From: Kiloniella litopenaei | GTDB taxonomy: Bacteria > Pseudomonadota > Alphaproteobacteria > Kiloniellales > Kiloniellaceae | Length of the DNA: 64,000 nucleotides | Assembly (NCBI RefSeq): GCF_000982415.1 | Contig: NZ_LANI01000002.1 | Span: 62,001-126,000, forward strand | Direction: 5' to 3' | In this document: piece after piece, positions 1 through 64,000 of the stretch | Position numbering within the stretch: the first letter of the stretch is position 1 | How the letters are laid out: each line of letters opens with the position of its first letter | The notes under the pieces: model-generated | Seen by the model: the letters and a program-made list of their open reading frames with translations, nothing else | The model's database searches: none | Told to the model about the DNA's origin: nothing | Position numbers and translations under genes: made by a program

Positions 1-78
1 ATTAATTTCCAATAGTTTGTCACCATCGAATATTCGCCCCACTTCCCCTTTTTTCCTCTTATTTCAGAGACCACTCTC

Positions 79-990
79 ATGATACAAACAAGTAACCTTA
101 CAAACGCAGCATATAAACAGATTGAAATAGAGGAATGGGATCAGGCAGCAGCCGCCTGGCATAAATGGATACCCATCATAAACGCGTTTGTCAGCGTTGC
201 CACAGACATCATGCTGGATCAGGCAGGTGTAGAGACAGGTAATCAAGTTCTGGATATCACCGCGGGTGATGGCAGCCAGTCGATAATGGCCGCGGAACGT
301 GTCGGCAAAACTGGCTCTGTCCTTGCCACCGACATATCACCGGCCTTTGTCAAACTTGCGCGGCATATCGCACGAACACAAGGGGTCACCAACATGACCG
401 CAGAGGTTATGGACGCCGAAAACCTTGCCCTGCAAGACAACAGCTTTGATGCCGCAATATCTCGTTTGGGCATGATGTTCCTGCCCGATCCTCTCAGGGG
501 GGTACAGGAAATCCATCGTGTCCTGAAGCCTGCGGGGGCCTTTGCCGCCATTGTTTATACCACGCCGGATAAAACACCCTTTTTTACCCAGTCCCCACAA
601 ATCATTCGTGAACAACTGAACTTGCCAGAACCGCCAACAAAAGAAGCACCAACACATACATCCCCGGCGCCACAAGCCCACCAACCCGGCCCCTTTGCCT
701 TGGGAACGCCAGACTTCTTTGCCGATCTCTTTGCACAGGCCGGCTTTGTCAATATTGAACAGGAAATCATAGAGGCCCCCCTTCGGTTCGACACAACCGA
801 AGACTTTATTCAATGGCGTCGTGACGTTGCAATCTCTCACAAAACAATGCTGGCCGGACAAGACACAGAAACCCAGGAAAGAATTTGGCAGGAAATCACC
901 AAGGCCATGCGCCAATACGAAACCAGCGACGGCTTTGAAACCCCCACCGAACTCCTGATCTGTTCCGGGCAAAAGCCGGGAAACTCCTGA
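79..990 (+). CDS. Class I SAM-dependent methyltransferase (UbiE/COQ5-like)
   Basis: The 303-residue protein has the Rossmann SAM-binding signature near residues 57-64 (VLDITAGDG), a second acidic motif (ATDIS) and the post-I region MDAENLAL. These are typical of class I methyltransferases of the Methyltransf_11 type. Residues about 185-215 form a Pro/Ala/His-rich insertion before the C-terminal helices. That insertion suggests a variable substrate lid or linker, and it is not seen in canonical UbiE. No membrane segment or signal peptide is present. The substrate is unknown; small-molecule or quinone methylation are the generic possibilities. It stands alone, 42 bp upstream of a membrane protein gene of different base composition. 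Confidence 0.85.
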   Translation: MIQTSNLTNAAYKQIEIEEWDQAAAAWHKWIPIINAFVSVATDIMLDQAGVETGNQVLDITAGDGSQSIMAAERVGKTGSVLATDISPAFVKLARHIARTQGVTNMTAEVMDAENLALQDNSFDAAISRLGMMFLPDPLRGVQEIHRVLKPAGAFAAIVYTTPDKTPFFTQSPQIIREQLNLPEPPTKEAPTHTSPAPQAHQPGPFALGTPDFFADLFAQAGFVNIEQEIIEAPLRFDTTEDFIQWRRDVAISHKTMLAGQDTETQERIWQEITKAMRQYETSDGFETPTELLICSGQKPGNS

Positions 991-1032
991 TCTGTTTTTA
1001 TTCTAATTTATTCAGAGAACATTTTTTCAAGC

Positions 1033-1809
1033 ATGACACATAGCCTAAACTTCAAACAACGGTTGTTTCTAGTGCTCTTAACAGTCTTGGTAGGAAGTCA
1101 TATAGAGATATTTGAATTTGAAATTCACTTTCACCTAAGGCAAATCATTGAAATAAAATACTATTACGAATCAGTGGCTATAAATATAGATCGCTTTGCT
1201 ATTGAATTTTTGATTCAACTCACTGCCGCTATTCTGTTAGGTACAACAGTAATCCCGAGATGGATGAAAAACACCATTTTCTCAAAATGGGATCGTGTTC
1301 TGCTTAGTTTATTTCTGTTTATCCCTATTGCGATTTTCTGTGATCAGGCCTTCATAGGTCGCTTTATCCCTGGCTCAATCTACTTAAGTGACTTAACCAC
1401 TGGCCTCTACTTCACACCGCTTTTTCTTATCATTGGCCTGTATATCCTGCCCAAATTTATCACGCTGACTGAATACAATCCTGCAAAAGCCTTTAAAGGG
1501 GGCCTTTTGGCGTGCTTACTATGTCTTCCCTTTGTTTGGCTTTATGACACACTGTTCAATCACTTCCCCTTCTACCTTTCGGCTTACAGTGATTGGTTAC
1601 AAACCAAACCGGAAGAAAATCACATATATTACTTTATCGGATATCTAATAGGTCACTACAGTACTTTTGAAACCTATATCGGCTCTGCAGGCCTGATATG
1701 GCAGTGTATCTGGTTTATCGCCAGCGGCGTCTGCGCTTGGTTTGCCTACTTTGTCATTTACCAAAACAACTTGAAAAGCTGGCGGGAGGAAGCGACTGTT
1801 TTTGAGTAA
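1033..1809 (+). CDS. Polytopic membrane protein of unknown function
   Basis: A 258-residue protein with about six hydrophobic segments, including stretches near residues 10-25, 55-72, 88-105, 120-140, 155-170 and 222-243, separated by short charged loops. I do not recognise a family. The gene is visibly more AT-rich than the methyltransferase before it and the hydroxylase after it, which hints at later acquisition. A strong hairpin terminator lies about 30 bp after its stop. There is no neighbour that assigns a role. Confidence 0.7.
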   Translation: MTHSLNFKQRLFLVLLTVLVGSHIEIFEFEIHFHLRQIIEIKYYYESVAINIDRFAIEFLIQLTAAILLGTTVIPRWMKNTIFSKWDRVLLSLFLFIPIAIFCDQAFIGRFIPGSIYLSDLTTGLYFTPLFLIIGLYILPKFITLTEYNPAKAFKGGLLACLLCLPFVWLYDTLFNHFPFYLSAYSDWLQTKPEENHIYYFIGYLIGHYSTFETYIGSAGLIWQCIWFIASGVCAWFAYFVIYQNNLKSWREEATVFE

Positions 1810-1839
1810 ATACCCGCCGCATTGTCTCTCCGCAAGAAA

Positions 1840-1874
1840 CGAAAACCCCCGCGCCTTTGAGCCGGGGGTTTTCG
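1840..1874 (+). terminator. Rho-independent terminator between convergent genes
   Basis: A 12-bp perfect stem (cgaaaacccccg at 1840-1851 with its complement at 1863-1874) around an 11-nt loop. The A-rich left arm and T-rich right arm let it work in both directions. It ends the membrane-protein gene and may also end the DUF1127 transcript coming from the other side. Confidence 0.85.
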
Positions 1875-1960
1875 TTACGCCTATCCTTTAAGATAAAGCG
1901 TCCAGATATTTATACAGCTTATAGAACCTATTCCAGAGACAGATCTCTTTCTACATTCCT

Positions 1961-2041
1961 TACTGGGTCTGCATACTATACTGGGTCTGCCTACTATACT
2001 GGGTCTGCCTACTATACTGGGGGCTGCATTCCTTACTGGGG
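1961..2041. repeat. 18-bp tandem repeat at the 3' end of the DUF1127 gene
   Basis: Units tactgggtctgcNtacta occupy 1961-1978, 1979-1996 and 1997-2014. A diverged 19-bp copy follows at 2015-2033, and a partial copy at 2034-2041. Read on the minus strand, the core cccagta is the last coding triplets plus stop of the DUF1127 gene, so the repeat looks like repeated duplication of that gene's tail. Confidence 0.85.
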
Positions 2042-2218
2042 AATGATGTCACGAACCAGACGTGGGTCCAGATCGTTCAGGATCTTTGCAATACGACGTT
2101 CCCGACGTTTTGCTTTATAAGCAATAATCGCGTCTGAAACAGCGGTTTTAACAAAAGCGACGATGCCTTCTTTAGCGAAGGAAACGGGTTGTGCAACATT
2201 TACTGACACATGTGCCAT
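2033..2218 (-). CDS. DUF1127 family small protein
   Basis: A 61-residue protein that starts MAHVSVN and ends in the DUF1127/YjiS-like block KRRERRIAKILNDLDPRLVRDI, an Arg-rich helix seen in many small alphaproteobacterial proteins. Some members are linked to stress, phosphate or RNA-related regulation. I chose the ATG at 2218 because AGGA sits 8 nt upstream. An in-frame start at 2236 would add six residues without a ribosome site. The stop codon lies inside an 18-bp tandem repeat, so the C-terminus may differ between strains. The molecular role is unknown. Confidence 0.85.
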   Translation of the reverse strand: MAHVSVNVAQPVSFAKEGIVAFVKTAVSDAIIAYKAKRRERRIAKILNDLDPRLVRDIIPQ

Positions 2219-2838
2219 AGTCTTAATCCTAATCAAAGGGCCCGGTCCCGTAAATCCCGACAGCCAAGTTGTTTCTACTGATTCCTAGGTACGCTCAGTT
2301 GATCAAATCGACAATTGAAATTTATTCATTCTGGCTATGCATTTTCAGCATGGAAGTCCCCCTACAAGCCCCTCTCAGCAAGGGTTTTGTCGCGATTAAG
2401 ACAAATCAATGTCGCATATAATCCTTGCCCCTGATTTGCCTCATTTTTGAAAATATTTTACGTCTGAAAAAGTTTTATTTCGGACAGTTTTTTGTGTCGT
2501 AAACAGCACACAAATGCCGCTATTTTGATACTCGATCTTTCTGCCTGTCCTTTTGGCATCATATCACAGAACATTTTCTATCCATCACGATCGATGAACG
2601 AACCGAGTCTTGTTAAAAACAATACCTGTCGGGGCATAATCCATGGTTTTTGATCCCCCGCTTGCCCCACGCTAGTGGTCAAAAACAAGCGACATAAAAA
2701 CGACATAAAGAAGCGACAAACAGTTGAAAATCTATTTATATTCATCGCTATTTTAGAGTACCATCACGAGAATTGTGGATTTAGGTCATGTGCGATATAC
2801 AAACAGGACCGAAATTAAAGTTTAAGTGGTGGGGATAA
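2219..2838. other. 620-bp gene-free stretch between divergent genes
   Basis: No convincing reading frame is seen here. It must hold the promoters for the DUF1127 gene (minus) and the hydroxylase gene (plus). A short repeated element gcgacataaaaacgacataaagaagcgac lies at about 2689-2718. The last 100 bp are AT-rich and end in a good ribosome site (gtgggga) before 2839. Confidence 0.5.
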
Positions 2839-3789
2839 ATGACACTTGAGAACGTAACAGCCAACGAAGGCCTGGGAAGAAAAATACTCGCAAGAACATC
2901 CTGGCCCGTGCTTCTTACGCTTTGCATCTGTACCACGGCCTATGGCTTTGCCATTGATCGCCCTGTCATCGTTTTCAACCTGACCTATCTTGGCTTGGCC
3001 ATTGCTCTCTTTTTACTGGAACGCAAAATGCCGTTCGAGAAAACCTGGCTGGAAAACGACGGACAGACCTTTGCCAACATCGCCCACACCCTGACCAGCA
3101 AAGGCCTTGTCCAGGGCCTGGTCACCTTTAGCGGTGTCATCGGCATTACCGCCTATGTAACGCCTCTACAGGGCGAAGGTTATGGCATCTGGCCACGCGA
3201 CTGGCCACTTGCCATTCAGGTAATCATGACGCTGGTTGCAGCTGAATTCGGTCTCTATTGGGCGCACAGAATTTCCCACGAATGGAAACCACTGTGGAAA
3301 TTCCACGCCATCCACCATTCCGTCACCAGACTGTGGATCGTCAATACCGGGCGGTTCCATTTTATTGATTCCCTGTTGTCCATCGTACTGGGCATCAGCA
3401 TCCCCCTCGCGCTGGGTGCGCCACTGGAAGCAATCACATGGCTATCGGCCATAACCGCCTATATCGGCATGCTGACACATTGCAACGTGGATATGCGTTT
3501 CGGGCTGCTTTCCATGATCTTCAACACCCCCGGTCTGCACCGCTGGCACCACAGTAAAAAAATCGTCGAAGGCAACAGAAACTACGGCGAAAACCTGATG
3601 GTATGGGATATGGTTTTTGGCACCTGGATCAACCCGGACCGTCGCCCCCCGGCCAAGATTGGCATCACCGAAGAAATGCCGCCAAGCTTTCCCGCCCAAC
3701 TGGTCTGGCCCTTTAAAGAAATCAAGGAACTGGATCATGAAGGTTGGACAACGCTGATCTCGGAAGAAAATACCAAGCCGAAAGTTTAG
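2839..3789 (+). CDS. Sterol desaturase / fatty acid hydroxylase family protein
   Basis: A 316-residue integral membrane di-iron enzyme. The three histidine clusters of the family are visible: HRISHE (about 144-149), HAIHHS (about 155-160) and HRWHHS (about 234-239), with several hydrophobic helices before and between them. Members insert oxygen into, or desaturate, lipids or sterol-like substrates using O2. A clear GGGGA ribosome site precedes the ATG. It is the first gene of a co-oriented group with a two-component pair and a lipid-modification run, so it probably acts on membrane acyl chains. The exact substrate cannot be read from sequence. Confidence 0.9.
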   Translation: MTLENVTANEGLGRKILARTSWPVLLTLCICTTAYGFAIDRPVIVFNLTYLGLAIALFLLERKMPFEKTWLENDGQTFANIAHTLTSKGLVQGLVTFSGVIGITAYVTPLQGEGYGIWPRDWPLAIQVIMTLVAAEFGLYWAHRISHEWKPLWKFHAIHHSVTRLWIVNTGRFHFIDSLLSIVLGISIPLALGAPLEAITWLSAITAYIGMLTHCNVDMRFGLLSMIFNTPGLHRWHHSKKIVEGNRNYGENLMVWDMVFGTWINPDRRPPAKIGITEEMPPSFPAQLVWPFKEIKELDHEGWTTLISEENTKPKV

Positions 3790-3902
3790 AGTTTGAAACC
3801 GACAGCAGCACAAAGAAAAACAGAGCCTGATCAAACAAAATAGGGTATGTTTGAATTTCAGGGATAATGACTTAGATAACAAACGGGTAGCAGGCTTCTT
3901 AT

Positions 3903-4586
3903 ATGCGCATTCTCTATGTAGAAGATGATCAGGAAGTCCTGAGCTATATCAGCAATGGCCTCAAGCAAGAGGGGCATAATCTGGATACGGCGGACAATGG
4001 CAAAGACGGGCTGTTTTTGGCAACGACCGAAAACTACGATGTCATTATCGTTGATCGCATGCTGCCAGAGTTAGATGGCCTGACCATTATCAGAACATTA
4101 CGGGGGACTGATAACCATACCCCCGTTCTCATTCTCAGCGCCCTTGGCGAAGTCGATGATCGGGTAAAGGGACTTAGATCGGGCGGCGATGACTATCTGG
4201 TCAAACCCTTTGCCTTTGCCGAACTTCTGGCCCGTATAGAGGTTCTTGCCAAACGAAACGGACCACAAGGCACCCCGCAAGATACGCGGTTAAGCGCACA
4301 GGATCTCGAAGTTGATCTGCTCTCGCGCAAGGTCAAACGCAGTGGACGGGCCATTGAGCTACAGTCACGCGAATTTCGTCTGTTGGAATACTTGCTAAAG
4401 CACAAGGGGCAGGTTGTGACCCGAACCATGCTGCTGGAAAATGTTTGGGATTATCATTTCGACCCCCAGACAAATGTGATCGACGTGCATATCAGCCGTC
4501 TAAGAGGTAAGGTCGATAAAGATTTTGACGTTTCACTGATAAAGACGATACGTGGTGCCGGATATATCATCGAAGACACCCCATAG
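3903..4586 (+). CDS. OmpR-family response regulator
   Basis: The 227-residue protein has an N-terminal receiver domain with acidic pocket EDD (8-10), phospho-acceptor Asp51 (IIVDRMLPELDG), conserved Lys in DYLVKPF (about 101), and a C-terminal winged helix with LLEYLLKHKGQVVTR and HISRLRGKVD. It is most like QseB/PmrA/TctD regulators. Its 3' end overlaps the sensor-kinase gene by 35 bp if the GTG start at 4552 is used, so the two are translationally coupled. Likely targets are the flanking lipid genes and the pair itself. Confidence 0.95.
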   Translation: MRILYVEDDQEVLSYISNGLKQEGHNLDTADNGKDGLFLATTENYDVIIVDRMLPELDGLTIIRTLRGTDNHTPVLILSALGEVDDRVKGLRSGGDDYLVKPFAFAELLARIEVLAKRNGPQGTPQDTRLSAQDLEVDLLSRKVKRSGRAIELQSREFRLLEYLLKHKGQVVTRTMLLENVWDYHFDPQTNVIDVHISRLRGKVDKDFDVSLIKTIRGAGYIIEDTP

Positions 4587-5985
4587 ACCCTACGCCCGAA
4601 GCTCTAGCTTTCAGATGGCTGTTCTGTTTCTGCTGCTTTGCGGAACGGCTGTTATCATACTTGGCTATTTTAGTTACTATTTCAGTCGGGGGCACTTTGT
4701 CCAACGTACCGAAGCCATCATTGACACCGACCTGCATTATGTATCGCAATGGCAAGATCCCGCCCGCATTGCCAAGGCGCTGAACAGGCCCGATCGGGTT
4801 TATCTTTTGCTGTCACCGGATGAAAAAAAGATTATTGGCAATCTGGATGAATTACCGGAAACAGTTTCCCTTTTGGCCGAAGGTACTCTGACCTTTTCAG
4901 TCACGCCCCCTGCCGAAGCAAAATCACCCGTATCAAATTCCCCAGATATAAAGACCCCTGATATAAATACCCCCGATATAAATCCTTCTGATACAGAAAA
5001 AGATTACGCCGCGAAGATATACACCTATCCCAATAAAAATCGTTTGTTGATCGGCGTCGATATCACGTCGGTGACAAATGATTATAAATTGATGCAATGG
5101 CTAAGCTTTCTCAGTATCGGCTTTATGGTACTCGTCATTGTCACCAGCTATCTGATCAGCCGTTTTGTTGTATCCAACACCAACCGCATTGCCCTGACCG
5201 CAAAGCAGATCATGGAAACCGGCGACCTTTCCCAACGGATTGAGTTGACGTCCCGCTGGGATGATCTTAGCTACATGGCGGGGATCATCAATGATCTGCT
5301 TGATCGTATCCAGCTGTTGATGCGGGGTATCCGACAGGTTTCTGACAACATTGCCCATGACCTGCGTACACCCTTGACCCGCCTGCATCACAATCTGGAA
5401 GATTTGCGATCACAAGATCATATCACTCAAAACCAACAGGCCTATGAAACCGTTGACAAGCTGGTCAATGAAACCGACCAGATGCAAAGAACCTTTAACG
5501 CTCTGCTCCGCATTTCGCGGATTGAAGCGGGCAAACAGCACTCTGCTTTTGAGCCAATGGATCTGGGTGAACTGTTACAGGACGTTATTGAGCTCTATGA
5601 ACCTCTTCTGGAAGAAAAGGCCATCACCCTGGAACAAGATGTCCAAAACATCACTTTGCGGGGTGACAGGAACTTACTGTTCCAGGCCTTTGGAAACCTT
5701 ATGGACAACGCGGCGAAGTTCACCCCGACCAAGGGTTGGATCAGGCTCAGCCTGCGTAAACAGGAAACCGGGATCATTTTTGTCATTGAAGATAGCGGCC
5801 CCGGCGTTCCCCCGACCGATCTTAGGAAAATATTCGAACGCTTCTATCGCACAGAAAGCAGCCGACACACCCCCGGCAGTGGGTTGGGATTGAGCTTGGT
5901 TGGCGCAGTCATCGACCTGCACAAAGGACAAATATCAGCCGAAAACGGTGAAAAGGGCCTGCGTCTGACCATACGTTTTTCATAG
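4552..5985 (+). CDS. Sensor histidine kinase, partner of the OmpR-type regulator
   Basis: A 477-residue membrane kinase with TM1 near 22-42, a periplasmic sensor segment (about 43-180), TM2 near 182-203, HAMP, HisKA with His269 (NIAHDLRTP), and HATPase_c with N box (NLMDNAAKF), G1 (EDSGPGVP) and G2 (GSGLGLSL). The periplasmic part contains three imperfect copies of a five-residue unit (PDIKT, PDINT, PDINP) encoded by a 15-bp repeat. The GTG at 4552 overlaps the regulator gene. An ATG at 4615 would give a shorter tail before TM1. The ligand is unknown; its position suggests membrane or oxidative stress sensing. Confidence 0.93.
   Translation: MVPDISSKTPHRPYARSSSFQMAVLFLLLCGTAVIILGYFSYYFSRGHFVQRTEAIIDTDLHYVSQWQDPARIAKALNRPDRVYLLLSPDEKKIIGNLDELPETVSLLAEGTLTFSVTPPAEAKSPVSNSPDIKTPDINTPDINPSDTEKDYAAKIYTYPNKNRLLIGVDITSVTNDYKLMQWLSFLSIGFMVLVIVTSYLISRFVVSNTNRIALTAKQIMETGDLSQRIELTSRWDDLSYMAGIINDLLDRIQLLMRGIRQVSDNIAHDLRTPLTRLHHNLEDLRSQDHITQNQQAYETVDKLVNETDQMQRTFNALLRISRIEAGKQHSAFEPMDLGELLQDVIELYEPLLEEKAITLEQDVQNITLRGDRNLLFQAFGNLMDNAAKFTPTKGWIRLSLRKQETGIIFVIEDSGPGVPPTDLRKIFERFYRTESSRHTPGSGLGLSLVGAVIDLHKGQISAENGEKGLRLTIRFS
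4945..4989 (+). repeat. 15-bp x3 in-frame tandem repeat in the kinase sensor domain
   Basis: Units beginning gatataaa at 4945-4959, 4960-4974 and 4975-4989 encode three near-identical pentapeptides rich in Pro, Asp and Ile. The period is a multiple of three, so the frame is kept. Confidence 0.85.
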
Positions 5986-6030
5986 TTTAAAACGGTACAA
6001 TCAAAAGAGAAACCAACGGAGAAAACAAAT

Positions 6031-6058
6031 CATTTTCTTTCATTACCATTTTGTAATG
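6031..6058. promoter_or_regulatory. Candidate regulator binding site before the lipid run
   Basis: Upstream of the oxidoreductase gene, CATT half-sites occur at 6031 and 6041, one helical turn apart as in OmpR-type direct repeats. CATTAC (6041-6046) also forms an inverted repeat with GTAATG (6053-6058). The neighbouring two-component regulator is the natural candidate to bind here. This is inference from spacing and position only. Confidence 0.3.
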
Positions 6059-6102
6059 TTCAGGACAGCAAGAGGTAAGACGCCATAGCCGATTGTAATC
6101 GC

Positions 6103-7350
6103 ATGAAAATAGCAATCATTGGCTCAGGTATTTCCGGTTTGGGCGCAGCATATCTGTTGCATCCCCATCATAACATCACCGTTTATGAAAAAGGAAACTA
6201 TCTGGGGGGACATAGCCGGACAATCGACATCTCTCCCAAAGGGACGCAAACACCTGTGGATACAGGGTTTATTGTTTTCAACCACCGGAACTATTATCAC
6301 CTGACCCGGCTGTTCAAGCACCTGAACGTTCCCACCATCGAAAGCGACATGTCTTTCGGGGCCAGCATTCAGGACGGTTGGCTGGAATATGGCAGCAAAG
6401 GCATGTTCGCCCAAAAGCGTAACCTGTTGCGCCCCAGATACTGGAAAATGATCCGGGATATTCTCAGTTTTAACAAAAAAGCCCTGCCCTATCTCGAGAA
6501 AAACAAAGATGCCACCCTGGAAGAGTGCCTGAATGACCTGAAACTCGGGGACTGGTTCAAACGTTATTACCTACAGGCCATGGGCGCAGCGATCTGGAGC
6601 TGTTCGGTTGAAACCATTCTGAAGTTTCCGGCGCGTACCTTTATTCGCTTCTTCGACAATCATGGCCTGTTAAGCGTTAATCAACATCCCCAGTGGTATA
6701 CGGTAAAGGGGGGAAGCCGCGAATACGTGCAACGAATAAGCGCAAGCTTTCACGATCACATAAGGCTGAATTGTGGTGTTGTTTCTGTCAAAAGAAAAAA
6801 CGGAAAGGTCGAAGTACTGGACGACAAGGACAATACAGAAACCTATGATCAGATTGTTTTTGCCTGTCATGCTGATCAGGCCCTGAAAATGCTCGACACC
6901 CCGTCAAAAGACGAAGAACGCATTCTTGGAAACTTCACCTACCAGAAAAATCTGGTTGTCGTTCATGGGGACACCAGCTTTATGCCCCGCAAAAAAGGAT
7001 CATGGGCCAGTTGGGTTTATCTATCAGAACAACAGGAAGACAAAAGCGAAAGTGTCTCCCTCAGCTACTGGATGAATAATCTTCAGGATATTGGTCACGA
7101 TGCCCCAGTCATCATCACCCTAAACCCCGGCAGACAGCCCGCCGGGCACCTGATTTATGATGTTAATGAATTCGAGCACCCGGTTTTTACAAAAGATGCA
7201 GTCGATGCCCAGGAACAGATCAGTGCTATACAGGGCAAAGACAATTTGTGGTTCTGTGGGGCCTATCAACAATATGGTTTTCACGAAGATGCCTTGGCCA
7301 GCGCCGTCAGGGTTGCGCAAAAAATTGGAGTGTCCATTCCATGGGAATAG
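6103..7350 (+). CDS. FAD/NAD(P)-dependent oxidoreductase (amine-oxidase fold)
   Basis: A 415-residue flavoprotein with an N-terminal dinucleotide motif IGSGISGLGAAYLL (6-19), followed by EKGNYLGGHSRT, the GG motif of the amine oxidase/phytoene desaturase fold. A C-terminal FAD-contact region reads FCGAYQQYGFHEDALASA. Homologues beside DUF1365 and CFA-like genes are thought to act on lipid acyl chains. It opens the compact run 6103-12554, and its stop overlaps the next start by 10 bp. The substrate is inferred from context. Confidence 0.9.
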   Translation: MKIAIIGSGISGLGAAYLLHPHHNITVYEKGNYLGGHSRTIDISPKGTQTPVDTGFIVFNHRNYYHLTRLFKHLNVPTIESDMSFGASIQDGWLEYGSKGMFAQKRNLLRPRYWKMIRDILSFNKKALPYLEKNKDATLEECLNDLKLGDWFKRYYLQAMGAAIWSCSVETILKFPARTFIRFFDNHGLLSVNQHPQWYTVKGGSREYVQRISASFHDHIRLNCGVVSVKRKNGKVEVLDDKDNTETYDQIVFACHADQALKMLDTPSKDEERILGNFTYQKNLVVVHGDTSFMPRKKGSWASWVYLSEQQEDKSESVSLSYWMNNLQDIGHDAPVIITLNPGRQPAGHLIYDVNEFEHPVFTKDAVDAQEQISAIQGKDNLWFCGAYQQYGFHEDALASAVRVAQKIGVSIPWE

Positions 7351-8165
7351 CGCCCAAACTTCTAAACGCCCCAAAACTCTTGAACGCAAAAGTTTTTCAC
7401 AAACGCCTGTCCCCAAAGGTGAACAGTTTCACCTATGGCATTTATTACTACTGCCTGCCACTCTCTCAACTCTCCCCCGTAAACGGCAAGCCGCGCAATA
7501 GCGATCTGGAATTTCCCATAAACAAAAAAGGACTGGTCAGCTTTTATCAAAAAGATCACGGCAAGAAGGATGGAAGCTGCCTGACCACATGGGCCAGAGA
7601 ACTGCTTGAGCGATTTGATGTAACACAGGCAGATGGTGAAATTATACTTGTCGCCATGCCCCGTGTTCTTGGGTACGTTTTTAACCCTGTAAGCTTCTGG
7701 CTTTGCCTTGACCGGAATGAAAAACTCCGCGCCGTTATCTGCGAAGTTAATAACACCTTTGGCGAAACCCACTGCTATCTATGCAAACACGACGATGGCC
7801 GCGCCATTGAAGCAAACGATACGCTACAAACAGAAAAGCTGTTCCATGTTTCCCCCTTTATTGAACGCGAAGGTCATTACGACTTTCGCTTTAATGTCAA
7901 AGAAGATCACTTTGCCGTCTGTATCGATCTCTTTAACTCCAATGGTGAAAAAACACTGGTAACGTCCTTGGCTGGCAAGCTGTCCCCCCTGACCAAAGCT
8001 GCTGTAACCGCAGCGTTCTGGAAACATCCGCTGGTGACCTTCAAGGCTATTTACCTTATCCACTGGCAAGCGCTGAGGCTGATATTAAAAGGCATAAAAC
8101 ATCTGACGAAGCCCGAACAAAAGTCAGAAAAATTCAGTGCGACCCGCAACCTTACCAAAAGTTAA
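7341..8165 (+). CDS. DUF1365 family protein
   Basis: About 274 residues, matching DUF1365 by HKRLSPKVNSFTYGIYYYCLPL at the start, GYVFNPVSFWLC in the middle (about 113-124) and VNNTFGETHCY after it. I chose the ATG at 7341, which overlaps the stop of the FAD enzyme gene and has GGAG 11 nt upstream. An earlier in-frame start inside the upstream gene is unlikely. The N-terminus carries a doubled APKLLN (7350-7385). DUF1365 proteins nearly always travel with the FAD oxidoreductase and CFA-like methyltransferase. Their biochemical role is not settled. Confidence 0.9.
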   Translation: MGIAPKLLNAPKLLNAKVFHKRLSPKVNSFTYGIYYYCLPLSQLSPVNGKPRNSDLEFPINKKGLVSFYQKDHGKKDGSCLTTWARELLERFDVTQADGEIILVAMPRVLGYVFNPVSFWLCLDRNEKLRAVICEVNNTFGETHCYLCKHDDGRAIEANDTLQTEKLFHVSPFIEREGHYDFRFNVKEDHFAVCIDLFNSNGEKTLVTSLAGKLSPLTKAAVTAAFWKHPLVTFKAIYLIHWQALRLILKGIKHLTKPEQKSEKFSATRNLTKS

Positions 8166-8279
8166 TGTCCGCGTAATCCAGGGGTTATTTTCATCCTTGT
8201 ATTCTGAAAGCATCACAGAAAACAATCTGTTCTCAACACCCACAAACAAATAACGAAACCCAACGAGGCCTGATAAAAA

Positions 8280-9440
8280 ATGTTTGGACTAAAAGCGTCA
8301 TCACAACTGTTTAAAAGTCTTGATAGTCTTCAATATGGTTCTCTCGCCCTGACCACACCTGATGGCCAGATTCGTGTTTTTGAGGGCAAGCAACCTGGCA
8401 TCAAAGCCAAGATGGAAATGCACGACTGGCGCGTGATTACGAATTTGGCCGCACGCGGGGACGTGGGTTTCGCCGAAGATTATCGTCAGGGACATTGGGA
8501 AACAAACAATCTGCCCAATCTCATCGCCTTGGGGCTACAAAATGATCAGGCATTCAGACGCTTCGTTTTTGGCAGCCGTCTCTTCCAAACCTTTTCCCGA
8601 CTGACCTATCTTTTCCGCATTAATACCCTACAGGGCAGCAAACGAAATATTCATGCCCATTACGATCTGGGGAATGAGTTCTACAAGCTTTGGCTTGATC
8701 CAACCATGACCTATTCTTCGGGGCTGTACCTGAACGAAACAGATAATTTAGAACAGGCACAGAACAACAAATACGACCGCCTGTTAAACAAGTTGGATCA
8801 AAAATCCGGGTCACTTCTGGAAATTGGTTGCGGTTGGGGTGGTTTTGCAGAACGCGCCGCCAACCGCGGGGATTTCGACATAAAGGGCATCACCCTGTCA
8901 AACGAACAACATCACTATGCCAGCGCCCGCCTGGGTCCCCGGGCCAAAATCGCGCTAGAGGATTATCGGCATCAAGATGGTAAATTTGATCATATTGTTT
9001 CCATTGAAATGTTCGAAGCCGTTGGCGAACGCTATTGGTCCACCTATTTTGACAAGGTTAAATCCCTGCTAAGTCCCACCGGCAAGGCTATGATCCAGAC
9101 CATCACAATCGACGATAGCCGCTTCGAAAGATATCGCCGCGGTGGCGATGTTATCCGCAGCTATATTTTCCCCGGCGGTATGCTCCCCAGTCCCAGCAAA
9201 TTCAGACAAGAAGCAGCCAAATCAGGTCTCGTCGTCAACGAAGAATTCCACTTTGGTCAGGATTACGCCCGCACACTCGAAGAATGGTTGCATCGCTTTG
9301 ATAGCCAGCGGAACAATATCAAGGCACAGGGCTTTGACGACAGTTTTATTCGTCTGTGGCGCTTTTATCTGGCGGCCTGTATCGCAGGTTTTTCAACCGG
9401 ACGCACCAGCGTCATGCACGCAGAGCTATGCCATGCGTAA
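8280..9440 (+). CDS. Cyclopropane-fatty-acyl-phospholipid synthase family methyltransferase
   Basis: A 386-residue SAM enzyme of the CFA/mycolic acid family. HAHYDLGNEFYKLWLD (about 121-136) and MTYSSGLY are family hallmarks, and the SAM motif LLEIGCGWGGF lies near 179-189. IEMFEAVGERYW supplies the catalytic-pocket Glu. It should transfer a methyl group from SAM to an unsaturated acyl chain of a membrane phospholipid. Whether the product is a cyclopropane or a methylated unsaturated/furan precursor cannot be told. It overlaps the next gene by 8 bp. Confidence 0.93.
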   Translation: MFGLKASSQLFKSLDSLQYGSLALTTPDGQIRVFEGKQPGIKAKMEMHDWRVITNLAARGDVGFAEDYRQGHWETNNLPNLIALGLQNDQAFRRFVFGSRLFQTFSRLTYLFRINTLQGSKRNIHAHYDLGNEFYKLWLDPTMTYSSGLYLNETDNLEQAQNNKYDRLLNKLDQKSGSLLEIGCGWGGFAERAANRGDFDIKGITLSNEQHHYASARLGPRAKIALEDYRHQDGKFDHIVSIEMFEAVGERYWSTYFDKVKSLLSPTGKAMIQTITIDDSRFERYRRGGDVIRSYIFPGGMLPSPSKFRQEAAKSGLVVNEEFHFGQDYARTLEEWLHRFDSQRNNIKAQGFDDSFIRLWRFYLAACIAGFSTGRTSVMHAELCHA

Positions 9441-10005
9441 AAGGTACATTGCCCCATTCGCCCTGTTCCGAAATATAAAGTTCGCCATCGGTCTCATTCT
9501 ATCACTGGTACTGGCAAGCCACCTTGCCATGTCATCCCCCGCCACAGGCAACGAGCTGGTTGCAAAGCATGTTCCCTCTGCACAGGCTGTTGGCAAGGGC
9601 AGATTATCGATCCTGTTTTGGGACGTTTATGACGCTGTACTACTGGCCCCCAATGGTCAATGGAATATCGCCCCTCCCTTTGCGCTTAGTTTGACCTATC
9701 TGCGCGACATTAATGGTCGGGATATCGCCGACAAGTCCGCAGAAGAAATTCGCAATCTCGGCTTGGATGATGAAGTCAAGCTCGCGGCCTGGCACAACCA
9801 GATGCTCAATATTTTTCCTGACGTTAAAGAAGGCACCAACCTGACGGGGATCTATGCTGAAAATGGCGAAAGCATCTTTTTTCACAAAGACAAAGAGATC
9901 GGACGGATAAGCGACCCTGATTTCGGGCGTTACTTTTTCGATATCTGGCTTAACCCCAAAACCAGTGCACCGCAATTACGCGCAAAGCTGTTGGGACAGT
10001 CATGA
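9433..10005 (+). CDS. Chalcone isomerase-like exported protein
   Basis: About 190 residues: an N-terminal hydrophobic signal-like segment (14-35), then a domain resembling the bacterial chalcone-isomerase-like family (Chalcone_3), with LSILFWDVYDAVLLAPNG, SLTYLRDINGRDIADKS and a C-terminal GRYFFDIWLNPKTSAPQLR. The ATG at 9433 lies inside the last codons of the CFA-like gene and the stop overlaps the MFS start (ATGA). Bacterial members are probably non-catalytic lipid- or fatty-acid-binding proteins; the periplasm is the likely location. The family call rests on motif memory. Confidence 0.8.
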   Translation: MRKRYIAPFALFRNIKFAIGLILSLVLASHLAMSSPATGNELVAKHVPSAQAVGKGRLSILFWDVYDAVLLAPNGQWNIAPPFALSLTYLRDINGRDIADKSAEEIRNLGLDDEVKLAAWHNQMLNIFPDVKEGTNLTGIYAENGESIFFHKDKEIGRISDPDFGRYFFDIWLNPKTSAPQLRAKLLGQS

Positions 10006-11318
10006 CCGACAACACGACCATATCCAGAAAAAGCCTGTTCCAGTACAGCTTTCTGGCAATTCCATTGGCTTTTGCCGGATTGCCGCTCTATATCCATGTG
10101 CCGGATTTCTATGCGACCACATTGGGGCTTTCTTTGTCCGGTATCGGTATTGTCATCATTCTGGTCCGGGTTTTCGACGCGGTTCAGGACCCGATGATCG
10201 GTGTGTTTTGTGATCTTTATAACGACAAACGTCCCCTGATCATATTTATTGCCAGCCTTATGATGGCTCTTGGCTTCTTTTTGCTCTTTCACCCACAAGA
10301 AAGTTTGGGGTTAGCAGGCTTGGCAATCAGTCTGGTTCTCGCAACAACAGCCTATAGCATGATGACCATCAACCTCAATGCATTGGGCAGCACATGGAGC
10401 CAGGATGGCGTACAAAAAAACCGCATTACATCCTGGCGTGAAGCGTTTGGATTAATCGGGTTGATTATTGCCGCCGTTCTGCCGGGGATTATCACCTTTG
10501 ATCAATATTCCTATGTGCTGATCCTCTTTCTTGTGCTCGGTTTTACCATTTTTATGCTCTGGAACAAAAAGCACAAAAAGTATGACGCGCTTATAAATCT
10601 GCGTAACAAAAACAACAAAGACACAATAAAGCTGCACGAACTGTTACTGCCATCCAACAAATGGTTCTTCGGTATCTATTTTATCAGTACGCTCGCCTCT
10701 GCAATCCCCGCGGTTCTTATGGTTTTCTTCACACGGGATCTGTTGGGCGCCGAACAATACACGGGTGCTTTTTTGCTGATTTATTTTCTGTCTGGTGCTT
10801 GCGGCATGTCCGTCTGGTTAACCATCGCTAAACGATCGTCAAAACTTATTTCCTGGGCACTCGCAATGCTGCTTGCGGCGACAACCTTTGTCTGGGCCTT
10901 TTTCCTGCAACCCGATGACGTCTGGCAATACGCGCTCATCTGCGTTCTGTCCGGTATTGCACTTGGGGGTGAACTCTCCCTGCCCCCGGCCATTCTCTCT
11001 GAATTGATTGATGCACAGGATAAAACAAGAAATACATCGTTTTTGTTTTCCATCCTGGCATTTCTGTCCAAAACAGCCCTCGCTTTGGGAAGCGGCATTG
11101 CCTTCCTGATCTTGGGCGTCACATCTTTTTCACCCGCAACACAAAATGATAGCGAGGCACTTTTGGCCCTCAGTTTCACCTATGCCCTTGCCCCCTGCAT
11201 TATCAAAGTATGTGCGGCTTTGGGGCTTCTTTCCTGGCTTCGAAAATTAAAACAAAGGAACGATCATGCGTATTCTTCTGGTTATAACTCTTCTTTTGGG
11301 GGGCAGCATGATGCTTAG
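10002..11318 (+). CDS. MFS transporter (glycoside-pentoside-hexuronide-like / MFS_2)
   Basis: A 438-residue protein with twelve predicted membrane helices. The first loop motif (FDAVQDPMIGVFCD) is the MFS_2 version of the GxxxD-R/K signature. It is coupled to the upstream gene by an ATGA overlap, and its 3' end overlaps the lipoprotein gene by 53 bp. In related loci an MFS protein of this type is a constant companion of the CFA/DUF1365 set, so it may move a lipid or lipid precursor. The cargo is unknown. Confidence 0.88.
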   Translation: MTDNTTISRKSLFQYSFLAIPLAFAGLPLYIHVPDFYATTLGLSLSGIGIVIILVRVFDAVQDPMIGVFCDLYNDKRPLIIFIASLMMALGFFLLFHPQESLGLAGLAISLVLATTAYSMMTINLNALGSTWSQDGVQKNRITSWREAFGLIGLIIAAVLPGIITFDQYSYVLILFLVLGFTIFMLWNKKHKKYDALINLRNKNNKDTIKLHELLLPSNKWFFGIYFISTLASAIPAVLMVFFTRDLLGAEQYTGAFLLIYFLSGACGMSVWLTIAKRSSKLISWALAMLLAATTFVWAFFLQPDDVWQYALICVLSGIALGGELSLPPAILSELIDAQDKTRNTSFLFSILAFLSKTALALGSGIAFLILGVTSFSPATQNDSEALLALSFTYALAPCIIKVCAALGLLSWLRKLKQRNDHAYSSGYNSSFGGQHDA

Positions 11319-11805
11319 CGGTTGTTCCGGTCCTTCGCTCAAACACTATGAGAACTCTGAACCGACAATGGATTTACAGGAATACTTTACAGGCCCGATA
11401 AAGGCGTGGGGCTTGGTTCAAAACCGAAAAGGCGAAGTTGTCAGACGCTTTGATGTTGTCATGAACGGCACATGGGATGGCGACACAGGTACGCTTGAAG
11501 AAACCTTTGCCTATTACGACGGCGAAACCCAGGACAGAACCTGGACTATCAAGCGTCTCGCCCCGGGAAAGTACGAAGGGACTGCCGCCGATATATTGGG
11601 AAAAGCGGATGGTCAGGTAAACGGCAGTGCCATGCGCTGGGCCTATCAAATGGATCTTCCCGTTGGCGATACCAGCTATAAAATTACTTTTGACGACTGG
11701 ATGTTTCGTATGAATGACGGCATTCTTATCAACCGATCCTATCTCAAGAAGTTTGGATTTACGGTTGGTGAACTGACGCTCTTTATGCAAAAGCAGGACG
11801 GATGA
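11266..11805 (+). CDS. DUF3833 family lipoprotein
   Basis: A 179-residue protein with a lipoprotein signal: hydrophobic core LLVITLLLGGSMML and lipobox LSGC (Cys20). The mature part matches DUF3833: YFTGPIKAWGLVQNRKG, TWDGDTGTLEETFAYYDG and LINRSYLKKFGF near the end. AAAGGA precedes the ATG, supporting this start despite the 53-bp overlap with the MFS gene. The protein probably sits at the inner face of the outer membrane or in the periplasm and could handle modified lipids. Its function is unknown. Confidence 0.9.
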   Translation: MRILLVITLLLGGSMMLSGCSGPSLKHYENSEPTMDLQEYFTGPIKAWGLVQNRKGEVVRRFDVVMNGTWDGDTGTLEETFAYYDGETQDRTWTIKRLAPGKYEGTAADILGKADGQVNGSAMRWAYQMDLPVGDTSYKITFDDWMFRMNDGILINRSYLKKFGFTVGELTLFMQKQDG

Positions 11806-12554
11806 TTAAAAGCTTCAAAGGGGCACATATCTGGATTTTAGGGGCCAGCAGCGGCATTGGGCTGGCGCTTGCGCGCGAGCTTTCAGACGCGGGGGCTATT
11901 CTTGCCCTCTCGTCGCGCCGACGCCCGGAATTGAATGATATTAACGAAGCATTGGGCGGACAGCATCTTGTTGTCCCCTGTGATGTCAGTATCCCCGCAT
12001 CCCTTAAAGAAGCTTCGGACAAAATAGCACAATCCTTTGCCAGACTTGATAGCGCGATCTATATGGCGGGTTATTATAACCCGACCAGGTTTGAAGACAT
12101 TGAAGTTGAAGAATTGCGCAAAACAATAGACATCAACCTGACGGGTGCTTTTGTTTTCAGCCACCATGTTCTCGCGATCTTGCAAAAGCAGTCAGCCGGA
12201 CAAATAGCCCTCTGTGCCAGTGTCGCGGGTTTCAGAGGACTGCCAAACGGCCAACCCTATAGTGCAACAAAAGCCGCCATGATCAATCTGGCCGAAAGCC
12301 TGCGTGCAGAAAACAAAATACCGGCGATCGATATTAAAGTCATCAATCCGGGTTTTGTCCGAACCCCCATGACAGACAAAAACCCGTTCAAAATGCCGAT
12401 GATTATTGAACCCGAAGATGCAGCCAAAGCCATTGCCGTTGGCTTGCAAACCAAAGCGTTTGAAATTCATTTCCCCAAAAAGTTCACGTACTTTCTGAAA
12501 CTTTTGCGAATACTACCTAGCTGGGTTTATTTTCAGATAATGAAAAAGCAATAA
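11802..12554 (+). CDS. Short-chain dehydrogenase/reductase
   Basis: A 250-residue classical SDR with cofactor motif GASSGIG (about 11-17), NNAG-equivalent YMAGYY, catalytic Ser in CASVAG and YSATK (Tyr/Lys about 149-153). The C-terminal extension FPKKFTYFLKLLRILPSWVYFQIMKK is hydrophobic and basic, consistent with membrane association and a lipid substrate. It starts on the ATGA overlap with the DUF3833 gene and closes the run begun at 6103. It likely reduces or oxidises a hydroxy/keto group on a fatty acyl intermediate; this is inference. Confidence 0.9.
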   Translation: MIKSFKGAHIWILGASSGIGLALARELSDAGAILALSSRRRPELNDINEALGGQHLVVPCDVSIPASLKEASDKIAQSFARLDSAIYMAGYYNPTRFEDIEVEELRKTIDINLTGAFVFSHHVLAILQKQSAGQIALCASVAGFRGLPNGQPYSATKAAMINLAESLRAENKIPAIDIKVINPGFVRTPMTDKNPFKMPMIIEPEDAAKAIAVGLQTKAFEIHFPKKFTYFLKLLRILPSWVYFQIMKKQ

Positions 12555-12736
12555 AGCCCCATATCTTTTTATCCGTATAAAACACAACGATCCATCCGGT
12601 AGGCCGTTCAACCTTAATTTAGAAACCTGAAATAATAGAGCCAACCTTCGCCTGTTATAGCTCTTTTCGCCTGAGTTCACCCAGTTATATTTCTTGTATT
12701 TCTTATGTTTTTTATATTTTTTTGGACCTGATGCCA

Positions 12737-13270
12737 TCAGTCCTTAAAGTCAGAAACCCCGGCCCCAATATCAATAAAATCACGACGGACAATTGTTATA
12801 TTTTCCAAACGGGCATTATCGGGAAAATGTTCTTCCCCCAGAGGTTTTATCTCATTGCTTTGACACAGAACAATTGGGTTTGGGCTCATGTCATTTTCCA
12901 GTGGCAGCATGAACACTTCCAAAAACATTTTGCGACCCGTCGACATACCGTGATTTGAAACCACCCGCATACCGCAAGGCTGCTGAACAACAGAGAAAAA
13001 AGACTGGCTTGCCTTTTCCTTGCGTTCATCCGCCACATAATTCAGATAATTTTCCCCAGTTGGATCAAACCCCATGCGTTCTCGTACCGCCGTGCCTGCA
13101 AGTCGAAAGCGGATAAAATCCTTGGCCACCATCTCGTAGATAATAAGGCTGGGAAGTATTTGCGGCACTTTTTCCGGAAAAAAAGCGCTTCGTAGCGGCA
13201 GAACCCCCTCACGTGGAAGGCTCAACCAATGATCAAACAAAGCCTGGCTTCTGGGGTGATAAAGCTCAAT
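12737..13270 (-). CDS. PAS_5-type single PAS-domain protein, apparent ATT start
   Basis: About 177 residues. The block DHWLSLPREGVLPLRSAFFPEKVPQILPS and LIIYEMVAKDFIRFRLAGTAV match the alphaproteobacterial PAS_5 family, as does NYLNYVADERK. Homology to the paralogs at 26575, 27465 and 30403 clearly begins upstream of the first standard start (TTG at 13240): HPRSQAL aligns with HSKSQAF. The codon that aligns with the paralogs' initiator Met is ATT at 13268-13270, with GGAG 11 nt upstream. So either ATT is used, or the gene starts late and lacks its first residues. Sensory or adaptor role unknown; no output domain. Confidence 0.8.
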   Translation of the reverse strand: MELYHPRSQALFDHWLSLPREGVLPLRSAFFPEKVPQILPSLIIYEMVAKDFIRFRLAGTAVRERMGFDPTGENYLNYVADERKEKASQSFFSVVQQPCGMRVVSNHGMSTGRKMFLEVFMLPLENDMSPNPIVLCQSNEIKPLGEEHFPDNARLENITIVRRDFIDIGAGVSDFKD

Positions 13271-13619
13271 AATTGTCCAAACTCCACACTGTCAGATTCA
13301 TCTGTTGGGGCATCAATATGTGCTTTGCCTAACTTCTACATGCTTCATTGCATATACTAGCATTCATTTTGTCAAAAAATACATACAAATTATTATATTA
13401 AAAAGCTTTGATTTCAATAAACTAAATAAAAAAAATCAGCCCGCTTTCGCCATAGAAAGCGTCTGTTTAAGTATCATGGGAACACACTTATCAAGGCGGT
13501 GTTTCCTGCTTCATCTTTCCCATTAATTTCAGTAAGCTGCACTTAGCAATCAATAACGGTATTTTCCCAGAACCTCTGTCAGGTTCTTTTCTACAAGTTC
13601 TACAAACCAAGAGTTCCCG
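13271..13619. other. 349-bp AT-rich gap between divergent genes
   Basis: No gene is seen. It holds a 7-bp-stem hairpin (CGCTTTC at 13442-13448 with GAAAGCG at 13455-13461) next to a run of eight A on its left, which would read as a terminator on the minus strand. A second hairpin (agaacct 13569-13575 / aggttct 13581-13587) followed by TTT sits 32 bp before the phosphatase start and could act as an attenuator. Confidence 0.4.
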
Positions 13620-14186
13620 ATGCCTGTTTATCTTATTCGCCATGGACAATCCGAATTTAACGCTGTTGCCCGGGATGGCATTGATCCATTAATATATGAC
13701 GCACCTTTGACCGCGCTGGGACGATCACAGGCCGATCAGGCACGTAAAAATATTGCTGGGTTGAATATACAGCACGTTATCTGCTCGCCCCTGACCCGTG
13801 CAGTTCAAACGGCATTACGTATCTTTGGGGATGATGTCCCCATTACCATCGATGCAGGTCACAGGGAAATGGTCTGCAACAGCTGTGATGTCGGTCGCCA
13901 CCCCCATATACTATCCCGCGACTTCCCAAACCTCAGCTTTGATCATCTGGATGATCACTGGTGGCATAAAGGTCCGGAAAACGCCCATGGTGTTCCCCAT
14001 GAACCGGAAGACATTTTTACCAGACGCATCGAAGATTTCGTCGCCCGCCTAGAAGCCGCTGCACAGGAAACCACCACAACAGCGCCTTTTGCCACACGCC
14101 CCCTCGCCATTGTTGGCCATGGGCTATTTTTTCAAGGGCTGGTTGGGCGGTTGATGGATAATTGTGAAATCGTCCGATACAAATAG
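13620..14186 (+). CDS. Histidine phosphatase family protein (phosphoglycerate-mutase fold)
   Basis: A 188-residue protein with the RHG motif at 7-9 (LIRHGQSEFN), catalytic His8, CSPLTRAVQTA (second Arg) and a C-terminal IVGHGLFFQGL containing the second catalytic His. This is the short branch-2-like phosphatase form rather than glycolytic mutase. An insertion between the two halves (HHPHILSRDFPNLSFDHLDDHWW-like) includes several His and Trp. The substrate is unknown. It is monocistronic. Confidence 0.88.
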   Translation: MPVYLIRHGQSEFNAVARDGIDPLIYDAPLTALGRSQADQARKNIAGLNIQHVICSPLTRAVQTALRIFGDDVPITIDAGHREMVCNSCDVGRHPHILSRDFPNLSFDHLDDHWWHKGPENAHGVPHEPEDIFTRRIEDFVARLEAAAQETTTTAPFATRPLAIVGHGLFFQGLVGRLMDNCEIVRYK

Positions 14187-14295
14187 CCCTCTCAACCGGG
14201 TAGAGAAAATTGCTCAATCACGGGGGATGTCTCACACAGGGTATGTATCAATGCCTGTTGCATCAGTGACTTTGACCTGTCAGGCCAGTTAGCAA

Positions 14296-15255
14296 TTATC
14301 CTTGATCAGGCCCTAATAAGGTTGAAATCTCTTCTTTGAAGTCCGCGACGGTTGCCATCAACCAATTGCGGAATATTTCCACATGGGTTTGCCCGACTTT
14401 GCCCGCCTCGGTGACGAGGTAATGCGCCCCAATGGGCAAGGGGGCAACATCCACAGCGGGAACCAGACTGCCCAAATGCAGCTCATTTGAAATATAGGCC
14501 AGATTAGCCAAGGCAATGCCATGCCCTGCGACAGCGGCCTGAATAGCAGTATCATCGTGTTCGAATTTAAGTGCCCGATCCAAAGCAAGCTCAACATCAC
14601 CAGATTTCATTGCCCAACTGCGCCAATCCCGCCCCGTGGGCTCATTAAAAATCACCCGATGATTTTTCAAATCCTGCAACGGGAATGCTTTTTCGTGGTG
14701 AAAATTCCCTGGTGAATTTTTTTCAAGATACCCCGGTGCACAAACGGGCAAAAGCCATTCAAGCATAATCAGCTCACCATTTTCGGGTACAGAACTTGTT
14801 TTGTCCGCCGGGTCACCAAGCTGATAGATAATCGACGTATCAAAGCGGCGGCTTTGCGATGTACCCGGCGAGGTAACTGTTTGCAGACTGATCGGAATAT
14901 TAGGGTGTTGAGCTTCAAACCCTGATAATCGGGGCATCAACCATCGAATGGCAAAAGAGGTGGTTACAGAAAGCGTAAAGTTCGAAACACCACCCAGAAT
15001 TTCATCACTTACCGCCGCAATCTGAAACAATGCCTGATCCGTAACCTCAAAGAGCTTTCGACCTTCGTCACTTAGCTGAACCCCCCGATGCAAACGCAGA
15101 AATAACGCGCATCCCAAATATTCCTCTAGCACTTTTATTTGGCGACTTATGGCCCCCTCGGTCACACATAGTTCCCGTGCTGCCTCTTTAAAGCTCATAT
15201 GCGTTGCCGCAGCATTAAAATGTCTGAGTGCAGTCATTGGGGGTAATTTCATCAT
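14296..15255 (-). CDS. LysR family transcriptional regulator (GcvA-like)
   Basis: About 319 residues. The N-terminal helix-turn-helix reads LRHFNAAATHMSFKEAARELCVTEGAISRQIKVLEEYLG, as in GcvA-type LysR proteins. The effector domain follows to the C-terminus. I prefer the ATG at 15255 (MKLPPMTALRHF) because LysR proteins usually begin just before this block. The ATG at 15300 would add 15 residues. It is divergent from the class V aminotransferase gene, so that gene is its likely target, with an amino acid or its derivative as effector. Confidence 0.92.
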   Translation of the reverse strand: MMKLPPMTALRHFNAAATHMSFKEAARELCVTEGAISRQIKVLEEYLGCALFLRLHRGVQLSDEGRKLFEVTDQALFQIAAVSDEILGGVSNFTLSVTTSFAIRWLMPRLSGFEAQHPNIPISLQTVTSPGTSQSRRFDTSIIYQLGDPADKTSSVPENGELIMLEWLLPVCAPGYLEKNSPGNFHHEKAFPLQDLKNHRVIFNEPTGRDWRSWAMKSGDVELALDRALKFEHDDTAIQAAVAGHGIALANLAYISNELHLGSLVPAVDVAPLPIGAHYLVTEAGKVGQTHVEIFRNWLMATVADFKEEISTLLGPDQG

Positions 15256-15315
15256 AGCTGCGATTGATCCAATCAATAGGGAAAAACAATTGGCATTCAT
15301 TGTTCAAGACGAAAC

Positions 15316-15329
15316 ATATCACTTGATAT
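15316..15329. promoter_or_regulatory. Candidate LysR operator
   Basis: ATATCA-ct-TGATAT is a perfect dyad in the divergent promoter between the LysR gene and the aminotransferase gene. LysR regulators bind such AT-rich dyads containing T-N11-A. Position and symmetry only. Confidence 0.4.
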
Positions 15330-15439
15330 TATGTAAAGCCAAATTGATTTTAAATCGTTTGAGCAAATAAACAGATAGCTTATTTTATGTGTTAGAAAAT
15401 CGTCGTACACTGAAAATATAGCAAGAAAGATTAGCCACG

Positions 15440-16621
15440 ATGCCCATGAACATTGAAAAGGTTTTTGCCGACACTCCGGGTAAAAAAAGCTGTATTCACC
15501 TCAATAACTGTGGATCATCCCTGATGCCACAGTCTGTATTACAAAGCCAGATCGATCATCTTGAACTGGAAGCTGCAATCGGGGGATACGAAGCCGCCAA
15601 TAAAAGACACGATGCCATCGAAGCCGTCTATGATTCTGTCGCTCGCTTGATAAATTGTCATCGTGATGAAGTTGCCGTTGTCGAAAACGCAACCGTGGGC
15701 TGGGCCATGGCTTTTTATGCCATTCCCTTTCAGGCTGGTGACCGTATCTTGACCGTAGAGGCAGAATACGCATCGAACTACGTGGCTTATTTACAGATTG
15801 CCAAAGAAAAAAATGTTTCCGTAGAGGTAATCCCCAGCGACGAAAACGGTGTGGTTTCCCTTGAAACACTCGAAGACATGATTGACGAGCGCGTCCGGGT
15901 CATTTCCGTCACCCATGTTCCAACAAATTCCGGGCTGGTAAACCCGGTCGAAGAGATCGGGAAGATTGCCCGCAAACACAATATTCTCTATGTGGTTGAT
16001 GCTTGCCAATCCGCAGGGCAAATGCCGCTGGATGTCGAAAAAATTCAATGCGATGTTCTCTCGGCCACCGCCCGTAAATTCCTGCGGGGTCCCCGCGGTG
16101 TCGGCTTCGTTTATGTCAGATCATCCGTGATTGAACAGCTGCATCCCCCCATGATTGATCTGCTCTCTGCAACTTGGGTCAGCGAGAACGAATATGTCTT
16201 AAGATCAGATGCCCGACGTTTCGAAAACTGGGAAAACAACTATGCCGCAAAGCTCGGCATGGGGGCATGTATCGACTATGCACTGGAAATCGGACTGGAT
16301 AATATTCAAGCCAGAATCAATGAATTGGCTGATTATCTGCGCAATAGCTTGCGGAAAATCAAGGGCGTCAAACTCCACACCCTTAACCCCAACCAATGCG
16401 GTATTGTTACCTTTTCCATCGCTGGGGTCGAGTCTGCGGATGCTGTTCAGACCATCCTGCAACAGGGTGTGAATGTCAGCACGTCATCCCCCGCCAGCAC
16501 TTTGTTGGATGCAACAAAAAACAATCTGCCTGTTCTGGTGCGTTCTTCGGTACACTATTACAACGACCATCAAGAGATTGATAAATTTATCAATATTGTG
16601 CGCAACATCGCGAACTCTTGA
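15440..16621 (+). CDS. Aminotransferase class V / cysteine-desulfurase-like PLP enzyme
   Basis: A 393-residue PLP enzyme. NNCGSSLMP near the start, VDACQSAGQMPLDV (PLP-binding Asp) and SATARKFLRGPRGVGF (internal aldimine Lys at about 212) are class V hallmarks. It resembles the isopenicillin-N-epimerase/selenocysteine-lyase-like subgroup more than housekeeping IscS, since no obvious Cys-loop for persulfide transfer is seen near residue 330. It is divergently arranged with a GcvA-like LysR gene and probably degrades a particular amino compound. The substrate is unknown. Confidence 0.9.
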   Translation: MPMNIEKVFADTPGKKSCIHLNNCGSSLMPQSVLQSQIDHLELEAAIGGYEAANKRHDAIEAVYDSVARLINCHRDEVAVVENATVGWAMAFYAIPFQAGDRILTVEAEYASNYVAYLQIAKEKNVSVEVIPSDENGVVSLETLEDMIDERVRVISVTHVPTNSGLVNPVEEIGKIARKHNILYVVDACQSAGQMPLDVEKIQCDVLSATARKFLRGPRGVGFVYVRSSVIEQLHPPMIDLLSATWVSENEYVLRSDARRFENWENNYAAKLGMGACIDYALEIGLDNIQARINELADYLRNSLRKIKGVKLHTLNPNQCGIVTFSIAGVESADAVQTILQQGVNVSTSSPASTLLDATKNNLPVLVRSSVHYYNDHQEIDKFINIVRNIANS

Positions 16622-16850
16622 TAATCCAGCGGTCAAAGGACCTATGAACTGATAAATCCAACCGTCTAATTGCTCAATCTGCTTGCTGTTTAATCTTTGA
16701 CATGACCGCGTCACCAGTCTGCCGCGTCACCATCAAAGGTGAAACCCGCCCGTCAAAAGAACTAAACAGCAAGCGATTTTCTCATTATATCTTTAGAATT
16801 TATAGCCTATCCTGTACTTTGTTTGTAAAATTACATGGTGATGAGGCTCT

Positions 16851-17381
16851 ATGTTTTTATCCGCACAATCGGATCTGACAGAACTGGAAAAATACCCCAG
16901 ACTGCGACAAAGTTGGCAATGGTATTCTGATCTTTGCGCAAAGTTGGGGCGGATTCCCGCGCGGCAAGATATCAACCCGGCTGATATTAAATTTGCGTTG
17001 GGGTACGAATTACTTGTCGAAATTAACCGCGAGAGCAAAAATCCGCGGGTGCGTCTGATCGGCGTTGTTACCGAAGAGTTCTTCAAACTGGCCAACGGTC
17101 GTCATGCGGGCAAAGACTATGACACCTTTCTGACCGAAGAAAGCCAAATAGCTGCGTCTGAAAAACTTACGGAATCCTTGGACCAGGGACAGCCTATTTT
17201 TGGCACAGCAACCTATACCCGCAAAGATGGACGCCGCTTCGGCTACGTCAGAATAATTTTTCCCCTTCAGTCACAAAATGACGAGCCGGAAATGGTCTTC
17301 CTCATTTTTCAGGACTTTACCGAAAACGAAGACCGCGAAATCGGCGCTCAAAAGGAAGAGGCTATGAAACGCTGGTCTTAA
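16851..17381 (+). CDS. PAS_5-type protein, tandem copy 1
   Basis: A 176-residue protein made essentially of one PAS fold: SAQSDLTELEKYPRLRQSW, then DINPADIKFALGYELLVEI, NPRVRLIGVV, and a C-terminal sheet GRRFGYVRIIFPL. No output domain, signal peptide or membrane segment. It is the first of three same-strand paralogs repeated with a period near 647 bp, and the most diverged in its upstream region. The family is typical of Rhodospirillales-type bacteria. Its biochemical role is not known; ligand-binding adaptor is the usual guess. Confidence 0.85.
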   Translation: MFLSAQSDLTELEKYPRLRQSWQWYSDLCAKLGRIPARQDINPADIKFALGYELLVEINRESKNPRVRLIGVVTEEFFKLANGRHAGKDYDTFLTEESQIAASEKLTESLDQGQPIFGTATYTRKDGRRFGYVRIIFPLQSQNDEPEMVFLIFQDFTENEDREIGAQKEEAMKRWS

Positions 17382-17496
17382 GTTAATCAATAAAAATACG
17401 CAATTATTTGATAATGAGCCGCTTGGCTATATCCTGTTTAGGATTGATGTAATATTCTGATACCTGTTTATAATAATCACACCGTGGTGGCACGAC

Positions 17497-18024
17497 ATGT
17501 TCATTTCCGCCCAATCGGATTTATCAGTACTCGAGGAATATCCCCGCCTGCTGCAAAGCTGGCATTGGTATTCCGGGCTTTGTGAAAAGCTTGGTCGATT
17601 ACCATCCAGAAAAGATATTAACCCGGTTGATATCAAATTTGCGCTGGGCTACGAAATGCTGATCGAAACGGATCGCGAACACATGAATCCCAGGGTAAGG
17701 CTAATCGGCACAGTTACCGAAGAATTCACAGGCCTCCCGCATAGCGCAACCGGCAAGACCTACGACGCCTTTCTGTCAGAAGAAAGCCGCATAAAGGCCT
17801 GTAATTATCTTATAACTGCCCTTGATCGGGGACAGCCGCTTTTTGGCATCGCAAAGTATGCGCGAACAAATGGACAGACCTTTAGTTTCGCAAGAATAAT
17901 ATATCCGCTCTACACCCTGGAAAACGAGCCTGAAATGACTTTTGCCGTTCTTGAAAAGTTTAAAGAAAATGACAACAGGGAAGCTGGCGCTCAAAAGGAA
18001 GAATCCATGAAGCGCTGGCTTTAA
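17497..18024 (+). CDS. PAS_5-type protein, tandem copy 2
   Basis: A 175-residue paralog of the copy at 16851, sharing SAQSDLxxLE, YPRLLQSWHWYSGL, DINPxDIKFALGYEML, NPRVRLIG and the C-terminal GAQKEExMKRW. It carries substitutions in the ligand-pocket half (ICP-type changes around LPHSATGKTYDAF and FGIAKYARTNGQTF), suggesting a different ligand or relaxed constraint. Its 60-bp leader is nearly identical to that of copy 3, so each copy seems to have its own promoter and ribosome site. Function unknown. Confidence 0.85.
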   Translation: MFISAQSDLSVLEEYPRLLQSWHWYSGLCEKLGRLPSRKDINPVDIKFALGYEMLIETDREHMNPRVRLIGTVTEEFTGLPHSATGKTYDAFLSEESRIKACNYLITALDRGQPLFGIAKYARTNGQTFSFARIIYPLYTLENEPEMTFAVLEKFKENDNREAGAQKEESMKRWL

Positions 18025-18144
18025 CCTCTTGGTAAAACGCACACAATAAATTCTTTCCGAATGAACAGTTTGGTCATATTCTGTTTAGGATTTATGTCAT
18101 ATCCTGATACCTGTTTATAAATAACGACACCGTGGTGACACGAC

Positions 18145-18672
18145 ATGTTCATTTCCGCACAATCGGATTTGTCAGAACTGGAACAATACCCCCGCTTGCT
18201 CAAAAGCTGGCACTGGTATTCCGGACTTAGTGAAAAGCTGGGCCACCTTCCGACCCGTCAGGACATTAACCCTGCCGATATCAAGTTTGCGCTGGGGTAT
18301 GAAATGCTGGTCGAAAACGACCGCGAGAACAAGAATCCACGCGTACGTCTGGTCGGGATCGTTGCCGAAGAATTTATGGACCTGCCTGTCAGTGGTACAG
18401 GTAAAACCTATGACACCTTTCTCGATGACCAAAGCAGAATTAACGCCTGTGAACAGGTAACATTGGCACTGGATAAGGGACAGCCCCTATTCGGAACAAT
18501 GACCTGCACCCGCAAGGATGGACGCTCTTTTGGTTATGCACGCATTATCTGTCCGCTTCAAAAGCTGAACAATGAACCGGAAATGGTTTTTATCACCTTT
18601 CAGTCATTTATCGAAAACGAAGGCCCCCAATCAGGCGCACAAAAAGAAGAAGCTGTGAAACGCTGGTTATAG
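18145..18672 (+). CDS. PAS_5-type protein, tandem copy 3
   Basis: A 175-residue paralog, closest to copy 2 at its start (MFISAQSDLSELEQYPRLLKSWHWYSGL) and to copy 1 in the TRKDGRxFGYxRI strand. The mixed pattern would fit either different rates of change or gene conversion among copies. The C-terminal SGAQKEEAVKRWL is shared by all three. No output domain. As with its neighbours, only a sensory or scaffolding role can be guessed. Confidence 0.85.
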   Translation: MFISAQSDLSELEQYPRLLKSWHWYSGLSEKLGHLPTRQDINPADIKFALGYEMLVENDRENKNPRVRLVGIVAEEFMDLPVSGTGKTYDTFLDDQSRINACEQVTLALDKGQPLFGTMTCTRKDGRSFGYARIICPLQKLNNEPEMVFITFQSFIENEGPQSGAQKEEAVKRWL

Positions 18673-18817
18673 GCCCACCTTTCAATTTAACAATCTAATT
18701 ATCAAAAAATAAGAAACAATCATTATAGTTTTTTGCATATTATCATTTGGCAAAAAAGGCGCATATTAGTCATCAAGGGCAACCACTCTATTACGAGTAA
18801 CCAAGAGGACCAAGTCG

Positions 18818-19006
18818 ATGAAACCCATCGTAACTGCCAAAGATTTTGATTTTACAGCCGCTGACATCGAACACCACATTCGTGAAGCGCACCGTCTGCG
18901 CTCTGAAGCAATCGGTGGTGCTGTTGTTCGTGCTTTCGCCACAGCATTCAAATCCACAAAGGATTTTCTCGGCCGCATGAGCTACCACAAAGTGAAACAC
19001 GCTTAA
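18818..19006 (+). CDS. Small Arg/His-rich protein of unknown function
   Basis: A 62-residue protein with a central amphipathic helix (IEHHIREAHRLRSEAIGGAVVRAFATAF) and a basic tail (LGRMSYHKVKHA). It resembles short alphaproteobacterial proteins with an AxRLRxEAxxxxxRA pattern that are often annotated next to DUF1127-like proteins, but I cannot place it firmly. A good AGAGGA-type site precedes the ATG. A structured 3' region and terminator follow, so the transcript may continue into a stable RNA. Confidence 0.75.
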   Translation: MKPIVTAKDFDFTAADIEHHIREAHRLRSEAIGGAVVRAFATAFKSTKDFLGRMSYHKVKHA

Positions 19007-19022
19007 AACATTAGGCTGGAAC

Positions 19023-19118
19023 CTGTGTTCCAAAAAGCCGGATAGTGCTAACCCCACGGTGTATGGTTTTCATCCGAAAGGAAACGATACGCATATTATC
19101 CGGGCAGATTGAACACAG
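19023..19118 (+). ncRNA. Candidate structured RNA in the 3' region of the small protein gene
   Basis: Two nested long-range helices are visible: CTGTGTTC (19023-19030) with GAACACAG (19111-19118), and CCGGATA (19038-19044) with TATCCGG (19097-19103). They are separated by short internal loops and cap a 52-nt apical region. A terminator lies 30 nt downstream. I do not recognise tmRNA, 6S, SRP or RNase P features. It may be a 3'-UTR-derived small RNA or a processed leader. There is no open reading frame here. Confidence 0.4.
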
Positions 19119-19148
19119 TGATCAGCTAAAATGCCCAAGCAAAGAAAG

Positions 19149-19175
19149 AGGATGTCATTTCGGCATCCTTTTTTT
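19149..19175 (+). terminator. Rho-independent terminator
   Basis: AGGATG (19149-19154) pairs with CATCCT (19164-19169) across a 9-nt loop, followed by seven T. It ends the small-protein/structured-RNA transcript. Confidence 0.85.
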
Positions 19176-19215
19176 GTGTTAAAACCTCTTACAGCCTCAA
19201 GAATATCCCATCACC

Positions 19216-19273
19216 TCAAATTCATGAGCTCAAAAATTCATGAGCGCAAATTCATGAGCCCGAATTTATGAGC
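19216..19273. repeat. 14-16-bp x4 tandem repeat
   Basis: Four units ending in attcatgagc or atttatgagc lie at 19216-19229, 19230-19245, 19246-19259 and 19260-19273. It is intergenic, so the period is free of reading-frame constraint. Confidence 0.85.
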
Positions 19274-19418
19274 ACACTCTGCTTTGCAGATCATATACTC
19301 CATAATTCCGAAAGCACCCGGCAATATCACAGATGAATATTGCACCCCGTCTGTGACTTGCTATTCTTCCCCCTATTAAAACAACAACAATTCATTCTCT
19401 AAAAGCGGTCCTTTCCCG

Positions 19419-20105
19419 ATGCCACAAACTGCGCTCTTTTCAGAACAGACAGAACAGGTCATTGATCTGGCGACATGGCCACGGCAAAGCCAGTATGCCA
19501 TGTTCAAAGACTTTGCTGCGCCGCATTTCAGCATAACAACACGTATTGATGTTACAGCAATCATGACAGCAAAGCAGCGCAATGGTGCCTCGCCCTTTAA
19601 TGCTATGCTCTTTTGTATCATGCGGGCCTTCAATACCGTGCCTGAACTCCGAACCCGCTTGCGCAACACTGACGGGCGACAAACCGTTATTGAACACAAT
19701 ATCGTTCACCCCTCGGTCACGGTCCCCATTGAAAATGACCGCTTTGCCTTTTGTGAAATTCCCTATGCCTGTGAATGGTCAACTTTCAATTCAAACTGTG
19801 AAAGCGCAATTACAGAGGCAAAATCACAGACAGAGCTGGACGAAAAAACCATCGATACTGATTTTTGGGTTTTCATGTCTTGCATTCCCTGGCTGGATTT
19901 CACAGATATGCAACACCCCCTAAAAGGGCCAGACGACTGTATCCCCCGCCTTGCATGGGGAAAGTTTGTGCCGCACGTCACCCCGCAAAATCAAGATGGG
20001 TGGGAGGTTGCGGTAAACCTTACCGCCCATCATGCCTTGGTCGATGGTATCCACATGGCAAAGTTCTTTCAGCATTTACAAGAAAATTGCCATCGCTTTT
20101 CATAA
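19419..20105 (+). CDS. CatA-like O-acetyltransferase
   Basis: A 228-residue member of the type-A chloramphenicol acetyltransferase fold: WPRQSQYAMFKDFAAPHFSIT at the start, SPFNAMLFCIMRAFN, and the catalytic HHALVDGIHMAKFF near 204-214 with the HHxxxDG signature. It would act as a trimer using acetyl-CoA. Many environmental members acetylate other hydroxylated compounds, so resistance cannot be assumed. The preceding tandem repeat separates it from the PAS array, and no resistance-associated mobile element is nearby. Confidence 0.88.
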   Translation: MPQTALFSEQTEQVIDLATWPRQSQYAMFKDFAAPHFSITTRIDVTAIMTAKQRNGASPFNAMLFCIMRAFNTVPELRTRLRNTDGRQTVIEHNIVHPSVTVPIENDRFAFCEIPYACEWSTFNSNCESAITEAKSQTELDEKTIDTDFWVFMSCIPWLDFTDMQHPLKGPDDCIPRLAWGKFVPHVTPQNQDGWEVAVNLTAHHALVDGIHMAKFFQHLQENCHRFS

Positions 20106-20120
20106 CCAATCCCCAAAAAA

Positions 20121-20148
20121 ATTCCCGCATAATAATTCCCGTATAATA
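20121..20148. repeat. 14-bp x2 tandem repeat
   Basis: attcccgcataata (20121-20134) and attcccgtataata (20135-20148) lie between the CatA-like and VOC genes. Confidence 0.8.
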
Positions 20149-20197
20149 ATTGCCTTCATAACTCGGCTTAAAATCCGATCCAGCACCACGGAATAAA

Positions 20198-20581
20198 ATG
20201 ATATTCAATCACGTACAGATAAAAGTAAAAGACCTTAAAACCAGTAAACTTTTCTATGATCGCGTCATGTCTGCCCTGGGTTATGATCAGGTGCTGGACA
20301 TTCCCGATATTGTCATTGGCTATGGCACCAGTGTTCACGACATGTTTGAAATACGCCAAGCAGACCAAGATGCCCCCTTATCCCATGCGGTTCATATATC
20401 CTTTAACGCCGATACAACCAAAAGCGTTGATGACTTTTATCACCTTGCTCTTGAAAATGGTGGGACCTGTCATGGTAAGCCTGGCCCCCGCCCGGAATAT
20501 GAAGATGGCTATTATGCCGCTTTTGTTCTGGACCCGGATGGTCACAACATCGAAGCCGTTTACGCCGAACAGCGTGAATAG
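20198..20581 (+). CDS. VOC family (glyoxalase/dioxygenase fold) protein
   Basis: A 127-residue protein with the two beta-alpha-beta-beta-beta modules of vicinal-oxygen-chelate proteins. Metal-ligand-like residues are HVQIKVKDL at the start, HAVHISF in the middle and HNIEAVY at the end. The segment DPDGHNIEAV is the common C-terminal hallmark. The function in this subgroup is unknown; lyase, isomerase or binding roles are all possible. It converges on the AraC gene with only 3 bp between stops, and no terminator is visible there. Confidence 0.85.
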   Translation: MIFNHVQIKVKDLKTSKLFYDRVMSALGYDQVLDIPDIVIGYGTSVHDMFEIRQADQDAPLSHAVHISFNADTTKSVDDFYHLALENGGTCHGKPGPRPEYEDGYYAAFVLDPDGHNIEAVYAEQRE

Positions 20582-20584
20582 CTT

Positions 20585-21649
20585 TTACCCGCGCAGCATT
20601 TCCTGTTTAGGGCTGACGCCATAACGTCGGGTAAAGGCGCGCGATAAAGCCGCCGAACTGGAAAAGCCAATTCGTCCGGCAATGGTTTTTAATGGTATAC
20701 CCTTTGCCAATTCAGTGCGTGCCAGTGTCAATCGCCAGTTCGAAAGATACTGGCCGGGCGTTACCCCCACAAGCCTGCGAAAAGAATTGGCAAAGTGTGT
20801 TCTTGACATTGCGGAAATTTCGGCCAGATCCTCTAGATTGAAATTACGATCCGGACTTTCGTGCATGGCAATAATCGCCAAGGAAATATTGGGGTCTGCC
20901 AAACCAGCCAGCAACCCAACCTCTGTCTGTCCTGCCTCGATCAAATGCCGTAACAGACGTATCACCACAATTTCACAAAGACGGTCAATCACGGCACGCC
21001 CGCCACACCGGGGGGCGTCGGCTTCTTCCAGCAAAATATCCGTAACCGCCTTCAGGGGCGCAGATTGGTCCAACCTGACAACAACCAGATCGGGCAAGGC
21101 CAAAGCGATTGGATTGGCTTCACCGCCTGTGTCGACAACCGCACACACAAACCCCGCAACCTGTGCAGTCGCCGCAGATTTCTGCCCCCTATCCTCCTGA
21201 ACCGAATCAACTACATCACGGGGCTTGATCTTAAAATCACCCGGGACGCCACGCGGATAAAACACGAGCAAAGGAACATCCGGCGCTAACAGATCAAAAT
21301 CTGGTGCAGATGATGCTATTTGCCCACTGTGAACCACAAAGAAATTTGCTGACCCGACACTTTGCCCCCTATTGCAAATATCGGTAACTTTTTGTTCCAA
21401 ATTCTCACCAGCTTTATCACCAGATAATGCGCCAGAGTTATGATCAACGTAATGCTTACCGGGTGCTGCAAAATCAAAATTCCCCCCGCTATCATTTCGC
21501 AATGGTCGATTATTTTGGCTACCAACCTGATCAATAGCACCCCCACACCCAAGTCTCTGTACACGAGCACGAATATGAAACCGCTGTATAAGGGCAGATA
21601 AACGATCAGCTTTTTTAAAGGGTTTTTCCAAAACAAGTCCTCGGCGCAC
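20585..21649 (-). CDS. AraC family transcriptional regulator with cupin-like sensor
   Basis: About 350 residues. The C-terminal third has two AraC helix-turn-helix motifs: FNLEDLAEISAMSRTHFANSFRRLVGVTPGQYLSNWRL and IPLKTIAGRIGFSSSAALSRAFTRRYGVSPK. The N-terminal part (HIRARVQRLGCGG to PLLVFYPRG) fits a cupin_6 sensor. The reading frame starts with GTG at 21649, but a TTG at 21631 has GAGGA 6 nt upstream and gives a natural start (EKPFKKADRLSALI). It is divergent from the peroxiredoxin-like gene, its probable target. Confidence 0.88.
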   Translation of the reverse strand: MRRGLVLEKPFKKADRLSALIQRFHIRARVQRLGCGGAIDQVGSQNNRPLRNDSGGNFDFAAPGKHYVDHNSGALSGDKAGENLEQKVTDICNRGQSVGSANFFVVHSGQIASSAPDFDLLAPDVPLLVFYPRGVPGDFKIKPRDVVDSVQEDRGQKSAATAQVAGFVCAVVDTGGEANPIALALPDLVVVRLDQSAPLKAVTDILLEEADAPRCGGRAVIDRLCEIVVIRLLRHLIEAGQTEVGLLAGLADPNISLAIIAMHESPDRNFNLEDLAEISAMSRTHFANSFRRLVGVTPGQYLSNWRLTLARTELAKGIPLKTIAGRIGFSSSAALSRAFTRRYGVSPKQEMLRG

Positions 21650-21783
21650 AGAACAACATGCCAGTACACTACAATAATTTTGTACTATGGATCAACTTAT
21701 TTGCACAAAAAGAAACCAATAGTTCACTATATTAAATATCAAGGGCGATAAGCCAGCCCAATTATTTATGTAACAACCCACAG

Positions 21784-22344
21784 ATGACCCGGAAGGTACC
21801 CCCCGTTATGCTGATGCCCCGTCAGAAAACTCCGAACCTCTCACTGCCAACACTTGGTGGTGGAACGTTTGACCTCAGCACTGATGGTGCCGAGCGTTAT
21901 ACACTGGTGACTTTTTACCGCGGTCTCCACTGTCCGATCTGTGCCAACTATCTCAAAGAGCTAGAGCGTCTGACACCTGAATTTGCAGAGCGCGGTGTAA
22001 AGACCATTGCTATCAGTTCAGACGGAAAAGATCGCACAGAAGAAATGGCGGCAAAAATCGACGCCAAAAACTTGCGTTTTGCCTATGACCTGCCCCTGTC
22101 TGTCGCCAAGGAATGGGGCCTGTATATCTCCACATCCCGTGGCAAGACCTCTATCGGCATCGAAGAACCCGCTCTCTTCTCTGAACCGGGGGTTTTCCTC
22201 GTGACGCCCGAACAAACACTCTATTACGCCTCTGTCCAGACAATGCCATTTGTTCGTCCGGTCTTCAAAGAAATGATTGGCGCACTGGATTTCGTTATTG
22301 CAAACGATTACCCGGGCCGTGGCGAATACACCGGCGAAGTGTAG
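21784..22344 (+). CDS. Peroxiredoxin-like (AhpC/TSA) thiol oxidoreductase
   Basis: A 186-residue thioredoxin-fold protein. TFYRGLHCPICANYLKEL (about 42-59) contains the CPxC active site and lies where peroxiredoxins have PxxxTxxC. Both features suggest a thiol-peroxidase or disulfide-reductase variant. A second block reads FAYDLPLSVAKEWGLYIS, and EPGVFLVTPEQTLYYA is the usual C-terminal strand pair. Divergent expression from an AraC gene suggests induction by a small oxidant or electrophile, which is inference. Confidence 0.85.
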   Translation: MTRKVPPVMLMPRQKTPNLSLPTLGGGTFDLSTDGAERYTLVTFYRGLHCPICANYLKELERLTPEFAERGVKTIAISSDGKDRTEEMAAKIDAKNLRFAYDLPLSVAKEWGLYISTSRGKTSIGIEEPALFSEPGVFLVTPEQTLYYASVQTMPFVRPVFKEMIGALDFVIANDYPGRGEYTGEV

Positions 22345-22464
22345 GAACAAGATTAAGCGGCGTTACTGTTTCTCAGGCCGCTTTTCGCCAGTCAAGACAT
22401 ACTCCATTCCCGGGGTCGTGTTTTGGAAGCATTGCGACCTGAACGCGAACGACAACCCCAGGAT

Positions 22465-22510
22465 AAAAGCCCCCGGCCAACCACACACACAAGCAGGTCG
22501 GGGGCTTTTT
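22465..22510 (+). terminator. Rho-independent terminator
   Basis: AAAAGCCCCCG (22465-22475) pairs with CGGGGGCTTTT (22499-22509) and ends in T-rich sequence. The left A-tract lets it serve the convergent GNAT gene as well. Confidence 0.85.
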
Positions 22511-22553
22511 CTTTCCCAAGACCATGATGTTTGCCTTTGGCAGGATCCGAAAC

Positions 22554-23141
22554 TTAATCCACCATCAGGACTGTTCGGGTGATTACATCGCCATCTTCGT
22601 CAAAATCGAATTCGTGCTGAAAACCGAATTTGGAAAGGATGTGCAAAGAGGCGGTATTTTTCTTTTGCGCAAAGGCATAGATCTGTTTCATGCCCAGCGC
22701 CTTGATTCCGAAATCCAATACAGTCGCCGCCGCCTCTGTCGCCAGACCACCGCCCCAGAATTCAGGTAACAGGCCATAGGATAGTTCAACCTTGTCATCG
22801 GTTTCGTTTTCTTCCCGCAAGCCACATTCCCCCATAAAGGTTCCGCTATCGCGATCAAAAACAGCCCAGAGACCAAAACCACGACGTTGCCAATGATCGG
22901 TAATAATTGCCAACTGGCTATCACTCCCCTGTCGGCTTTGCGTGCCAATTTTGCGAATTGCCATCACATCCTTGTTGCCATAAAGGCGAAACAAAAGGTC
23001 GCCGTCTTCTACAGTAAAGGGGCGCAGAAACAATCGTTCACTCGTTAAGGTTTTCGAAATCGGGCAACTCGTCTCTGAAGTGTGGCACAAAGATTGATCT
23101 GGGGCTTGATCCAGGGACTGATCTGGGGTTTTAGAAGGCAT
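22554..23141 (-). CDS. GNAT family N-acetyltransferase (RimJ/RimL-like)
   Basis: A 195-residue protein. The fold begins at LTSERLFLRPF (about 28-38) and the acetyl-CoA site is in SYGLLPEFWGGGLATEAAATVLDFG (about 122-146), with Q/R-x-x-G-x-G/A replaced by WGGGLA. It matches the Acetyltransf_3 group that modifies protein N-termini or small amines. Residues 3-16 hold a repeated PDQSLDQA/PDQSL motif encoded by a 12-bp x3 tandem repeat (23095-23130), so the N-terminal tail is expanded. The substrate is unknown. Confidence 0.88.
   Translation of the reverse strand: MPSKTPDQSLDQAPDQSLCHTSETSCPISKTLTSERLFLRPFTVEDGDLLFRLYGNKDVMAIRKIGTQSRQGSDSQLAIITDHWQRRGFGLWAVFDRDSGTFMGECGLREENETDDKVELSYGLLPEFWGGGLATEAAATVLDFGIKALGMKQIYAFAQKKNTASLHILSKFGFQHEFDFDEDGDVITRTVLMVD
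23095..23130 (-). repeat. 12-bp x3 in-frame tandem repeat at the GNAT N-terminus
   Basis: tgatctggggct, tgatccagggac and tgatctggggtt are adjacent (23095-23106, 23107-23118, 23119-23130). They encode repeated Asp-Gln/Pro tetrapeptides before the enzyme domain. Confidence 0.85.
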
Positions 23142-23417
23142 TCAATGCGACCTGAACGGGATAAAGAATTGAACACAAAAGATAGCAGAAACCATTAAAA
23201 ATCATACGGTCTATTTTAAAGACCATACGGATTATTATTAATACCATGCACCACTAACAATAATCCAAAAAGCCAAGAGAGAATCGTAGCCCATTGATTT
23301 TACTTCGTTTTTAAAAACGCCGTAGCAGCGCCCCTCAGCTTCACCAGCCCCCGTAAAATCCGTAACACATCGTTATTTGCAAAAAAAAGCACTGTAAATC
23401 AGCAAGACACGACAGGT

Positions 23418-24299
23418 CTATTCTGCAGCAACGCTTTCATCCCGACGGAACATTTCAAGCAGCAGATTGATCCGGTGATCTCCGTTGAATTCCGGACGAT
23501 GAACCAATGCAATTTTGATCTCTGCATTGTCGCCTTTCAGTGGAAAGACCGCCGCTCTGTTTTCCAGCTCGAAACTCTCGACAATCGACCGTGGTAAAAC
23601 AGAGGCGCAAAGGCCAGCCTTGATGCAAGCAAGAATGCCATCCAGTGTCGAGATTTCCATCATCTTGGGCGCAGTAAGATTTTGCGCGCGATACCAGTCA
23701 ATTGCAAAGTTGCGATAGCCACAGCCTTCCTGAATTAAGACCATTATAGGTAATTCCAGCGCCTGTTCTAACCGCGTCAATCCCTGTGGCGCAATATAAA
23801 CCAGGGGTTCAGTGAAAAGCATATGCGTCGTCAAGCTATCCTGATCCGTACTGCGCTTGCGACGGTCAACCACAACGGCAGCATCCAAACGGCACTCGTC
23901 CACCGCCCTATTGAGAAAACCGGAAACACCCGTATCCACAGAAATCTCTGCATCGGGATGAAAACGTCGATATTCCGTGATAAAGCGTGGCAGCAAATGA
24001 GATGCCTGGGTATCCACAAAGCCCATTCGTATATGGCCGGCATCACCCGGGTTCACCGCGCCCTTTGCCGCACGTTCCAGCGTCAACATGGCATTGGCAT
24101 ATTCCAACAGCTTTTCCGCCTCGTGCGTTGGTACCAGACGTCGATGCGCCCGCAGAAACAGGGAAACGCCAAGCTCATTTTCCAGCTTGCGAATACGGGC
24201 CGTGACATTGGGTTGTACTGTGTTCAGATTTTCAGCCGCAGCCGTCACACTTCCCAAATCCATCACCAGCTTAAACGTGCGTAATGCCGAGAGGTCCAT
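23418..24299 (-). CDS. LysR family transcriptional regulator
   Basis: A 293-residue regulator. The helix-turn-helix is LRTFKLVMDLGSVTAAAENLNTVQPNVTARIRKLENELG, as in LysR. I chose the ATG at 24299 (MDLSALRTF) because AGGA lies 8 nt upstream. Starting at 24329 would add ten residues without support. The effector domain ends in HRINLLLEMF. It is divergent from a LysE-family exporter gene, a standard pairing (compare LysG/LysE, ArgP/ArgO), so an amino acid is the likely co-inducer. Confidence 0.93.
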   Translation of the reverse strand: MDLSALRTFKLVMDLGSVTAAAENLNTVQPNVTARIRKLENELGVSLFLRAHRRLVPTHEAEKLLEYANAMLTLERAAKGAVNPGDAGHIRMGFVDTQASHLLPRFITEYRRFHPDAEISVDTGVSGFLNRAVDECRLDAAVVVDRRKRSTDQDSLTTHMLFTEPLVYIAPQGLTRLEQALELPIMVLIQEGCGYRNFAIDWYRAQNLTAPKMMEISTLDGILACIKAGLCASVLPRSIVESFELENRAAVFPLKGDNAEIKIALVHRPEFNGDHRINLLLEMFRRDESVAAE

Positions 24300-24337
24300 T
24301 AGCTCAATCCTGTTCAACAAACAATTCACATCATTAT

Positions 24338-24357
24338 TTTTTATTTATAAATAAAAA
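24338..24357. promoter_or_regulatory. 20-bp perfect AT-only palindrome in the LysR/LysE promoter
   Basis: The arms at 24338-24347 (tttttattta) and 24348-24357 are fully complementary. It lies in the divergent promoter, between the two starts and closer to the LysR gene, and is a natural candidate operator. A role is inferred from symmetry and place. Confidence 0.45.
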
Positions 24358-24484
24358 TAAACTATTTTTTTTGATTTAAATTCTGCGATTAACTTTCCTT
24401 GTTCATTTCCGGCCAAATAGTCCGCCACAGCTATCTGTCAGTCAATTCGGAACGAACAAGAAAAGTTTTTATCAGGAGCCCACA

Positions 24485-25204
24485 ATGACCTTTGAAATCT
24501 GGATCGCCTTTGTTTTGGCCGCGAGTGCAAATATCCTCGCCCCCGGTCCGGCAATCGTTCTTGCAATCAGAAACGGCCTTTCATTAGGTATGGGCAAAAC
24601 GATCTATTCAACCCTGGGCAATGTTGTGGCGATTGGTTGTGTTGGCCTCGCGGTTACACTTGGTCTCGGGGCAATTATAACCACAGAGCCAAGAATACTT
24701 TCTGTTTTGCGGGTTCTGGGGGGCAGCTACCTACTCTGGCTTGCTTATCAGAACTGGCAGAGGGGCATGATCTCGCTGGACAATCTTACCAAAGATGATA
24801 GGGGCGGAAAAGTCACGACAGTCAATGCAGGGGCCGACACCAATTGCATTGCCTCTTCTTTCCCATCGTCCCTTGAAGCTCATCAAGATCCGGGATCTGC
24901 CCCTTATCTTTTCCGGCAATCTTTACTTGTCGGCCTGACAAACCCAAAAATGATCATCTTCCTGCTTGCCCTCTTTCCACTCTTTCTCAACACACAGGCC
25001 GCAGCAACACCACAGCTATTGCTTATGACAGCAACCTTTATGGGGTTGTCCTTTTTATCCCTCAGTGCCTTTGCCTATACCGCCGTAAAACTGTCACGGC
25101 TGATCCAAAGACCGGCGACAGTGACCTTTATCAACAAGCTCATTGCCCTCATCTTTTGTGGGTTTGGGGGCAGCTTGATCTATTTTGGCCTGACAACATT
25201 GTGA
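24485..25204 (+). CDS. LysE/RhtB family exporter
   Basis: A 239-residue membrane protein with six helices. Diagnostic elements are NILAPGPAIVLAIRNGLSLGMG at 18-39 (conserved PGP loop) and SLLVGLTNPKMIIFLLALFPLF in the second half. These proteins export amino acids or homoserine-lactone-like solutes by proton antiport. A poorly conserved loop (about 100-140) contains several Ser, Asp and Gly. Its divergent LysR partner suggests substrate-induced expression. Confidence 0.92.
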   Translation: MTFEIWIAFVLAASANILAPGPAIVLAIRNGLSLGMGKTIYSTLGNVVAIGCVGLAVTLGLGAIITTEPRILSVLRVLGGSYLLWLAYQNWQRGMISLDNLTKDDRGGKVTTVNAGADTNCIASSFPSSLEAHQDPGSAPYLFRQSLLVGLTNPKMIIFLLALFPLFLNTQAAATPQLLLMTATFMGLSFLSLSAFAYTAVKLSRLIQRPATVTFINKLIALIFCGFGGSLIYFGLTTL

Positions 25205-25322
25205 CACCACCCGCTATCGTGCCAGTTACATTCACGGCACATCAGGCTTTAACTTGAAACGCCCCGATCTTAATGTTTGCTTGATGAAAATTATGCGCCC
25301 GCGTACAGTTTACTGGCGTACA

Positions 25323-25352
25323 CAGCTAACCAGAACACAGCTAACCAGAACA
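25323..25352. repeat. 15-bp x2 tandem repeat
   Basis: cagctaaccagaaca is repeated exactly (25323-25337 and 25338-25352) between the LysE and methyltransferase genes. Confidence 0.85.
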
Positions 25353-25437
25353 CAGGGACAGAGCACAGAGACAGGGGGCATTCACCTTTATCGACCCCCA
25401 AAAAGCTCGGAAAAGTTCTGGAACCAAAGGGGCAAAG

Positions 25438-26430
25438 ATGTCGGCAAACTTAAGAACGAACAAAACACCCCGCTACAGACACAATCTGCCGCAACTCAAG
25501 GGCGGGCTTTTCCTGACCGATGCGGGACAGGAAACAGACTTGATCTTTAACAAAGGCATTCCAATCAAGGCCTTTGCTGCCCACACTCTGTTACCTGACG
25601 AACGTGGTCGTGCCGCCCTGACAAACTATTACAACGGTTTTCTGGCTCTGGCTCGACAGACCAACACAGGCTTCATTCTGGATGGCCAGACATGGAAAGC
25701 ACATCCCCATTGGGCAAATGATCTGGGACAGACGATTGACGAGATCAAGGCCGCGAACCAGTCATCAATCGATTACACCGCACAAATCCGGGATGCTTGG
25801 GATAACGGCCAACACCCCATCGTCCTAAATGCTGCACTTGGGCCGCGCGGTGATGCCTATGCACCGGATTATCAGATAACAACCAATGAAGCCGAAGACT
25901 ATCACGCACAGCAAATCAGTTGGCTGGCCGCCACCCAGGTGGACATGATTTCAGCCATGACCTTTACCCAATCCGAAGAAGCCATCGGGGCGATACGTGC
26001 TGCGCACAAAGAAAACATGCCCATTGCAGTTTCCTTTACGGTCGAAACAGACGGCTTGCTGCCCAGCGGACAATCCCTGGCCGACGCCATTGATCAGGTT
26101 GATCGGGAAACCAGTTCTCAGGCGATTTACTTTATGATCAACTGTGCGCACCCGGACCACTTTCCGGATCAACTGTCAGACAACAACCTCCAGGATCAAA
26201 AGTGGGCGCAAAGAATTAAAGGCATCCGCTGTAATGCATCGCGGATGAGCCACGAAGAGCTGGATAATTGTGAAGCACTGGACGCAGGAAACCCAATCGA
26301 GTTGGGACAGCAATACAAAGAAATCTATTCAAAAATGCCGTGGTTGAACATTTTTGGCGGATGTTGCGGATCTGACCTGCGCCACGTGACTGAAATTGCG
26401 CGTGCGATCCTTTCGCCCCAAAACCGGTGA
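25438..26430 (+). CDS. Homocysteine S-methyltransferase family protein
   Basis: A 330-residue TIM-barrel protein. The start LTDAGQETDLIF, the mid-strand HPIVLNAALGPRGDAY, the conserved Cys near INCAHPDHF, and the zinc-binding Cys pair in FGGCCGSD (about 308-315) form the three-Cys zinc site of the pfam S-methyl_trans family. It could transfer methyl from S-methylmethionine or betaine to homocysteine, or serve another thiol. It is close to the LysE exporter but has its own leader. Confidence 0.9.
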   Translation: MSANLRTNKTPRYRHNLPQLKGGLFLTDAGQETDLIFNKGIPIKAFAAHTLLPDERGRAALTNYYNGFLALARQTNTGFILDGQTWKAHPHWANDLGQTIDEIKAANQSSIDYTAQIRDAWDNGQHPIVLNAALGPRGDAYAPDYQITTNEAEDYHAQQISWLAATQVDMISAMTFTQSEEAIGAIRAAHKENMPIAVSFTVETDGLLPSGQSLADAIDQVDRETSSQAIYFMINCAHPDHFPDQLSDNNLQDQKWAQRIKGIRCNASRMSHEELDNCEALDAGNPIELGQQYKEIYSKMPWLNIFGGCCGSDLRHVTEIARAILSPQNR

Positions 26431-26531
26431 TTAAAATCGCCCCGAATAACCGACCTCATAAAACCAGCCAGCGGTAGAAATAATTGATGCTCGCTTTTGG
26501 TATTGGACTAAAGCCCAGTCCCCAATATTAA

Positions 26532-26555
26532 GCCGAACAGATCGCCGAACAGATC
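26532..26555. repeat. 12-bp x2 exact tandem repeat
   Basis: gccgaacagatc occurs twice in a row just downstream of the PAS gene's stop at 26575. Confidence 0.8.
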
Positions 26556-26574
26556 AAGGTATCAGGTATCGGTT

Positions 26575-27135
26575 TTAGGCATCAGTTAAAGATGGATAGA
26601 TCAAATCCTGAACGCTATCCAATCCGGCACCAATATCAATAAACTGCCTGGAATAAATACGCAGATAATCCCGCTTTTCAGAACCTTCATCTGGTAATCG
26701 TTTTTCACAATCCAGTTCATTTTTCTGAAACAGGATCAGTGGATTACCATCATTACTGTTGAGCAAAGGAAGGCCGACAGTTTCCAAACAGACGCTCAGG
26801 CCACTTTTCATAACCTGTTCGACAACGCCAACGATACCACAGGGCTGATTAACAACGGACCACAATGCTTGTAAAGCCTGTATCTTCCGTTCCTGTCCAA
26901 CAAGATCCAGATAGTTGCTCCCTTCACAAGCCTCGCCAAACTTTTCACTCAAATTTGATCCCAAAAGACGAATTTTTATATAATCATCTGAAATCATTTC
27001 ATAGATCATGAAATTAGGGAGCAAAGACGGTATCTGTTCAGGTCGAAAGCTATCCCGGGACGGTGCAAAGCCATCACGCGGTAAATCGAGCCAATATCTA
27101 TAAAACTCTGCAGATTTCGGATGTTTAAAATCCAT
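26575..27135 (-). CDS. PAS_5-type single PAS-domain protein
   Basis: A 186-residue protein of the same kind as the PAS genes at 12737, 27465 and 30403. It opens FKHPKSAEFYRYWLDLPRDGFAPSR and continues with IPSLLPNFMIYEMISDDYIKIRLLGSNL and NYLDLVGQERK. No output domain or membrane segment is present. It is separated from the next PAS gene by 329 bp of AT-rich DNA, so the two are probably separate transcripts. Function unknown. Confidence 0.85.
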   Translation of the reverse strand: MDFKHPKSAEFYRYWLDLPRDGFAPSRDSFRPEQIPSLLPNFMIYEMISDDYIKIRLLGSNLSEKFGEACEGSNYLDLVGQERKIQALQALWSVVNQPCGIVGVVEQVMKSGLSVCLETVGLPLLNSNDGNPLILFQKNELDCEKRLPDEGSEKRDYLRIYSRQFIDIGAGLDSVQDLIYPSLTDA

Positions 27136-27464
27136 GAAGAGTCACAGCCTTTATTATTCTTTAACCACAAGCAAAGCAGCCTTCGGACCCAACGATTAAT
27201 TTTCTGACTTAAGCACTAAAAAAATAAGAGAAGAAAACAAATTAGATAAGCGTGAAAACTACCAGTACTGATCATGCCTGTGATAATTGATATTAATCAA
27301 GGATTATCTTCCTGATTTTCAGATTGCAGTAAAATAAACCAAAATAAATAACTCACCATGATATAAAATTACACAAAATAGATAAAATTCAACGTTAAAT
27401 TACCAAGAAAAATCGACACAAAGCCCTTGTAAATGAATGATAAATCACCTGACTGTAATGCGAA
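27136..27464. other. 329-bp AT-rich gap between PAS genes
   Basis: No reading frame of note. It is strikingly AT-rich compared with the coding DNA. It carries the promoter of the 26575 PAS gene. No terminator hairpin for the upstream PAS gene is clear. Confidence 0.5.
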
Positions 27465-28037
27465 TCAATCTCTCAATTCGGGAATACCCATCCCAAGATC
27501 AAAATAGGACCGTTCCACAACCCGGATATACTTTAACAAACTGTCATCATCATTCACCAAATCTTGCTGACTTTTCTCTCGCGGTTCATCATTATCTTTA
27601 TGAACTTCATTACTCTGGAAAAAAAGAACAGGGTATTTACCCTCATCATTTGAGACAGGCAAACCAAGGGCTTCGATATAAGCCAGGCGGCCTGAAACCA
27701 ATTCCTGTTCCAACAACGCATACATACCACAGCTATTTTCCACCTGTGCCCACAAAGCCGCCGAGGCACTGAATTTTCGATGATCTTCGACCATATCCAG
27801 ATAATTGGTTCCTGTGCGCCGTCCGCCAAAGCGTTCTTCGACAGTCGATCCCATAAGCCGGATACGGATCAGATCATGCGAGACCAATTCATAAACAATC
27901 ATCGTGGCAAGTAAATTGGGGATTTGTTCCGGTTTAAGGTGCTTTTTTTCCGGTAACACCCCTGTTTTTGGCAACTGACACCAATAGTCATAAAAGGCCT
28001 GACTTTTGGAATGTCTGAATTTAATCAATGCCTTCAT
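27465..28037 (-). CDS. PAS_5-type single PAS-domain protein
   Basis: A 190-residue paralog: FRHSKSQAFYDYWCQLPKTGVLPEKKHLKPEQIPN, then MIVYELVSHDLIRIRLMGSTV and NYLDMVEDHRK. It is the paralog that aligns best with the N-terminus of the gene at 12737, and so defines where that gene should start. The C-terminal tail after about residue 150 is longer and acidic (DNDEPREKSQQD). No output domain. Ligand and partner unknown. Confidence 0.85.
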   Translation of the reverse strand: MKALIKFRHSKSQAFYDYWCQLPKTGVLPEKKHLKPEQIPNLLATMIVYELVSHDLIRIRLMGSTVEERFGGRRTGTNYLDMVEDHRKFSASAALWAQVENSCGMYALLEQELVSGRLAYIEALGLPVSNDEGKYPVLFFQSNEVHKDNDEPREKSQQDLVNDDDSLLKYIRVVERSYFDLGMGIPELRD

Positions 28038-28400
28038 CCCTTTCCGGGCGCCACGTTCTATTCTTCACACGCTTTGCCTAACGCAACCAACAAAACGTTA
28101 ATATAGAAACACAAAACAAATGGTTAATAAAGTGTTAACGCAGCATCACCTGATATTACCTCTTATGATCGAAAACGTTGAATATCAACACACTTGGGCA
28201 GATCCAGCACACTGAAAATACGATGTTGAATTAGACTGATAATAGAATATACATAGTCTCTGGGCATACGGGGCTCTGGGCTTGCGGGTCTCGGGCTTGC
28301 AGGTCTTCAGAATTTCTGGATAAATTTTCTCGCAAGGCATTACATCCGCACCCTTGAAGACGATTCAAACACGATAAAACAAACAGGTTATAATTCGCCA
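28038..28400. other. 363-bp gap between divergent genes
   Basis: No gene is seen. It holds the promoters of the PAS gene (minus) and the 72-residue protein (plus), and a degenerate 15-bp tandem repeat (gggcttgcgggtctc at 28278-28292 and gggcttgcaggtctt at 28293-28307). Confidence 0.5.
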
Positions 28401-28619
28401 ATGAGACCATCTTTACGACAAAAAATAATCGACGTCTGTGATCTGAAGATGGACAGGAAAGGCGAGACAGTCGGTCTGTCTTTCTACGCTTTTTTTGCCA
28501 ACAAAAACGACGATCCTGACCTTTTGATGGAAGCAGCAACCTGGTGGATCAAAACCCACCAACTGGATCATTTTGAAAAAGCAAAAAAGATCAAGGATAT
28601 GGTTATAAATGGTAAATAG
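28401..28619 (+). CDS. Small conserved-looking cytosolic protein (possibly DUF6500)
   Basis: A 72-residue soluble protein: MRPSLRQKIIDVCD, GLSFYAFFANKNDDPDLLMEAATWWI and THQLDHFEKAKKIKDMV. The compact, helix-rich composition and the aromatic ATWWIKTH block look like a conserved family, and it reminds me of DUF6500. I am not certain. Its role is unknown. It is upstream of the VIT1/CCC1 gene by about 157 bp. Confidence 0.75.
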   Translation: MRPSLRQKIIDVCDLKMDRKGETVGLSFYAFFANKNDDPDLLMEAATWWIKTHQLDHFEKAKKIKDMVINGK

Positions 28620-28775
28620 AAATTCAGGACCAGATTATTTGACGTAAATCAGGGAAATCCCCGTTCCACCTGTTAAGCTACGAGAAGAAATTGTTCGCGT
28701 ATACACAGTAACATTTATAGCATGGGGGCTTGTTTGCTGTGATAACACGATTACAAAATACGTCAGGCTGATTAC

Positions 28776-29498
28776 ATGAAACTGGAACACGATCATTCGT
28801 CCGAAGCCATACGAGAACGCTTTGCCAAGGGACACAAGGCAAGTTACCTACAGGACTGGGTGTATGGCAGCATTGATGGTGCTGTGACCACCTTTGCGGT
28901 TGTGTCTGGTGTTATCGGGGCACAGCTGTCCGTGCGCGTCATTCTTATACTTGGGGTTGCCAACTTACTGGCAGACGGTTTTTCCATGGCCGCGGGCAAC
29001 TATAGCGCAACCAAATCAGAACTGGATGACACCGAACGCTTACGTGAAATAGAGCGCAAACACATCAAACAAGTTCCAGAGGGAGAACGGGAAGAAATTC
29101 GACAAATTCTGTCCGCGAAAGGGCTAAGCGGATCAACATTGGAAGAGGCCACAGAGGCAATAACATCCAACGAAGAATTGTGGATAAACACAATGATCAC
29201 CGAAGAATATGGTGTTTCTCCAACACCACGAAACCCCTTAAAGTCTGCTCTATCAACCTTTGGGGCTTTCTTTGTCGCGGGTTCGATCCCCTTGCTGCCC
29301 TTTATTCTGGACCTTCAAAATGCCTTTTCATTGGCCTGTGGCATGACCGCCTTGGCATTCTTCGCAACAGGCATGATCAAAAGCCGCTGGTCCTTAGCCC
29401 CTTGGTGGCGATCCGGCAGTGAAACCCTGTTAATTGGCGGGTTGGCTGCACTTGTTTCCTATGGTGTTGGTTATCTTCTACGCGATATCGTCGGCTGA
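28776..29498 (+). CDS. VIT1/CCC1 family transporter
   Basis: A 240-residue protein with DWVYGSIDGAVTTFAVVSGVIGA near the start (Asp and Gly of the first helix), GFSMAAGNYSATKSELDDTERLRE (the metal-binding domain entrance), an acidic cytosolic helix pair (about 75-130) and terminal helices from 148. The family carries Fe2+ or Mn2+ across membranes. The direction and metal in bacteria are uncertain. No regulator such as Fur is near. Confidence 0.92.
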   Translation: MKLEHDHSSEAIRERFAKGHKASYLQDWVYGSIDGAVTTFAVVSGVIGAQLSVRVILILGVANLLADGFSMAAGNYSATKSELDDTERLREIERKHIKQVPEGEREEIRQILSAKGLSGSTLEEATEAITSNEELWINTMITEEYGVSPTPRNPLKSALSTFGAFFVAGSIPLLPFILDLQNAFSLACGMTALAFFATGMIKSRWSLAPWWRSGSETLLIGGLAALVSYGVGYLLRDIVG

Positions 29499-29606
29499 AC
29501 CTCATAGGAATACCCATCTGAAAGCCAACCGAAATTTGACCTGGACAAAAAACAACCGTTCAGGGTAAATCCCCAAAACGCGCCAGAAAGCGTGCAAAGA
29601 CACTGG

Positions 29607-30248
29607 TCAAAGTTTCTCAATTTCTTCCATCGTGCGGCCCGGCTTGCTTTTATAAGTTGGCAGGTTCCATCCGTAATACAGCGCCCCACCACGAACGACA
29701 AAGGCAACCAGAAAGCCAAGGATTGAGCCAACGACATTCTCTAACCCCGCATGATAGGAAAGCACCCAGGCGACAGAACCAAACAACGCAGCAGTCACAT
29801 AGATTTCCCGTCTCATCAGGACGGACTGCTCCCCGGAAATAATATCTCGTAAAACCCCACCAAATGTTGCGGTCAATATCCCCGTTACAACAGCAATCGA
29901 TGACGACCCGGTGGCAAGAAAACCGATTTCTGCCCCCTTCACCGAAAAGACCGCCATCCCAATAGCATCCAGCCACAACAACACCTTGTATCGGGATTCA
30001 AATCTGTGTGCAGTGAAAAAGACCAACGCGCCTGTGCCTGCACAAATCAAAAGATAGGCATGTTCCCGTACCCAGAAAACGGGTGTCTGACCCAAAATTG
30101 CGTCGCGAAAAGTTCCCCCGCCAATGCCCGTTACCGCCGCAAGAAATATAAACGCGATAAAATCAAGCTGTTTCCGCGAAGCCGCCAAAGCACCCGTTGC
30201 TGCAAACACCGCAACCCCGGCATAATCAAGCCATTGAACAATTTCCAC
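29607..30248 (-). CDS. TRIC-type trimeric cation channel (UPF0126/YadS-like)
   Basis: A 213-residue membrane protein of two homologous three-helix halves: first half LDYAGVAVFAATGALAASRK, and second half LDAIGMAVFSVKGAEIGF with GILTATFGGVLRDIISGE. GIGGGTFRDAILG and the second-half equivalent are the paired signature loops. Bacterial TRIC homologues form K+-permeable trimeric channels; a transport role for glycine or other solutes has also been proposed for the family. It is separated from neighbours and has no partner gene. Confidence 0.9.
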   Translation of the reverse strand: MEIVQWLDYAGVAVFAATGALAASRKQLDFIAFIFLAAVTGIGGGTFRDAILGQTPVFWVREHAYLLICAGTGALVFFTAHRFESRYKVLLWLDAIGMAVFSVKGAEIGFLATGSSSIAVVTGILTATFGGVLRDIISGEQSVLMRREIYVTAALFGSVAWVLSYHAGLENVVGSILGFLVAFVVRGGALYYGWNLPTYKSKPGRTMEEIEKL

Positions 30249-30298
30249 CTTCGCCCCCTCACTTTATTGTAAAAACAATTCAAGCCCTACCCATCTTG

Positions 30299-30329
30299 GT
30301 AACATATAAGCCTATCCGGGTAACATATA
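30299..30329. repeat. 21-bp direct repeat, about 1.5 copies
   Basis: gtaacatataagcctatccgg (30299-30319) is followed directly by gtaacatata (30320-30329) in the gap before the TRIC gene. Confidence 0.6.
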
Positions 30330-30402
30330 ATCAAAATGAAAAGCAGAATTATTAACGAAAGCAGGGCCATTAAAAGGCATGATGCTATCCGGCACCTCCC
30401 CC

Positions 30403-30960
30403 TTAGTCGATAAATGTTGGGGCCCCTTTGCCCAGATCGATCATTTGCCTGTCCACCACCAGAATAAGTTCCAAACGCTCATTGGATTTGAATTCAAATG
30501 GCTTTAAATCTTCAATTTCATTGCTTTGATAGACGATTATCGGATTGGGTTCACTGCCATCCAAGGTAGGAATATCGTTGCGAAGCGGAAAACCGATTGA
30601 TTCAACGCTAACATTACGTCCGCTGGATAATGCGTGTTCCAGGACGGCACAGATACCGCAAGGATGCTGCGCCATGAGCCAGAAAGCATCTGATGCCACC
30701 TGTCTACGATCATCGGCAACATAATCCAGATAGTTTGCGCCAGTCATATCATGGCCAAAGCGTTCATTAATTGCGGTGCCCTGCAAACGAATTTTGATAT
30801 TGTCCCGGGAAATCAGCTCGTAAATAATGATATTCGGCAATAATGATGGGATATCTTCTGGGCGAAAGGAGCTCCGGTTTGGCATATCAAACCCTTCTGC
30901 CCTTTCTAAACCCTGCCAATAATCATAAAACTGGCGATTTCGGGCATTTCTTATTTTCAC
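30403..30960 (-). CDS. PAS_5-type single PAS-domain protein
   Basis: A 185-residue paralog: IRNARNRQFYDYWQGLERAEGF, IPSLLPNIIIYELISRDNIKIRLQGTAI, NYLDYVADDRR and ALSSGRNVSVESIGFPL. It shares NYLDYVADxR closely with the gene at 12737. No output domain. It is the last of the four minus-strand members scattered through 12.7-31 kb. Confidence 0.85.
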   Translation of the reverse strand: MKIRNARNRQFYDYWQGLERAEGFDMPNRSSFRPEDIPSLLPNIIIYELISRDNIKIRLQGTAINERFGHDMTGANYLDYVADDRRQVASDAFWLMAQHPCGICAVLEHALSSGRNVSVESIGFPLRNDIPTLDGSEPNPIIVYQSNEIEDLKPFEFKSNERLELILVVDRQMIDLGKGAPTFID

Positions 30961-31703
30961 TGAACCTCACCTAATGCCCCGGCGAATGTGGCACCGGGTT
31001 TCAATTCTTTCTCCAGCCGACCCTGATTACCCCCGTCATCAGACAAACGCAGCCTACAGATATTTTACAAAAGCTTACAGCAATTTTTTATACTGATTTT
31101 GTGACAGGATCTTAATTCAAGAATTTATCACAGCACAAAAACACTAACGACAGGGTGCATAGCATTAAACCAATACAATCATGCGGACACACATCGGGAC
31201 TTGCTTTCTTTCTTGACCTTGTTTCAAAGGGGTGGTTTTATGTTTTCACATTTCACATAAAGCAACTGTGTGACTGCATCTGTTTTTGCAGCTCACCCAG
31301 ATAAACGACCGGATATCACTATCAGAACCTCGGTACGCAGTTTTATTCAGTTTCCAGAGAACGATGGATAAAGCTTTATCAGGTTCGGATAACCGGCCAG
31401 AACCTAAAACACATAAACCCTTTCCAGCACCTTGTTTTTCAGGGTGATGTCTGGACCTTGCTTCGTCCGTCGCAGTGGATTTCCCATGCCGAGGCCACGG
31501 ATGATTATTATTTTAAGAGCAGTTCCTGCTTTCACGGGGAACCAATCCGGATCAAAAAGATCAGGATAGGATCTCCACAGAACAGCTGCGCCGATAACGA
31601 AGTTCAATTTCGATATTGGTAACATTCATTATTGGTAACGAGACCATAAGACAGAAACAAAGAAAAATGCTCTGAAAACAGGGTGAGATAACGGAGAATT
31701 CGA
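30961..31703. other. 743-bp stretch without a supportable gene
   Basis: This is the largest gene-free stretch in the window. A 73-codon minus-strand frame (31404-31625) has no ribosome site and no family I recognise, so I did not call it. A 16-bp spaced duplication of attggtaac lies at 31615-31639. It contains the promoters of the PAS gene (minus) and the GST gene (plus), and could hold decayed coding sequence. Confidence 0.5.
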
Positions 31704-32366
31704 ATGTTGACACTATTTCACGCACCGGGTGCTTGTTCTTTGGCCTCTTGCATCGCCCTGGAAGAAACAGATGCAGAGTTCGAAATCAAAACAGTATCCT
31801 TTGCGGATGGTGAACAGCATAAAGCAGATTACCTGCGGCTTAACCCCAAAGGGCGCGTCCCTGCGCTGGTCGTAAATGACGGGACAGTGGCTGCACATTC
31901 CAAGGACGCCACAAGTTCACAAGGCACCAAAGGTGTCCTGACCGAAACACCGGCGATCCTTTTTTATCTGGCACAACAGTTTCCCCAGGCTAATCTGGCC
32001 CCTCTTGGCGATAATTTTGCCCTCGCCCAAATGCAATCGTTCAACAGCTTTCTCTGTTCAACTGTTCACGTCGCCCATGCCCACAAGCTACGTGGCGCAC
32101 GCTGGGCAAACAAAGAAAGCTCTTATGAAGACATGCGCGCCAAGGTGCCTGAAAACATGTCAACACTCTTTACCATGATAGAAGAAACCTATCTTGGTCA
32201 GCCATGGGTATTGGGCGAACAGTACAGCATCTGCGACGCCTATCTCTATACCATCGCGCGTTGGCTGGAAGGTGACGGTGTCGATATCACCGCCTTTCCC
32301 CGTGTCAATGCGCATTTCAAACGTATGGAAGACCGCCCTGCTGTACAACGAGCCCTGAGGCACTAG
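31704..32366 (+). CDS. Glutathione S-transferase
   Basis: A 220-residue GST: thioredoxin-fold N-terminus LFHAPGACSLASCIALEE (Ser about 12 at the catalytic position, as in beta/theta-like bacterial GSTs), LNPKGRVPALVV (cis-Pro region) and a helical C-terminal domain with YSICDAYLYTIARWL. An unusual insertion (about 68-78, SKDATSSQGTKG) sits between LVVNDG and LTETPAILFYL. It likely conjugates electrophiles to glutathione. It is 75 bp upstream of an MFS gene with which it may be co-transcribed. Confidence 0.9.
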   Translation: MLTLFHAPGACSLASCIALEETDAEFEIKTVSFADGEQHKADYLRLNPKGRVPALVVNDGTVAAHSKDATSSQGTKGVLTETPAILFYLAQQFPQANLAPLGDNFALAQMQSFNSFLCSTVHVAHAHKLRGARWANKESSYEDMRAKVPENMSTLFTMIEETYLGQPWVLGEQYSICDAYLYTIARWLEGDGVDITAFPRVNAHFKRMEDRPAVQRALRH

Positions 32367-32441
32367 CCCGGCTTGGGACCTGATGACGGCACTCATTGAT
32401 TTTGCTGCCTCAGGTCTTAAACGACAAAGATAGAAACTGTT

Positions 32442-33656
32442 ATGAATAAAAGTCCTTTAAAACTACCCGAGTTTGTCATTCTTTTTGCCCTGATCACCTC
32501 CATTACGGCCCTCAGCATTGATGCCATGCTGCCTGCCCTGCCCCAAATCAGTGCAGACCTCGCCATTTCTGATCCGCTAGATAGTCAGTTGATTATCTCG
32601 CTCTTCATTTTCGGGATGGTCTTTGGTGAACTTTTTATCGGTCCTGTCTCTGATGCGATCGGACGCAAAGGGGCAATATTGCTAGGGGTCGGGATCTATG
32701 TCGGTGGTACGCTTGTTGCCATGACCGCATCCAGTTTCGAGATTTTGATCCTGGGACGAATTATTCAGGGTGTTGGCGCGTCAGGCCCCAAGATCGCAAC
32801 CCGTGCCCTGATCCGTGACCAATACGAAGGTGAATCCATGGCCCGGATTATGTCTTTTATTATGGTGATCTTTATCATGATTCCTATGATCGCCCCGGCC
32901 TTTGGTCAAATGGTTCTGGCCGTTGCCGAATGGCGATATATCTTTTTCTCTTTTCTGGTGCTTTCCGTTTCAACCGGGCTTTGGCTGATCATCCGTCAAC
33001 CAGAAACCCTGGCGCGGGAAAACCGGATACCACTTTCACCAAAAAAGTTGATGCATTCCACAAGCCGCATTCTAAAGCATGGCAAAGTCATGTGCTATTC
33101 CGTCTCTGGCGGTATGATTTTCGGGGCTTTGCTGGTCTATGTCAGCACATCCCAATCAATTTTCGAGGATCTTTATGGCGTGGTTGATAACTTTCCGCTT
33201 TATTTTGCGGTTCTCGCCTCTGCCGTTGCCCTGTCTTCGTTGATCAATTCACAGCTTGTCATGCGGTTTGGTATGCACAGAATGGTTGTTGTTGCCCTCA
33301 GCGCCCTGATTTTCTTTACCGGAACCCTCTTTTTCTTTGCCTTGCCCCATGATGGTATCCCACCCTTTACGATCTTTATGATCAATGGCTTTCTGATTTT
33401 TCTCTCGGTCGGTATTCTCTTTGGAAACATCAATGCCATGGCAATGCAATCTTTGGGAAAGATGGCGGGATTGGGTGCATCGGTTATTGCTTCTATTTCC
33501 AGCCTTGTAGCCGTCGCCGTTTCGGTTTCGGCAGGGCGGCTCTATGACGGAACTGTGATGCACATGGTCTTTGCCTTGTGTTTCTGCGGGGTAACAGCAC
33601 TGATTTTGGTCTTGATAGCCAAACGGAGTAAGGCAGGAATTTTACTTCCGGCTTGA
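32442..33656 (+). CDS. Bcr/CflA family multidrug MFS transporter
   Basis: A 404-residue, twelve-helix transporter. SIDAMLPALPQISADL (about 26-41), the MFS motif A FIGPVSDAIGRKGAI (about 65-79) and GASGPKIATRALIRDQY (about 112-128) define the Bcr/CflA group. These proteins expel drugs or sugars by proton antiport. Its pairing with a GST suggests detoxification, conjugation then export, as an inference. A short repeat and hairpins follow its stop. Confidence 0.92.
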   Translation: MNKSPLKLPEFVILFALITSITALSIDAMLPALPQISADLAISDPLDSQLIISLFIFGMVFGELFIGPVSDAIGRKGAILLGVGIYVGGTLVAMTASSFEILILGRIIQGVGASGPKIATRALIRDQYEGESMARIMSFIMVIFIMIPMIAPAFGQMVLAVAEWRYIFFSFLVLSVSTGLWLIIRQPETLARENRIPLSPKKLMHSTSRILKHGKVMCYSVSGGMIFGALLVYVSTSQSIFEDLYGVVDNFPLYFAVLASAVALSSLINSQLVMRFGMHRMVVVALSALIFFTGTLFFFALPHDGIPPFTIFMINGFLIFLSVGILFGNINAMAMQSLGKMAGLGASVIASISSLVAVAVSVSAGRLYDGTVMHMVFALCFCGVTALILVLIAKRSKAGILLPA

Positions 33657-33785
33657 TATTCTATATTTCCGGCTTATATGACGAAAATAAGTAATAATTT
33701 AGCTTTCCCTCCTTCGACAAAGAAGATACCTAGGGCTAAATTATCTCATTAAGTATGGGCCCGCATTATTCTGGCCCTGCTTAAC

Positions 33786-33819
33786 GGGGTCCATCATATC
33801 CCCCTTAATGATGGACCCC
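33786..33819. promoter_or_regulatory. 12-bp-stem hairpin after the MFS gene
   Basis: GGGGTCCATCAT (33786-33797) is fully complementary to ATGATGGACCCC (33808-33819) with a 10-nt loop. There is no T-tract. A second stem (TAATTTAGC 33695-33703 / GCTAAATTA 33736-33744) is nearby. It might terminate or stabilise mRNA, or be a protein site. Confidence 0.5.
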
Positions 33820-33877
33820 ACCCTTTCACTTGAAATTATCGGTAAAATCAAGAACAACTGCGCGCCCCCCTGATTTC

Positions 33878-33929
33878 ACGTACTTGTTACACGCACTTGT
33901 CACACGTACTTGTCACACTCACTGGCCAC
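33878..33929. repeat. 13-bp x4 tandem repeat
   Basis: acgtacttgttac, acgcacttgtcac, acgtacttgtcac and a diverged actcactggccac are adjacent. The period is not a multiple of three, and the site is intergenic. Confidence 0.85.
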
Positions 33930-34071
33930 ACGCACAGGTTTATGAAAAATTAATATTATTTTCCTATGGTTATTGTCGTGGATGCCACCCCAAAAAATAT
34001 CCACTCAGAACGCTGTCGATTACGTATCAATTTTCAGGAACGATCGTGCCCCACATGGCAGAGGATGTGAT

Positions 34072-35607
34072 ATGCTTGGTCTCTCAAAAAAGAATACCCC
34101 CACCGATTATCAGCCGAAAAACTGTAAATTCAACAAGGCAGAAATGAACCTGATCCTATCTGCTTTAAATCGATCCCAAGCAGTCATTCAATTTGAACCT
34201 GATGGCACGATCATCACTGCCAATAAAAATTTTCTGGCGGCTATGGGATATACGCTGGAAGAAATCAAGGGCAAGCATCACAGCATGTTTGTCGAAGAAG
34301 AATACAAGAACTCCCAAGAATATCGGGATTTTTGGAAAAATCTTGGAAAAGGAGAATTCCAGTCCGCCGAATACAAACGTCTTGGAAAAGGTGGTAAGGA
34401 AATATGGATACAGGCATCCTATAACCCCATGATGAACGCATCGGGAAAAGTCGTAAAGGTTGTTAAATATGCAACAGACATAACGGCACAGACCATACAA
34501 AATGCTGATTATCAAGGTCAGATAGATGCAATTGGCAAATCGCAAGCCGTCATATCCTTTCATCTTGATGGCACTATTATCGACGCAAATCAGAATTTCC
34601 TCGACGCTGTAGGATATAAACTTGATGAAATTCAGGGGCAACATCACAGCATATTTGTCGAACCCGAATACAAAGAATCAAAAGAATATGCTGATTTTTG
34701 GAACAGGTTACGGAATGGCGAATTCCAAACCGCTGAATACAAACGTTTCGGCAAAGGCGGAAAAGAAATATGGATACAAGCAACCTACAACCCGATTTTT
34801 GCCCCCGATGGGAAACCCTTTAAAGTTGTCAAGTTTGCCACTGATATCACCCAGCAGGTAATCAACCGGGAAAAAGCAACAAAGGTTAGTGAAATTGTTG
34901 ATGAAAACCTGGGAAACATTCTGCAAACTGTTGTTGCTGTGAATAATCAATCCTCTTCAGCTGCTCAGGCATCAAATGAAACATTGCAGATGGTTGAATC
35001 AATCGCTTCGGCATCCGAAGAATTCCAAGCTTCAGTTGCGGAAATCGCCCGAAGCATGACAGCTTCGCAAGATGATGTCAGAAAAGCCATAGAAGAAGCC
35101 CATATAGCAGATGATCTGACCAACAAATTGACCGAGCAAGCCCTGTCAATGGATAGCGTTGTCAGCGTTATTCAGGATGTTGCCGGGCAAATCAATCTAC
35201 TTGCCCTAAATGCAACGATTGAATCTGCACGGGCCGGAGAAGCCGGAAAAGGCTTCGCAGTTGTGGCATCAGAAGTCAAAGCACTCGCAAACCAGGTTGG
35301 AAGCGCGACAGAAAAAATATCCTCAGAGATTAGCAGCATGCAATCAATTTGCAGCAGCGTCGTAGAAAATTTAACCAGTATCAGAGGCGCCGTTGAATCC
35401 GTCGAAGGAAGTGTTACCTCAGTATCAGGGGCGATAGAGGAACAAACTGCTGCATCAGGTGAAATATCAGCAAACATTCAAACCGCAGCAACCGCTGTGA
35501 ATTCAGTAAATAACAATCTGGACAGTATCAGTAGCGCGGTTCAAACCGTCGAAAATAATGTCTCTGCAGTATCCACAGCCATCGCGGAACAATCAGCATC
35601 AATTTAA
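34072..35607 (+). CDS. PAS-PAS methyl-accepting chemotaxis protein, soluble
   Basis: About 511 residues. There are two PAS domains (about 30-135 and 150-260) with near-identical cores: [21 protein letters not shown] and [21 protein letters not shown], and FxxVxKYATDIT at each end. The MCP signaling domain follows, with hairpin tip [40 protein letters not shown]. There is no membrane helix, so it is cytosolic. I chose the ATG at 34072 because AGAGGA is in place and MLGLSKK matches the sister gene. It resembles BdlA-like energy or oxygen sensors. Confidence 0.92.
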
Positions 35608-35970
35608 CGGATGACGGCACCGAAACTGACTGATTTCTTGCCTGAATACCCGACAAATTAACGATGCACGACCAAAGGAAGAACGGGAACAATGGCCACA
35701 AGTCTCTGACTTTAGAGACCAGATCATGCTGCTATAAAAATGTCATTGGACAAATAAATTCAACGACTGATTTAAGCTAAGAAAATGACTAAACTCTTGG
35801 GGAAAATATGAAATTTCCAAGCAAAGATTCAATAAAATTTAACCTTTGATGATTACCAATCAACGGGCCGAACAACCTGGTCAAAGATATCTTCTCCCAT
35901 TGATATTTTTGACCATTAAATGACTGCTCTCTGAGATGACATTGCAGAGAGTTTGAAAGGATTTATGCGT
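35608..35970. other. 363-bp gap between the two receptor genes
   Basis: No gene is seen. The second receptor has its own AAGGA ribosome site and probably its own promoter, given the length of the gap. Confidence 0.5.
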
Positions 35971-37509
35971 ATGTTCTCGTTTGGTAAAAACGCCCGATTA
36001 ACAGCGGACCAACCAAAAAGCTATAAACTAAACAAGATTGAAATGACGTTGATTTTGAATGCCCTGAATAAATCGCAGGCAGTCATTCAATTCGAAGTCG
36101 ATGGCACTATTATCACTGCAAACCGCAATTTTCTGGCCGCTATGGGCTATTCGCTCGACGAAATAAAGGGCAAGCATCACAGTCTTTTTGTCGAGACGGC
36201 TTATAAAAACTCTGCTGAATACAAACAGTTTTGGGCGAGCTTGCAAAAGGGAGAATTTCAATCTGCCGAGTACAAACGGATCACTAAAAGCGGCAAACCC
36301 ATCTGGATACAGGCATCATACAACCCGATAATTGATTCCTCGGGCAAGGTTACAAAGGTCATCAAATACGCAACCGATATCACTCAACAGACATTGCAAA
36401 ATGCTGATTTCATAGGCCAGATTAAAGCCGTAAACAAATCACAGGCGGTTATTTCCTTTCATCTGGACGGCACCATCATTGATGCCAACGAGAATTTCCT
36501 TAAAACGGTGGGTTATGATCTGCACGAAATTCAGGGTCAGCACCACCGAATGTTTGTAGAGGAAGAATATAAAAACTCCCATGAATATGAACAGTTCTGG
36601 GCCTCTTTAAAACGTGGGGAATTCCAATCCGCCGAATACAAACGTATTGGCAAAGGTGGCAAGGAAATCTGGATACAGGCGACCTATAACCCGATTTTTG
36701 ACCCGGATGGCAATCCCTTCAAGGTTGTGAAGTTTGCCACAGACATCACCCAACAGATTACCGATCGGCAAGAAGCAGCCAGGGTAGGTCAGCTTGTTGA
36801 TGATAATCTGGGAAAAATACTTGAAGCAGTCGGTAACGCCAATAACCAATCATCCGCTGCCAGTTCTGCCTCTACGAATACCTTACAAACCGTTCAATCC
36901 GTAGCATCTGCATCCGAAGAGTTTCAGGCATCTGCCAGCGAAATCGCCCGCAGCATGAACACATCACGCAATGATGTGAAAAAGGCAATTGACGAGGCAA
37001 CAAATGCGGATCAGCTGACGCAAAAACTGACTGAGCAAGCTCTGTCCATGAACAGCGTGGTAAGTGCTATTCAAGACATTGCCGGGCAAATCAATCTACT
37101 TGCCCTGAACGCTACCATTGAATCTGCCCGCGCAGGTGAAGCAGGCAAGGGTTTTGCCGTTGTCGCATCCGAAGTGAAAGCACTGGCCAATCAGGTTGGC
37201 ACCGCCACCGAACAGATTTCATCCGAAATCATTGGCATGCAATCTGTCTGTGATAACGTTGTTGAAAACCTTAACAGCATCAAAGATGCCGTAGAATCAG
37301 TCGAGGGCAGTGTCACCGCCGTATCCGGCGCTGTTGAACAGCAAACATCTGCATCCAGCGAGATTGCCGCCAGTATGCAATCCGCCGCAACAGAGGTCAG
37401 CGAAATCACCGACAACCTGGCGTCAATCACCAATGCCGTTGATAATGCCCATAACTTTGCCCGCGAAGGCACCGACCTATACCGAAGCCTGAATAAACAG
37501 GCACTTTAA
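35971..37509 (+). CDS. PAS-PAS methyl-accepting chemotaxis protein, sister copy
   Basis: About 512 residues, the same architecture as the gene at 34072: two PAS domains and the MCP tip [35 protein letters not shown]. It differs at the end, where it continues with a further helix ([17 protein letters not shown]) lacking in the sister. No membrane segment. I chose the ATG at 35971, with AGGA 9 nt upstream, over the TTG at 35953 and ATG at 35965. Its closest companion is the upstream gene, so this is a tandem duplication. Confidence 0.92.
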
Positions 37510-37526
37510 AACCTCAAGCATTCAAA

Positions 37527-37577
37527 CAACAAGGGCCGGGGAATTCCGTAAGAAATTCACTGGCCCTTGTTGCTTTT
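37527..37577. terminator. Bidirectional terminator between convergent genes
   Basis: CAACAAGGGCC (37527-37537) pairs with GGCCCTTGTTG (37562-37572); an inner stem gaatt/aattc sits in the loop, and T-rich DNA follows on the plus side. It ends the receptor gene and the S8 peptidase gene. Confidence 0.8.
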
Positions 37578-37601
37578 GATCATAAGGCACACTTCTAAGA
37601 G

Positions 37602-39707
37602 CTAACAGCCATAAAGACCGTCTTTCGGAAAACGCCCGGCACCCTGTCGATCAGGGTCAAGGGGCGCAAAATATCCTTTCGCCTGTCTGAGGGCCTCAAT
37701 TGCTGTTGCCTGAGCCAAAAGCTCATCAACCGGACTTGTTGCAATACTGGCCTTATAGGCAGCTGCAACAGCACGGGTAATGGTCGGCGCAGCAACAGAA
37801 GTTCCATCCAATGTGACTGAGACACCGGATTTGACGCCCGATGCCCGCACCCCCCTGAAAACAGGACTGCGATCGCTTTCCGCAGAAACCAAAGGCGTCT
37901 TCGCCTGTTCAGGCAAAGCTGTCTCTGTTGTCTGATATCCGCTATAAATCGCGGCACGCCCGGTTGCTTCGACATGGCTTGCAACAACAATCGGTGTTGT
38001 ACCTGTTGCCAGACCATTGGATGATCCATCCCGCTTTACGATGGAATGGTTATCGTGCACCTGTAGCTTCCCTTGATGATCATAAAGCTCATAGGCCCTG
38101 TCATCAAAATAGGACTGCCGCCCCAAAGCTGGATAGCCAAAAGGCGATGCGTCGCGCTGGATACGGGCATGGATAGGTTCAGATAATGCCTTGTCTGATT
38201 TTTTGATAACCCGAACGGTCCACAAACCATTGGCAACGGGTTTCAAAGGACCGGGATGAAGCGCTGTATCTGCCCGTACATCTGGCACCTCTGTTGGCGC
38301 AAGAACCAGCATAAAACGACCACGCGCATCCTCTTCTGACAAAGGTGTATGCTTGTCATAGGACAACCGTGCGATGGCCTTTGCCCCCCGGGTCAGAACA
38401 ACCGCGCTATTCACAACCGCTGTTAGCTTTTGTGCGGGAATTGCCTCTGTTGTTGGCGGGATGACCTCGATCTCAATATCCCCGTCATCATACCCAGCCT
38501 TTGGCATCCATATTTCAAGATAGCTGGACGTTCTGTCATTGGGTTGCACCCGCCACGGCAGATCGCAATACCCCTTATCTGTATCGGCGCAATTATCAGC
38601 CTTAAAATCGTCATCTGTTATTACCGCATGGGATCGTTCCAGATGATGATTTCCCGAGGGCAACACCACGGACGTCGGTGCAACACGGTCATTTCTGGCG
38701 GTGACAATTTCATCAATCGCCTTTTCCAGCAACGATGTGCCATCATGTGGCCCGCCAAAAATGCCATAGCTGAAATTAATCACCACGGGCAGGTTCGGCG
38801 CGATACGATCAGCCCGATCAAGGATATAGTGCACCCCGGCCAGAATAAAACTGTCCAGCCCCATGCCAGACGTGTCCCAGGTCACAGCGGCTGGCACCTG
38901 TACCGTGATGATGCGATCTTCTTCCAATTGACTGGATGACGTATTGTCATAATCAGCCCCGGCCGCCAGATCCAGCACATGCGTACCGTGTGCTGCTTTG
39001 CCATCCAGTGAGTTTGGCATCACCTTGCGGCTATCCACCAGCCCCAACGCCCGATAAAGCGCGGCCTCGTTTGTTGCGCCCAGTGCATCTGTGTATTGGG
39101 CAAGAGCACTGTCAATACCGGCCTTGGTATATTCACGGCCAAAAGCGACATTGGAACCAGAACCAGCCCCCAATTGGGCATCACCATCCTGCACCCATGC
39201 AAAATCAATCCGGGTGCTGCCGGGTGCTGACTGGAACCTGCGATTGGCAATGGCAATACCATCATCTATCACCCCCACCACAACCTTTGCAGGCGAAGAT
39301 GAAGCACAGGATGAATTCGCTGAGACTTGGGGAGTAGCCTCGGGCACATAGCTCTGGTTTACACTTGCCGCGCGCAGGGGAATACCAATCCGTCGTTTAA
39401 TCCCCGAGCTTTCGGTGTTAGAATGGTCAAAGCCAGAAGACCTCTCCCGACCAACAGTACTTTCCCGCAGAACAAAGGGGCGAAAGCTGGGCTGTTCCCC
39501 ATCTGGCCGATAAAGCACGGGATAAATGGCATCGGGATTTTCATCGCCTGCAACAAAATTTTCCGACGCTTCTGTTCCGCTATAACAATGCGTTTCATTC
39601 GGTGGACCAAAGGGAAAGCCATAGCCCGCCCCTGTATCCAGCAACCAGTCTTCATAGGGGTCAACGGCCTTGATGCCATCGTCCTGCCAGTGATAGGGAT
39701 CAGCCAT
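37602..39707 (-). CDS. Subtilisin-like S8 family serine peptidase
   Basis: About 701 residues. The catalytic triad is readable: Asp about 148 (VVGVIDDGI), His about 240 (AAHGTHVLDLAAG) and Ser about 637 (LDGTSVAAPTITRA), with the oxyanion Asn in VINFSYGIFGG. There is no signal peptide; residues 1-140 are a proline-rich head with several Ser. A long insert (about 390-590) before the Ser contains beta-rich sequence. I chose the ATG at 39707 because GCAGGAGG lies 5 nt upstream; it overlaps the PAP2 gene stop. Substrate unknown. Confidence 0.92.
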   Translation of the reverse strand: MADPYHWQDDGIKAVDPYEDWLLDTGAGYGFPFGPPNETHCYSGTEASENFVAGDENPDAIYPVLYRPDGEQPSFRPFVLRESTVGRERSSGFDHSNTESSGIKRRIGIPLRAASVNQSYVPEATPQVSANSSCASSSPAKVVVGVIDDGIAIANRRFQSAPGSTRIDFAWVQDGDAQLGAGSGSNVAFGREYTKAGIDSALAQYTDALGATNEAALYRALGLVDSRKVMPNSLDGKAAHGTHVLDLAAGADYDNTSSSQLEEDRIITVQVPAAVTWDTSGMGLDSFILAGVHYILDRADRIAPNLPVVINFSYGIFGGPHDGTSLLEKAIDEIVTARNDRVAPTSVVLPSGNHHLERSHAVITDDDFKADNCADTDKGYCDLPWRVQPNDRTSSYLEIWMPKAGYDDGDIEIEVIPPTTEAIPAQKLTAVVNSAVVLTRGAKAIARLSYDKHTPLSEEDARGRFMLVLAPTEVPDVRADTALHPGPLKPVANGLWTVRVIKKSDKALSEPIHARIQRDASPFGYPALGRQSYFDDRAYELYDHQGKLQVHDNHSIVKRDGSSNGLATGTTPIVVASHVEATGRAAIYSGYQTTETALPEQAKTPLVSAESDRSPVFRGVRASGVKSGVSVTLDGTSVAAPTITRAVAAAYKASIATSPVDELLAQATAIEALRQAKGYFAPLDPDRQGAGRFPKDGLYGC

Positions 39708-40854
39708 TGTTGCCTCCTGCAGCAGGGGCTTCCTCCCACTCGCTTTTGGCCTTGAGCCACAACCAACGGAACAGGTTATCCGGCTCTCCATGAACCTCGG
39801 ACGTGCCCCACTTCACAACCGGATCACTATCCCCATCACCCAATGCAATGACAGATTTATCAAAATCGCCCGTGGCGTTGTTGCCGATAAATTCAACTGC
39901 ATCAATATCACCACTTTCCCCGCTGGCAAGCTGTAACAGATAATGCCCAAGCGTCGTCCCCAACGCCGCCCCGGCCGTACTGTCCGCGGGGAAATGCACC
40001 CCGGCAACAGTCCGGTTCACCGCAATACGTTCCGCAACAGAAAGCAATAATTCCTTGATCGAAGGACTTTGTTGAAACGACATAATCGTATCATCCAGCA
40101 AGGCCCCAAAGACGGTTGCAACCGTGAAAGCTTCGGTGGAATGACCGCTTGGCAAGGTCCCGTGCCCCGGTGTTGGAATAATCGGCTGTATCTGTGCCGA
40201 ATAGATATCCGGACGGCGACACGCCAAAGAGTGTTTGGTGCGAAGGACAACATGCGATGCAAGTTGTTGAACAAGGCTAATGAGTTGGAGTGTATGGCTA
40301 TGAGTAACAGCGTTCAAAGGCACAACTGAGGTAAAAAATTCTGTCGGATATCCAACCTGAGCCAAAATTTCAGCCGCGCGCTCGGATCGTTGATCTGCAT
40401 AGTTTCGTACATATTCTAACTGTGAACGAAATACCTCTTCACTTGGACGTGATAACTTGGCTAGCTTCGAATAGGAAGGATGCGGCGCATGATCCAACCC
40501 ACCGTGTGGATGATCATGCTGAAACCAGATTGAAACAGCCCCTTCATCAGCGTCCCCTTTAAAAGACAAGCGAGAGAGCAAGTCAGTTAAAATGGTTGAA
40601 GCCCGAACACGAGGAGACCATCGAGCAAGATTATCTGCCTGATCAGCAATAATATGAGGAGGTTCAACACCCGGTTCAGGTAAATTCCAAGGATCACGGA
40701 TAGCATCTGAAGATGTTAAATGTGCTGTTGTGTCAACTCCGCTGACCCCACTAACTCCACTAACTCCGCTGACCCCGCTAACTCCGCTGACCCCACTAAC
40801 TCCACTAACTCCACTGACTCCGCTAACTCCACTGACCCCAGAATTAATTGACAT
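39700..40854 (-). CDS. PAP2-type phosphatase (or haloperoxidase-fold) with SGV repeats
   Basis: About 384 residues. The three PAP2 motifs are present: KHSLACRRPD (about 192-201), PSGHS (about 222-226) and NRTVAGVHFPADS (about 277-289). Vanadium haloperoxidases share these motifs, so reaction chemistry is open. The first 40 residues are MSIN followed by about twelve SGV tripeptides, unlike any PAP2 tail I know. No signal peptide or membrane helix is seen, and the fold appears soluble. AAGGAAG 6 nt upstream supports the ATG at 40854. It overlaps the peptidase gene by 8 bp. Confidence 0.9.
   Translation of the reverse strand: MSINSGVSGVSGVSGVSGVSGVSGVSGVSGVSGVSGVSGVDTTAHLTSSDAIRDPWNLPEPGVEPPHIIADQADNLARWSPRVRASTILTDLLSRLSFKGDADEGAVSIWFQHDHPHGGLDHAPHPSYSKLAKLSRPSEEVFRSQLEYVRNYADQRSERAAEILAQVGYPTEFFTSVVPLNAVTHSHTLQLISLVQQLASHVVLRTKHSLACRRPDIYSAQIQPIIPTPGHGTLPSGHSTEAFTVATVFGALLDDTIMSFQQSPSIKELLLSVAERIAVNRTVAGVHFPADSTAGAALGTTLGHYLLQLASGESGDIDAVEFIGNNATGDFDKSVIALGDGDSDPVVKWGTSEVHGEPDNLFRWLWLKAKSEWEEAPAAGGNNG
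40741..40839 (-). repeat. 9-bp x11 in-frame tandem repeat encoding Gly-Val-Ser
   Basis: Eleven 9-bp units run without gap. Each reads GG(A/G)GT(T/C)AG(C/T) on the coding strand. The two dominant versions (GGAGTTAGT and GGGGTCAGC) differ at third positions only, so the tripeptide is maintained while the DNA is not identical. Confidence 0.9.
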
Positions 40855-40925
40855 AATAAACTTCCTTTCGCCGACTTTGTGGTCGCGTTTCACCACTAAT
40901 TTTCACTTATAAATTTGAACAGTAA

Positions 40926-42587
40926 TCACAGCTCAGGTACGCCTGATGCTTTAAGTGCCTTTGCCCATTCCTGCCCGGTACCAAAAGCAGCAGCTGGATG
41001 CTTTTTTAAATAACCAGAAATTGTCAGATGGGGTTCTAATTTCATTAATTCTGCCGCAGTACATTTTGCTTCTTTTTGCTGACCTAAAGAATGCTGTGCT
41101 ACAATTTTTGCTCTTAGTGTAGAAGTATGACTTTTGTTAGCTTTTAGCGATAACTCAGCTAAGCTAAGCGCTTCTTGATACTGTCCGTTTGACAATAAAG
41201 CGGTAGAATGAAGAGCATCAAAATAATATTTATAAGGATCCAGTGGCGATAAAGAACGCGCACGCTCTGTAAAAGAGACAGCCTTATCGCCTTCATCCAT
41301 AAAAGCATGTAGAGTTCCCTTGAGTAACCACGCCAAAGCATCATTTGGGTTAAGCTCAACAGCGCGATCAAAGCGGCTAAAAGCTGTATCAAATTGCTTT
41401 AAGAGATTATTCTGGACCAATCCGTCAACAGCTAGAGAAAACGAATTATCCGGGTCCAAATCCAGAGCTTTAGCGGTACAATCGCTTGCAATTTGACTAT
41501 CTTTTTTAAGATCGTTACTCCACCCCTGCTGGACGGACAACACATACCACTTTCCCAGCCAAGCGTAGAGAGACGCATGATTGGGTGATTTGCGGATAAT
41601 TTCTTCGATTAACGGTCTGGCTTTGGCAAAACTTGCAAGTTTTAACCTGTGCATCAAGGCAACACCGGAAACCAGCAATGCGTGGCTCGCCACTTCTGGT
41701 AGGGGTTTACTTGTCGCCAGTTCAATAGAGGTCGATAGAATGGACTGTCCAATCTGGCGGGAAATATCAGCAACAATTTCCTGCCCACCATTCAGAAAAT
41801 CTGACATCCGCGCAGAAAACTGACGCGACCAGATAATCCGCCCACTTTCCGCATCCAGAAAATCGGCATCCAGATGAAAGTGTTCCCCCGACAAACGGTA
41901 GCTGCCGTGGATAACATATTCCACATTCAACGCGCGCCGAACATCCGCCAGATTTAAAAGGCGCATGTTGAGATTACGACAGGATAGATGGGAAATAACG
42001 TCGATTAACTGTGATCTTGAAAGTGCACGTGAGACTTCCTCGGCCAGCATATCGCCCAGCACATTTTCACCGTCCCGCTTGAAACTTTGTAAAAAGGGAA
42101 GAACTGCAACAGCCGGCAAGATTCCTGTTTTATCCGATGGATTAAAAAATTCCAGTGTAGAACTTAGTTGAGGGCGGTTGCTTCGTTGTTCATTTACCCA
42201 CGAAGTAAAACCACCTTCGGCGATCTCTATACCCTCTAGAAATTCGCCTTCAGCTGGCGTGCCCACAAGCTCGACAACATTCTCATTAAGAGCAATATTG
42301 TCATGACAGACGTCAAACAGGGTTTCAAAGTCAGCACCAATAGCGCGTTTTAGATCACTCAGCCCCCGACGCAGGCTTGCCCGCCCCAACTCTGCGCCCG
42401 ACAAAGACCACAGCTTATCCTGTAACCAGGAACGGGTCCGCGTCATATCCGGCGCCATTGCCAACAGCGCAATCATTGCCCGCAATTTTGTACTGCGCAC
42501 ATTAAGCTTGGCACCATCAGACCATTCTGCGCTAAAGGTACCGTAAAGTCGCAGTTTAAGTGTTTTTTCTGCCGGGTTATTTTGCAT
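40926..42587 (-). CDS. SARP-like regulator with TolB-like and TPR domains
   Basis: A 553-residue protein. Residues 1-90 fit a winged-helix regulator of the SARP type (LRLYGTFSAEW, RSTKLRAMIALLAMAP, ASLRRGLSDLKRAIG). Residues 160-290 resemble the TolB/FlgO-like N-domain found in adenylate-cyclase-linked regulators (AVLPFLQSF, VEYVIHGSYRLSG). About 300-520 are TPR helices (FDRAVELNPNDALAWLLKGTL). It lies 71 bp upstream of the PAP2 gene on the same strand and likely controls or senses for this locus. No membrane helix. Confidence 0.85.
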   Translation of the reverse strand: MQNNPAEKTLKLRLYGTFSAEWSDGAKLNVRSTKLRAMIALLAMAPDMTRTRSWLQDKLWSLSGAELGRASLRRGLSDLKRAIGADFETLFDVCHDNIALNENVVELVGTPAEGEFLEGIEIAEGGFTSWVNEQRSNRPQLSSTLEFFNPSDKTGILPAVAVLPFLQSFKRDGENVLGDMLAEEVSRALSRSQLIDVISHLSCRNLNMRLLNLADVRRALNVEYVIHGSYRLSGEHFHLDADFLDAESGRIIWSRQFSARMSDFLNGGQEIVADISRQIGQSILSTSIELATSKPLPEVASHALLVSGVALMHRLKLASFAKARPLIEEIIRKSPNHASLYAWLGKWYVLSVQQGWSNDLKKDSQIASDCTAKALDLDPDNSFSLAVDGLVQNNLLKQFDTAFSRFDRAVELNPNDALAWLLKGTLHAFMDEGDKAVSFTERARSLSPLDPYKYYFDALHSTALLSNGQYQEALSLAELSLKANKSHTSTLRAKIVAQHSLGQQKEAKCTAAELMKLEPHLTISGYLKKHPAAAFGTGQEWAKALKASGVPEL

Positions 42588-42896
42588 TTTTATACCCAGA
42601 GCCTATCCCTTTATCAGAAGCATCAGAACAATGCCCCTAAATTACCCTTTTAAGTTCACAGAGATTACCACCTGTAGAGAAAGTTAAAAAACCTTTTACG
42701 TTTTTTTCACGCTTTTTGGACGCTACCTGAACTCGCAACTGCTTCATAATACACTATATAAAAAATTCAATTTTAGATTGGCGGATACCAGCTTGACCAA
42801 AAATCAACATAGCCTTTGCCCTTAGGAACACAACAACAAAAAACAAAAAAATGCATTCATAGCAAAGACTTGAAGCCATAAGAATAGGAAAAATCT
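42588..42896. other. 309-bp gap between divergent genes
   Basis: No gene is seen. It carries the promoter of the SARP-like regulator (minus) and of a 71-residue protein (plus). No repeat is evident. Confidence 0.5.
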
Positions 42897-43112
42897 GTGA
42901 CCGGCCGTAATAAACCGACCCCACAATTAGTACCAGAGCAGGACTCCCTCAAACCACGAGACCTCAGTGATTTTTGCCAGAAATGGAATGACCTGAAAAT
43001 ACACGCAAGCGATGAACAACTGGAAGCCGCCAAACTGTCGCCTGAAAGCCGAGAGGTTATTTCCTGGCTCACCATCCTTGCCGACAAAGTTTGCCACACC
43101 GAAGACTTTTAA
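42897..43112 (+). CDS. Small hypothetical protein
   Basis: A 71-residue protein beginning with GTG (AGGA 7 nt upstream). It is acidic and helix-rich: LSDFCQKWNDLKIHASDEQLEAAKLSPESREVISWLTILADKVCH. Two Cys residues flank the helix. There is no family I recognise, and no neighbour gives a role. Confidence 0.6.
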   Translation: MTGRNKPTPQLVPEQDSLKPRDLSDFCQKWNDLKIHASDEQLEAAKLSPESREVISWLTILADKVCHTEDF

Positions 43113-43213
43113 GCGGTTCACCCGCCATTACATCTAAGTTTTGGGACGATAAATCGTAATATTATTGGCTGTTAAAAGGTTTATTGAAAACTTCAAGATG
43201 ACTGGTGCTTAAC

Positions 43214-44248
43214 CTAGCGTTCACGCCAGAAAGAATAGAGGCCGGTGGCAATCAACAGGCTACAGCCGATCAAGGTTGCGGCATCCGGTGGTTCGTTGAA
43301 GACAAAATAGCCAACCAACAGCGCCCAGACCATCACCGTATAGCGGAAGGGCGCAACAAAAGCGACCTCGCCCACGCGCATGGCCCGGATCAGGGTGATA
43401 TGAACCAGCATAATGAAAACAGCGGCCCCCATCAAAAGCCCGACGGTATCACCCGTGACCTCTTTCCATTCCATGGTCGGTAATAACAAGGCACACACCA
43501 GCGTCACAGAAACCATTGTCACAAAGGCCACGAATAAAGACGGCAGACCCGATGATATCTTACGCGTCGCCAGATCGCGCAAGGCAACAGACAACATTGA
43601 TGCCAGCGCCCATAGGGAATAAACGCTGAACCCGTCTGTTCCCGGCTGAACAATTATCAGGACGCCGACAAAGCCCAGTGCAATACCGCCATACCGCCGC
43701 CAGCCGACGGTTTCCCCCAAAAAGACCGCCGCCCCCAGTGTCACCACCAGCGGCAAAGCCTGAAGGATCGCCGTCACATTGGCTACGGGCATATTAAACA
43801 GGGCCATAAAGTAGCAAAGCGATGCGCCAATTTCACCAATCACGCGGATAATCAACACCTTGGCATCCTGCCCACTGAGCGAGACAAATAGTTCGTTGCG
43901 ATACCAGGCAAAGCCCCCCAGAACCAGTGCCGCACAACATCCACGAAGGAAAATCGCCTGAAAGAGGGTCAGATCAAAAGACACAAGCTTCATCAACGTC
44001 ACATTGCCAATAAAAGCTGCCATACCAAGTGACATTAACAAAGCCCCGCGCAAGTTTCCCTTTGCCCCGCGCTCACCATCATCGCTGGTTTCAGCTATCG
44101 CGGCATCAAGGGCCATTGTCTCGGCGACGCACTTCTTCCCGGTTATTGTTCCGGCTTTCTTTGCAAACGTGCCCTCATCACCCGATGTTCTTTGGTGGGC
44201 TTGATCTCTTTGGTTGGTTTGATCTGGTCCCTTGTTTGGCTCGGTCAA
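43214..44248 (-). CDS. EamA/DMT family transporter
   Basis: A 344-residue protein with ten predicted helices in two EamA halves; ALFNMPVANVTAILQALPLVVTLGAAVFLGETVGWRRY and APFRYTVMVWALLVGYFVFNEPPD are the family landmarks. The N-terminal 65 residues before the first helix are polar and carry a degenerate 18-bp duplication (44190-44225) coding QRDQAHQ-like sequence. The TTG at 44248 gives this tail; an ATG at 44116 would shorten it. It is a near copy of the neighbour at 44271. Cargo unknown (drug/metabolite). Confidence 0.88.
   Translation of the reverse strand: MTEPNKGPDQTNQRDQAHQRTSGDEGTFAKKAGTITGKKCVAETMALDAAIAETSDDGERGAKGNLRGALLMSLGMAAFIGNVTLMKLVSFDLTLFQAIFLRGCCAALVLGGFAWYRNELFVSLSGQDAKVLIIRVIGEIGASLCYFMALFNMPVANVTAILQALPLVVTLGAAVFLGETVGWRRYGGIALGFVGVLIIVQPGTDGFSVYSLWALASMLSVALRDLATRKISSGLPSLFVAFVTMVSVTLVCALLLPTMEWKEVTGDTVGLLMGAAVFIMLVHITLIRAMRVGEVAFVAPFRYTVMVWALLVGYFVFNEPPDAATLIGCSLLIATGLYSFWRER
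44190..44225 (-). repeat. 18-bp x2 in-frame tandem repeat in the EamA N-terminal tail
   Basis: ctttggtgggcttgatct (44190-44207) and ctttggttggtttgatct (44208-44225) differ at three bases. The unit is six codons long. Confidence 0.75.
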
Positions 44249-44270
44249 TAAACTGTTCCCACCTGTACCT

Positions 44271-45311
44271 TTATCGATTGATCATTTCTTCGGCCTTTTC
44301 CAGATCTTTGATCTTTTCCGGCCAGATGGTTTCATCTGTTCCATCGTTTGACGAATTGATGGCATGCTCTTTTTCTGCCCGTTTTTTCAGCTTGTTTTCA
44401 CGATAGAAGGTATAAACACCCGTAATGACCAGAATAATACTGCCAACAATCGTCCAGAAATCAGGTATATCCCCAAAAACGACAATCCCGAGCAGGATAG
44501 CCCACAGCAAAATTGTATAGCGGAAAGGCGAAACAAAAGAGGTTTCCCCCCGTCGCATAGCCACAATCACACTAAGATACCCAACCATAACGAAACAGCC
44601 TGCACCGATCAGATATCCCACGGATATTAGCTGAACCGGTTGCCACCCAGATGTCGGCAGTAAAATCCCCGCCGTCAGGGTTAAAAAGACAGAGGTTAAC
44701 AAAGCGACGTAAATCGAGGGAACAGCATTAGAAACCTTTTTCGTCGCGAGATCCCGCAACACAATAAAGACAACCGCAGCCAAAGCCCAGAAAGAATAGG
44801 CGTTAAAGCCCTCTGCCCCCGGCCGGACAATAATCAGAACCCCGATAAAGCCCACAGCAATCGCCGAGTAACGTCGCCACCCCACAGCTTCGCCCAGAAA
44901 AAGCGCCGCACCCAAAGTAACGGCCAATGGCAAAGCCTGTAGAATAGCCGTCGAATTGGCAATCGGCATATTAAACAAAGCCGTCAGATAACAAAGCGTG
45001 GCCCCGACTTCGCCAAAAATGCGAAAGGCCAGTATTTTTCTATCGGCCACAGAAACGGTGCGAAACAATGCCTTTGTACGCCAGGCAATCGCCCCCAAAA
45101 ACAGTGTCGTGAAAATGCCACGTAGAAAAATTGTCTGAAACAAAGACAGATCGGCAGAGGCCAATTTCATCAAGGCATCATTGAAAACAAACGCCGCCTG
45201 GCTCAACACCATAAAGGCTGCCCCCTTAAAGTTCTCACGCGGATCAACCGCCGAGCCTTCGACCTGCGCAGACGCACCACTGTTCCCAGAAATATCACTC
45301 TTTGGGGTCAT
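44271..45311 (-). CDS. EamA/DMT family transporter, tandem paralog
   Basis: A 346-residue protein; the helical body is close to the transporter at 43214, with ALFNMPIANSTAILQALPLAVTLGAALFLGEAVGWRRY almost the same. The C-terminal tail after the last helix is basic (KLKKRAEKEHAIN) and longer than its neighbour's. I chose the ATG at 45311, as AGG lies at a proper distance. It lies 22 bp upstream of the neighbour's start, so the two form one operon. Possibly a heteromer, which is inference. Confidence 0.9.
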   Translation of the reverse strand: MTPKSDISGNSGASAQVEGSAVDPRENFKGAAFMVLSQAAFVFNDALMKLASADLSLFQTIFLRGIFTTLFLGAIAWRTKALFRTVSVADRKILAFRIFGEVGATLCYLTALFNMPIANSTAILQALPLAVTLGAALFLGEAVGWRRYSAIAVGFIGVLIIVRPGAEGFNAYSFWALAAVVFIVLRDLATKKVSNAVPSIYVALLTSVFLTLTAGILLPTSGWQPVQLISVGYLIGAGCFVMVGYLSVIVAMRRGETSFVSPFRYTILLWAILLGIVVFGDIPDFWTIVGSIILVITGVYTFYRENKLKKRAEKEHAINSSNDGTDETIWPEKIKDLEKAEEMINR

Positions 45312-45487
45312 TGACCTGTTCCAGTTTTGATAAGCATCCAACCATAGAGCAAGGTTTAGATTTTAATTGCAAGCAAGATTGTAGAAAATATTCATTTTAA
45401 CACAGAATAGAAATGTTATTGAAAGATCCATCCCAGATTTTCATATAAAAGTTTTCTCTCTAAGTCAGCGGCAGCAAAAGGCGTAAC

Positions 45488-46303
45488 ATGACAGAATACC
45501 TCTGCAAGACTTGTGGAACCCAGTACCCTGACCAAAATCCGGACCCTGAACTTCCGCCATCGCACTGCCCCATCTGCGAAGATGAACGCCAATACGTACC
45601 GGAAACGGGGCAACAGTGGATCACGTCATCTGAATTAAAAGCCCAGCACAAAATCAAACGCACGGAACATGGCCCCGGCTTATATAGTTTTGAGATTGTC
45701 CCACGCGCAGCTATTGGGCAACGCGCCTTTTTCATACAGACACCCTATGGCAATATTCTTTGGGATTGCCTTGCTATTCTTGATCAATCAACAATTGACT
45801 GGATCAAGAACAAGGGGGGATTGGCCGCAATCGCAATTTCGCATCCGCATTACTATACAGCGATGGGAGATTGGAGCGATGCGTTCGATCAGGCAGAGAT
45901 ATACCTGCATCACGATGACGCAAAATGGGTACAGAAATGGCATCCGGCTGTCCACCATTGGACGGGTAACAACATCAAGCTCAACACAGATATAACCCTG
46001 ATAAAATGCGGTGGCCATTTCGAGGGCGGCACGGTTCTTCACTGGCAACAGGGCAAGGGGTTTCTTTTCACCGGGGATATCATGCAGATTGTTGCAGATC
46101 GCAAATACGTCAGCTTCATGCGAAGTTATCCAAACTATATTCCCTTACCTGCGACAAAGGTAAAGGAGATCGGAAATTCTGTTGCTGATTATGATTTTGA
46201 TACGGTACACGGGGCCTTTGCAGGGCGAACAATCAGCAACAATGGCAAGCAAGCTGTAGAACGATCGGTTACGCGCTATATCAATGCCTTGCAGGCCAGT
46301 TAG
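45488..46303 (+). CDS. MBL-fold hydrolase with N-terminal zinc ribbon
   Basis: A 271-residue protein. The N-terminus has CKTCG (6-10) and CPIC (28-31), a rubredoxin-like zinc knuckle. The hydrolase core has AIAISHPHYYTAMGDW, where canonical HxHxDH is replaced by HPHYYT, a change shared by a subgroup of the family, then CGGHFEGG and FTGDIMQI. A second metal site is therefore doubtful. The role is unknown; thiol or hydroxylase-like substrates are guessed for the family. Its own promoter lies in the divergent gap with the EamA genes. Confidence 0.85.
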   Translation: MTEYLCKTCGTQYPDQNPDPELPPSHCPICEDERQYVPETGQQWITSSELKAQHKIKRTEHGPGLYSFEIVPRAAIGQRAFFIQTPYGNILWDCLAILDQSTIDWIKNKGGLAAIAISHPHYYTAMGDWSDAFDQAEIYLHHDDAKWVQKWHPAVHHWTGNNIKLNTDITLIKCGGHFEGGTVLHWQQGKGFLFTGDIMQIVADRKYVSFMRSYPNYIPLPATKVKEIGNSVADYDFDTVHGAFAGRTISNNGKQAVERSVTRYINALQAS

Positions 46304-46319
46304 TCCTCGTCTTTACCAT

Positions 46320-47243
46320 TCATCCAATAATAGCCCCCTCCCAATACGGGTGATCACCGCCAATTTTTTCGGTCAGAAAGTCAATAAAAACCCTGACCTT
46401 GGCGGGCAGATGACGGCGTTCGGGAAAAACCGCATAGATTGTCTGGCTCGGTAATTTATATTCAGACAACAACGGCACCAAGCGGCCCGCGGCAATATCA
46501 GCGCTGGCGATAAAGGTTGGTAATCGCGCAATGCCAACCCCCGCAACCAATGCTGTGTAGAGCGCTTCGGAATTGTTTACCTGATAATTGCCAGTCACCT
46601 CCAGATTGATGAATTCACTACTATCTTGCGTCTCAAACCGCCAGTTGTGAATGGTGCTGGCATAGGCATATTGCAAACAGTTATGCCCCAACAAATCATC
46701 AGGGTGCATTGGGGACCCATGCTTATCCAGATAGCTGGGTGCAGCACATAGGACATTGTGACAAGGTGCCAGCTTGCGCGCGATCAAGGCGCTATCTTCC
46801 AACGACCGAACCCTGATTGCCAGATCAAAACCGCCCTGTACCATATCAACCACGCGGTCATCCATAACCATATCGACCCCGACACCGGGATAGGTAGCCA
46901 GAAATTCGGGGATGAGCGGTGCGATGTGTAAACGGCCAAAAGACATCGGCGTATTGATACGCAATCGCCCCTGAGGCGCCCCCTGTAACTGGGCAACAGC
47001 ATCCTCTGCATTCTGTGCTGCCGCCAGCGATTGAACCGCATGAATGAAATACTGCTCCCCCGCTTCGCTCAGGCTTAGTTTACGTGTGCTTCGATGCAGT
47101 AATTGCACACCTAGATCAGCCTCAAGCTGTGAAATGCGTTTACTGACTGCTGACTTTGTGACCCCAATTTTCCGGGCAGCAGCGGCAAAGCTTCCCTCCT
47201 CCACAACAGCAACAAACACGGGTATTGCATTCATATGTTCCAT
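46320..47243 (-). CDS. LysR family transcriptional regulator
   Basis: A 307-residue regulator. The helix-turn-helix is FVAVVEEGSFAAAARKIGVTKSAVSKRISQLEADLG, of the CrgA/DsdC-like LysR group; the effector domain follows. I chose the ATG at 47243, with AGGG 5 nt upstream. It is divergent from the VOC gene at 47422, so that gene and the NTF2-like gene after it are likely targets. The effector is unknown. Confidence 0.92.
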   Translation of the reverse strand: MEHMNAIPVFVAVVEEGSFAAAARKIGVTKSAVSKRISQLEADLGVQLLHRSTRKLSLSEAGEQYFIHAVQSLAAAQNAEDAVAQLQGAPQGRLRINTPMSFGRLHIAPLIPEFLATYPGVGVDMVMDDRVVDMVQGGFDLAIRVRSLEDSALIARKLAPCHNVLCAAPSYLDKHGSPMHPDDLLGHNCLQYAYASTIHNWRFETQDSSEFINLEVTGNYQVNNSEALYTALVAGVGIARLPTFIASADIAAGRLVPLLSEYKLPSQTIYAVFPERRHLPAKVRVFIDFLTEKIGGDHPYWEGAIIG

Positions 47244-47421
47244 AAACACCCTGCCACAAATATCGTCAACTTTTACTCACCAATAAGTTTCCCAATATAC
47301 CCATTATAAACCAGAGAGAAACTTATTATTTTAAATTCAGAAACAACAACACTTGGTTGTGATTGACAAGACGAACAATTAGCCAAGTTAAATCAAAAGC
47401 TTGAGGAAGAAGGAGAGCCCC

Positions 47422-47847
47422 ATGGTGCGCTTTGAACACGCAAATTTGGTTGTAACTGATTTGAAAGCAACTCTGGACTTTATTCAAACGGCCTTTCCCA
47501 AATGGATCGTACGCGGCCAAGGGGAAATGAAATGGAAGGGCAAGCCACGCCGCTGGTTACATGTCGGCGATGACACGACATACATTACCCTGAACGATAA
47601 TGGCGAAGGAGAAAATCGCGAGCTTGCCGGTCACAAACCCGGGCTGGCCCATTTGGGTTTCGAAGTCGATGACGTCGATGGCATCATCGAACGCCTGCAA
47701 AACAAGGGATTTGAAATTGACATTCTGGGGGGCGACCATCCGTTTCGCAAGACGGTATATTTTGTTGATCCCGAAGGTTTCCAGTTCGAATTCATTCAGT
47801 ATTACAGCAATGATCCTGCTGAACGAAATCTCTATGACACACCTTGA
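47422..47847 (+). CDS. VOC family protein
   Basis: A 141-residue protein: FEHANLVVTDLKATLDF at the start, HLGFEVDDVDGIIERL and a C-terminal FVDPEGFQFEFIQYY. These are the hallmark strands and metal-ligand positions of vicinal-oxygen-chelate proteins. AAGGAG stands before the ATG at 47422; the in-frame TTG at 47401 would only add seven residues. It is the first gene of a pair with an NTF2-like protein and is divergent from a LysR gene, suggesting a small detoxification module. Confidence 0.87.
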   Translation: MVRFEHANLVVTDLKATLDFIQTAFPKWIVRGQGEMKWKGKPRRWLHVGDDTTYITLNDNGEGENRELAGHKPGLAHLGFEVDDVDGIIERLQNKGFEIDILGGDHPFRKTVYFVDPEGFQFEFIQYYSNDPAERNLYDTP

Positions 47848-47949
47848 TTGAGAGCCGCATGGGATTGATCCCTTAACGTCCCCCAATTCACCCTGCGTCA
47901 ACAGGGTTAATACCTGCCCCTAACCACCCCTGTATGAAAAGAGAAGAAC

Positions 47950-48354
47950 ATGACAAAACCTGCTTATAAAACACCTTTGTCCGCCACAAAGATCAATGCA
48001 TCAGAAGCCACAAGTTTTATTACCGACTTGTATCAGGCTGTGGATGAAAAAAGCACATCGAAACTTGGTGTGTTCTTGGCTGATGATCTTCGTTTTCAAC
48101 TTGGAAACTTTGATGCTGTCATAGGGAAGGAAGCCGTTCTGGAAGCCAACGAGAACTTCTTTCAGATTATCGATAGCATGGCCCACAGAATTGATGGCAT
48201 ATGGACACAGGATGACCATATCATTTGTAAAGGCGAAGTCCATTACAAGCGCCTGGACCAAAGTGAACTCACCCTTCCCTTTGCAACGATTTTCCGTATC
48301 AAATCCGGACTTATTCAGGATTATCAGGTTTATGTCGATGTAACGCCGCTTTAA
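47950..48354 (+). CDS. NTF2-like (SnoaL-type) protein
   Basis: A 134-residue protein with the cone-shaped NTF2 fold pattern: ATSFITDLYQAVDEKSTSKLGVFLADDLRFQLGNFDAVIGKEAVLEAN, then AHRIDGIWTQDDHIICKGEVHY and LPFATIFRIKSGLIQDYQVYVD. Such proteins bind or isomerise small hydrophobic compounds. It is 102 bp after the VOC gene on the same strand and is probably co-regulated by the LysR gene. No catalytic residue assignment is possible. Confidence 0.85.
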   Translation: MTKPAYKTPLSATKINASEATSFITDLYQAVDEKSTSKLGVFLADDLRFQLGNFDAVIGKEAVLEANENFFQIIDSMAHRIDGIWTQDDHIICKGEVHYKRLDQSELTLPFATIFRIKSGLIQDYQVYVDVTPL

Positions 48355-48481
48355 TTCTTTGTCAGAACATCATCGTTCATTCGTTTGAACAACCATTTGT
48401 TTATAGCTATTCGCTACTTAGGTGAATATTTATATGGAGAGCCCGCTTAACTATCTGGCTCTTCATTGTATCACCTGAATT

Positions 48482-49267
48482 CTATCTCGATTTTTTTATT
48501 CCATAACTGGCGCTAATTTCAGGACGGTATACAGAAATCAAACGCCATATATCTTGGGAAATTTTGCTATTATTCTTAAAAAACCCATGACCTATCATCA
48601 AATAATAGGCTTTTTGTTCTATAATTGGCTCAAGCTTAATAATATTCTTAAATCTATTCGATTTAGCCTCCAGCAAGAAATCACCCACTTGTTCCAATGT
48701 AACGACGGCTTCAACGCGCCCGTGTTTCAGCATATCAAAAAGCTGTTCAGTATTCGCATGCTCAGATACCTTCACACCAGTACGAGCCAATCTGGGAACA
48801 ATCGAATAACCAAGAGGCACACCTACTAATTTTCCCTTAATATCAGACAGCTTACCATTCCATATAAAGGGGTGATCACTCATTCTGAAGATAGAATAGC
48901 TTTTCATAGCTAATCTTGCGTTTAAATCCAAAGCCCCGTTTTTTTGAGGATAACGTCCTATTCTTTTACGTTCGGCCAGAAAAGACACCCCCATCACCCC
49001 ATCAACCCGGCCCTGTTCTAGTAGCTTCAGACACCGTTTCCATGGGCGTCTTACAGGAGACAACTTAAGTCCTAGATCAGAAGAAACCTTATGAAGTATT
49101 TCCATATAAACCCCTTGATTATGAGAGGGTACTTCAATACCAGTACCGTTATAGTATGGAGGCTGTTCTTGATCCTCATAACAAATCTTAAAATCCAATG
49201 AACTTGCATAAGGTATGTTTTGAAATAGAAAAAAACAAAAAAACGAAATAAAAAGATAAAATCTCAT
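48482..49267 (-). CDS. Periplasmic amino-acid-type substrate-binding protein
   Basis: A 261-residue exported protein with a signal peptide (residues 3-24, hydrophobic core FYLFISFFCFFLF), then the SBP_bac_3 fold: FKICYEDQEQPPYY and a long lobe ending in WRLISVY. The RRPWKRCLKLLEQGRVDGVMGVS block is shared with the protein at 49538. No permease or ATPase gene is beside it, so it is an orphan binding protein, perhaps a chemoreception or sensor partner. It is more AT-rich than its flanks. Ligand unknown. Confidence 0.87.
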   Translation of the reverse strand: MRFYLFISFFCFFLFQNIPYASSLDFKICYEDQEQPPYYNGTGIEVPSHNQGVYMEILHKVSSDLGLKLSPVRRPWKRCLKLLEQGRVDGVMGVSFLAERKRIGRYPQKNGALDLNARLAMKSYSIFRMSDHPFIWNGKLSDIKGKLVGVPLGYSIVPRLARTGVKVSEHANTEQLFDMLKHGRVEAVVTLEQVGDFLLEAKSNRFKNIIKLEPIIEQKAYYLMIGHGFFKNNSKISQDIWRLISVYRPEISASYGIKKSR

Positions 49268-49537
49268 CACTACACACTAAAGACAAAAAAATCATCAGAA
49301 AAATAAATAACAAAACTTAATTTAAAAAACATTAAGGTTATACAACACACACAAAACACAAATAACTTTAAAAACAAAACAATTATTATTAAAATTTTAC
49401 ACACTTTACTTTCAATACAACACACAACTTGCATTGTATAATGCTTAACCTTCCCCTTGTTGATCTATAGTATTTTCATTCCTTATCTGATAGCATAAAT
49501 ACAGTACCTTTAAGCGGGGGGCAGAAAGGGGGCTGAA

Positions 49538-50374
49538 ATGAACTGTAAAATTACTTTGGCGTTTATTGCCAAATTGATCATTACGACAAGTCTTCTTATC
49601 AGTCTGTTTAAAACCACTGCCTCGGCCAAAGAACCTCCCTTTGTATTATGTGCTGAAAACCAGAGCTATCCGCCCTATTTCATGGGGGATCAAAGCACCT
49701 TTCCCGTGAAAAACCCTGGTATCCTTGTTGAGATTATCGACGCATCGCTAAAACAAAACGGATTTAAAGCCGAATTTATCCGGCGACCATGGAAACGCTG
49801 TCTCAAGCTTATTGAACAGAACAAGGTTGATGGCATTTTTGCTTCTATCCATCTGAAAGAACGCGAAATTATTGGGCGGTATCCCTATTTGCCCGTCCGG
49901 ATAAGTATCAGCAACAAGCCAGACCCCAAACGTCGTCTTCGCCGCGTTACCTATAGCCTGTTCAAAAAGATAGGGAGTGATTTTGATTGGGACGGCACAA
50001 GTTTCAGCAACATAAAACAATCCATTGGTGCTCCGATCGGTTATGTGGTTGTTAAAAAGCTAAAAGACGACCACAACATAACCGCAAATACCCGTCATCT
50101 GCCCGCCAAAGGCTTGGCCCATGTCGCAGAAAGTCATCTGGATGCCTATATTGTCGAAAGCAGTATTGGCAATAGTCTTGTCAGAAAACACGGGCTAGCT
50201 GATAAATTAATCGAAATAGAACAGCCCTTTGCCAGTTATGACTGGTATATGATGATCAGCCATCAGTTCTATAATAGAGACCCGGAAATGGCAGATAAAA
50301 TCTGGACCACACTAGGCCAAGTAAGAGAACAGAAAATTCCACCGTTGATCCAGCATTACAACAAACTGCCTTAA
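49538..50374 (+). CDS. Periplasmic amino-acid-type substrate-binding protein, paralog
   Basis: A 278-residue exported protein: signal core LIITTSLLISLF (about 13-24), then VLCAENQSYPPYFMGDQ and the shared IRRPWKRCLKLIEQNKVDGIFASI, IIGRYPY motif. It is divergently oriented relative to the paralog at 48482, with a 270-bp promoter gap between. Again no transporter genes flank it. The ligand cannot be assigned. Confidence 0.87.
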   Translation: MNCKITLAFIAKLIITTSLLISLFKTTASAKEPPFVLCAENQSYPPYFMGDQSTFPVKNPGILVEIIDASLKQNGFKAEFIRRPWKRCLKLIEQNKVDGIFASIHLKEREIIGRYPYLPVRISISNKPDPKRRLRRVTYSLFKKIGSDFDWDGTSFSNIKQSIGAPIGYVVVKKLKDDHNITANTRHLPAKGLAHVAESHLDAYIVESSIGNSLVRKHGLADKLIEIEQPFASYDWYMMISHQFYNRDPEMADKIWTTLGQVREQKIPPLIQHYNKLP

Positions 50375-50465
50375 CGCCAAACCAATAGCGTTTTATTTAT
50401 CATTTATAAGTGCACAGTTTTATAAGCTCACGGTGTTGCCCTGATGAACAGGCCCACAGGTAAAG

Positions 50466-51041
50466 TCATGAATCCTTGCAGACAAGTGCCTGTTTGGTAT
50501 CCGCATCTATCAGATCGCGAAATGCGCGGGTGATATGGTCAAAATCGGTCTGCTTTCTGCCATAGGTCAAATTAAACGCGTAATCAAAATCATGCGCGTT
50601 TTCACCCTGCAGATGCTGTAACATGGTCTCAAGCTTATCCAAGGCCTTTGCCAGTTGCGCCTCTGCTGATCCACCCTGTTCATAATCGTCCCACAAGGCC
50701 ATAATTTTGTTCTTTGACCCTTCAGGCAAGACAGAAGTCAGTTCGTCCAGATCGCGACGCTCCTGTTGATTTTTGTCGTGTTCGGCAGTTTGCTCGACCG
50801 CGGGGATATCACCGTTAATAACTTCCCCCAAATCATGAACAATACATATTTTTATAAGCTTGAGGATATCCAGATCCGGGTATTCATCTTCCAGCAACAT
50901 TGCCATAAGACAAAGCCGCCAGGTGTGTTCCGCTGTGCTTTCCCTGCGTCCCGATGCCGTAAACCCGCTGCGTAAAGTCGATTTCAAGGGCTCCGTCGCA
51001 CGTAAAAAATTCAACAGGTCGACAATATCATTTTTGTTCAT
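50466..51041 (-). CDS. HD-domain hydrolase (YfbR/HDDC2-like)
   Basis: A 191-residue protein with the HD metal motif: EHTWRLCLMAMLLEDEY (His about 37), then IVHDLGEVINGDIPA (His-Asp about 68-69) and a distal Asp in KALDKLETMLQHL. This arrangement matches HDDC2/YfbR 5'-nucleotidases that act on deoxynucleoside monophosphates. I prefer the ATG at 51041 (MNKNDIVDLL) to the TTG at 51059. It neighbours Tag on the same strand, so both may belong to nucleotide sanitation, by inference. Confidence 0.9.
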   Translation of the reverse strand: MNKNDIVDLLNFLRATEPLKSTLRSGFTASGRRESTAEHTWRLCLMAMLLEDEYPDLDILKLIKICIVHDLGEVINGDIPAVEQTAEHDKNQQERRDLDELTSVLPEGSKNKIMALWDDYEQGGSAEAQLAKALDKLETMLQHLQGENAHDFDYAFNLTYGRKQTDFDHITRAFRDLIDADTKQALVCKDS

Positions 51042-51115
51042 CGAAAGTTTTTCCACCAAGAACGATGACGTAACAACAAAATAAATTCAACTTTTAAGTG
51101 TAAACATCATACCCA

Positions 51116-51724
51116 CTATTCAGGCCGCTTAAAAGCCTTTCGCGCTTCTTCTACTTTTTCCCGTATTGCACACCCTTCGACATGATCGTTAATCAACCCC
51201 ATTGCCTGCATCAGTGCAAACATGGTCGTTGGCCCAACAAACTTCCACCCCAGTTTTTTGAGATCTTTGGACAACCTAATCGATGCCGCCGATGTCGTGA
51301 GGGTCTGAGGGGCTGCAAGCTCGTCTTCGCGTGCTTCATACCGCCAGATAAAAGCAGCCAGTGATCCTTCGCGCTTTACAAGTTCCTGTGCCCGTTTGGC
51401 ATTATTAATCGTGGCTTCTATCTTGCCCCGGTGGCGAATAATCCCCGGATCCAGTAATAGTCGATCCCGGTCTGCGTCGGTGAACTGCGCAACCTTGTCA
51501 TAATCAAAATGATGAAACGCAGCGCGAAAATTCTCGCGCTTGGCCAATATGGTGCGCCAGCTTAACCCAGACTGAAACCCTTCCAGACAGATTTTTTCAA
51601 ATAGCTTGTGGTCATCCCCAACGGGAAAACCCCATTCGTTATCATGATAGTCAATAAACTCTGGGGCCGTGTCACTCCAACGGCAACGATGCTTTCCATC
51701 AGGCCCAAGGGTTGTTTCGCTCAT
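51116..51724 (-). CDS. tag: DNA-3-methyladenine glycosylase I
   Basis: A 202-residue Tag enzyme: CRWSDTAPEFIDYHDNEWGFPV at the start, FEKICLEGFQSGLSWRTILAKRENFRAAFHHFD and FVGPTTMFALMQAMGLINDHVEGC at the end, which are the family signatures (zinc-site Cys and His included). It removes 3-methyladenine from DNA in base excision repair. It lies 10 bp downstream of the YciI gene, so both share a transcript. Ribosome site GGAG precedes the ATG. Confidence 0.95.
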   Translation of the reverse strand: MSETTLGPDGKHRCRWSDTAPEFIDYHDNEWGFPVGDDHKLFEKICLEGFQSGLSWRTILAKRENFRAAFHHFDYDKVAQFTDADRDRLLLDPGIIRHRGKIEATINNAKRAQELVKREGSLAAFIWRYEAREDELAAPQTLTTSAASIRLSKDLKKLGWKFVGPTTMFALMQAMGLINDHVEGCAIREKVEEARKAFKRPE

Positions 51725-51734
51725 AGCTTTCTCC

Positions 51735-52022
51735 TCAAGCCAACAGAAAACTTAATCTGTCATCGGCTTTTGCCGGGTCAATTTCCAATATTTCTGCACT
51801 GACAATATTCTCAACAACAAAGGGATCGTCCTTGACCCGTTTGTCCAGTTCTTCCAGCGAACTATTATGGGCAAGAACTACTCCACCGGCCCCAGGCTTT
51901 AAACTGCCCACCATCAAGAAAACATCATCATCAAAACCCTGTTTGATCCAGGCTTTGTGTCCATTCATAAACTGACCTGCCTTGGCCTTTTCGGCTGAAA
52001 ACTTTAGCAATACGATAAACAT
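51735..52022 (-). CDS. YciI family protein
   Basis: A 95-residue protein of the dimeric alpha/beta-barrel YciI/DGPF type: FIVLLKFSAEKAKAGQFMNGHKAWIKQGFDDDVFLMVGSL, then GGVVLAHNSSLEELDKRVKDDPFVVENIVSAEILEI. The conserved His (in GHKAWI) and Asp (in KDDPF) of the family are both there. The family's role is unclear; catabolic or dehalogenase-like roles are suggested. It starts the transcript that continues into tag. Confidence 0.9.
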   Translation of the reverse strand: MFIVLLKFSAEKAKAGQFMNGHKAWIKQGFDDDVFLMVGSLKPGAGGVVLAHNSSLEELDKRVKDDPFVVENIVSAEILEIDPAKADDRLSFLLA

Positions 52023-52077
52023 TATTCTTCCATTTCTTTAAACATCACTATTTTTCGGTACTGAGGTCAATTACCCT

Positions 52078-52650
52078 TTAGACAGGTGCATACCCGTCCA
52101 CCCATTCACACATCTGGGTGACTTCCTGATCAATGAATTTGGCATCATGAAAAGCACTGGCCAGCGTGGCAACGCCCTGGGACCTTGCCAACAAATGCAT
52201 GGCACGTTCATCTGCATCGTCCTCTTGGCATCCGATCTGGATAAACTGTTCTTGCAACCAACAACGGAATAGCGTGAACAGGGCATTTGCTTCGGCTCGC
52301 GATGCATGATTTAGCTTGGCCAGTTCCGTCGTCAGGGTTCCCACCGGACACCCATAGTTCAGAATTTTATCCCTATTCGTTATCAATATGCGGATAAAAC
52401 ATTTAATCCGATCTTGAGGGGAAGTCCCGCCCTGTTCCCACTGTGACAGCATCTTGCGGGTTTTATCCAAGCGCGCACTGATCACAGCATCAAGAATTTC
52501 ATCCTTGGTCTTGAAGTGATAATAAAAATTTCCGCGTGAGATCTTTACGTCATCTGCAATATGGGCAAAAGACGTATGCTCATACCCCTGCTGATAAAAT
52601 AGCTGGTCCGCAGCCTCTATAATATGATCGCGTGTTTTCTGTTTTTTCAT
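52078..52650 (-). CDS. TetR/AcrR family transcriptional regulator
   Basis: A 190-residue regulator: DHIIEAADQLFYQQGYEHTSFAHIADDVKISRGNFYYHFKTKDEILDAVI is a classic TetR helix-turn-helix (5-55). The C-terminal ligand domain has two Cys (about 98 and 143). It precedes the YciI-tag pair on the same strand by 55 bp and could control it, or the 76-residue gene that diverges from it. Effector unknown. Confidence 0.92.
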   Translation of the reverse strand: MKKQKTRDHIIEAADQLFYQQGYEHTSFAHIADDVKISRGNFYYHFKTKDEILDAVISARLDKTRKMLSQWEQGGTSPQDRIKCFIRILITNRDKILNYGCPVGTLTTELAKLNHASRAEANALFTLFRCWLQEQFIQIGCQEDDADERAMHLLARSQGVATLASAFHDAKFIDQEVTQMCEWVDGYAPV

Positions 52651-52905
52651 ATTAACAAGCCCATGAAAACATCAAGAACAGATGGAATATAGTGACCATT
52701 CCTTCACCATAAACAAAAATTAGGACAGTCGCCCTATTTTTTTAGGACACTTGTCCCATCCTGTCAAACAGATTGACCAACACAAAGAAATGATTTTCAA
52801 AATAAGTTTTACGTATACGTTATAATATGCAAATGTAAGCTCAATAACGCCCGCAAAAAAATCAAAAAAACACACGTTATTCTGATTCAGGTAAATTGGG
52901 TAGGT

Positions 52906-53136
52906 ATGAAAGAAGTAAAATCATTGAACGATAACAAAACACCAAAAGACATTGATAATGCGATGCTAGAATTGGAAAAAGCATATCTTCAGATTTCAGA
53001 AAACCTGAAGATGGATCCGAAAAACAAACAGGTTTACGAGAGAAGTATCGCAGCTATTCAGGATGCTAAAAATATAATCGAAAAAATGAAAGATCATTAT
53101 GGCGTCGCCAGATATTACCCCAAAGAACAGGACTGA
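52906..53136 (+). CDS. Small helical hypothetical protein
   Basis: A 76-residue protein, charged and helical (IDNAMLELEKAYLQISENLKM, then AAIQDAKNIIEKMKDHYG). It has no signal peptide or Cys. No family is recognised. It lies divergent from the TetR gene and before the ECF sigma gene, with AT-rich leaders on both sides. Confidence 0.6.
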   Translation: MKEVKSLNDNKTPKDIDNAMLELEKAYLQISENLKMDPKNKQVYERSIAAIQDAKNIIEKMKDHYGVARYYPKEQD

Positions 53137-53409
53137 CGCCAAGGACAGATTAACCCCAGTAATAATGCTCCCCAAGAATAAACAGCCCCTGAGAACAGGG
53201 AAACGCTGAGAACTGGCTAACCCAGAAACAAATCTAAACAACACAGCCATATTGTATCTGCTTTTATCTCCGCTGCGTCTGGGTATCCCAAACCTCGTCC
53301 TAATAAATGTGCAAAAATCAATAAATCCATAAAAAGAAAAAAAATCTGTCACACATTGCTTTCTTTTGCTGTCTAACTAAGTAGAACAACAAAATGAGAC
53401 ATTGGTGAA

Positions 53410-54306
53410 ATGCACAAGACGTTAGAACAACTGGTTTCAACTGCTCAGGCAGGGGATCAGCCAGCTTTGAGAGAGCTGATACAAGAAATACAGGATCAAA
53501 TCCATCATTTGGCCATGCGCATGCTGGTCAATCCAGAGGACGCAAAAGAGGCAACACAGGAAATTCTTATCCTGGTGGTCACCAAGCTTTCTACCTTCCA
53601 AGGGAAAAGTGCTTTTAGGACATGGGTTTATCGTGTTGCCGCCAACTATCTGATCAATGCAAAAAAGATCCGTGACAAAGAACTTGGCTTGACCTTTGAC
53701 ATCTTCAAACAAGACCTGGAAACGGGTCTTGCCCCCGACGTTTTATCGCCAGGTTCCTCGCTATCCGACCAAACAACAGGCGAAGACAAGATCTGGCTCA
53801 ACGAATTGCGCGTTTCCTGTACCATGGCCATGCTTCTTTGCCTGGACCTGAAACATCGCCTTGCCTATGTTCTTGGTGACATTTTGGATTTTCCGCAATC
53901 AGAAGCCGCAGAAATACTGGACCTCAGTCCCGCAAACTATCGAAAACGCCTGTCCCGCGCCCGCAGCGACGTTGTTGACTTTACCTCCCGTAATTGCGGA
54001 ATTGCCAACAGCAGAGCAAAATGCAGCTGTCCGCGGCGTCTGCCCGCCGCACGCAAAATGGGGCGTATCCCTGAAAAAGGATCGGGAATATCCCCGGCCT
54101 TTGCTCTTCAGGATGCACCTGACTACATCGCGGTTATCAACGATGTAAAGGCACTGGAAAAAGAATTGCAAACCATCAAATTGCAGCGCGCCACGCCGAC
54201 CTTTTCCTGTCCCCGTGACGTTGCAACCCGACTTGCCACCATTCTCACCCCGAAATTTGCACAGGGTCCGACACCAGGCAAACAAACACACGACCCATTC
54301 CATTAA
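53410..54306 (+). CDS. ECF-type sigma-70 factor with C-terminal extension
   Basis: A 298-residue sigma factor. Sigma2 core: MLVNPEDAKEATQEILILVVTKLSTFQGKSAFRTWVYRVAANYLINAKK (about 37-85). Sigma4: LDLKHRLAYVLGDILDFPQSEAAEILDLSPANYRKRLSRARSDVV (about 142-186). An extension of about 100 residues follows, starting with CGIANSRAKCSCPRRL (Cys at about 197, 206 and 208). No anti-sigma gene is adjacent, so the extension may do the sensing. The exported NTF2-like gene follows 42 bp downstream and is probably in its regulon. Confidence 0.9.
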   Translation: MHKTLEQLVSTAQAGDQPALRELIQEIQDQIHHLAMRMLVNPEDAKEATQEILILVVTKLSTFQGKSAFRTWVYRVAANYLINAKKIRDKELGLTFDIFKQDLETGLAPDVLSPGSSLSDQTTGEDKIWLNELRVSCTMAMLLCLDLKHRLAYVLGDILDFPQSEAAEILDLSPANYRKRLSRARSDVVDFTSRNCGIANSRAKCSCPRRLPAARKMGRIPEKGSGISPAFALQDAPDYIAVINDVKALEKELQTIKLQRATPTFSCPRDVATRLATILTPKFAQGPTPGKQTHDPFH

Positions 54307-54348
54307 CAACCAGACTTAATTAACACCTCAACGTTTCAGGAGTAGCCC

Positions 54349-54912
54349 ATGTTGAAGAAACCCTTTCTTCCGACAGCCTGTTCGCATGCCCAATTCCCAA
54401 AGCTGCTTTCGATAGTAGCTCTGTGCCTGAGCTTGCTTTCTTTCCCGCTTTTTGCGGCATCACCAAACCAACCAAAAGGATCAAAACCGATGACAACACT
54501 TAATACCTCTGATCAAGATGTAACGACACAAAAACAGAATGTTCTTTCACTCATTCAAAAAATGACATCAAACTTTGAACAGGGAAACCTGGACATCGTC
54601 ATGTCCACCTATGAAAAAGACGCCGCGATCATGTTTGAACCGGGTACAGCTGTGACGGATGCGGAAGTATCGAAACAGATTTTTGCCGAATTCAAGTCGC
54701 TCAATCCCGAATTTTCCTATAGCGGTCACGAGGTCATTGTTACAGGTGATATTGCCTTACACATCGCCCCATGGACCATGCATGGCCAAACCCCAGACGG
54801 GCAGGATATTACCGAAACCGGGTTATCTGTCGCGGTCCTGCGCCAACAAGCGGATGGTGGCTGGAAAATGGTCATCGACAATCCCCATGGAAGCTATCTG
54901 TTGAATAACTAG
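54349..54912 (+). CDS. Exported NTF2-like (DUF4440/SnoaL-type) protein
   Basis: A 187-residue protein with an N-terminal signal-like segment (LLSIVALCLSLLSFPLFA at about 20-37), then the cone fold: LIQKMTSNFEQGNLDIVMSTYEKDAAIMFEPGTAV and IALHIAPWTMHGQTPDG, WKMVIDNPHGS. It is a probable periplasmic or secreted protein. Its start follows the ECF sigma gene by 42 bp on the same strand. A hairpin terminator candidate lies shortly after. Function unknown. Confidence 0.88.
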   Translation: MLKKPFLPTACSHAQFPKLLSIVALCLSLLSFPLFAASPNQPKGSKPMTTLNTSDQDVTTQKQNVLSLIQKMTSNFEQGNLDIVMSTYEKDAAIMFEPGTAVTDAEVSKQIFAEFKSLNPEFSYSGHEVIVTGDIALHIAPWTMHGQTPDGQDITETGLSVAVLRQQADGGWKMVIDNPHGSYLLNN

Positions 54913-54917
54913 TGACA

Positions 54918-54950
54918 TAGGCCGGATCTATTCCAAAGGTCCGGCTTATA
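54918..54950 (+). terminator. Candidate terminator hairpin
   Basis: taggccgga (54918-54926) pairs with tccggctta (54940-54948) with one G-U pair and a 13-nt loop, followed by a weakly T-rich tail. It follows the NTF2-like gene stop by only 6 bp. Confidence 0.55.
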
Positions 54951-55090
54951 TCTTTGCCTTTGGCCTTGGGGCACTTGAATTTAGGTCGAAAATATTTGGT
55001 CTAAATCATATTTTGAGACTATTTTTACATTATTATACTCAGAGGGGGACGATACTAAGGGGGCGTTCACAGGATTTTTTTACATCACGT

Positions 55091-55837
55091 TCAAGACGTC
55101 GCGCCCTTATATTTACGCAAGATTGCTTCTATCACCCCTTTGTTGTGTAAACTCTTCACACCGGCCACAATCTTTTCCACAATCTCTGGCGTTATATTTT
55201 TGGATTTATGAGATACCTGAACCCAAGCAGAACTGTAACTCAAAAAGAATTCTTCCCCTAAAATATCGGGTGATTGCTTTTGTTCGTGCAAATAGTAACT
55301 GATGGATATTTCGGGTCCAGCGACCAAATCAACCCGATCTGCCAAAAGCTGGCTAACCGCAGAGGAAAAACCCCTGACATAAACTTTTTTCAACCGATGA
55401 TCATCATCAAACTTGTCATAATACCTTGTTCCGGCCGGGACAGAGATTGTGTATCCCAAAAGGTCACTGTACCACAGCAAATCTATGCCCGATTTACCGA
55501 CAACAATATTTCGCAGGGTATAAATCCGGGCTTTGGATGACGCTACTGTTTCGCTTTTTGCTGAACGAAAGAAAATTGCCAAGTCGCTATCGCCCGTTTC
55601 AAGCTCATAGTACATACGCTTGTAGGGAACGACCTTTTTCTCAAAGGAAAGTCCAGTTTCCTGTTCAATTTCAGCCAGTATTTCGGGAATAATGCCAACA
55701 ATGTTGCCTTCGTCATCACGCCCTCCAAAGGGCGGAAGATCAAAAACACTTACCTGTAATGGTGCAGCAAAGCTCACCTCGCCCCACAGCAACAGCAAGA
55801 TGCTACACATCAAAAGACAAAATGATTTAAAACTCAA
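55091..55837 (-). CDS. Periplasmic substrate-binding protein (SBP_bac_3-like)
   Basis: A 248-residue exported protein with signal core SFCLLMCSILLLLWGEVSFA, then VFDLPPFGGRDDEGNIVGIIPEILAEIEQETGL and VVPYKRMYYELETGDSDLAIFFRS, the lobe-1 pattern of the family. The third such orphan in the window, but it lacks the RRPWKRC block of the pair at 48482/49538. No ABC permease or ATPase genes are near. The ligand is unknown. Confidence 0.87.
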   Translation of the reverse strand: MSFKSFCLLMCSILLLLWGEVSFAAPLQVSVFDLPPFGGRDDEGNIVGIIPEILAEIEQETGLSFEKKVVPYKRMYYELETGDSDLAIFFRSAKSETVASSKARIYTLRNIVVGKSGIDLLWYSDLLGYTISVPAGTRYYDKFDDDHRLKKVYVRGFSSAVSQLLADRVDLVAGPEISISYYLHEQKQSPDILGEEFFLSYSSAWVQVSHKSKNITPEIVEKIVAGVKSLHNKGVIEAILRKYKGATS

Positions 55838-55941
55838 AGCGTTAATGTGACATTTCTTTCTTTAGAACAAGATCAAGCCAAACCACACTTTATTACCACT
55901 ATAAGTGTTAATACTTCACAGAGTATTAACTCAACAAAAAA

Positions 55942-56376
55942 CTATCCCCGCATTACGAAAGACCCTAGCACTCTGTAGCCCAGAATTCCCGCTACCATCG
56001 CGATCAAAAACAGATAGATTTCGGTCGATCCGATCAAAAGCCCGGTAAGGGCGGGTCCTGGGCAAAGGCCCGTAATACCCCAACCAATACCGAAGAACAC
56101 CGCACCAAAGACAAGTTTTTTATCAATATCCAGCGTTTTTGGCAGTTTAAAATCTGTAGAAAATAACGGGCGTTCTTTGGATAATACCAGCCTGTAACCA
56201 ATCCCCGTTGTTAAAAGCGCAGCCCCCATAACAAGTATCAGGCTTGGGTCCCAATTTCCCGACACATCCAGAAATGCCAATATTTTGGCCGGGTTAATCA
56301 TCTGCGACACCACCAAACCAAGGCCAAAAATTAGCCCGGCGATCCCAGAGATCAAAACAACTAAAGTTTGTTTCAT
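55942..56376 (-). CDS. YeeE/YedE-type membrane protein, half 1 (DUF6691-like)
   Basis: A 144-residue protein with four predicted helices: GIAGLIFGLGLVVSQM, VFGAVFFGIGWGITGLCPGPALTG (conserved Cys about 107 in the GLCPGP loop) and a terminal helix. Together with the next gene it makes the two halves of a YeeE/YedE sulfur-transport-like channel. Such paired small proteins are thought to import thiosulfate or other sulfur species. It lies 29 bp downstream of the other half. Confidence 0.88.
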   Translation of the reverse strand: MKQTLVVLISGIAGLIFGLGLVVSQMINPAKILAFLDVSGNWDPSLILVMGAALLTTGIGYRLVLSKERPLFSTDFKLPKTLDIDKKLVFGAVFFGIGWGITGLCPGPALTGLLIGSTEIYLFLIAMVAGILGYRVLGSFVMRG

Positions 56377-56405
56377 AATTTAATCCAAAATCAACAAGCT
56401 AATAA

Positions 56406-56831
56406 TCAACCGCCCAGAACGTGACGGAATAAGAAAACAGTAACACCCGCTGTCACCATAAAAATCAACGTGGCGGTGATAGAACGAAGGGATAAACGCG
56501 AAATACCACAAACCCCGTGACCACTGGTACAGCCGCTACCCAATTGGGTACCAACACCCACCAACAGCCCCCCGATAATGAGCAACGGGGTCGAGGTAGA
56601 AAAGGTTATCTCAAGATTTTCATCCCGGAATAAACCATACAAAAGCGGCGAAAGAACCAGACCAGCCACAAACGCGATCCGCCACGGAATATCCCCTGTT
56701 TTAGAGGAAAAACACCCCCCCAAAATGCCACTAATCCCCGCAATACGGCCATTAAACAGCATAAGAATAACCGCGGCACTACCGATCAGCCCCCCCCCAA
56801 TCAATGCTGATACAGGTGTAAAATTTTCCAT
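56406..56831 (-). CDS. YeeE/YedE-type membrane protein, half 2
   Basis: A 141-residue protein with about four helices: SALIGGGLIGSAAVILMLFNGRIAGISGI and GVGTQLGSGCTSGHGVCGISRLSLRS, with two Cys in the GCTSGHGVCG loop, the usual YeeE/YedE marker. It is the first gene of the pair. No ArsR/BigR-type sulfur sensor, rhodanese or sox gene is nearby in this window, unlike many related loci. The pair probably moves a sulfur compound across the inner membrane. Confidence 0.9.
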   Translation of the reverse strand: MENFTPVSALIGGGLIGSAAVILMLFNGRIAGISGILGGCFSSKTGDIPWRIAFVAGLVLSPLLYGLFRDENLEITFSTSTPLLIIGGLLVGVGTQLGSGCTSGHGVCGISRLSLRSITATLIFMVTAGVTVFLFRHVLGG

Positions 56832-57053
56832 AACACTCCCCTGTCTGGACAGATAAAACTAGGGAATCGCGGTAAAAGCCCTTTAGCTATCATTTTGTTT
56901 TATAGACACCCGACACCCACTAATTCGATGCCCTAAAATGACCTAAACACATACAAAATCACATGAGCATTCGAACATGTATATAGATAGGCAAGTTCAG
57001 CAATCCATCAGATTATTCTATCAGGGAGAACAAAATCGACACAATGATATTGA

Positions 57054-60000
57054 TCAAGAAATCTTTTTCTTAAGTTGTGTTAGTGATCCTGTTTTTTCAG
57101 GGTCTTTCAAAGGTACGGTTCGCTCTTTTGGGAAGATAACACTGACAATAGTTCCTTCCCCAAACTTGCTTTCCAAAATAAAACGGGCTTGATGCAGGTT
57201 ACATAAGTCATTCACAATAGAAAGCCCCAGGCCAATCCCATCATTTACGCGACTTAAACTAGATTCAACCTGCCCAAACCGTGTCACAACTTCCGGGATT
57301 CTGCTTTCTTCAATACCTATGCCCGTGTCCTCTACCTTAATGACAATTTCTTGCTTCGCCGCACCGCTAATAAAAACCCGGACAACGCCGCCATCCTTAT
57401 TAAATTTTATCGCATTCGAAACCAAATTTGATAAAATCTGTTTAACCCGTACTTTATCAGCATAGAGAAGAGGTAAATCAGGGGAAATTTCGGAAATTAA
57501 CTGTAGTTTTTTTCTGTTTGCAGAAAAAGATAACATAGAAAAAACGTCATTTAAGACATGACTCAATCTGATAGGCTCTTCGTACAAGATAATATCTTTT
57601 GTCTCTATTTGGGAAACATCCAGAATGTTGTTAATGAGCCCCAATAAATGCGAACCTGATTTATAGATATCCTCGATATATTCACGATATTTAACATTAC
57701 CCAAAGATCCAAAAACTTCTGACTGCATCATTTGGGAAAACCCGATAATTGCATTCAAAGGTGTTCTTAGTTCATGGCTCATGTTTGCGAGGAATGCACT
57801 CTTTGATGAATCTGCAATCTCTGCCTTTTCTTTAGCTGAAACCAGCTCTTTTGTTCGCTCGACAACACGATCTTCCAAAAAGCGATTAAAATTCTCCAGC
57901 TCTTCTGTTTTTTCTTGAACCAGCTTTTCCAGTTTTTTCTCACGTTTTAGATTATGCGCACATCTTATCCAATGAATGGCATAAATAAGCCCCGCGACAA
58001 AAAGACCAAAAAATACTTTTGCAACGACAGTATCCCACCACGGCGGGGTGATAATAACAGCCAATGACGTGCCTTGATCATTCCAGACCCCGTCATTATT
58101 CGCTGCCTTAACCTTGAACACATAATCACCGGGATCTAGGTTTCTGTATCGGGCTCGTCGATCATCACTCCCCACGACATTCCAGTCTTGATCAACCCCT
58201 TCTAGCATGTATTTAAATTGATTTTTCTCAGGCGCACTAAAATCCAATGCCGTAAATTTAAAAGCAACATCCCGCTGTTCATGCGATAATTGTATTTCCG
58301 TCAAAAAGCTGATTTTTTCAGGAAAAATTCCTTCATTCGAAACAGAGACAGGTTTTTGAAAGAGTTCCAAGTCAGTAATTTCAACCTTGGGAACTCTGTT
58401 ATTTTTATAATAGTACTCTGGGTTAAAGATATTCAGACCTTTAGTTCCGCCAAAATAGAGAGTTCCGTCTTTGGATTTAAGGTGACTAAACCGATTAAAC
58501 TCCCACCCCTGAAGTCCGTCAGAAACACCAAAATTCTCAACCCTTTTTGTTTTTGGGTCAAACTTGCTTAGGCCTTTTCGAGTGCCTAACCAGAACCTCC
58601 CCTTATCATCCACTTCTATCCCTGTGATAAAGTTATCTGGCAGACCTTGTTTCACCCCATAGACCTCTTTTCTATGAGTCTCTGGATCATACCCAACCAA
58701 CCCCTCGGAAGTTGCAAACCATAACACCCCGTCATCCGTTTCACTGACGGCATAAATGTCATTCTGTATGTTCAAATTAACTGAACTTACTTGCATCTTG
58801 GCTGGGTCAAACATCTCTAGCCCGTCATGCCCCCCAACCCACAAACGTCCTTTTTTATCCTTGTGTTGCAGATTAATATGCCGATTTTTTAGGTTGAAAG
58901 ATGCTTTGTCATTATCAAGGCTATGATCGGTGAATGCCTCAATAACCGGATCAAAACGCTGCAATCCCTTATCCCAGACGCTGAGCCATAAAACACCTTG
59001 ATCATCTATGCGAATATCAAAAATATTATTACCTGAAAGACCACCTTTATTCAGACCGTCACTTTTATAGTGAATAAAGCTTTCATGAACCGGATCGTAT
59101 TTATTAAGCCCCCCGCCCCATGTGCCAAACCATAGAATACCATCGTTACTTTCGGCTATACTGATAACAGAATTACTACTTAAACTATTGCGATTATCCG
59201 GATTGTGTTTCAAATGGCGAAATGACTGGCTTTCGGGATCAAAAATACTTATCCCGCCACCATCTGTCGCGATCCAGATCAGACCATTTTTATCTTCGTG
59301 TATATCCAGAAGGTTATCAAAGGCAGGTCCTTTTTCAGGTGCGGTAGGCTTCGATTGATAAATCTGAAACTTAAGATCATGTATACTAAAACGGCACACT
59401 CCACTATTGAAAACACTTAGCCATAACGCTCCGTTCATGTCTTCTTTGATATCAAAGATAGCACCATTGGGAATCAGGTTGCGCCCAGTACCAGACTGAT
59501 AGTGTTCAAAATTGTCAGTTGCAGGAACATACTTATTCACCCCCGCTTTATCAGTACCAATCCAGATATTTCCCTGACTATCCTCAAACACAGACCATAC
59601 ATCATTTGTCGCAATCGATTTGGGATCGAATTTTGAATATTGGTAATGGGCCCAGCTATTTATTTCAGGATCCAAAACAACAACACCTTCTGCTGTCGCA
59701 AGCCAGAGTTTGCCTTTGGAATCTAATAGAAGGTCCCGTACATAATTACCTGAAACACCAATAAGAGAATTTCTCAAAGAGAAATGAGAAAACTCCCCTG
59801 TCGCAATATTAAAATGTTCCAGACCTTTATCTGTCGCCAGCCATAAATCATTGTTTTGTCCGTTAACAATACGATGAATTGTATTACTAACAATCGAATT
59901 TCCATTGGCAGGTTCATTAATAAAAACCTGAAGCAATTCACCTGTCTCAGGGTTGATTTTCCGCAAACCAAATCCGACACCTCCAATCCAAAGCAGCCCT

Positions 60001-60419
60001 GAACGGTCTTGATGAATTGTATAGATGCTATTTTGACTGGAAACGTCAAAATTCTGAAAAACTTCTTTTTTATGATCATATCGGCTAAGTTTGCGTGACC
60101 CGACCCAGATGCGTCCCTCTCGATCTGTCATTGTGCTCCGCGCAAGCGTGCCGCCCAAACTGTTTGGGTTTCCAGTATCGTGGGTAAAAACCTTAAAATC
60201 ATAGCCATCATAACGGTTTAAGCCATTTGAACTGGCAATCCACAAATAACCGTCATGATCAAAGGTTTTCTCTGACACTAAACTCGAAGACAGACCTTCC
60301 CCTACGGAAAAGCATCTTAAATTGGATTGACCGCTCGCAGAATGGGTTGCATTGGAAATACTACCGCCCAAACAAACAAAGAAACACCCAAGAGAACAAA
60401 GCCCTTTGAACCAACTCAT
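57054..60419 (-). CDS. Beta-propeller sensor histidine kinase
   Basis: A 1121-residue membrane kinase. It has a signal peptide, an approximately 14-bladed two-component-regulator propeller (repeats of GxLWIGTxxGLxxYDP, about 30-690), a Y_Y_Y domain (about 715-790, with [10 protein letters not shown]), one TM near 800-820, a coiled coil (about 825-865), HisKA with His882 ([14 protein letters not shown]) and HATPase_c ([25 protein letters not shown]). It ends there. The receiver and AraC output usual for hybrids of this type are missing, so it needs a separate regulator. Ligand unknown, likely a polymer or nutrient. Confidence 0.92.
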
Positions 60420-60625
60420 ATAAACAAGACTTCCCCCGCCAAACCACTTGAAACTAAAGCAGTTCAGTTATTTATCTTAACATTACGCCTTTATTATTAC
60501 GTACTTTTATAAAGTACTTTTTCACCTGTTAGGTGCATAATGAACAGAGGAGGTAAGTAAAAGGTTAATTTCAACGAACGGTAATATTTATTTCAACTAT
60601 CTATATCTTTTTTGGCTTATTTAAC

Positions 60626-60661
60626 AAAAAACAGGCCCACAGCAATGAAACTGCGGGCCTG
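60626..60661 (-). terminator. Rho-independent terminator of the GGT gene
   Basis: On the minus strand, CAGGCCCGCAG (60661-60651) pairs with CTGTGGGCCTG (60642-60632) with one G-U pair, then six T. It lies downstream of the gamma-glutamyltransferase gene. Confidence 0.85.
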
Positions 60662-60684
60662 ATCTACACCGAACTACAGAAAAA

Positions 60685-62439
60685 CTAATCCCCCAGAACG
60701 GTGCCTTCACGACGGGTGTCTGCGCCACCGACAAGCTCGCCATTAAGGATCTGGATCGCGTGAAGGCCGGAATTCAGATCACGCACATTGATCTCGTGCC
60801 CCTTGGCTTCTAACGCCGGGATCATGGCAACGGCATCTGTCCCCTCTTCCACATCTGTCGCGCCATTACGGTTAACCACGTGTGGCTGGCTGATCGCAAC
60901 TTGCGGGTCCATGCCAAAGTCCAGAATACCAATGATGGATTGTGCCACATAGTTGATAATCCGCGATCCGCCCGGTGATCCGATTGCAAGCACAGGCTTG
61001 CCATCTTTCAAAACAATCGTCGGCGCCATAGATGATCTTGGGCGTTTACCCCCTTCGACACGGTTGGCAATCGGCTTGCCGTCCTTTTCCGGTGCGCGAG
61101 AGAAATCAGTCAATTCATTATTCAACAAGAAGCCGTTGCTCATAACCCGAGACCCGAAACCTGTTTCAATGGTTGTGGTCATGGAAATGACGTTGCCCTC
61201 GGCGTCCACAATAGAAAAGTGACTGGTTCCCGGACGTTCCAGTTGTGTATCTGGCGCATATATACTTGCTTCTTTCCACGGCGGCGTGCCCGCCTCTGCC
61301 TTGCCCATAGTTTTTGCCGGATCAATCAAAGCAGCACGTTCTTTCAGATAGTTCTGGTCCAACAACCCTTCGGGCATCTTCACAAAGTCACTGTCTGCCA
61401 TATAAAGCCCGCGATCAGCATAGGCCAGCTTGGCAGCCTCCAGATAAAGGTGGGTACTCTCGGCACCCGGCCCCATCGCCGGAAGATCATAGTTGGACAG
61501 AACGGAAAGAATTTGCCCGACAGTCAGCGCGCCGGACGAAGGTGGCCCCATACCGCAAACTTCATATCCCCGATAGGGTGCACAGGTCGGCTTACGTTCC
61601 ACAACTTCATAAGCCTTCATATCTTCCAATGTCAGAATGCCACCATTTTCTTCGGTCTTTACGGCCTCGACAATGTCTTTGGCAATCTGTCCTTCATAGA
61701 AAACCTTAGAGCCTTCTTTCTGGATCATCGCAAGTGCAGCCGCAAATTCAGGGTTACGTAGCAGGGTTCCCTCTTTCAACGGCGCACCATTCTTGTCAAA
61801 GAAATAAGCCCGCGTATGCGGCATAGCTTCCAGCTTGCGCTTGCCAGTTGCGTTGGCAATGGAATTGGCCATGCGGTGGGAAACCTGAAAGCCACCCTGT
61901 GCCAAGGCACGGGCCGGTTCAATCAATTCAGCCCAATCCTGATTACCATAACGCTGGTGCACCGTTTCAATCAGTTTTAGCGTTCCCGGCACCCCGACCG
62001 ATCTGCCACCGACAACCGCGTCGAACCAGCCAACAGGCTGCCCGTCAGTCCCCAACCAATAGTCCGGCGTTGCTGCCATTGGTGCTTTTTCACGCCCGTC
62101 AAAGGTCGTCAGGCTTTTGTTTTTGGCATCCCAATAAACCATAAAGGCACCGCCCCCAATGCCCGAGCTTTGTGGTTCAACTAGGTTGAGCATCAACTGT
62201 ACGGCAACGGCGGCATCCGCCGCTGTCCCACCGCGTTCCAGCACTTCATAACCAGCCTGGGTCGCAATCGGATTGGCAGATGCCACCATAAATTTTTTGG
62301 ATTTAACCGCCTGCTTTTCAACAATGGCATGGGTTGCCTCTGGCTGAACCGCTTCCTGGGCCATCACCGGACTTGCGAGAGAATAAAATGGTAACGTGGT
62401 CGCGAAAGCCAACGCGACCCTTTTCGGACTAATCGACAT
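60685..62439 (-). CDS. ggt: Gamma-glutamyltransferase
   Basis: About 584 residues, with signal peptide (FATTLPFYSLASPVMAQ) and the N-terminal nucleophile hydrolase architecture. The maturation site and catalytic Thr lie in PGTSHFSIVDAEGNVISMTTTIETGFGS, and the oxyanion and glutamate-binding loops are in SSGIGGGAFMVYWD and PRSSMAPTIV. It transfers or hydrolyses gamma-glutamyl bonds of glutathione in the periplasm. I chose the ATG at 62439 because GGGAAG sits 6 nt upstream; the ATG at 62460 and the longer frame to 62538 are less likely. It is monocistronic. Confidence 0.95.
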   Translation of the reverse strand: MSISPKRVALAFATTLPFYSLASPVMAQEAVQPEATHAIVEKQAVKSKKFMVASANPIATQAGYEVLERGGTAADAAVAVQLMLNLVEPQSSGIGGGAFMVYWDAKNKSLTTFDGREKAPMAATPDYWLGTDGQPVGWFDAVVGGRSVGVPGTLKLIETVHQRYGNQDWAELIEPARALAQGGFQVSHRMANSIANATGKRKLEAMPHTRAYFFDKNGAPLKEGTLLRNPEFAAALAMIQKEGSKVFYEGQIAKDIVEAVKTEENGGILTLEDMKAYEVVERKPTCAPYRGYEVCGMGPPSSGALTVGQILSVLSNYDLPAMGPGAESTHLYLEAAKLAYADRGLYMADSDFVKMPEGLLDQNYLKERAALIDPAKTMGKAEAGTPPWKEASIYAPDTQLERPGTSHFSIVDAEGNVISMTTTIETGFGSRVMSNGFLLNNELTDFSRAPEKDGKPIANRVEGGKRPRSSMAPTIVLKDGKPVLAIGSPGGSRIINYVAQSIIGILDFGMDPQVAISQPHVVNRNGATDVEEGTDAVAMIPALEAKGHEINVRDLNSGLHAIQILNGELVGGADTRREGTVLGD

Positions 62440-62998
62440 AAATTTCTTCCCTGTGATCATATTTGTTTTCTGTAACAAACAGGTCTTGTGCAAAACCAAT
62501 AGTGTAATTTTATTTATGCGCTTAAAGGCCAGCATCAAGTCTGTGAGAAAAGGGTAACATCAACAAACCACTATTAGTGCCAGTTAACACCCTGTTTTCA
62601 CATCAGATAACAGTAACTTCTTTGTACTGCGCTCAACACCTTAACAATTGGCCTTACAAACCCATAGGTTGTTTTAAAGCATAGCGTGCTTTTATTTCCT
62701 ATGGCAACGCCGCCAATATTTTATCACCCAGTATTTTATCATAAGAAAATTTTATACGAGCCAAAGTCCGGAAAAATCTCACAAGAAAAACCAGCTAAAA
62801 TAGCAGAAGAAAATCCCCCCGAAAAGAAAGGTAACTTGTTCAGTTGAACCCGCTTGAGGCTTTTATCACAGAGATAGAAGAGGAAGGATTTAAAGACCTA
62901 GATGTATTATACAATTTACAAACTGACATCCCGATATGTTGTAAAACTAGTTATTCATCAAATTATTTTTCATTTCTAAGATAATACAACCTTAAGAA
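62440..62998. other. 559-bp gap, largely gene-free, with a short unproven frame
   Basis: It holds the ggt promoter (minus), a degenerate 15-bp duplication (62715-62744) and a 46-codon plus-strand frame (62844-62984). No RNA gene is seen. Confidence 0.5.
62844..62984 (+). CDS. Possible small ORF or remnant, 46 codons
   Basis: A TTG-started frame of 46 codons: NPLEAFITEIEEEGFKDLDVLYNLQ, then DIPICCK. Its composition looks like real coding sequence (acidic amphipathic helix). The ribosome site is weak, AAGG 12 nt upstream. It converges on the GIY-YIG-like gene 15 bp away. It could be a tiny gene, an antitoxin-like partner or a truncated remnant. I keep it only as a candidate. Confidence 0.3.
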   Translation: MNPLEAFITEIEEEGFKDLDVLYNLQTDIPICCKTSYSSNYFSFLR

Positions 62999-63616
62999 TT
63001 AAGCCCTGTATTGAGTTGTTTTTTTTGAAAGTTCAAATAATCCTAGTTTATATAACGCTTTTTCAACCGCCTCTGTTGCCGTAGACACATCACAAGAAAA
63101 TACTTCTCCTATTGGAGCAAGCCTATCAAGGTAATCTTCTAAATATTGATGTGAAAGTAACTCGACCTGCTCGGCAGCCTTTGTATAATAGGCAAAACGA
63201 AACTTCCAAAACCCTGGTAGGGGAGAATAATGACGATATTTATTAATACGCTTTTCAAGAGTATTGATCATTCTCGTTACTGATCCTTTTTCACTCCCGT
63301 TAAGCTCAGGCAAACGACCCATGAGACTATTTTTGTAAGAAACAGCATGCTCAATATCTTTCTCAAGTGGAAGCTTATTTCCACCGGCACAACTCTTCCC
63401 ACTTACTATATGGCTAGGTAAAAGCCCCATAAAATTTACCAAGCGACCGCCGCAGATTTGACATGTGACTTTTCTTTCCTGCCATATATCATTCACATCA
63501 TTGAGCCGATCTTCTACTTTACTTATAGTCATCCCTATCTTTACACGCTTAGCTTCGCTATTCTCAAGAATATATACAGCGCCATTTAAATAGCGAAACT
63601 CAGTCAAATTACTCAT
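62999..63616 (-). CDS. GIY-YIG / T5orf172-MUG113-like protein with zinc knuckle
   Basis: A 205-residue protein. Residues 10-37 (GAVYILENSEAKRVKIGMTISKVEDRLNDV) match the VYxL...KIGxTxxxVxxRL pattern of the T5orf172/MUG113 branch of GIY-YIG nucleases. At about residues 51-75, CQICGGRL and a following Cys in SGKSCAGG look like an inserted zinc knuckle. The second half of the fold is at FWKFRFAYYTKAAEQVELLSHQYL and VFSCDVSTATEAVEKALY, far from the first half. It stands alone with AT-rich flanks. Cutting activity is unproven. Confidence 0.65.
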   Translation of the reverse strand: MSNLTEFRYLNGAVYILENSEAKRVKIGMTISKVEDRLNDVNDIWQERKVTCQICGGRLVNFMGLLPSHIVSGKSCAGGNKLPLEKDIEHAVSYKNSLMGRLPELNGSEKGSVTRMINTLEKRINKYRHYSPLPGFWKFRFAYYTKAAEQVELLSHQYLEDYLDRLAPIGEVFSCDVSTATEAVEKALYKLGLFELSKKTTQYRA

Positions 63617-63809
63617 TCCTCTTTGATTTACCTTAAGTTACTTTACAACTATTAACTACAGACTTGAACAAAAACATACCTTATCTTTTTTTCTTTTCTT
63701 CATCTCAAAAGCACACCTTCCAAACTTCCAGATCTTAGGGGCCAGACTCACGAACGTCATGGCTTTCGCCCGTATGTTTTTTATCGGCGTAATTTTTTCC
63801 AGTGTTACT

Positions 63810-63851
63810 TTTGCCAGTTTATTTTTGCCAGTTTATTTTTGCCCGTAATAT
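63810..63851. repeat. 14-bp x3 tandem repeat at the end of the EamA gene
   Basis: tttgccagtttatt (63810-63823 and 63824-63837), then a diverged tttgcccgtaatat (63838-63851). It includes the stop codon of the minus-strand gene below. The out-of-frame period changes the C-terminus. Confidence 0.85.
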
Positions 63852-64000
63852 TTTTGTCTGCGATATCTTAGTGGGCATGTTGATTGCTGCGACGCCAACC
63901 ACAGCGGCTAGGATTCCTATCGCCACGATAAAGGAAATCTCTTCCCCCAGAAAAATCACCCCAAGCATAACCCCAAAACCAGCGCGTAAATATGCCTGAC
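63819..64000 (-). CDS. EamA/DMT family transporter, C-terminal part (runs off the window)
   Basis: Reading the minus strand from the window end gives AYLRAGFGVMLGVIFLGEEISFIVAIGILAAVVGVAAIN, the last EamA half with the F/LLGE motif and final helix. A short basic tail (PTKISQTKILRAKINWQK) follows and ends with TAA at 63819-63821. Only the last 60 codons are in the window. The tail overlaps a 14-bp tandem repeat. Confidence 0.85.
   Translation of the reverse strand, partial: QAYLRAGFGVMLGVIFLGEEISFIVAIGILAAVVGVAAINMPTKISQTKILRAKINWQK

Follow-up and report, generated by a model that had tools for sequence, protein, structure and literature searches.

A conserved gene trio in which a hypervariable repeat tail on a PAP2 enzyme tends to change with the TPR domain of the adjacent regulator looks like an undescribed recognition system

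Why should a PAP2-superfamily enzyme begin with a tandem tripeptide repeat, and what joins it to the TPR regulator and the subtilase encoded on either side of it? The locus that raises this question lies in a stretch of 64,000 nucleotides of Kiloniella litopenaei DNA (contig NZ_LANI01000002.1, positions 62,001 to 126,000), which we refer to as the window and by whose numbering the features in Table 1 are given.

Table 1. Positions of the three genes and of the tail and TPR segment within the window
Feature	Position	Strand	Description
TPR regulator	40926..42587	-	553 aa; SARP/winged-helix-related N-terminal part, TolB-like middle, TPR solenoid at about 338-548
Regulator residues 361-553, TPR segment linked to the tail unit	40929..41507	-	identity comparison and jump in dN
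PAP2 superfamily enzyme, tandem tripeptide tail at its N-terminus	39700..40854	-	384 aa; PF01569, catalytic motifs, AAGGAAG before ATG
Tail, 12 x Ser-Gly-Val, residues 5-40	40735..40842	-	TRF periods 9 and 45
S8 (subtilase) peptidase	37602..39707	-	701 aa; PF00082, triad motifs, AGGAGG before ATG

The coordinates bear out the arrangement described in the sequence-only reading of this DNA, three minus-strand genes of which the last two overlap by 8 bp: the peptidase ATG lies at 39707 and the PAP2 stop codon at 39702-39700, and a gap of 71 bp separates the regulator from PAP2. The PAP2 reading frame as listed begins at a GTG (40896), and its start is probably better placed at the ATG given in Table 1, judging from the motif in front of it; the extension of the peptidase frame to 39791 is mechanical. 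Sigma-70-like sites (9 against a shuffle mean of 7.1) and terminator-like sites (9 against 6.9) both occurred at numbers near chance.

The catalytic motifs of both enzymes were found intact, as had been claimed. The window PAP2 matched PF01569 with 53 bits, above the Pfam cut-off, and contains K207-x6-RP, PSGH at 235 and R281-x5-H-x3-D; K207, R214, P215, S236, H238, R281, H287 and D291 are invariant in 13 aligned members. The peptidase matched PF00082 with 28.9 bits (cut-off 21.8) and carries the Asp/His/Ser triad in IDDG at 147, HGTH at 240 and GTSVAAP at 635; among 129 S8 relatives a motif scan by regular expressions was too crude for judging lost triads. The highest 15-residue Kyte-Doolittle mean in the first 60 residues was 1.0 for PAP2 and 0.25 for the peptidase, and by this measure neither N-terminus has a strongly hydrophobic stretch, in agreement with the absence of a visible signal peptide. 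The AF2 model of PAP2 (mean pLDDT 39) was too poor for use and was discarded. A phage origin was rejected on the lack of any match to the window PAP2 among 50,697 phage records.

The regulator had been described as a combination of a SARP-type winged helix, a TolB-like region and TPRs. The TPRs are clear, both from Pfam matches and from helix pairs in the AF2 model, in which a block at 331-553 reached pLDDT 67-95 and the rest was mostly poor. Outside the TPRs, Pfam gave no SARP/BTAD match in the window protein and only FlgO (E=0.15), while BTAD (PF03704) was matched by the relative at L044 and another relative is annotated as SARP. At locus L042 a cyclase domain stands in place of the DNA-binding part.

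The trio is conserved and is not peculiar to Kiloniella. A TPR regulator and a peptidase both lay within 3.5 kb of the PAP2 gene in 137 of the 140 tailed loci (63/63 in the first table alone), although these do not count as independent, since many of the tabulated loci are near-duplicates; the NSF tails, for instance, come from eight near-duplicate loci, seven of them on Phaeobacter plasmids. Two of the three incomplete loci (L215 and L265) sit at contig ends, and the third (L259) has tail and regulator with no S8 relative in the examined sequence. The suggestion that the three genes serve one process is strongly supported by these counts: the situation that would have refuted it, tailed PAP2 genes standing mostly without peptidase or regulator, was looked for and did not turn up. 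Of 295 genomes from a single sampled family, 71 carried the module; the family is presumably the Rhodobacteraceae of GTDB, given a Phaeobacter-like member locus, and culturable Phaeobacter strains are among the carriers. All 86 places listed in that survey were covered, by 80 regions and five loci obtained earlier; the PAP2 matches G070, G017 and G054 and nine weak places were left out of the locus survey. Among 11 genomes with S8 matches, G026 (an S8 relative) and G006 (a contig edge) had no PAP2 match. None of six proteins matched PADLOC models at E<=0.01, and a known anti-phage defence system was rejected on this ground. No description of the module or its kin was found among the open-licence literature matches listed (titles and abstract openings), which does not imply its absence from print.

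What is conserved in the tail is its periodicity. The SGV repeat of the window is perfect as protein while its codons vary, with 15 synonymous and no non-synonymous departures from the majority codon, and 44 tails together gave 527 synonymous and 15 non-synonymous departures. Selection thus keeps the repeat at the protein level while its letters are free. The residues are free as well: the 140 tailed loci have 86 distinct units, of which SGV is one, and the period is three residues in 111 of the 140 loci. The tail noticed earlier is present, and its definition as an SGV tail was too narrow for a hypervariable unit.

Among the tail's partners, the TPR domain of the regulator varies with it most strongly, a link that the sequence-only reading did not draw. 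Over regulator residues 361-553 the window protein was 97-100% identical to that of K. majae, which also has SGV, and 52-79% identical to that of EL199 (unit TGL), against 92-95% in residues 1-360; Kiloniella regulators with different units showed 46-89% identity by segment over 361-553. Between K. majae and EL199, dS was 0.29 and dN 0.010 in residues 1-180 and 1.84 and 0.41 in residues 451-553, where the window and K. majae differed by a dN of 0.006. TPR domain and tail together make up one divergent block in Kiloniella. A search for regulator paralogues as a rate control returned a single match in each of five Kiloniella genomes. Variable TPR sites in Kiloniella were concentrated in helix B (32/52) and not at groove positions (7/20); positions 2, 5, 9, 12 and 13 are the groove positions by the motif rule from TPR design work, and simple groove docking was rejected, the variable sites not being enriched there.

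Across the tailed loci, tail and TPR domain co-vary statistically. In permutations over 50 representatives, same-unit pairs gained 9.0 points in regulator residues 431-490 (0/5000) and 1.1 points in the N-terminal domain (p=0.27); with 121 representatives the gain in 431-490 was 7.0 points (0/3000). Since TPR-coding part and tail are adjacent in co-directional loci, block exchange alone could couple them there. In divergently transcribed loci the two are roughly at least 1 kb apart, and residues 361-430 still gained 6.3 points (0/3000; 13 same-unit pairs), and residues 1-140 gave no positive signal. When PAP2 identity served as the control, stretches within 331-460 of these divergent loci reached z 4.2-5.9; stretches outside the TPRs (211-310) also reached z 2.0-3.1, residues 431-490 showed nothing and 491-553 were negative (-4.7). 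Non-overlapping sister pairs (18 with the same unit, 20 with different units) gave p=0.010 for TPR minus PAP2 identity (0.014 in divergent and 0.13 in co-directional loci), and the contrast of TPR minus regulator middle failed (p=0.63), so that support from this design is moderate. The unit was also associated with the PAP2 body (+5.9), the part after the tail (+9.4) and, weakly, the whole S8 peptidase (+4.4, p=0.001), and shared ancestry is therefore not fully removed. A drop is seen in some same-unit pairs as well (TGN 59 to 45, GGA 82 to 73; regulators of L127 and L141 left out). The 121-representative, stretch-by-stretch and sister-pair tests used 132 regulators, leaving out L127, L141, L207, L263, L264 and every regulator no longer than 450 aa.

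We propose, at a probability of about one half, that the adjacent regulator reads the tail through its TPR domain, the tail serving as ligand or docking strip, and that the peptidase is the switch. The TPR domain would bind the repeat of the adjacent PAP2, and cleavage of the tail or of the tail-regulator complex would alter the output of the regulator, which may be transcription or, where a cyclase replaces the DNA-binding part (L042), a cyclic nucleotide. Any short unit would suffice provided that the copies in a tail are homogeneous and that its cognate TPR domain changes alongside; lineages would therefore drift to private pairs of tail and receptor, much as pheromones and their receptors do. 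There is precedent for the one-to-one binding of tripeptide repeats by helical-repeat proteins (PMC10115654). A bolder version, which we offer tentatively and think rather unlikely, is a natural lock-and-key code in which TPR regulators read repeats at about one unit per helical repeat, with private pairs re-invented by lineages; it would be a kind of self-recognition or signalling module, with a protease switch, that has not been described before.

Of the alternatives, the best placed is the model first suggested, in which the peptidase recognises and trims the tail to activate or release PAP2 and the regulator controls expression only. The gene overlap, a peptidase in 138 of the 140 tailed loci and in 0/10 distant tail-less homologues at E<=1e-4 (at a looser cut a single weak S8-like protein, 4.5e-4, appears near L131) and the weak association of the whole S8 with the unit all speak for it. 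Yet no S8 stretch clearly changes with the unit (top z 2.9), the tail letters are free, and the peptidase class itself changes: S8 in 130 loci, A4/G1 in six, papain-type C1 in one (L044) and a weak papain-like, C70/C39-like protein below cut-off in one (L108), so that one slot is filled by non-homologous peptidases. Processing of the tail by the peptidase is possible, though little speaks specifically for it, and the model as a whole is unlikely.

Barely less probable is a structural tail, a Gly/Asn-rich assembly or solubility repeat of silk- or collagen-like kind, with the co-variation due to linkage and shared ancestry. Gly occurs in 61 of the 86 units, copy number drifts from five to seven among Phaeobacter plasmids and the failed sister-pair contrast fits. 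Gly at every third residue does not hold family-wide, however, as 25 units have none; the Pfam Collagen match (21.1 bits) is under its cut-off of 27.2, and the constant partners and the TPR signal in divergent loci would be left unexplained.

In a pheromone-like scheme the peptidase would free repeat fragments that exit and re-enter cells to be sensed by the TPRs, giving lineage-specific pherotypes. The identical repeated units and their diversity, the co-variation with the TPRs and the cassette-like exchange in Kiloniella would suit it, but we consider it improbable: the window PAP2 has no hydrophobic export signal, the units abut with no processing spacers between them, and the enzyme to which the tail is fused keeps its catalytic motifs. 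That the tail is a substrate of peptide-modifying enzymes, as in RiPPs, is most improbable. In its favour, Rhizobium-type loci with (NK)n tails are followed by an aKG-HExxH peptide beta-hydroxylase and a ThiF adenylyltransferase; against it, a relative of this HExxH protein lay within 3.5 kb in 3 of the 140 tailed loci and in none of the other 137.

It is rare for a protein feature to be selected for repetitiveness while its sequence stays free and shifts together with a receptor-like domain. Should tail and TPR domain pair physically, the 86 units would be natural cases of the recognition of repeat peptides by helical-repeat proteins, which designers currently build from scratch. The designed binders of PMC10115654 combine a tandem tripeptide repeat with a helical-repeat protein, as the module would, and differ in that their targets contain proline, which is found in just 3 of the 86 natural units. 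A tripeptide is about one turn of polyproline II.

Collagen-like proteins have Gly-containing triplets in common with the tails, which include units with no Gly and contain little Pro. Among solved structures the peptidase is nearest by sequence to 4i0w (E 1.9e-7), which places it beside the S8 proteases CspB/CspBA; the NCBIfam model CspBA matched it at E 1.1e-10, with 39.8 bits where the cut-off is 1250. Unlike these, it is paired with PAP2 and has no germination context. The window PAP2 shares the core motifs of PAP2 acid phosphatases and vanadium haloperoxidases (a profile search scored acid phosphatase 7f17 at 73 bits and vanadium bromoperoxidases at 42 bits) and adds to them the N-terminal repeat tail and fixed partners, while lacking a hydrophobic N-terminus. 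In RRNPP, ComX-ComP and agr systems, genes are adjacent, and a hypervariable ligand and a receptor segment change jointly against more conserved flanks. In place of the small propeptide with an export signal of RRNPP systems, the window has as candidate ligand a tandem repeat that forms part of a 384-aa enzyme and has no hydrophobic N-terminal stretch before it. Its regulator carries TPRs, as does the cytoplasmic receptor of RRNPP, and as in all three systems the genes of the module are adjacent and its tail and TPR segment vary together.

The three genes (see table) are separated by a gap of 71 bp between the regulator and PAP2 genes and joined by an overlap of 8 bp between the PAP2 and S8 genes, and these coordinates bear out the compact minus-strand locus, with its 8-bp overlap, that had been proposed in the sequence-only reading. 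The PAP2 protein begins with MSIN followed by 12 perfect SGV repeats. A strongly hydrophobic N-terminus was found neither in this enzyme nor in the S8 peptidase of the window, in agreement with the earlier remark that no signal peptide was visible in either. The PAP2 enzyme may act as a phosphatase or a haloperoxidase. Inspection of the window by eye also revealed two similar transporter-like membrane protein genes in tandem immediately upstream of the regulator (43214-45341), two adjoining plus-strand double-PAS chemoreceptor-like genes that are apparently mutual copies (33973-35607 and 35953-37509), three similar genes of ~175 aa in tandem (16851-18672) and a looser group of genes of similar length (12737, 26575, 27465 and 30403).

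Coordinates of the three genes of the module in the window
Feature	Position	Strand
TPR regulator gene	40926-42587	minus
PAP2 gene	39700-40854	minus
S8 peptidase gene	37602-39707	minus

Of 98 relatives, 11 gave a match to the S8 query and 16 to the PAP2 query. At E ≤ 1e-10 a PAP2 profile without the tail matched 28 of 385 genomes of the class; in the phylum, 24 of 398 genomes were matched at E ≤ 1e-18. A second profile matched 71 of 295 genomes of one family (E ≤ 1e-40). The PAP2 loci were tabulated in two sets, of 74 loci and of 80 regions with 81 PAP2 ORFs, and a TPR regulator or peptidase relative was counted as a partner when it lay within 3.5 kb of PAP2. In the first set the tail was present in 63 of 74 loci, and both partners stood beside all 63. 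The 11 loci without a tail were ten distant homologues, so that tail presence is partly confounded with relatedness, and one degraded copy (L142). No peptidase was detected at E ≤ 1e-4 beside the ten distant homologues; a looser cut gave a single S8-like match at L131 (4.5e-4), and L133 had a weak regulator match. In the second set 77 of 81 ORFs carried a tail, and the four tail-less ones nevertheless had one or both partners; the repeat of L254 is imperfect, the ORF of L269 starts within the enzyme, and the called starts of L214 and L266 are doubtful. Thus the three genes co-occur as one set elsewhere, in line with the single process that had been suggested: both partners were found at 137 of 140 tailed loci, a number that includes many near-duplicates. 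The incomplete trios of L215 and L265 are truncated by contig ends. L259 (genome G852) has a GQH tail and a divergent regulator without an S8 relative, although the sequence extends beyond them on both sides and further genes follow; it is the sole tailed locus whose missing partner is not explained by a contig end. Degraded trios were seen in Phaeobacter inhibens M647 (L141), where the regulator is annotated as two pieces and the PAP2 and S8-like pieces are shortened, and in Parasedimentitalea marina (L142), where several frames are disrupted.

The trio with its repeat tails is real, widespread and selected at the protein level. The 140 tails comprise 86 distinct units when rotations are merged (for example SGV, TGL, AGT, GGV, NSF, NAE, NAD, DAR, TGN, GNQ, LQS and ENW), with a period of 3 in 111 tails, 4 in 18, 2 in 9 and 5 in 2, and a median copy number of 8.3 (range 3 to 20.5). 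The conserved property is homogeneous short-period repetition and no particular residue. In 44 tails from the first set of loci fetched, codons other than the majority codon were synonymous with it in 527 cases and non-synonymous in 15, although random single changes would be non-synonymous 2.6 times more often than synonymous; this count is biased, since the tails were detected as protein repeats. Genuine codon diversity nevertheless exists inside repeats that are perfect as protein. The NSF unit is common to Phaeobacter plasmids, in 5 to 7 copies. Genomes with two tailed loci had different units in 18 of 18 cases, which is weak evidence because units are so numerous.

Within Kiloniella, the regulators of the window and of K. 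majae, both with SGV tails, were 97-100% identical over segments of residues 361-553. Compared with strain EL199, which has a TGL tail, the window regulator showed 92-95% identity in segments of 1-360, falling to 79% (361-430), 65% (431-490) and 52% (491-553). Over the first 200 regulator residues and all 7 segments of S8, K. majae resembles EL199 more than the window; its TPR and tail, however, match those of the window. Divergence rises abruptly within the TPR/tail block, a pattern that would be expected if the block were a cassette that has been exchanged or kept as a long-lived allele. The variable sites are scattered across the TPR surface rather than gathered in its groove. Beyond Kiloniella, values for pairs with different units fell from the regulator middle to the TPR end (TGV/AGV, 91 to 73; TGN/AGN, 65 to 42, 63 to 43 and 64 to 55). 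Pairs sharing a unit often showed no such fall (NSF, 97 to 96; NK, 64 to 77; TGN, 65 to 70), although some did (GGA, 82 to 73; TGN, 59 to 45).

For 50 representatives (30 same-unit pairs) we measured identity beyond that predicted from the regulator middle. Same-unit pairs exceeded the prediction by 9.0 points at regulator residues 431-490 and 8.2 at 491-553 (each 0 of 5000 permutations), compared with 1.1 for the N-terminal domain (p = 0.27). An association with the unit was also seen for the PAP2 part directly after the tail (+9.4), the remaining PAP2 (+5.9) and the whole S8 peptidase (+4.4, p = 0.001), and the unit therefore tracks ancestry too. Divergently transcribed loci, where the 5' end of the regulator gene and not its TPR end adjoins the tail, served as a control for linkage. 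Here the excess was 6.3 points at 361-430 (0 of 3000 permutations, 13 same-unit pairs), with +0.2 at 431-490, -4.7 at 491-553 and -4.1 in the N-terminal domain. When PAP2 identity was the control, TPR intervals of divergent loci reached z 4.2-5.9, intervals in 211-310 also reaching 2.0-3.1, and co-directional loci gave z 2.9-3.9 over 421-550; S8 intervals compared with whole-S8 identity reached at most 2.9. A conservative test with 38 non-overlapping sister pairs supported TPR versus PAP2 overall (p = 0.010) and in divergent pairs (p = 0.014), but not in co-directional pairs alone (p = 0.13), nor TPR versus the regulator middle (p = 0.63).

The peptidase slot was occupied by an S8 relative at 130 loci, some of them (L126, L127) assigned by similarity to S8 neighbours with no Pfam match. 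Six loci had an A4/G1 peptidase, two by Pfam (L042, 2.3e-25; L105, 1.5e-28) and four by similarity to L042; one had a C1 match (L044, 2.2e-7) and one a C70/C39-like match below the cut-off (L108, 0.005). Since unrelated peptidases occupy one slot, we argue that proteolysis matters to the module. At L045 (genome G008) the S8 match is split (query 1-652 and 656-700), which points to disruption at the 3' end. Some loci have additional neighbours, so the module is elaborated at times. Three loci with an NK tail (L146, 7217-9756, from Rhizobium leguminosarum pRL23b5; L129; L159) carry an aKG-HExxH peptide beta-hydroxylase and an adjoining ThiF adenylyltransferase near PAP2/S8. At 9 of 140 tailed loci (L037, L115, L116, L202, L203, L212, L239, L262 and L263) a relative of the animal-haem-peroxidase-like protein that neighbours L037 was present no more than 3.5 kb from the trio; the L116 copy had no Pfam match of its own.

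We favour a model in which the TPR of the regulator would recognise the repeat tail of PAP2, and the peptidase would serve as a proteolytic switch. No description of such a tail, regulator and peptidase module was found in the open-licence literature searched. In the AF2 model of the regulator, residues 338-548 form paired helices at a confidence that is fair to good, and in Foldseek the model matched consensus TPR superhelices and the TPRs of O-GlcNAc transferase.
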